NCBI GenBank assembly: GCA_023150835.1
Contig: JAKLKB010000104.1
Coordinates: 1 to 25,088 of the forward strand
Direction of reading: 5' to 3'
DNA from: Myxococcota bacterium
GTDB lineage: Bacteria > Myxococcota_C > UBA6777
DNA: 25,088 nucleotides
Part shown: positions 1 to 25,088 of the stretch, one piece after another
Position numbering within the stretch: position 1 is the first letter of the stretch
Layout of the letters: every line of letters begins with the position of its first letter
Notes under the pieces: model-generated
The model's database searches: none
What the model was told of the DNA's origin: nothing
The model's input: the letters and a program-made list of their open reading frames with translations, nothing else
Translations under genes and position numbers: made by a program

Positions 1-70
1 AGCGTCTGCGTCTCGTGCAAACAGCGTGCGTCATGAAAAAACAAAATCCCCGCTGCTTCCGACTTTCGCT

Positions 71-109
71 CCCTCCCCTGTTCACGGGGGAGGGCTGGGG
101 TGGGGGGGG
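71..109 (+). repeat. GC-rich hairpin followed by a G-quadruplex-type run
   Basis: CCCTCCCC (71-78) pairs with GGGGAGGG (87-94), and the stem extends by two pairs to leave a TTCA loop. The right arm runs into four G-tracts (86-90, 92-94, 97-100, 102-109) separated by loops of 1, 2 and 1 bases. Both a stem-loop and a parallel G-quadruplex are therefore possible on the plus strand. Elements of this general sequence are common between genes in bacterial genomes and often produce spurious ORFs, as here. No T-run follows, so it is not a canonical terminator. Confidence 0.6.
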
Positions 110-135
110 CCAACAAGCGCTTAACCTAACGCCTA

Positions 136-150
136 TGGGGCCACGCCCCA
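136..150. repeat. Short perfect hairpin TGGGGC-CAC-GCCCCA
   Basis: A six-base perfect stem with a three-base loop lies 28 bases beyond the stop codon of the minus-strand gene at 178-1413. It could stabilise or end that transcript, but there is no T-run on either side. The same stem with a TTT loop occurs at 20641-20655, so it is probably a dispersed element. Confidence 0.45.
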
Positions 151-177
151 CAAAAACCAGCCATAACGGAAGTTTCG

Positions 178-1413
178 TCATGGAGAGGCGACATTGGGCT
201 TGTTGGTTTGGGCGACGAGTTCGACGACTTGCTGACTTTGGGGAGGGAGTCGTTCGAGCGCAAGGTGCGGGAAGCTGCATCCCTTTTGTTGTTGGAGGCA
301 AGAGGCAAAGGGCCGAATCGACGCACGATAGAGCGTGTGTCCACAAGAAGCGATCACAGCGAGTCGCCCGGGCGAAAAGAACAGACGGCAAGAAGTCGCA
401 CTTGCCGCGAAGGTATCGGAAAGCACAAACCAATGTTTGCCTTGACCGAGAGGCCGAGCGATTTGACAGCGTTGGTCGAGCCGAGCCGTATTTTGGGCGG
501 GATGGGGTTGATTCCAGCCGTCGTTGGTCCGCGTTGAATCGTAGCACACGCGGAGGACGGTGGGGCGTTCTTGCCAGATCGCTTCGGGAGCATCGCTGTG
601 CAACGTCTGGATGCGTGTGTGGGTGGGCCAACGCTTGCTTCGGGAAAGCTCGGATTCGGCACGCCACAAACGCTGCAAAAGCCCGAAGCTGTAAGCCATC
701 CCACCGCTACTAGCGTTTGGATTCGCAGATCGCGGTAGATCGGGCAACGAAGGCATCAGCCAAGGAGCCGTAGAAGTCCCAGAGGATGCCGAGGCTACGG
801 AAGGGACGAAAGGCGCGGAAGGTGCGGAAGTCCCAGAGGGTGCGGAAGGTGCGGAAGGTACGAAAGGCGCGGCGGTTACGGAGGGTACGGAAGGCGCGGC
901 GGGTGCAACGATCTTGGCAGAGGCAGGTGTTGCGGTTTCGGAGCGAGCGGAAGCAAGGGCATCTTGGGGAGCGGTGCGAGGGCGATGGGCGTGGAGGATA
1001 TCTGCGGGTGCGGGGGCGGTGTCATCGGGGAGTTCGAGCGATGCGGGCTGTTGGGCCACAGCGATGAGAGTATCGCGGCGTGTGGGTGCAGCGTCGCGGC
1101 GCTCTTGTCGAGGAGTCGGGGGTTGAGGAGATGGAGCGGCCTTGGCGGAAGATTGTGTGTGTTTGGCTGTGGCGGGATGGGGGGGAACTTGGATGTGGAT
1201 CGAGCCGAAGCAGCCGTCTTGAAAGCTGTTGTTGAAACTGCAAGCCGAGCAGAGCAACCAAACTCCCGTCAAAGAAAGTCCCCACGCAGGAGGGGCTTTG
1301 GGACGGAGGCTGCGACGTTTGCGGCGGCTTGCGCGCAAAGAAGGGGCGAGGTGTTGGACTCGCCGTGTGGTTCGAGGGATGCGGGCTTTGGGGGGGTGGA
1401 GTGCATCACGCAT
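178..1413 (-). CDS. Putative exported or lipid-anchored Ala/Pro/Ser-rich protein, function unknown
   Basis: This 411-residue protein has no family I recognise. The start is supported by AAAGGAGA seven bases upstream of the ATG. A long Arg-rich N-terminus (about residues 11-40) precedes a short hydrophobic stretch (45-54) and Cys58 in the context LLCSAC, a possible but non-ideal lipobox. The middle (about residues 165-215) is a low-complexity Ala/Pro/Ser/Val/Thr linker built on three-residue steps. The C-terminal ~170 residues are non-repetitive, with six or so cysteines, and look like a small folded domain. The picture is an envelope protein with an extracytoplasmic domain on a flexible stalk. 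It is divergent from the next gene and separated by 514 bases. The antisense ORFs in this stretch look like shadows of its codon bias. Confidence 0.6.
   Translation of the reverse strand: MRDALHPPKARIPRTTRRVQHLAPSLRASRRKRRSLRPKAPPAWGLSLTGVWLLCSACSFNNSFQDGCFGSIHIQVPPHPATAKHTQSSAKAAPSPQPPTPRQERRDAAPTRRDTLIAVAQQPASLELPDDTAPAPADILHAHRPRTAPQDALASARSETATPASAKIVAPAAPSVPSVTAAPFVPSAPSAPSGTSAPSAPFVPSVASASSGTSTAPWLMPSLPDLPRSANPNASSGGMAYSFGLLQRLWRAESELSRSKRWPTHTRIQTLHSDAPEAIWQERPTVLRVCYDSTRTNDGWNQPHPAQNTARLDQRCQIARPLGQGKHWFVLSDTFAASATSCRLFFSPGRLAVIASCGHTLYRASIRPFASCLQQQKGCSFPHLALERLPPQSQQVVELVAQTNKPNVASP
781..910 (-). repeat. In-frame 9-base repeats encoding the Ala/Pro/Ser linker
   Basis: On the plus strand the unit reads about GAAGGTGCG, repeated imperfectly. 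On the coding strand it gives three-residue steps such as Ser-Ala-Pro and Ser-Val-Pro. The array is imperfect but stays in frame, as expected for a flexible linker that changes length by slippage or recombination. Confidence 0.7.
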
Positions 1414-1927
1414 GTTCGGGTCTCCTTTGACGACTTACCTCGGGAGAACCGTCCAATCCACGCTTTGAAAGCATGTTGCAGCATGATATCGAGCATCGCT
1501 ACGGGGTCAGGCACAAGGGGGTCAAAAAACCAGCAAGGGGCATCCAAGAAACGAGTGTTCGTTGGACAGGGAGCGCGCACACACAGCAAGAAGCGGAACG
1601 CTTGGTGGTTTGGCGGTCTCGCCACTTCGGACCATACGAAAACAACAAATCATTCGATCAAAAAAAACAAACGATCCTTCCATCTGAGCGATCTCGGGAA
1701 AGAAAAGAATGCCCATTCAACATACCGATGGCATCGACGTTGCGGCTCTTTCCGCCCGAGAACGGGCAACACCTGTGTATCATCGTGCCGTTAGATCGGT
1801 CTTGCAAGAGGTCCGATAAAAAATGCCTGAACCGCCCACCCTTGCAGAAAAGGCTGCTTTGGCGTAGAGATCGGTCCTCTGTTTTTGAGCAACCGCGAAC
1901 ACCAGACCCACGAAGGAGGGCGCGTTC
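1414..1927. other. 514-base divergent intergenic region
   Basis: This gap lies between two divergent genes and must hold promoters for both, but I cannot identify a convincing -35/-10 pair. Visible items are the two ribosome-binding sites at its edges (AAAGGAGA for the left gene, AAGGAGG at about 1914-1920 for the right gene) and an A-rich patch near 1655-1670. ORFs crossing it have no recognisable content. No tRNA or structured RNA was recognised. Confidence 0.5.
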
Positions 1928-2887
1928 ATGTTACCAGCGTTGTTTCCCCGCAAAGACGGGGAGCCTTTACACAAAAAACTCTCGATCAGCCGTCGTTTTC
2001 TCCCCTTTATGTTGGGCAGTGCAAACGATGCGTGGCTGTTGTGGGAAGAGATCATCCGCGTTGAACCTATTTTGGAATTTATCGAACGCTGGAACAAAGA
2101 ACACGCAGCCGATCCCAAGATGAAGATCTCTTTGCATCATATCTTGTTGCGCGCCTGCTGCCTCTCCTACACCTACAACCCCCGCATGAACAAGTTTGTG
2201 GCAGGTGATCGCTACTACCAACGCAAAGGGATCTATATCTCGTTTTCGGCCAAAAAAGAGTATTCTTCGGACGCAGGATTGTTGGTGTTCAAGCGCCTAT
2301 TTACCGCAGAAGAGAGAATGGAAGAGGTGGTGCGTGCCCTCAATAGTATGGTGCGCGACGACCGCGATCCCAAAGAGAGCGGGCAAGAAAAAGAGCAGCG
2401 GATGTACGTTCAATATGTCCCGCGCTTTGCGATGAAAGCCGCGATGTGGGCGATCAACTGGCTCGATTCCAAGAACATCCTGCCGAGCAGTTTTTCCGAT
2501 CACCACCCGTTGTTTGCGGGGATGTTCGTGTCAAACCTCGGTAGTTTGGGCATCAACTCTGGTTGGCATCACCTGTACAACCAAGGCAACATCTCGCTGT
2601 TTGGTGTGATGGGTGCCCCCTACGATGCTGTCCTTGCAGAAGACGGAAAGCCCGTTGTACGCAAAGTCGTCTCGCTGAAGTGGACGTTTGATGAGCGGAT
2701 CGAAGATGGCTATAACGCCGGACGTGCGGCCACTTTTGTGACTCGCCTGATCGAAAATCCCGAACTGCTGGTGCATCCCGTCGGATTGGAAGAGCATCCT
2801 GCTTTTGAATTTTTCTTCAAAGGCAAAAAGCGGGTCGATGCGGTCCCCAAACCAGACACATGGAAAGACAACCCAAGCGGCGCGTAA
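1928..2887 (+). CDS. E2-type acyltransferase-fold protein with the catalytic His replaced
   Basis: This 319-residue protein resembles the catalytic domain of 2-oxo acid dehydrogenase E2 acyltransferases (CoA-dependent acyltransferase fold). It has no lipoyl or E3-binding domain. Family-like signs are MFVSNLGSLGI (199-209), corresponding to the E2 SNLGMFGI-type strand, and the C-terminal FDERIEDGYNAGRA (254-267), which matches the usual DHRxxDGxxAARF. E2 enzymes use the His of HxxxDG as general base. Here that position is Glu256, while Asp260 and Gly261 are kept. Classical acyl transfer to CoA is therefore doubtful, and a divergent transferase or a non-catalytic role is possible. The start has AAGGAGG seven bases upstream. 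The next gene begins 35 bases after the stop, suggesting co-transcription. Confidence 0.75.
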   Translation: MLPALFPRKDGEPLHKKLSISRRFLPFMLGSANDAWLLWEEIIRVEPILEFIERWNKEHAADPKMKISLHHILLRACCLSYTYNPRMNKFVAGDRYYQRKGIYISFSAKKEYSSDAGLLVFKRLFTAEERMEEVVRALNSMVRDDRDPKESGQEKEQRMYVQYVPRFAMKAAMWAINWLDSKNILPSSFSDHHPLFAGMFVSNLGSLGINSGWHHLYNQGNISLFGVMGAPYDAVLAEDGKPVVRKVVSLKWTFDERIEDGYNAGRAATFVTRLIENPELLVHPVGLEEHPAFEFFFKGKKRVDAVPKPDTWKDNPSGA

Positions 2888-2922
2888 TCGGCAAAGATCG
2901 ACAAGCTTCGGAAAGGACACAG

Positions 2923-4083
2923 ATGGCCCGTCTTGTCTTGCATTGGGTGGAAACAGCGGATCGTTGGCGGTTGGCGTTGTACGAACGCGCTGCTCCCGTT
3001 GCAACATCAAAACCTCCCGTCTTGTGTGTCCACGGTTTCGCACAAAATCACCGAACATGGCAAAGCGGAGGATGGGATCGCACCTTAGCCGAAGCAGGAC
3101 ATCCAACGTATCTGCTCGACCTACGGGGTCATGGCTCCTCCAAACAACGTCTTCACTCTGCACAAGAACCGCCAAGACACGCCGCCCCAAATCTGCCAAG
3201 ACACGCCGCCCCAAATTCGCCGACACGCACGAGCCAAGAGCCGCTAGAACATACATCCCTAGAGCTTCCAAGACACGCCTTCCAAGAGCCACCAGCACAC
3301 ACGGGACTTTGGCGGATCGACGATTACCTTGCACAAGATCTCCCTGCTGCGGTGGGATGGCTTCGTGAGCGACACGGCGGTGCAAAACTGATCCTGTGCG
3401 GCCACTCGCTTGGTGGCGTATTATCGGGACTTTACGCAGACGAACATCCCGAAGATGTCGCTGTCTTGGCGATGTTGGCAGCGCCGCTTTCTCCCGGGCG
3501 CACCAGTCGCCGTGTGCGCTTGGCGTGTCAAAGTGTGCAGATCTTGGCGCAGTGGGCGGAAAGGCGAGGTTGGCGCTGGTCGTGGCTGCCGCTACACTTG
3601 TTTTTTTGGGGGATGGATCAACTGAGCTTCGGTGTCTTGCCGATCTTGGGGGCGGGACTTCCTTGGTTGGCAAAGCGCGACAAAGCCCAGATCGTCTCAC
3701 GTTTGTGGCATCCACAGATGACGCAGCCCGAAGCCGTCCGTTCGCTGTTGCGCCATGCCGATCCAGAGCCGATGACGGTGGTCTTGCAAATGACCCAATG
3801 GATGCTCACCGATCAAGTGTTGCTGGGCGACCCTCCCCAAGACCAACGTCCTCGGATACACAGGCTCGATCTGCCGCTGTTGTGTGCATGGGGCGATGAA
3901 GATCGACTCGCACCACCCGAAACCCAAGCGGCTTTTGTGCAGACGCTCTCAGGTCCGTGGCAGCGCACATTGGCCTTGAAAAAGACCAATCACATGGATA
4001 TCACGGCGGGTCAGCCCGCTCAAAAAGTGATCGAGGCGTTGTTGGATTTGTGGAACGATTGGAGCGCGACCACCCTTTCTTAA
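2923..4083 (+). CDS. Alpha/beta-hydrolase fold protein with an eight-residue repeat insertion
   Basis: A 386-residue alpha/beta hydrolase. Visible family features are the oxyanion loop VHGFAQNHRTW (36-46), RGHGSS (68-73), the nucleophile elbow GHSLGG with Ser162, an acidic residue in WGDEDR (Asp325 or Asp327) and His357 in KKTNHMD. Substrate is unknown; these motifs fit esterases, lipases and related enzymes. It is longer than the usual 270-300 residues mainly because of six tandem eight-residue units after RGHGSS (about 83-128). I chose the ATG at 2923 because AAAGGA lies just upstream. A start at 2860 would overlap the preceding gene and add a basic tail unlike the family. It probably forms an operon with the upstream gene (35-base gap). 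Confidence 0.85.
   Translation: MARLVLHWVETADRWRLALYERAAPVATSKPPVLCVHGFAQNHRTWQSGGWDRTLAEAGHPTYLLDLRGHGSSKQRLHSAQEPPRHAAPNLPRHAAPNSPTRTSQEPLEHTSLELPRHAFQEPPAHTGLWRIDDYLAQDLPAAVGWLRERHGGAKLILCGHSLGGVLSGLYADEHPEDVAVLAMLAAPLSPGRTSRRVRLACQSVQILAQWAERRGWRWSWLPLHLFFWGMDQLSFGVLPILGAGLPWLAKRDKAQIVSRLWHPQMTQPEAVRSLLRHADPEPMTVVLQMTQWMLTDQVLLGDPPQDQRPRIHRLDLPLLCAWGDEDRLAPPETQAAFVQTLSGPWQRTLALKKTNHMDITAGQPAQKVIEALLDLWNDWSATTLS
3169..3306 (+). repeat. 24-base in-frame repeats inside the hydrolase
   Basis: Six units of 24 bases encode eight residues of the type (P/L)PRHAAPN; the first two differ by one base and the later ones have drifted, the last being truncated. The array sits in the loop between the RGHGSS motif and the helix before the nucleophile strand, close to the expected active-site face. 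It preserves frame and flanking conserved motifs, so the gene appears intact. Confidence 0.85.
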
Positions 4084-4157
4084 CGGCCTTGAGGCGACAC
4101 CTTCTTAACGACATCGAAGCGACACGTTGGAACGCAGAAAGGAAGCACACCGAGATC

Positions 4158-5519
4158 ATGGGATCAGTTTGGAAGCCAGAACTCTTGGCTCCTGCGAAGA
4201 ACTTAGAGCGATTGAAGGTAGCAGTGCGCTACGGCGCGGATGCTGTTTATCTTGGCGGACAGCGCTATGGATTGCGTGCGCGGGCAGACAACTTTACAGA
4301 AGCCGAGATCGCGCAAGGCGTTGAATATGCCCATCAACACGGCGTCAAGGTCTATGTCACGCTGAATGCCTTCTTGCATGACGAAGACTTTGTAGGCTTT
4401 GAAGACTTTTGCCGCTTTTTGTCCTCGATCCAGACGGATGCCGTGATCGTTTCGGATATCGGAGTGATCCAGCGGATCAAGCAGTGTTGCGATCTTTCGA
4501 TCCATCTCTCGACGCAAGCTTCCTGCCTCAATCAATACGCCGCCCAAGTCTGGAAGTCGTTGGGCGTGGAGCGTTTGGTGGTAGGTCGCGAAGTCAGCGT
4601 CGAAGAAGCTGGAGCGATCGGACAAGCCGCCGAGATCGAGATCGAGATGTTTGTGCATGGTGCGATGTGTATGGCGTATTCGGGCCACTGCACGATCTCC
4701 AACTTTACAGCAGGACGTGACTCGAACCGTGGGGGATGTCTGCAATCTTGCCGCTTTCCCTACAAGATCGAAGCCGCCCCCTCCGCCCAAACCACCGATG
4801 CCCAAAGCCTCCGCATCCGCGAAGGACTCCCCGTCGCCTCGTTTATGTCCTCCAAAGATCTCCTCGGCATCGAGCAGATCAAAGCCTTTTTTGTGCAGCG
4901 CATCTGCTCTCTCAAGATCGAAGGCCGGATGAAGTCTTCGTTTTATGTTGCGACCACCTGCAAGGTCTATCGACAACTGATCGATGCCTATGCTGCGGGA
5001 GAATGGAGTCCTGCCTTGCTCGTCGAAGCACGCAGCGAACTCGAAGCGATCCCACACCGCACCTACACCTCGGGCTCCTTGAAAGAAGCCGCTGGCGAAG
5101 ACTCCGTTTATGCCCCATCCACCGAGCAAAATGACGAAACACACCGTTATATCGGGATGGTGCTCGAAAACACGCCTGCCCACTACATCGTGCGCCTCTC
5201 TACCCCCCTTGCTGTGGGCGATATCATCGAGTGGATGCCCTTTGCGAAACCGCCGATTCCTTGGCGTGTTCCACAGCTTTTTACGGTCCTTGGCGAGCCT
5301 TGCGCTTCGATGCGTCAAGACAGCGTCGTCTGCATCCCGAAAGATCCCTCCCTAGGGCATATCGAACGCCTGACGATCCTCCGCATACCACAGCCCTCCT
5401 CTCCCCAACACATCGACACCAACGCCGACAACGTAGATATCCTACAGACCGCAGAGACCCTACACCCCGCAGATATCGCAGACTCGGAGGGTTCCGAGTT
5501 TTCCGACAACGCAAGGTAA
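4158..5519 (+). CDS. trhP: Peptidase U32 family protein, TrhP (YegQ)-like tRNA hydroxylation protein
   Basis: A 453-residue U32-family protein; E. coli TrhP, from memory, has about the same length. TrhP takes part in 5-hydroxyuridine formation at the tRNA wobble position using prephenate; the 'peptidase' label is historical. Motifs seen are ELLAPAKN (8-15), a TIM-barrel-like start with GADAVYLGG (27-35), MFVHGAMCMAYSGHC (164-178) and RGGCLQSCRF (191-200), giving four cysteines (171, 178, 194, 198) in the usual iron-sulfur pattern. SSKDL and SLKIEGRMKS follow. The start is the first ATG in frame with the U32 N-terminus; its ribosome-binding site is weak (GAG four bases before, or AAAGGA about 15 before). 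A second U32 protein follows after five bases. The symbol is by family resemblance; other U32 members (RlhA, UbiU) are alternatives. Confidence 0.85.
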   Translation: MGSVWKPELLAPAKNLERLKVAVRYGADAVYLGGQRYGLRARADNFTEAEIAQGVEYAHQHGVKVYVTLNAFLHDEDFVGFEDFCRFLSSIQTDAVIVSDIGVIQRIKQCCDLSIHLSTQASCLNQYAAQVWKSLGVERLVVGREVSVEEAGAIGQAAEIEIEMFVHGAMCMAYSGHCTISNFTAGRDSNRGGCLQSCRFPYKIEAAPSAQTTDAQSLRIREGLPVASFMSSKDLLGIEQIKAFFVQRICSLKIEGRMKSSFYVATTCKVYRQLIDAYAAGEWSPALLVEARSELEAIPHRTYTSGSLKEAAGEDSVYAPSTEQNDETHRYIGMVLENTPAHYIVRLSTPLAVGDIIEWMPFAKPPIPWRVPQLFTVLGEPCASMRQDSVVCIPKDPSLGHIERLTILRIPQPSSPQHIDTNADNVDILQTAETLHPADIADSEGSEFSDNAR

Positions 5520-5524
5520 CCGAG

Positions 5525-6949
5525 ATGTCATCGACGCCATCGCGATTTGTGGCTTATGCCGCCTCCGAAGAAGAGATCGAGCGCTGCGCCCGCACCGCAA
5601 AGATCGGCGAGATCCTCTTGGAGCCTGAGTGGCTTGCTTGCCAAGGAACCCTCTCTGCGGAGCGATGTGTGGATCTAGCGCGATCGGCGCGTTCGCATGG
5701 ACTCCGCCCTGTGCTGGTGTGGGATATCTTGCTGCCTGAGCGTGTCATGCAAAGCTTACAGCCATCGCTGTCTTCGTGGGCATGGGAAGAATTCGCCGCT
5801 GTTCGGGTCTGCGATATCGGAGCAGCTCAATGGCTGCGTATCCACCGACCTCAGATGCCCCTTCAATTGATCGTAGAGACGGGGAATCACAACGAAGACG
5901 CCTTGCGCGCTTGGTGCGCGGTGTTTGCTCCTGCGCTCGAACGGCTGATCCTTTCGATCGAGATCCCCGAAGAACGACTGATCGCCTATGCGCGTGAATC
6001 TGCCGTTGATTGCGAAGTGATGGGAGTGGGCCGTATCCTGCTTTTTTATTCGCCGCGTTCTTTGCTTGCGCCGAAGCTGCTCACGGGTTCCTCTCTCCAA
6101 TCGAGCGATGCAGCGGGCCAATCAAGCGATGCAGCGGGCCAACCAAGCGATGCAGTGGGCCAATCGAACGATGCAGCGGGCCAACCAAGCGATGCAGCGG
6201 ACCAATCGAGCGATGCAGCGGGCCAATCAAGCGATGCAGCGGGCCAATCAAGCGATGCAGCGGACCAATCGAGCGATGCAGCGGGCCACAAAGCAGCGCC
6301 TGTTCGCCTTGAAGCGATCTCAGGTTCGGATCTGTCGGGGTATCGGCCTTTGCCTGTGTTGGAAACAGCCCACGGAACATTTCTGTATCTCGACAAAGAT
6401 CAATTCATCCTCGACCGTCTTTCGGGCTTATTGGATGCAGGATTATGGATACGCCTCGATCTGCGCCATCTGCGCGATCACTCGGCATCTATCGCCCAGA
6501 TCGACGGTTTGGTGGAGGCGATGCAACACGACGCGACAGCACTTCGCCAAGCATGGCCGCGCCCCACACGTGCGCCCTTTTTCAAGAACAACAAGACCAC
6601 CGCACAATTCACGCGATTGAAGGCCAACCACCACGAACAACGAGACGAATACACCCTTGCAGAGGTCGTCGGTGTCGAGAGGCGTCGTTATGTGGTACTT
6701 TGCGCCTTGCGCCCCTTTTCTACGGAGATGCTTTACGCTTTACTCCTGCCGTCGGGTGAGGAGATCCTCTTGACGGACATCCCGATCTTCCACGATCTGC
6801 AAGGCGTCCCTCGCAACCAATGGATGACCGATCAACTCTTGATCACAGAGCGTATTCGGATGGCCTGTCCCGGAGCGCTCTTGCGAGGCCGCAGCAAAGA
6901 GGAAACCACTTCGATCCCAGAGGAGTCGCCCATTTGCCCCACTGCGTAA
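5525..6949 (+). CDS. Divergent U32-family paralog without cluster cysteines
   Basis: A 474-residue protein encoded five bases after the TrhP-like gene. The N-terminal ~185 residues and the segment after the repeat (FLYLDKDQFILDRL, LDAGLWIRLDLRHL) resemble the barrel and central motifs of U32 proteins such as UbiV. Where U32 proteins carry the first cluster cysteine, this one reads FYSPRSLL (174-181) with Ser. No Cys quartet follows; instead residues 192-254 are nine tandem copies of QSSDAAG-type heptads. The C-terminal ~100 residues (EYTLAEVVGVERRRYVVL) resemble a beta-barrel C-domain. It may partner the upstream protein, as UbiU and UbiV pair in E. coli, or be a scaffold; both are inference. 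The ATG at 5525 is chosen for its position directly after the previous stop and the U32-like start. Confidence 0.7.
   Translation: MSSTPSRFVAYAASEEEIERCARTAKIGEILLEPEWLACQGTLSAERCVDLARSARSHGLRPVLVWDILLPERVMQSLQPSLSSWAWEEFAAVRVCDIGAAQWLRIHRPQMPLQLIVETGNHNEDALRAWCAVFAPALERLILSIEIPEERLIAYARESAVDCEVMGVGRILLFYSPRSLLAPKLLTGSSLQSSDAAGQSSDAAGQPSDAVGQSNDAAGQPSDAADQSSDAAGQSSDAAGQSSDAADQSSDAAGHKAAPVRLEAISGSDLSGYRPLPVLETAHGTFLYLDKDQFILDRLSGLLDAGLWIRLDLRHLRDHSASIAQIDGLVEAMQHDATALRQAWPRPTRAPFFKNNKTTAQFTRLKANHHEQRDEYTLAEVVGVERRRYVVLCALRPFSTEMLYALLLPSGEEILLTDIPIFHDLQGVPRNQWMTDQLLITERIRMACPGALLRGRSKEETTSIPEESPICPTA
6098..6286 (+). repeat. Nine 21-base in-frame repeats
   Basis: Nine units of exactly 21 bases, consensus CAATCGAGCGATGCAGCGGG plus C, encode Gln-Ser-Ser-Asp-Ala-Ala-Gly with substitutions (Pro for Ser2, Asn for Ser3, Val for Ala6, Asp for Gly7). 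The units are nearly identical, so the array is young or homogenised and probably varies in copy number between strains. Confidence 0.95.
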
Positions 6950-7099
6950 GTCCGACAAAAAAGAAACAAACCTTTCGGGTTTCCTCTACGTCAAGGGGCC
7001 GTCGCAAACAAAGCAAAGCCCCAACAAAACGATCTCGCACAACGAGCAGATCGTACAAAGCATCAGGGGTGGCGGTTTTGCGATGGGTGTTTGTGCGGT

Positions 7100-7120
7100 G
7101 GGTTGGGGGTTTGGGGTGGG
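7100..7120 (+). promoter_or_regulatory. Potential RNA G-quadruplex in the RNase R gene leader
   Basis: Four G-tracts (7100-7102, 7105-7109, 7113-7116, 7118-7120) are separated by loops of 2, 3 and 1 bases, with another GGG at 7085-7087. They lie on the coding strand about 30 bases upstream of the RNase R start codon. If the leader is transcribed, the mRNA could form a quadruplex close to the ribosome-binding site. The rest of the 201-base gap (6950-7150) shows only a weak stem AAACC/GGTTT near 6970-6985. Confidence 0.4.
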
Positions 7121-7150
7121 TTGTTCGTAGAAAACAAAGGAAAACAAAGT

Positions 7151-9631
7151 ATGAGTTCTCAGACAAAACAAAAAAGTAGTGAACCCTTGAAAAAAAGTAG
7201 TGCATCATTGAAAAAAAGCAGTACACCATTGAAAAAAAGCAAAACGGAATCAAAAGAAAAAAGAAAGACAGATCAAGGACGTACGCAGAGAGAGACAGGG
7301 GCATCGTATGGCCGTCATCGCGGCCCCAAAGGACGCGCACGCGCCGAAGGACAAAGCGGTCGGATGCAAGTGCTTCCACGCCTTGACAGCGAGCTTGAAG
7401 AACGGGTGTGGGCTCACCTCGAAAGCAACCAAGGCCAGTCGATCTCTGTGGACGATCTGGGCGATGTGTTGGAGCTGAATCGCCGAGAAGAGCGCGATGT
7501 GCGCAAATACCTCGAAGGGCAAGCCAACGCGGGTTGGTTAGAAGGCTCTCGCGATGATCACTTTGTGCTGCGCAAAGGACAAACCCGCCAAACCGAGCAA
7601 CGATACGAAGGTATTTTGCAGGTCAACGCACGCGGACAAGGGTATGTGCAGACCGCAGAAGGACAACGCATCAGCGTTGCAGCAGAGCATCTCAGCGGCG
7701 CGCTCCAAGGCGATATCGTCTGCGTGCGAACGGACAAAAACGCTTGGGGGCAGTTGGCAGGCGAGATCACGGCGATCAAACGGCCTTTTGCGGGCCGCTT
7801 GGCGGGGTGGCTGCGCAAGATGGGACCGAATCTCTACCTCCAACCCGATGACGAGCGTTATTCGTGGATTCCAGTCCATGATACCGCCGATCGCAAGGCC
7901 GGCGATGCTGTGGTCGTCCAAGTCTGCCGCGCCGAAGGAGAACCCGAACACGTCTGGGCCGATGTCAAAAGCGCTCTCGTCACCAAAGAAGGCGCTGCCC
8001 GTGATATCGAACGTGGTGCCGCCCTTTTGGGCCTCGAAGCCTTTTCCGAAGACGTCATCGAAGAAGCCACCCGCGTTGCCGTCTCCCCCACACCTGACGA
8101 GCGCAAAGGCCGCGTAGATCTGCGCCACCTCGATCTCGTCACCATCGACGGCGAAGATGCCCGCGACTTCGATGATGCCGTCTGTTTGGAAGAGATCACT
8201 CCCGAACGATGGAAGCTCACCGTTGCGGTGGCCGACGTCTCTCACTATGTCCGCTACCAAGAGGCTTTGGATCAAGAAGCCTTTCGGCGTGGAACCAGCG
8301 TGTATTTTCCAGCGACGTGCATCCCGATGCTGCCCGAAGCCCTGTCCAACGATATCTGTAGCCTTCGACCCAACGAAGATCGGCTTTGCATGGTTGCGAT
8401 CATGATTTACGATTGCAGTAAAAACCGCGCAAAGCTCGTTGAGACGGAGCTTTGTGAGGCGGTGATGCGCAGCAAGGCGCGGCTGACCTACACACAAGTC
8501 GCTCATGCCCTTGATGGCGAGCCCGCCGCTGACAATCCCGCAGTCCCTTTCTTGCCGATGTTGCGCAAGATCGAATCGCTGACTCGTCGCCTCCGCCTGC
8601 TACGAAAAGCACGGGGCTCGCTAGACTTTGATCTCCCCGAAGCCAAGATCGTCTTCGACGAGACAGGCGAGATCGCCGATATCATCCGTGGCGAGCGCTT
8701 TTATTCGCACAAGCTGATCGAAGAGTGTATGCTCCAAGCCAACGAAGCCGTCGCAGCTTATATGTTGAAGCACAAGATCCCGGGGATCTTTCGCACACAC
8801 GGCGCGCCTGATATCGAAAAAGTGCAAAACTTCATCGCGATGTTGCACCAACTTGGCGTCCCGCTACACCTCGAATTGCACCGCCGCATCAAAGAACTCG
8901 AAAACGAGCAAGCAGGCCATTGGAGCATCGATCCCCGCCTGATCAGCGATCTGTTGCACGCCGCCCAAGGTCACCCCGCACAACGGGTCCTCCATCAAAC
9001 GCTGTTACGCTCGATGATGCAAGCCGTCTATCTGTCCGAAAACCTCGGACACTTCGGCCTTGCGCTCGAACGCTACCTGCACTTTACTTCGCCGATTCGG
9101 CGTTATCCCGACCTCTGGGTACATCGGCTGCTCAGGATGCACTGGCAAGGGCAACTCAAAGATCCCGAACGCTACGAAGCCATCCTCGAAGAACTTGAAG
9201 GCGTTGCGCTGCAATCTTCGGAGCGCGAACGCGCCGCGATGCAAGCCGAACGTGATGTGTATGCCCGTTACCGCGCACGCTTGATGATGCGTTATCTCGG
9301 CCAAGAGCTTGACGGGACGATCTCTGCTGTCACAGGCTTTGGTTTCTTTGTGGAACTGGACGCGCACTTTGTGGATGGGCTTGTTCATGTCCGTGAACTC
9401 GACGGTTTTTTCCAATACGACGAACAACGCCTCGCCCTTGTTGACCAACGCTCCGGGGAAACCTACCAGATCGGGGATCGCCTCTGTATCCAAGTGGCTG
9501 CCGCCTCCCCCGAACGCGGCTCCGTTGACTTTCGCCCCGTCAAACGTCTCGCCCGCGAAGACAAACACGACGAACATGACGAACACGACGAACTCCACGA
9601 ACTCAACTTCCCCTCCAAACCTGCCCTATAG
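7151..9631 (+). CDS. rnr: Ribonuclease R (RNase II/RNB family 3'-5' exoribonuclease)
   Basis: An 826-residue RNase R, a processive 3'-5' exoribonuclease that degrades structured RNA, rRNA and mRNA in the cytoplasm. Order of domains: a Lys/Ser/Thr-rich tail (1-70) with heptad repeats; a winged-helix-like region (about 75-140); two cold-shock-type OB domains (about 150-275); the RNB catalytic domain with TIDGEDARDFDDAV (331-344), whose Asp cluster (333, 339, 341, 342) binds metal, and the conserved HFTSPIRRYPDL near the end; and an S1 domain with GTISAVTGFGFFVEL. The C-terminus has an acidic/His run of Asp-Glu-His triplets (from 9560). The ATG at 7151 has AAAGG ten bases upstream, and an upstream in-frame start would translate the G-rich leader. 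It begins 201 bases after the U32 gene, so it probably has its own promoter. Confidence 0.95.
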   Translation: MSSQTKQKSSEPLKKSSASLKKSSTPLKKSKTESKEKRKTDQGRTQRETGASYGRHRGPKGRARAEGQSGRMQVLPRLDSELEERVWAHLESNQGQSISVDDLGDVLELNRREERDVRKYLEGQANAGWLEGSRDDHFVLRKGQTRQTEQRYEGILQVNARGQGYVQTAEGQRISVAAEHLSGALQGDIVCVRTDKNAWGQLAGEITAIKRPFAGRLAGWLRKMGPNLYLQPDDERYSWIPVHDTADRKAGDAVVVQVCRAEGEPEHVWADVKSALVTKEGAARDIERGAALLGLEAFSEDVIEEATRVAVSPTPDERKGRVDLRHLDLVTIDGEDARDFDDAVCLEEITPERWKLTVAVADVSHYVRYQEALDQEAFRRGTSVYFPATCIPMLPEALSNDICSLRPNEDRLCMVAIMIYDCSKNRAKLVETELCEAVMRSKARLTYTQVAHALDGEPAADNPAVPFLPMLRKIESLTRRLRLLRKARGSLDFDLPEAKIVFDETGEIADIIRGERFYSHKLIEECMLQANEAVAAYMLKHKIPGIFRTHGAPDIEKVQNFIAMLHQLGVPLHLELHRRIKELENEQAGHWSIDPRLISDLLHAAQGHPAQRVLHQTLLRSMMQAVYLSENLGHFGLALERYLHFTSPIRRYPDLWVHRLLRMHWQGQLKDPERYEAILEELEGVALQSSERERAAMQAERDVYARYRARLMMRYLGQELDGTISAVTGFGFFVELDAHFVDGLVHVRELDGFFQYDEQRLALVDQRSGETYQIGDRLCIQVAAASPERGSVDFRPVKRLAREDKHDEHDEHDELHELNFPSKPAL
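7175..7237 (+). repeat. 21-base repeats with A7 tracts in the RNase R tail
   Basis: Three units of 21 bases encode SSEPLKK, SSASLKK and SSTPLKK, and a degenerate fourth follows. Each unit ends in an A7 tract in the reading frame TTG-AAA-AAA-AGN. The product is a disordered basic tail of the kind that often contacts RNA or ribosomes. The A-tracts could slip in replication or transcription. Confidence 0.8.
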
Positions 9632-9739
9632 CCTTTTTCTTGGTAGGAGATCTGCTCGATGAACACGACAGCATCGGCCACCTCCGTCCATCCGTGACAA
9701 ACCTTTTTCTTGGTAGGAGATCTGTTCGATGACCACGAC
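9632..9739 (+). repeat. 38-base direct duplication of a ribosome-binding site and start codon
   Basis: Bases 9632-9669 and 9702-9739 are identical at 36 of 38 positions. Each copy holds a T-rich run, TAGGAG and an ATG nine bases later, followed by codons for Met-(Asn/Thr)-Thr-Thr. The offset is 70 bases. The second copy starts the downstream membrane protein gene; the first starts a 12-codon ORF. Confidence 0.9.
9659..9697 (+). CDS. 12-codon upstream mini-ORF (MNTTASATSVHP)
   Basis: The ATG is served by the same TAGGAG sequence and spacing as the membrane protein gene 31 bases downstream, and it ends in TGA at 9695-9697. It could be a translated leader peptide, or simply a relic of a duplication that left a truncated gene start. 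The N-terminal Met-Asn-Thr-Thr matches the downstream Met-Thr-Thr-Thr. Its translation is plausible from the ribosome-binding site, but no function is visible. Confidence 0.4.
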   Translation: MNTTASATSVHP

Positions 9740-10556
9740 GCCTCCCAACACCTCCGAAGCAAAAGCCTCACCCCAACCGCCTTCCTCCGCTCCCGAGGCC
9801 GAACAGCCCGTGACGTGGGATCTCGAACCCGATCCTGTGATCCCTTTGCGATGGCGGCCCTATCTTGCGATGGCGGTGTTTTTTGTCACGTTGTGGCTGA
9901 TGTTCGAACTCTCTCACGAATTGCGTTATTCGTGGGCCACAGGCCCCGTTGTTCTAGGCGATATCTCCAACGGATGCGATGCCGCTTTTTACCAAAAAGC
10001 CCAAAACAACGCATTTATACGCGTTGAAAATATCCTCCCCGATCTCGAATCCACCACCGAAGCCCGCGTCGGTCTGACCAAATACCGTTATGTCTTTGCG
10101 ATGGGATGTGACCTCTTGCTTGCCGTCCCATCAGAACGCTACCAAGCGCTCTTCGGAGCGCCGCCCGCTCCCAAAAGAACATCCGCCAAAACAGCCCGCA
10201 CCCCAAAAGCCCCATCCGCTCGGCCTATCCTGCTCCATACTCCCCAAGGCATCGTCGAAAAACAAGGCGATATCAAAGTTTTTTCCATACAAGGCCGCGC
10301 CTTGCGGCTTGCGGATGTCAGCAGCCTCCAACCTGTTCGCGACTTTTACTTACGATCCGAACACAATCTTCCTCCGCGCACGGTGGTCTTGTTTGATGGA
10401 GAAACACCGAAAAGCAAAGGGTGGATCTGGTTGTTGTATCTTGTGTTTTTGAGCCTTTGTGGACTGAGCCTCCAACGTTTCTTGATCTTCACTCGCGCCC
10501 TCGAAGACGATCAAGCTGCGCTCGAAGCCCTCGAAACCCGCGATAGCCAACGATAA
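9729..10556 (+). CDS. Two-TM membrane protein of unknown function
   Basis: A 275-residue protein I do not recognise. A Pro/Ala/Glu-rich cytoplasmic N-terminus (1-40) leads to TM1 (about 45-61). A ~170-residue region, probably periplasmic, contains a Lys/Ala/Pro-rich linker (about 138-160). TM2 (about 231-252) and a short charged tail follow. The soluble part has two cysteines (in SNGCDA and AMGCDL) that could form a disulfide. The ATG has TAGGAG nine bases upstream. It is 97 bases downstream of RNase R with the same orientation, and it converges with the minus-strand gene that ends at 10605. Confidence 0.75.
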   Translation: MTTTPPNTSEAKASPQPPSSAPEAEQPVTWDLEPDPVIPLRWRPYLAMAVFFVTLWLMFELSHELRYSWATGPVVLGDISNGCDAAFYQKAQNNAFIRVENILPDLESTTEARVGLTKYRYVFAMGCDLLLAVPSERYQALFGAPPAPKRTSAKTARTPKAPSARPILLHTPQGIVEKQGDIKVFSIQGRALRLADVSSLQPVRDFYLRSEHNLPPRTVVLFDGETPKSKGWIWLLYLVFLSLCGLSLQRFLIFTRALEDDQAALEALETRDSQR

Positions 10557-10604
10557 CAAAGGCTCGCTTTTGGTTTGGATCAACACGACATGAATTCGTC
10601 CACA

Positions 10605-11015
10605 TCAACGGCGTAGCGGTCGGCAGATCCAACGCCAACACCGTCGGCCCCGATAAGCATAGCTGACACGAACACGCTTGCTCCCGCGACCGCAAGACAA
10701 CGACTGCACAGACGGACAAAACGCACGCAACGGCGGCGGACAAGACCAACGATGACAAGTCTGGCCTTGGTGTGAATAAGTGACACGAAAAGCAGAACGC
10801 CCCCCCGCACACGATGGGCGAGACAACACAGGGCAAGGAAGACGGCGGCAGATCCACCGCCGACAGATCTGGCCTTGAATCCGAAAACTCTCTTGGATCG
10901 GGCTGAATCCAACACGGCAGACAGGGCGGCGAGCCACAGGACAGCGCGCCTCTGCCTGCACAGAAGCGAACCACACGCCCAACCATCCGATCAGTCCAAT
11001 CCTCCAAGCCCACAT
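10605..11015 (-). CDS. Small secreted Arg-rich protein with three identical-spacing Cys modules
   Basis: A 136-residue protein, not recognised. MWAWRIGLIGWLGVWFASVQAEA-type residues 1-23 form a signal peptide with a likely cut after AEA, although they contain four Trp. The mature part is three 32-residue modules with exactly the same spacing: C25/C33/C51/C56, C61/C69/C87/C92 and C100/C108/C126/C131, i.e. C-P-x6-C-x17-C-x-R-W-x-C. A Gly before the third Cys and an aromatic/hydrophobic strand (FRI, FRVTY, VRVSY) are also conserved. The module is strongly basic. The start at 11015 has GGAGG nine bases upstream. Overlapping ORFs in other frames lack such order. It follows the membrane protein gene by 172 bases on the same strand. 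The fold is loosely reminiscent of small disulfide-rich inhibitor or toxin-type domains, but that is only an impression. Confidence 0.75.
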   Translation of the reverse strand: MWAWRIGLIGWLGVWFASVQAEARCPVARRPVCRVGFSPIQESFRIQGQICRRWICRRLPCPVLSRPSCAGGRSAFRVTYSHQGQTCHRWSCPPPLRAFCPSVQSLSCGRGSKRVRVSYAYRGRRCWRWICRPLRR

Positions 11016-11187
11016 CGCCTTTTGCCTCCGCTCCTTGCTTTCTCTTCTGTGTTGTTTCCCAACGTTGTGATCTGGCACACAACTGCGAATGCCCCTTTGG
11101 ACGCCTCCCCCCTCGTTTTCCATTCAAAAAAATCTCCACCGCTCTCTCCCCCGCAGAGACGGCCCGCGCAGAGGCAGGAAAAAAAGA

Positions 11188-12423
11188 TCATCCCAACCCC
11201 AGATAGCGCCGAAGCGACGGGTTGCGCGGAGTGGCTTTCCACAAAAAGCCGTCGAGAAAGTAATGCGTGGCTTGAGGGATGGTCAAAAACGCGATCCAAA
11301 AAGCCCGCCAAGCGGGTTCTTTGACCGCAGCGATCGGATATCGCAAAAAAAACCCGTAAAATGCGGCATGATCACGCCCATGCACCAACAGATCCCAAAA
11401 GTATTCTTCCCAAAACGAAAACAACAACACAGGGACCACAAACAACGCCACGGAAAACACCCGCCGCGTCAAATAAGGCCGCCACACCGCCCACGCCAGA
11501 CGCTTGGCGCGTTCTTCGTCACGCCACGCATTTTCCGTGTACATGTACACCAAGCCGTAGTATGGGATGCCATGCGCCACCACGTTCGTCAGCGCAAACG
11601 CAAACGGCGAATCCAAATGCACGATCCCAAGATACCAGTTCACATAAGTGCCTGTGACCCATAAGATCTTGCCCCACGCCAACCCCACGTCGTAGCGCTT
11701 TGCGGTGTACACATGCAAGCCCACCCATCCCACCACCGAACCCACCCATACACCCACCACAAGCCACACCAACACGTCATACACGCTCCAGCCCCACCCC
11801 ACCGAGCGCAGACGTTGCGTGTACATCAACCAAGAAACAAAGTCCCCTTGTGCAAACCAACTGATCTTTCGCGGAAGATGCGTGTGCCAATAAAGGATCG
11901 GAAGCCCTGTGGCGATGTAGATGCAGACCCGATCCCAAAAGCGTACACGCCCCAACCACGCCTTGCGCTGCGTGCGTTCTGCCTCGCCCACACCGCGCAA
12001 CAACACACCGCTCAGGCGGCCATGATACAACGCCGTAATCCCCACCTGCTGCTTGATAAAATGGTACAACGCAAAATACGCAAGTACCCGCCAAAACAAC
12101 GCAGTCGAGATGTACGCAAGCAACCACGCCACCACAAAAGACAACAGCGGGAACCCCCACAACAGATCGCGATTGCGCGCCCGATGCTCTGGATCAAAGT
12201 AGGTCCGAAACACCGTCGCCCACACATGTCCCACGTCGATCAACAACACGATCAGCACCCACCCCCAAATCGGCATCTTCGCGTACATCAACGACGAAGG
12301 CAAACAAAACACCACCCCCCAACAAAACCAGATCGGAACGTGAAAAAACCCCAGATCAAACCCCCGCCCACCAAACCACAGATCCCCGCCCTCCCGCTCG
12401 TTGGACTGCTTCACCTCGCTCAT
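11188..12423 (-). CDS. Polytopic membrane protein, Trp- and His-rich, unknown function
   Basis: A 411-residue integral membrane protein with roughly 8-10 hydrophobic segments (for example about 29-47, 51-68, 91-125, 190-205, 240-262, 274-290, 345-360). His residues sit in or beside the segments: IDVGHVW (62-68), LYHFIKQQVG (119-128), NVVAHGIPYYG and, near the end, QATHYFLDGFLWK. The last motif recalls a type seen in uncharacterised bacterial membrane proteins, and the intramembrane His pattern could suit metal, haem or lipid-modifying chemistry. None of this is proven. I chose the ATG at 12423 because GGAGGGAG lies nine bases upstream; a longer TTG start at 12510 has none. It diverges from lipoprotein 1. 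Confidence 0.75.
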   Translation of the reverse strand: MSEVKQSNEREGGDLWFGGRGFDLGFFHVPIWFCWGVVFCLPSSLMYAKMPIWGWVLIVLLIDVGHVWATVFRTYFDPEHRARNRDLLWGFPLLSFVVAWLLAYISTALFWRVLAYFALYHFIKQQVGITALYHGRLSGVLLRGVGEAERTQRKAWLGRVRFWDRVCIYIATGLPILYWHTHLPRKISWFAQGDFVSWLMYTQRLRSVGWGWSVYDVLVWLVVGVWVGSVVGWVGLHVYTAKRYDVGLAWGKILWVTGTYVNWYLGIVHLDSPFAFALTNVVAHGIPYYGLVYMYTENAWRDEERAKRLAWAVWRPYLTRRVFSVALFVVPVLLFSFWEEYFWDLLVHGRDHAAFYGFFLRYPIAAVKEPAWRAFWIAFLTIPQATHYFLDGFLWKATPRNPSLRRYLGLG

Positions 12424-12832
12424 CCACCAACACTCCCTCCAATACAGCAGAACGTGCCCGATGATAGGGACTTTCCATACCATAGCAAACGCCAACCTTT
12501 GGCTCTTCAACAGACACCCACCCTAGCAAGCCGCCCACGCCCCTGTCAACCAAACTGCATTGGGCGGATAGGGGCGTACCATGCTCTCAAGACACCCACG
12601 CCCGAATCAAACAACTCCCTACCGCTCGCCCGAATCACCCCCCCACGACCCATCGCCTCCAACACCATCGCCCACACCACCCGCCTCTTCCTTCCCCGAA
12701 CACCTCGAATAAAAAAAACCAAGACAACACAACACCTCCCAAGGTCTTCTCTACGACCAAAACACTTGGACGAAAAAACGTCGCCCAAGCCATCCAGCCA
12801 CAAACGATCCAACCCGAAGTGGGGCGCTTCCC
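12424..12832. other. 409-base divergent intergenic region
   Basis: This gap separates the membrane protein gene from lipoprotein 1 and should hold both promoters. The plus strand is notably G-poor and C/A-rich, with an A8 tract near 12712. I see no clear -35/-10 pair, operator or RNA structure. The long minus-strand ORF across it and into lipoprotein 1 is an Arg/Trp-rich shadow. Confidence 0.5.
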
Positions 12833-15187
12833 ATGAGAAATCCACCGACATCTCGCACCGTACACGGCCTTGCATGGATGGCTCTGCTTTTCCTTGCATG
12901 GGCTTGTTCTCCCACCCCTCCCACCACCACCTGCACACAAGCAAAAGACTGCTCCCATATCCCCAACTACACCTGCGAACTCGGCTACTGCGTCCCCAAC
13001 ACCTCGCCCTACACCCAAAGCAACGTCTCCAGCGAAAATCCCCACCAGCCGCCTCTTTTTCCCTCCGAATCCACCACCCAAGAACCCCAAACCACCGAAC
13101 CCACCACCTCAGACGGTCTGTTGCCCGAATCCTCCACCACCGAACCCGCCCAAGAGGGCAGTCGCATCGAAGGTCATCCTGTTGAAGCCGTCCAAGAGGG
13201 CAGTCGCATCGAAGGCCATCCTGTTGAAGCCGTCCAAGATGGCGGAAACATCGAAGCCCCTCCCACCGAAACCACCCAAAACGACAACCCCCCAGAGATC
13301 GAACCCACCGACCCTCCGCCCACCTGCGTCGGCAACGAAACGCGACCCTGTACCACCAAAAAAGTCGGACCCTGCGCGATCGGCGAACAAACCTGCCAAC
13401 AAGGTGACTGGAGCGACTGCCAAGACACCTATACGCCACAAGAGGAATTCAAGAATTGCGCGGACGGCGTCGACAACGACTGCGACGGCAAAACCGACAC
13501 CAACGACACCAAACCCGCAGGCTGCAAATGGGATATCGACCACCCCGCGAACACGACCAACGGCAAGCTCCGATGGGTCGCTACCACCCCACACGCTGGC
13601 GCGCTTTACATCCTCGGCGAATACCTCGGTAAACCCGCCCTTCCCCTCCAAAACCAACAGATCTACACCTTCCCAAGCACCACCACCAAACGCGGCTTTC
13701 TCGCAAAGCTCCATCCCACGGGCTATTTTGAATGGATCCGCGTGTTCTGGCCCAACACCGCCGACACACGTTTCCGCCCCACCGCGCTCACCTTCCATCC
13801 CGATCCAGCCGACCCCACCAAAGGCTCCATCTTCCTCGCAGGCCACTTTGGAGGTGCCCTCCAAAACACCACTCCGCTCTCACTCCATCCCACCACAATC
13901 CAAACCACCACCTCCCAAACCACCACACCCTCCCTTCTCACCGACACCTTGACAGCAAAGCTCTTCGCGATCTTTGTCCTTCAATACGATGCCGCCGGAA
14001 ACTTTGTCCGCGCCTCCAAAATGGACACCTACACAGACGGGACACAAACCACCGCCGAATACTTTAGCGCCAACGCCATCCTTTACGCAAACAATGCCCT
14101 CTACGTCGCGGGCGGCATCTGGGGAAAATTCGAGTACCCGGATCCAAAATTTCCCCAATCCATCAAACATGTACGTGCCTACGATCGCAGACATCCCTAT
14201 CTGATCCGCTTCTCCACAAACACCTCCAAGATCAGCGTCCAAGACGTCTACTTCTTTACGCCCGGTGGCAACGCAACCAGCGAAGTCTTTGGCTTGGCCT
14301 TTGATGCCGCACAACAAAAGATCTTCGCCGCAGGAAGCACGATAGGCGGACTCTCTCTACAACAATATCCCGCACCGACCACCTCAGCCGTCGCAGGATA
14401 CGGCGGCCACGATGCGTTTTTGGTCACGCTCAACAACGACTTGACTTCCCCGACCATCCGCCTCTTTGGTTCGAGTGGTGACGACTTTGCTCGTGGCCTC
14501 GTCTATGACCCACAACGCGGATTCTTTCTCTTTGGTGAAGCATTCGTCGGAAGCGGCCTACCTACCGTGTTATACGCAAACTTTCGGCCCAAACAACCAA
14601 ACGATCCCAACATCGCCTCAATTGACGCAAAAGGCCAACGTACCGCCTTTTTGGCCCATTGGAGCCCTTCCTACCAAGCACAATGGATATTTGGCGTGGG
14701 TTCTGACAATTTCAAAATCCAAGGAACCCAAGACACCTTTTTGAACCAAGCCTCCGCCACACACCTCGCCTTGCACAACAACACCCTCTACCTCGCGGGC
14801 CTTTTCCGTGGTGATCTCGCCTACTACCAAGGCCACAACACCACTTCCATCTCTCTCTCGAAAAACTCCACAGGCCCCAACGCCACAAATATCCAACGTA
14901 CCTTTGCCAACAAACTCGCCGACAACTTCCTACTCGCGATCAACCCGACCACAGGCGCACTCGCCTCCAACAACAGCTACCGCATCATCGAAAACACTTC
15001 TCTCTCGGCCCCCATCCTTCGGGCTCCTGCGGGTATCTCGTTTGACCCACACAACGTTGCTTATCTTTTCCTCAACCAAGAAGATCCCGCCTTCTTGCAG
15101 GCCACAACAAGCTTCGAGATATTCGCCACCACCACCATGCCTCCGCCCTACAAGGCCGAGATCTTCAAACACCCTCTGCCACGCTAA
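12833..15187 (+). CDS. Lipoprotein 1: one MopE-like module plus beta-propeller-like domain
   Basis: A 784-residue putative outer-membrane lipoprotein: signal peptide to Cys25 in LAWAC, with Ser at +2, which does not signal inner-membrane retention. A small Cys module follows (CTQAKDC... to about residue 52), then a Ser/Thr/Pro/Glu linker with two exact 14-residue repeats. Residues 165-225 form a Cys-rich module ending in CADGVDNDCDGKTD (209-222), a MopE-like motif named after a Methylococcus copper-binding surface protein; Asp/Asn-rich loops suggest Ca2+ or other metal. The remaining ~550 residues repeat strands such as LYILGEYLG, IFLAGHFGG, LYVAGGIWG, LYLAGLFRG, resembling SBBP-type propeller blades. 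The ribosome-binding site is weak (GTGGGG). It is followed by lipoprotein 2 after 105 bases. Confidence 0.85.
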   Translation: MRNPPTSRTVHGLAWMALLFLAWACSPTPPTTTCTQAKDCSHIPNYTCELGYCVPNTSPYTQSNVSSENPHQPPLFPSESTTQEPQTTEPTTSDGLLPESSTTEPAQEGSRIEGHPVEAVQEGSRIEGHPVEAVQDGGNIEAPPTETTQNDNPPEIEPTDPPPTCVGNETRPCTTKKVGPCAIGEQTCQQGDWSDCQDTYTPQEEFKNCADGVDNDCDGKTDTNDTKPAGCKWDIDHPANTTNGKLRWVATTPHAGALYILGEYLGKPALPLQNQQIYTFPSTTTKRGFLAKLHPTGYFEWIRVFWPNTADTRFRPTALTFHPDPADPTKGSIFLAGHFGGALQNTTPLSLHPTTIQTTTSQTTTPSLLTDTLTAKLFAIFVLQYDAAGNFVRASKMDTYTDGTQTTAEYFSANAILYANNALYVAGGIWGKFEYPDPKFPQSIKHVRAYDRRHPYLIRFSTNTSKISVQDVYFFTPGGNATSEVFGLAFDAAQQKIFAAGSTIGGLSLQQYPAPTTSAVAGYGGHDAFLVTLNNDLTSPTIRLFGSSGDDFARGLVYDPQRGFFLFGEAFVGSGLPTVLYANFRPKQPNDPNIASIDAKGQRTAFLAHWSPSYQAQWIFGVGSDNFKIQGTQDTFLNQASATHLALHNNTLYLAGLFRGDLAYYQGHNTTSISLSKNSTGPNATNIQRTFANKLADNFLLAINPTTGALASNNSYRIIENTSLSAPILRAPAGISFDPHNVAYLFLNQEDPAFLQATTSFEIFATTTMPPPYKAEIFKHPLPR
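13151..13276 (+). repeat. 42-base in-frame repeat in the lipoprotein 1 linker
   Basis: Units at 13151-13192 and 13193-13234 differ by one base (GGT/GGC) and encode QEGSRIEGHPVEAV. A third, degenerate unit (QDGGNIEAPPTETT) follows at 13235-13276. The unit probably extends a stalk between the lipid anchor and the folded domains. Confidence 0.9.
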
Positions 15188-15292
15188 CCCACACAGGCCC
15201 CACCCGAAACACTCCGATCTCGCCCGTTGCGCCTGTGACAAAACCAGCGTACAAACGAAATTTAGATACGAACAACGATTGAGGGATACGCC

Positions 15293-18200
15293 ATGCACAC
15301 AACACCGCAACGATACCTGCCGCTCGGGTGCCTGATGGCCCTGTGGATCGGCCTTTGGGCTTGCGCCCCCACCGTCCCTAGCCAGCAAAGCTGCCAAGAA
15401 GATCGCGACTGCTCGGCAGGTTACGCTTGTGTCTTTGGCGCGTGCTCTAGCCTTAGCAGCGAAAGTGGACGCGAAAACATCGCACAGATCAGCGACGCCA
15501 ACACCCATCAACCCGATATCCCTCAAGAACCTCCCTGCCGCGAAAGCGACACCCGCCCCTGCTTCCCCCGCAACCAAAAAGGCTGCACCTCCTCGCAAGG
15601 CTCCTTTTCATGCACCCAACCTTGCAGCACAGGCACACAGACCTGTAGCAACGGCCTTTGGGGTGAGTGCATCGGAGCTATCGTCCCCGCCCCCGAAGAA
15701 TGCAACGGCAAAGATGACGATTGCGACGGACAGATCGACAACAACCTCACCCCGCCGCTTTGCGCCAAACAAAGTGGCCTCTGCAAAGGCTCCACCAAGC
15801 AGATCTGCGACGGCAAAAACGGCTGGAAAGAATGCGATCGAGCCGCTTATACCAAACACCATGACGCCTATGAGCCCTCTGAAACCCGATGCGACGGCCT
15901 CGACAACGACTGCGACGGGCAAGCCGACAACAACCTTCCACCCAAACTCTGCGACAAGCAAAGCGGCGTCTGCAACGGCACCAAAGCCACCTGCGGGGGC
16001 AAAAACGGCTGGAAGCCTTGTGATGATGCCCACTACAAAAACCAAGCCCCCAAATACTCGGACAAAGAAGAATGCGACGGACTCGACAACAACTGCGACG
16101 GCAACATCGACGAAGGTTGTTCCTGCGTCGATGGCCAAACACAGCCCTGTTTCCCCGGAAATGTCGGATGCAAAAAAGACGCTGACAACGGCACTTACCA
16201 ATGCGACGGCCCATGCAAAACAGGCACACAAACATGCAGCGGCGGAAAATGGGGAAGTTGTGAGGGCGCAAGCATCGGAAAACCCGAAGAATGCAACGGC
16301 ATCGACGACGATTGCGATGGACAGATCGATAACGGCCTCACCGCTCCCCCTTGCGAAAATCAAAAAGGCGTCTGCAACGGTTCCAAAAAGATTTGTGATG
16401 GCAAAAATGGTTGGAAGGCATGCGATCAAACCGACTACACCAAACACAGCACCGACTATGAGATCAAAGAAACCAAGTGCGATGGACTCGACAACGACTG
16501 CGACGAAAACATCGACAACGGCTTGACTGCCCCCGTATGCACCAACCAAAAAGGCGTCTGCAAGGACTCCGTACAGACCTGTAAAGGCACAGACGGCTGG
16601 AAGGATTGCGATCACGCTGCTTATGCCTCGCAGAACAAGGCTTACGAGATCAACGAAACCCGATGTGACGGTCTCGACAACGACTGCGACGGCAATGTCG
16701 ACAACGGCCTCACTCCACCCACATGCACCAAACAAAACGGCGTCTGCAACGGCTCCAAACAGACCTGCGACGGTGTAAAGGGATGGACAGATTGCAACAC
16801 CGCAGCTTATACCGCACACAACGCTGACTACGAGGAAACCGAAACCAAGTGCGACGGCAAGGACAACGACTGCGACGGTAGCACCGACAAACATTGTGAC
16901 TGTCAACTCGGGCAAACTCGCGAGTGTTTCGGCGGTTCCAACGGATGCACACCCGATCCAAGCGGTGTCGGCTCCTACAAATGCAATCCGCCCTGCCAAG
17001 CCGGCAAGCAACAGTGCGTTGCCGGAAAATGGGGCGACTGCACAGGCGATGTCCGCGAAGCCAAGGAGATCTGCGACGGCATCGACAACGATTGCGATGG
17101 CAAGGTCGACAACAACCTGACCCCCGTCCCTTGCGACAAACAAGATGGCGTTTGCCAAGGCTCCACCAAGATCTGCGACAGCCTACAAAAAAAATGGCTT
17201 GACTGCGATGATGCCCGATACAAGGCATACAACACCGCCTACGAAGCCACCGAAACCCTGTGCGATGGACTCGACAACAACTGCGACGGCAAGGTCGACA
17301 ACAACCTCCCCACCAACCCCTGTTCCAACCAAAAAGGCGTCTGCCTTGGTGCCAACCAAACCTGCAACGGTATCAAAGGATGGAAAGATTGCGAGCCTCG
17401 CGATTATTACGCGCACAACAGCGATTACCAACCCACCGAAACCAAATGCGACAACAAAGACAACGATTGTGACGGTCAAATCGACGAAAACATCAAGCGA
17501 AACACCTACCCCTCCGATACCCGAGGATGCACCCTCGACCCAAACACCCAACAATACAAGTGCGAGGGCATCTGCCAACCCGGGATGTCCGTTTGCAAAG
17601 CTGGGCAGTGGCAACAAGAAACCCCCGCCATCACCCCCCAAAAAGAGTTCATGCTCTGTACCGATGGCAAAGACAACGATTGCGACGGCAAGATCGACTA
17701 CAGCGATCTTCGCGCTTACAACGCCTCCGCCTCCGACGAACGCGACAACTGCGTGTCCACCTATTCTTTGATCAAGCATGACTCCAACGGACAAATCGAA
17801 GGCCGTCTCCTGATCAAAGATATCGTCAGCAATGCCTCCGAAGGGCGGGGCGATCTCTATCTGTTGGGCGAGATCACAGGCACTTATGGCTATGTCACCA
17901 CCAGCGGCCAAGGTGCCAGCATCGCAAGCCCCAACGGCATCTTGGGCTTTGTCATGAAAGTGACGCCTGAATTCCGCGTCCATTGGGCCTTTACCTTCAG
18001 TATGCCTCTCCCGTTCCCATTGAGCGGCTCCGCCCAACCCCAACGCCTTGCCTACGCAAACAACAAGCTCTACATCACAGGCAGCTTCCAAGGCACCATC
18101 CGCCTCCAAACGGGCCCCCTCTCCCCAACCAACACAAAATATGAATCCCTCACGGCGGGCTTCACAAACCGAAGCGCCGCTTTTGTTTGGGCGATCCAAG

Positions 18201-19366
18201 ATGCCGTAAGCCAACCCGCGACTGGATTGTGGGCCGCCAAGATCGATTACGGCGACACCACCGCCCACAGCATCGTCGCAAACCAAGGCGCGGTGTATGT
18301 CGGGGGAAAGAGTACGCCCGATTTCAGTATCTCGCCTACCGGCGAAACCTCCGGCAACGACCCCTTTATCGCTGTCCTCTCCGCCGTTGATGGTGCGATC
18401 AAAGGCAGGAAATTCTTCAAAACCATCGCCGCAGGCACGGCTGACCTCAACGACCGCATCTGGCAAATGGCGCTGTTTAACGGTGACCTTGTGGCTGTGG
18501 GGACATTTTCAGGAGACTACGAGAAGGACACCACAAGCAGCATCACGAGTACGGGCGGGCGTGATGCCTTTTTGGTTCGACTGTCTCTCGACCTCAAAAC
18601 CATCCATTGGTTCAAGCGCATCCATTCCGCCGAGGACGACACCCCCACCGCACTCCACGTCGAAGGCAGCGATATCTACGTTGCGGGTACTTCCTCTCTC
18701 AACGCGAGCGCCTCCTTCTACAAGATCACTTTCGAGGGCGGCGCGTCTTCGGACTTGTTCGGACGCAAAACAAGCATATACAACGGATTTATCGCTCGTT
18801 ACAAAGACTTGGGAACGGGTACTCCCAGCCTCCAATGGGCCTATCTCGCCGCGTCCTCTCAAAGGACGGGAAAAGTCGTTCCTACCGCCATCGGGATGCG
18901 CGATGGATTGCTCCATCTCGTCGGTTCTTACCTCGAAGACTTCGGCCTCTATCAAACCTCGACCCTGTACAGCACCACGACCATCCCTGTCCCCATCGCA
19001 GGCTCCACGTTGACTGGCTCAGCCACCCAAGTCGGCCTCTTCGTGTTGCTCCTCGATAGCGCGGGAACTCTCGTCGCTCCCGTCCGTTATCCCGCCCTTT
19101 CACGCACCCCCACCAACCCCATGTCTCTGCACGACACCAACACAGCGAGAGCTCATTGGCTTGCCAATGCCCTTGCCTTCGATGTTTACGGCATGGATTA
19201 TCTCGCGATCGGCTTTGCCTCAACCCAACTCAGCAACTTCGATCTCAATCCTCTCGTCTGGAGCAACTGGAGCCTACGAAGCATCCCCACCCCCGCCACG
19301 CTCTACCAAAAAGGCGCATTTCCCCGAAAATCAGGCGCAATCAGCCCTCCGCTTCCCGTTCCCTGA
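15293..19366 (+). CDS. Lipoprotein 2: eleven MopE-like motifs plus beta-propeller-like domain
   Basis: A 1357-residue putative outer-membrane lipoprotein, the largest gene here. The signal peptide ends at Cys24 in GLWAC, with Ala at +2. A small Cys module (CQEDRDCSAGYACVFGAC) follows. Residues about 82-805 carry eleven CDGxDNDCDGxxDN motifs in an ordered array (listed separately). The last ~530 residues have propeller-like strands: LYLLGEITG, LYITGSFQG, VYVGGKS, LVAVGTFSG, IYVAGTS, LHLVGSY. MopE-like motifs are linked in the literature to metal binding and to surface proteins; the Asp/Asn spacing resembles a Ca2+ loop. The start has GAGGGA six to seven bases upstream. It lies 105 bases after lipoprotein 1, whose architecture is a minimal version, and converges with the SppA gene. 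Confidence 0.88.
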   Translation: MHTTPQRYLPLGCLMALWIGLWACAPTVPSQQSCQEDRDCSAGYACVFGACSSLSSESGRENIAQISDANTHQPDIPQEPPCRESDTRPCFPRNQKGCTSSQGSFSCTQPCSTGTQTCSNGLWGECIGAIVPAPEECNGKDDDCDGQIDNNLTPPLCAKQSGLCKGSTKQICDGKNGWKECDRAAYTKHHDAYEPSETRCDGLDNDCDGQADNNLPPKLCDKQSGVCNGTKATCGGKNGWKPCDDAHYKNQAPKYSDKEECDGLDNNCDGNIDEGCSCVDGQTQPCFPGNVGCKKDADNGTYQCDGPCKTGTQTCSGGKWGSCEGASIGKPEECNGIDDDCDGQIDNGLTAPPCENQKGVCNGSKKICDGKNGWKACDQTDYTKHSTDYEIKETKCDGLDNDCDENIDNGLTAPVCTNQKGVCKDSVQTCKGTDGWKDCDHAAYASQNKAYEINETRCDGLDNDCDGNVDNGLTPPTCTKQNGVCNGSKQTCDGVKGWTDCNTAAYTAHNADYEETETKCDGKDNDCDGSTDKHCDCQLGQTRECFGGSNGCTPDPSGVGSYKCNPPCQAGKQQCVAGKWGDCTGDVREAKEICDGIDNDCDGKVDNNLTPVPCDKQDGVCQGSTKICDSLQKKWLDCDDARYKAYNTAYEATETLCDGLDNNCDGKVDNNLPTNPCSNQKGVCLGANQTCNGIKGWKDCEPRDYYAHNSDYQPTETKCDNKDNDCDGQIDENIKRNTYPSDTRGCTLDPNTQQYKCEGICQPGMSVCKAGQWQQETPAITPQKEFMLCTDGKDNDCDGKIDYSDLRAYNASASDERDNCVSTYSLIKHDSNGQIEGRLLIKDIVSNASEGRGDLYLLGEITGTYGYVTTSGQGASIASPNGILGFVMKVTPEFRVHWAFTFSMPLPFPLSGSAQPQRLAYANNKLYITGSFQGTIRLQTGPLSPTNTKYESLTAGFTNRSAAFVWAIQDAVSQPATGLWAAKIDYGDTTAHSIVANQGAVYVGGKSTPDFSISPTGETSGNDPFIAVLSAVDGAIKGRKFFKTIAAGTADLNDRIWQMALFNGDLVAVGTFSGDYEKDTTSSITSTGGRDAFLVRLSLDLKTIHWFKRIHSAEDDTPTALHVEGSDIYVAGTSSLNASASFYKITFEGGASSDLFGRKTSIYNGFIARYKDLGTGTPSLQWAYLAASSQRTGKVVPTAIGMRDGLLHLVGSYLEDFGLYQTSTLYSTTTIPVPIAGSTLTGSATQVGLFVLLLDSAGTLVAPVRYPALSRTPTNPMSLHDTNTARAHWLANALAFDVYGMDYLAIGFASTQLSNFDLNPLVWSNWSLRSIPTPATLYQKGAFPRKSGAISPPLPVP
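15536..17707 (+). repeat. Ordered Cys/Asp repeat array A-BB-A-BBB-A-BB-A
   Basis: Motifs CDGxDNDCDG begin at 15701, 15890, 16073, 16292, 16478, 16664, 16850, 17072, 17261, 17447 and 17657. Seven B units of 183-189 bases have the pattern GVC-GS-CDG-GWK-CD-Y-YE-ET-CDGLDNDCDG. Four A units are longer (about 210-222 bases) and contain CFPxxxGC, a TGTQTC-type turn and GKWGxC before the motif. The order is A1 15536-15748, B1-B2, A2 16121-16339, B3-B5, A3 16898-17119, B6-B7, A4 17495-17707. The B units before A2 and A3 end in Cys (DEGC, DKHC) instead of DNNL/DNGL, marking supermodule boundaries. Confidence 0.85.
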
Positions 19367-19470
19367 TCCGTGTCCTGTCCATGATCTCGGTCAATCGGGG
19401 TTTTATACCGAGGGGTCGCGTCTCATTTGCGGCGTACCAGCGTTGCGGATAACGTGGTCAATTGGGGGGT

Positions 19471-20514
19471 TTAGGGTCGGGGGTTCGCAGCAGGCCAGAT
19501 GTACCAAGCACGGGGGGTTTGGGCCGAGAGCAAGTCCGACAACGACGGGCTTGACGCACGCCGCACAAGCTCGGGCATCTCCGCCACTCCCGCAAAGATA
19601 TCGAACAACGTCGCTTCTTTGCGATACGCAACAAACCGTGCATTCGGAAGTTTGGTCAACTTCAACAACAGATCTTGTGCGTCTTTGCGATAACCGATGC
19701 GATCGATCAGCTTGTATTTGAGTGCGTCTTCTGCAACAAACACCCGTCCATCCGCCACTTGGAGAACCGCTTCACGTTTGAGCTTTCGCCCTGCCACCAC
19801 GATATCCACGAAACGATGGTACATCTTGTCTACGATGGTCTTGATGATCTGCTTGTGTTCTTCTTGGATCGGATCGTAGGGTGACAACAGCGCTTTGTTC
19901 TTTTTGGATGTAATCGAAACGCCCTTCACACCGATCTTTTCCAACATCGCAGAGAAATTCAGCGTCGAGACGATCACGCCGATACTTCCTGTGACGGTCG
20001 TGGGGTGGGCGACGATCTGGTGTGCAGCAGCGGTGGCATACACGCAGCCCGATGCACAAGTATCCCCCATCAGCGCAACGATCGGCTTTTTCTTCGCCAA
20101 CCGCGTTAACGCATGATAGATCTTGTCGCTTGCAGTCACGCTCCCACCCGGAGAATTCGCCAACAACAACACGCCTCGCACCATCTTGTCCCGTTCGGCT
20201 TGTCGGATCATTGGCAAAAGACTTGCCGCCGTCGCCCGCTCGCGAAAATTTCCCACCCCTTCCATGATCACGCCGTTGAGATCCAACACCGCGACCTTGC
20301 TCTCGCCCTTGCCTGCCAAAACAACTTCGCGTAACTTTTGCCCTTGGCCTTGTGCTTGTTGTTTGTCGCTCACCATCGCAAACAACAAGACGTTGACGAC
20401 GAGGCTCGCCAACAGCACGCACCCCACCCCCGCCATGCAACCAAAAGAGGTCCGTTTCGGCGGTGGGATGGGCGGATACGATGGCGGATAATTCGAAGCG
20501 GGTTGTGGTTGCAT
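19471..20514 (-). CDS. sppA: Signal peptide peptidase SppA (S49 family)
   Basis: A 347-residue S49 serine protease of the short SppA type, which cleaves remnant signal peptides in the cytoplasmic membrane. A Pro-rich cytoplasmic N-terminus (1-22) precedes one TM segment (about 27-48). The catalytic domain has NSPGGS (120-125), Ser155 in DTCASGC as the likely nucleophile, TGSIGV (175-180) and Lys207 in the KKNKALLSP context as the likely general base. The length suits the single-domain, Bacillus-type form, in contrast to the double-domain E. coli enzyme. I chose the ATG at 20514, with AGGAG upstream; the TTG at 20574 would add a charged tail. It sits between lipoprotein 2 and the thioredoxin-like gene, so a role in lipoprotein signal-peptide turnover is plausible. 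Confidence 0.9.
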   Translation of the reverse strand: MQPQPASNYPPSYPPIPPPKRTSFGCMAGVGCVLLASLVVNVLLFAMVSDKQQAQGQGQKLREVVLAGKGESKVAVLDLNGVIMEGVGNFRERATAASLLPMIRQAERDKMVRGVLLLANSPGGSVTASDKIYHALTRLAKKKPIVALMGDTCASGCVYATAAAHQIVAHPTTVTGSIGVIVSTLNFSAMLEKIGVKGVSITSKKNKALLSPYDPIQEEHKQIIKTIVDKMYHRFVDIVVAGRKLKREAVLQVADGRVFVAEDALKYKLIDRIGYRKDAQDLLLKLTKLPNARFVAYRKEATLFDIFAGVAEMPELVRRASSPSLSDLLSAQTPRAWYIWPAANPRP

Positions 20515-20868
20515 CTTTGTTCTTGCTCCTGTGTGTCTTGATCCATCAATGGTTTCTTTTTGCCGATCATCCAAGTCGGCTCAACGTCCAGAGCGCTCGC
20601 GTCTTTTCGCTAGAAGACTTACGCAGATTGATTTGTTTGGTGGGGCTTTGCCCCAAACCCCACAAGGGACTGGCGCCCCTTGACTCCCGTGAGGGGCGAA
20701 CAGATCACAGTTTTTCAAGCCAACGGCTCTGTCGCTCGCAACAGCCGCGAACACGGGAGTTGTTGGCCACAGGCCACTCCTCTCGGTCGCATCTCGCGTT
20801 GTCCACGATCATCCCAAACGATGCACGCTTGTGTGCGCCCAAAACGCTACGCCACCAAAGGAAAGCGC
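20515..20868. other. 354-base divergent intergenic region with two hairpins
   Basis: The gap lies between sppA (minus) and the thioredoxin-like gene (plus) and must carry both promoters, but none is clear. It holds a perfect hairpin TGGGGC-TTT-GCCCCA at 20641-20655 and a second stem CAAGGG (20663-20668) with CCCTTG (20677-20682). Paired hairpins of this kind are common dispersed elements in bacterial intergenic DNA. ORFs through the gap look accidental. Confidence 0.5.
20641..20682. repeat. Tandem pair of hairpins (dispersed element type)
   Basis: The first stem is identical in both arms to the hairpin at 136-150, differing only in the loop (TTT instead of CAC). The second stem has an eight-base loop. 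Neither has a T-run, so a terminator role is unsupported. Confidence 0.5.
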
Positions 20869-22059
20869 ATGTTGCTCCAACCCTGCTTTTTTCACAAGCA
20901 CCCCACACCCACAGCTCCGCCCTCTCGGCTCGGGGTGGGGGCGGCCTGCACGCCGCTCCCTGTTTCTGTGTCGCTGTTTGCCTTGATGTCGCTGCTTGTC
21001 TTTATGCTGCTGGCCTCGTCCGTCGAGGCTCGCTCTACCGCTTGGAGACAAGGCGATCTCGCAGCAGCCAAGCGCCACGCAGCGGGCCGTCCTCTTCTTG
21101 TGCAAGTCTCGGCGGCGTGGTGTTCGCCTTGCAATCAGCTTCACCATGAAGTCCATGATACTCCTGCGATCCTTCCGTTTCTTCAACGCGCTGTTGGCGT
21201 CCGTATCGACTTCGACACCCCCCAAGGCCAAGCGATCACCCGACGCTACGCGATCCTCGATCTCCCTACACTTCTTCTCCTCGATGCAACTGGCCAAGAG
21301 ATCGGAAGGCTCCAAGGATACAACGGAAAAGAAGCCTATCTACGGCACCTTCACGCCCTTTTCCAACAACACAACGAAGTCCTCTCCCTCCAAACACTTC
21401 GGGCGCAACGCCCGCTCACCCCACACGAACAACTCCACCTTGCCCGAGCCTTGCTCGTGCGTGGGAAACACCCGCAAGCCTACGCCCTCTTACAACCTCT
21501 GCTTTTCCAGCCCTCTTCCGTTGGACAAGACGCCACGCGGATCTGGGGGCGCTGGCTGCTGCGCGTCCAAAAACGCCCCCTCGAAGCCGATGCCCACTTT
21601 CAACGCGCTGCTCGCACTTACGCAAATACCCCTGCTTTTGGCGGCTTCCTCTACTGGCAAGCCAACAGCCTCCATCAACAAAACCAAACCTCCCAAGCCA
21701 TCGCTCTTTTCACTCAATGGGCGCAACGCTCTCCCCACGATAGCCTCCCCCCCATGCTGCTTGCGGACTTTCTACTCCATCACCGACTCTCCCCTGACCG
21801 CTCCTACACCGCCATCCAACAAGCCTTCCGACGCCTCCCCACACACACTCCCCTCTACAAAAAACGCGCACCTTGGCTGTTTTATCTCTCCGCCCAATAC
21901 CACCAACGCCAAGGGCACCTCATCCAAGCCCACACCGCACTCCAACAAGCTCTCCAACTCTCCCCTCACACCGCCATCTACCAAAACTTCGCACGACAGC
22001 TCCCCCCCATCCCACCGCCCCCTGCCCTTCACGTCACACCACACAAACCAAGGCCCTAA
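20869..22059 (+). CDS. Exported thioredoxin-fold protein with TPR-like C-terminus
   Basis: A 396-residue protein. A hydrophobic segment (about 32-50) ending in SSVEA forms a signal peptide or anchor, preceded by an unusually long N-terminal part. The thioredoxin domain has WCSPC (84-88) with both redox cysteines and a cis-Pro site in LDLPTLLLLD (Pro133). The C-terminal ~220 residues are helical with TPR-like pairs (PHEQLHLARALLVRGKHPQA; LIQAHTALQQALQLSPHTA). TPR repeats usually bind proteins, so the enzyme probably handles disulfides on a bound partner in the periplasm. The start at 20869 has AAAGGA six bases upstream. The Cys-rich lipoprotein 3 starts 26 bases after its stop, suggesting an operon and a possible folding substrate. 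Confidence 0.82.
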   Translation: MLLQPCFFHKHPTPTAPPSRLGVGAACTPLPVSVSLFALMSLLVFMLLASSVEARSTAWRQGDLAAAKRHAAGRPLLVQVSAAWCSPCNQLHHEVHDTPAILPFLQRAVGVRIDFDTPQGQAITRRYAILDLPTLLLLDATGQEIGRLQGYNGKEAYLRHLHALFQQHNEVLSLQTLRAQRPLTPHEQLHLARALLVRGKHPQAYALLQPLLFQPSSVGQDATRIWGRWLLRVQKRPLEADAHFQRAARTYANTPAFGGFLYWQANSLHQQNQTSQAIALFTQWAQRSPHDSLPPMLLADFLLHHRLSPDRSYTAIQQAFRRLPTHTPLYKKRAPWLFYLSAQYHQRQGHLIQAHTALQQALQLSPHTAIYQNFARQLPPIPPPPALHVTPHKPRP

Positions 22060-22085
22060 CAGACCAACACAAAAGAGATATCGCC

Positions 22086-24647
22086 ATGCGCCCTTTATCG
22101 ATCCTTACCTTCCTTTTGACCGCCCTGCTGCTCACCCCTTGGGCCTGCTCGCCTTCTTCGGTGCCTCCGCCGTGTAACTCCCCTGCCGACTGCCCCAACG
22201 CCACCTGCGATCTTGCCCTTGGCATCTGCCTTTCCAACGCACCCAAAACCAACCCCCAACAGACCACCTTCCCCAATGGTAAGCCCACCCCTTGCCTCAA
22301 CAACACCCACTGCCCGCTCGATCATCGCTGCAAAGACGGCTGGTGTACAGCACAGTGCAGCACAGAAGACGACTGCGCAAAAGAACAAAAATCTTGCTTG
22401 CGTGCGCGCTTTTGTGGCCGATGCACCCAACACAGCGACTGCTTCTCTGGCCTCTCTTGCCAAGAAGGGCGCTGCGTCCCCTGCACACAAGATGCCTCGT
22501 GCGATACCACCGAATACTGCGACGCAACCACACAACTCTGCAAACGCCGATGCGCGTCCAACGAAGACTGCGAAGTCGGCCTACTTTGCAAACAAAACCG
22601 CTGCGTGCCTTGTGAACGCGACTCGGACTGCAACACCAGCCAGATCTGCGAACCCCTCGTCACAGAAAATGGCGAAACAAGCACCAAGCTTTGCCGCCAA
22701 GGATGCCGCACCTCCCAACAATGCGCGGCCCCAACCCCCCAATGCGACCTCCCCCGCTTGGCTTGTGTGGCTTGTCTCCGAGACCAAGACTGCGCAAGCA
22801 GCGGCCTCTTTTGCCGACAAAATGCCTGCGTCACTTGCGAACAAGTCGGATGCAACGAAGGTGCCTTTTGTGTCCGCGCCAAACAACACTGCCTCCCCAA
22901 CGGCTGCAACCAAGACGGCGATTGCACCTCCCGAAGCAGCGGCACCTTCTGCGATCCCACCACCTCGACTTGCGTCGAATGCTTTCAAACGGAACACTGC
23001 ACCGCCCGAAAAAAAGGCTCCGTCTGCAAACAAAACACCTGCCAACCCTGCCTAAAAGACTCCGAATGCCCCGCACAGCAGATCTGTCACGAAAAAGTCT
23101 GCAAAGACCAAGCATGCCGAAGCTACCTCGATTGCTTGATTGATCCCAACGCCACCTCACCCAACCCCTCGGGCCTACGCTACTGCTCCAAAGCCGACGG
23201 CCAAGATGTCGGAGTCTGTAAGGCTTGCGCTCTGTCCCAAAGCTGCGCCAAAGAACTTTGCGGAACCGATCCAAAATGCAAAGCCTGCACGAGTACCGAA
23301 GAATGCAAAAACTCGTTGGAAGCAGAAACACATTGCGTCCAAGGGCTGGGCGTTTGCGCACCAGGCCAATGCACGACATGGCAAGAATGCTTTGCCACAC
23401 CTCCCACCACAGATCCCCTCGGAAAACTCTGCACCAACAAGGAATGCAAAGACTGTAGCAGCGTCTTCGGAACTCTCGACACCATCGGCCTCGATCCCAA
23501 CCAACTCAAACTCGCCTACGAAGGGCTGACCACTTCCGCCCCTTTTTCATGGAAGCCGAAACTCCTCCCCTCCGATACGCGCAACGTCTTCTACCAATGG
23601 GATGTCGGCAATCCACCCCCCGGCCTTCAATACACATATCCCTCCCAAAATACACCGATCTTCTCGATACACGGAACCTTTTCGAACGCCCTAATCTCCG
23701 GCCAAAAACAAAGCGGCAGGATGACCCTCTCTCTGTCCGTCTGGCAATACGCCCCCCACGGAAGAAAGGCCGTCTGCCGCATCGATCACGCGGTCGATTG
23801 GGTGATCTGGCCCAAACTGGAAACCTCGATCGCAGGAAAAGCTAACGCACACCCCTCTCAACCCTTGATCGTCTGGCGGCCCTACGAACGCAATCATCCC
23901 ACAGAAATCGACGCTTCGTCTTATGTCAAAGGCGGCGGCATCGTCCTCCCCAACGAATATCGCCCCCGTTTCCGCTGCGCGATCTACCAAGGCCCGGGAC
24001 AAGGCGTCGTTCCCGATATCTTTGAAAGCACCAGCGGATGCAAGCTCAAACGCAAGTTCGTGATCAACCCACCCAACGGCTATTATGGCTTCATGGTCTC
24101 CGTCCAAGATACCCTCGGTCAAAAAGTCGAAGTCCCTTTCTTGGTTATCCCTGCCGATTGCAGCGAGTCCAACCGCAAGATCAACGGCCCGGATCCCACC
24201 ACTTGGACACGCCTCCCACCCAACCAAACGGCCAATTGGAACGTACGCATCGAAGACGCCCAGTACCGCACCTTTAGCGACAACAAGATCTGCGGCTTGC
24301 GCTTCCACGCCTCCCTCACCTCTCCCTTGCTCTCCCCTCCCCAAGATGCCCCCTCTTCCGCCCTTTCGTGCAGCAACCCCAGCCAACGCCTTTGTGTCCG
24401 CTGCATCAACGGCTGCACCCTCTGCAACGACAACCTCTGTCGCTCCAAAAACACTCCCAGCACTTGTTTCTTCCCCGAAAACGTCACCCTCTCTTATGAT
24501 GTCGAACTGCGCCACACACAGCCTGTTCGCCCCGCCAAACCCGCCTTCCTCGTCTTCCAGATCCGCAACGCCTACAACTACGCCTCCCAATTCCATTGCC
24601 AGATCTCCCTCTTTGAATCTCCCCTTCTCACCAACCCTTCCCCCTAA
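22086..24647 (+). CDS. Lipoprotein 3: very Cys-rich N-terminal half, beta-rich C-terminal half
   Basis: An 853-residue putative outer-membrane lipoprotein with Cys21 in TPWAC and Ser at +2. Residues 21-457 contain about 70 cysteines by my count, arranged as short units of the type C-x5-C-x5-C-x4-CVPC, as in QHSDCFSGLSCQEGRCVPC, resembling EB-module/Dickkopf-like knots. There is no CDGxDNDCDG motif. Residues from ~458 form a beta-rich domain of unknown type with further cysteines late on. It shares the WAC lipobox and the first four-Cys module with lipoproteins 1 and 2. The start has AAGAGA about nine bases upstream. It follows the thioredoxin-like gene by 26 bases and ends 13 bases before a tandem repeat array. 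Confidence 0.85.
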   Translation: MRPLSILTFLLTALLLTPWACSPSSVPPPCNSPADCPNATCDLALGICLSNAPKTNPQQTTFPNGKPTPCLNNTHCPLDHRCKDGWCTAQCSTEDDCAKEQKSCLRARFCGRCTQHSDCFSGLSCQEGRCVPCTQDASCDTTEYCDATTQLCKRRCASNEDCEVGLLCKQNRCVPCERDSDCNTSQICEPLVTENGETSTKLCRQGCRTSQQCAAPTPQCDLPRLACVACLRDQDCASSGLFCRQNACVTCEQVGCNEGAFCVRAKQHCLPNGCNQDGDCTSRSSGTFCDPTTSTCVECFQTEHCTARKKGSVCKQNTCQPCLKDSECPAQQICHEKVCKDQACRSYLDCLIDPNATSPNPSGLRYCSKADGQDVGVCKACALSQSCAKELCGTDPKCKACTSTEECKNSLEAETHCVQGLGVCAPGQCTTWQECFATPPTTDPLGKLCTNKECKDCSSVFGTLDTIGLDPNQLKLAYEGLTTSAPFSWKPKLLPSDTRNVFYQWDVGNPPPGLQYTYPSQNTPIFSIHGTFSNALISGQKQSGRMTLSLSVWQYAPHGRKAVCRIDHAVDWVIWPKLETSIAGKANAHPSQPLIVWRPYERNHPTEIDASSYVKGGGIVLPNEYRPRFRCAIYQGPGQGVVPDIFESTSGCKLKRKFVINPPNGYYGFMVSVQDTLGQKVEVPFLVIPADCSESNRKINGPDPTTWTRLPPNQTANWNVRIEDAQYRTFSDNKICGLRFHASLTSPLLSPPQDAPSSALSCSNPSQRLCVRCINGCTLCNDNLCRSKNTPSTCFFPENVTLSYDVELRHTQPVRPAKPAFLVFQIRNAYNYASQFHCQISLFESPLLTNPSP

Positions 24648-24660
24648 TTTGCGGAATACA

Positions 24661-24950
24661 ATGTCGGCTTAGACTTGTAAATGTTGACTTAGACTTGTAA
24701 ATGTTGGCTTAGGCTTGTAAATGTTGGCTTAGACTTGTAAAGGCTGGCTTAGGCTTGTAAAGGCTGGCTTAGACTTGTAAAGGCTGGCTTAGACTTGTAA
24801 AGGCTGGCTTAGGCTTGTAAAGGCTGACTTAGACTTGTAAAGGCTGGCTTAGGCTTGTAAAGGCTGGCTTAGACTTGCAAAGACTGGCTTAGACTTGTAA
24901 AGGCTGACTTAGACTTGTAAAGTCTGGCTTAGACTTGTAAAGTCTGGCTT
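24661..24950. repeat. 14.5 tandem copies of a 20-base repeat
   Basis: The consensus is AGGCTGGCTTAGACTTGTAA. Units keep exactly 20-base spacing from 24661. Three sequence classes occur in order: ATGTTGGCTT-type (units 1-4), AGGCTGGCTT-type (5-13, with unit 12 AGACTGGCTT), and AGTCTGGCTT-type (14 and the half unit). A 20-base period rotates the reading frame and each unit carries TAA, so it cannot encode protein. Where units 13-15 meet, AGACTT-GTA-AAGTCT forms perfect dyads at 24911-24925 and 24931-24945. There are no unique spacers, so it is not CRISPR. Confidence 0.97.
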
Positions 24951-25062
24951 AAGTCAGTATCGCTTGATTTTTGTAACTTTGGTGCTTGAGCAGCAAGGTT
25001 CTTCGGGGTCCGTTCAAACCAACGCCATGAGAGAGGTATCAAGATGCAACACATTTCAGCCA

Positions 25063-25084
25063 GGGCAACCACAGGGGGTTGCCC
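25063..25084. repeat. Inverted repeat GGGCAACC...GGTTGCCC at the window end
   Basis: Eight-base perfect arms flank the loop ACAGGG. This resembles a widespread intergenic element ending in GCCCCTAC. An ATG at 25044 with GAGAGG seven bases upstream opens a frame (MQHISARATTGGCPY) to the window edge, but it runs straight through this element and is probably spurious. Nothing else is recognisable in 24951-25062. Confidence 0.6.
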
Positions 25085-25088
25085 CTAC

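Follow-up and report, generated by a model that had tools for sequence, protein, structure and literature searches.

In a contig of a Myxococcota bacterium (JAKLKB010000104.1), we identified a gene for a small, putatively secreted protein built of three four-cysteine modules; the whole stretch of DNA analysed, 25,088 nucleotides long, is called the window below. The best explanation is that this gene is a short paralogue of a phylum-conserved envelope protein carrying 20–23 modules. Taken as a whole, the reading we prefer, a secreted paralogue of three disulfide-bonded beads that would bind polyanions, has a probability of roughly 0.45 in our estimate, and we are highly confident in the part of it that treats the repeats as disulfide modules.

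The gene lies within a full open frame at 10605-11123 on the minus strand, and the ATG at 11015, nine bases downstream of a GGAGG, is its likely start. Its features are given here, with E-values for the modules taken from a family profile that was built with those modules included.
10605..11015, minus strand: gene for the three-module protein, 136 codons plus stop, ATG at 11015 (ORF list, GGAGG, homology at E 5e-18)
11025..11029, minus strand: Shine-Dalgarno-like GGAGG (sequence)
10947..11015, minus strand: predicted Sec signal peptide, MWAWRIGLIGWLGVWFASVQAEA, 23 residues, assigned by eye
10848..10943, minus strand: module 1, CPVARRPVCRVGFSPIQESFRIQGQICRRWIC, exact 7/17/4 spacing, family profile E 1.6e-12, predicted hairpin
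10740..10835, minus strand: module 2, CPVLSRPSCAGGRSAFRVTYSHQGQTCHRWSC, exact 7/17/4 spacing, family profile E 3.5e-13, predicted hairpin
10623..10718, minus strand: module 3, CPSVQSLSCGRGSKRVRVSYAYRGRRCWRWIC, exact 7/17/4 spacing, family profile E 6.4e-12, predicted hairpin

Judged by homology, and not by ORF length or codon usage, this ORF is a real gene, as the first-pass annotation had claimed; we accepted it because its frame matches other genomes at the protein level (E 5e-18). The other two lines of proof were dropped, since a longer frame (216 aa) overlaps this one and codon bias tells nothing either way. If the ORF were open by chance in G+C-rich DNA, open overlapping frames and a lack of codon preference for the three-module frame would also be expected, but the homologous proteins share the same module architecture, which refutes this view and makes it highly improbable. 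The mature protein comprises 113 aa with 12 cysteines and is strongly basic, as had been noted earlier (25 Lys/Arg vs 1 Asp/Glu, pI ~11.6).

The three exact C-x7-C-x17-C-x4-C modules described in the first-pass annotation are all present, and they are the only occurrences of this spacing in six frames of the whole window. When the mature protein was shuffled 400,000 times, three identical spacing triads arose once. All three modules carry the family signature, which consists of a CP start, C-x7-C-x17-C-x4-C, G12, an aromatic residue at position 20, G24 and R/K29; aromatics at positions 20 and 22 are conserved among family modules. Outside the cysteine, glycine, aromatic and arginine positions, the window modules are 30-40% identical to any other module. 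Two details of the earlier description required correction. The conserved glycine exists, but it stands three residues before Cys3 (G-x-x-C), not four. Of the RW placed between the last two cysteines, the basic residue two positions past Cys3 (position 29) is found in 49/52 exact modules, whereas Trp directly after it (position 30) occurs in only 6/52, three of these six being from the window protein. The earlier description had also lacked two conserved features, the glycine in C2-x-x-G and the aromatic seven residues before Cys3.

We searched for this module in known families. Neither Pfam, NCBIfam and PHROGs nor the PDB sequences gave a credible match, Rfam gave none, and we found no papers describing the four-cysteine module; the suggestion of an undescribed domain thus held against these libraries, with no known family to remove its novelty. 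A match to Arm-DNA-bind_2 at E 0.03-0.07 was rejected since it falls below the cut-off of that family and covers 16 residues. Single modules (19) gave a profile too variable to scan the genome collection with, so the long arrays served as the query instead. Modules occurred in four of five genomes from the host's phylum, all five belonging to one family. Outside the phylum, a three-module profile detected no module in 381 genomes; these sample the domain and do not prove absence. An out-of-phylum match in one genome (G057, E 1.1e-4) was rejected because it contains stops. Plasmids and viral contigs held no relatives of the long array.

Three relatives encode intact long exported proteins of 887, 1047 and 1012 aa with 20–23 modules each, in which the spacing is 7-17-4-4 almost without exception, giving a 36-residue period. 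Named relatives are MAGs that carry the labels Deltaproteobacteria (SBHC01000077, PCBK01000137) and Myxococcota (CAUJFU010000204). The N-terminus of one long protein reads LVGC, a lipobox, while the others are less clear. The host genome (G000; 239 contigs, 7.56 Mb) has further modules on two contigs, C8 and C96, in each case at a contig end. The flanks of both ends are syntenic with a single contig of a same-genus relative that has the intact long gene, so the two stretches are very probably one broken gene. Module number varies among relatives, as the first-pass annotation had proposed to check: in addition to the three-module and 20–23-module proteins, a second genus encodes a secreted protein of 224 aa whose five modules are joined by seven-residue linkers, and a 335-aa secreted protein of another genus (G004; L051 4807-5811) has eight modules of a six-cysteine variant, C-x7-C-x7-C-x9-C-x3-C-x-C, which fits the four-cysteine frame with two cysteines added. 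In 4/4 genomes, the long array is immediately preceded by a gene for a PP2C-family phosphatase that has a likely membrane segment. In 3/4 genomes this ORF has a Lys/Arg-rich tail; in the ORFs L053 1843-3210, L054 4286-5614 and L009 1615-2772, the likely membrane segment is followed by a tail of very high Lys/Arg content, which in L053 is nearly all Arg, while the L052 orthologue ends with the membrane segment.

Purifying selection acts on the long array. Between two species of one genus, dN was 0.041 and dS 0.305 (dN/dS 0.13), and 82/82 compared cysteines were kept. Between genera, modules at the same position were more alike (0.33-0.41) than other modules (0.20-0.23); the array is therefore old and not freely reshuffled. 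The claim of selection on the cysteine frame is thereby borne out for the family, and it extends to the window copy by inference, because none of the four relatives has an orthologue of the exact three-module gene. The refuting conditions set in the first-pass annotation did not materialize, with the caveat that conservation in the relatives was seen for the module but not for the exact three-module gene. The downstream neighbour (a 440-aa ORF, 11188-12510) likewise lacks an orthologue there.

We utilized AlphaFold for the structure prediction that had been suggested as a check. The model of the window protein shows one β-hairpin per module with a pLDDT of 92.8, from a 47-row alignment whose effective depth is small, since three proteins supplied many of the rows as overlapping stretches. 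Five modules from a relative also gave one β-hairpin each (pLDDT 90.3), from an alignment of nine rows that was used in place of a 34-row version put out of register by overlapping rows. The pTM values of 0.46-0.51 mean that the models do not predict how the beads are arranged relative to one another. A clue to disulfide pairing comes from a degenerate module present in 4/4 long arrays, which lacks Cys1 and Cys3 and retains Cys2 and Cys4 at normal spacing, so that it appears as a single 22-residue gap equal to Cys2-x17-(Cys3)-x4-Cys4. Because Cys1 and Cys3 were lost together and Cys2 and Cys4 were kept, the most likely pairing is Cys1-Cys3 and Cys2-Cys4; since the four arrays are orthologous, the degenerate module counts as one event, not four.

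Foldseek comparison of the models with the PDB and with viral models gave no match at E <= 0.001. Weak structural matches recurred to the sushi protein CD55 (Z 2.1-2.6, rmsd 6-7 over ~73 residues) and to vWF C4, a VWC domain (Z 2.4-2.8), with NELL2 also recurring, all below significance. Sushi modules begin with Cys-Pro, have C-x-x-G after the second cysteine and place an aromatic before the last cysteine. The module described here shares all three features, and like the sushi domain (CCP or SCR; PF00084; CD55, factor H) it is a small four-cysteine bead repeated along the chain of secreted or anchored proteins. It would also share the 1-3/2-4 pairing, as judged from the one degenerate module in four orthologous arrays. 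However, a sushi module has ~60 residues compared to 32 here (36-residue period), PF00084 gave no match at E up to 1 (47 three-module stretches) or up to 10 (long proteins), Trp is not conserved across our family, and no fold match is significant. VWC or chordin-like domains (PF00093; vWF C4, NELL2) likewise form arrayed extracellular β-hairpins held by disulfides. They contain about ten cysteines with CxxCxC and CCxxC motifs, whereas our module has four at 7/17/4, neither motif and no profile match. We assigned the module to neither family, as length, cysteine number and profile fail in sequence; the four-cysteine module may nevertheless work like sushi or VWC domains.

Resemblance to other cysteine-rich proteins was more distant. 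The six-cysteine paralogue in G004 scored 23.5 bits against Toxin_7 (PF05980; E 6.5e-5), below the curated cut-off of 27, and the window protein, with four cysteines per module, gave no match. MopE-type repeats (PF11617) are also cysteine repeats of exported proteins in the same genome, two such genes lying downstream in the window, but their motif is CDGxDNDCDG and our module has no PF11617 match. A link between the window gene and the MopE genes was dropped: each genome of the phylum has dozens of these repeats, so their proximity carries little weight. In the window, the ORF at 15293-19366 encodes an exported protein of 1357 aa in which eleven MopE-type (PF11617) repeats were found. The window also contains two tandem DNA repeats, a 20-base unit in ~14 copies at the contig end (24666-24951) and a 21-base unit in ~9 copies (6097-6288) that encodes a QSSDAAG-type repeat in the ORF 5231-6949. 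Secreted cysteine-rich repeat proteins (SCREPs; PMC6262176) resemble our proteins in general design, a secreted chain of tandem disulfide-rich domains, but their domains are knot-type and from animal venom.

We propose that the window gene product is exported by Sec as a soluble protein of 113 aa, which would fold into three beads, each a β-hairpin held by two disulfides. The cysteines would be oxidized by the host's DsbA/VKOR system; DsbA-family domains are present, with one VKOR per genome, in four genomes. Given the mean net charge of +3 to +6.6 per module and the aromatics, these hairpins may bind polyanions (extracellular DNA, LPS or acidic exopolysaccharide) within the matrix or on the surface of the cell, and several weak sites in series would provide avidity. 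We hold this role of the module tentatively, at somewhat short of even odds; the membrane, polyanion or protein binding suggested in the first-pass annotation is plausible. Some single ORFs also string together several DsbA-family domains, every one with a CP[FY]C site, as would suit a lineage with many disulfide-bonded exported proteins. Such ORFs have seven CPFC sites in 1426 aa (L088; G000:C128:48500-54700), five CP[FY]C sites in 1084 aa (L089; G000:C40:7800-12000) and eight in 1701 aa (L091; G004:C54:95000-102500), that is, five to eight domains per protein with sites ~190 residues apart; a short literature search found no description of poly-DsbA proteins. In a 605-aa frame (L090; G000:C113:8000-11500), a VKOR domain is fused with two DsbA-type domains.

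The same properties can be read in other ways. If the modules were protein-binding beads, as in a ligand trap, a protease inhibitor or an adhesin, they would act as animal sushi or VWC modules do; the recurrence of CD55 and VWC proteins among the structural matches and the sushi-like 1-3/2-4 pairing point in this direction, and position-specific conservation along the array suggests separate partners for each bead. All of these structural matches are below significance, however, and a general polymer binder could equally have such variable surface positions and so high a charge, so we consider protein binding rather unlikely. The pI of 11.6 would also suit an antibacterial or predation peptide of structural-module origin, whose cationic Trp/Arg-rich hairpins disturb competitor membranes. 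Such a peptide would explain the Trp at position 30 in 3/3 window modules, which is rare in long arrays, as well as a signal peptide without a membrane anchor and the absence from relatives expected of a lineage-specific weapon. Yet the long conserved envelope arrays, which are unlikely to act as weapons, carry the same charge, and no immunity or export partner was seen adjoining the window gene; we therefore regard this function as unlikely.

Absence from relatives, shared with the downstream neighbour, would also be expected if part of the long array had been duplicated in this lineage alone to give the window copy, which would now be dispensable although its frame is still intact. This is improbable: the gene has its own signal peptide, ribosome site and stop, and its modules keep 12/12 cysteines and the conserved Gly, aromatic and Arg while their other positions are 30-40% identical to any module.

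For the family, we lean slightly toward a new disulfide β-hairpin domain confined to one poorly sampled phylum, forming envelope rods of at least 20 beads together with shorter secreted forms, in which a sushi-like design would have been reached independently. This small domain is absent from current family libraries and comes with a confident predicted fold and an evolutionary clue to its pairing. Module counts of 3, 5, 8 and 20–23 offer a clear test set, and the short basic version is compact enough for biochemistry. It is in animal extracellular proteins that long rods of disulfide-bonded beads are typically found; for studying how bacteria fold heavily disulfide-bonded surface proteins, a lineage with such rods and with proteins of tandem DsbA-type domains would be a good system.
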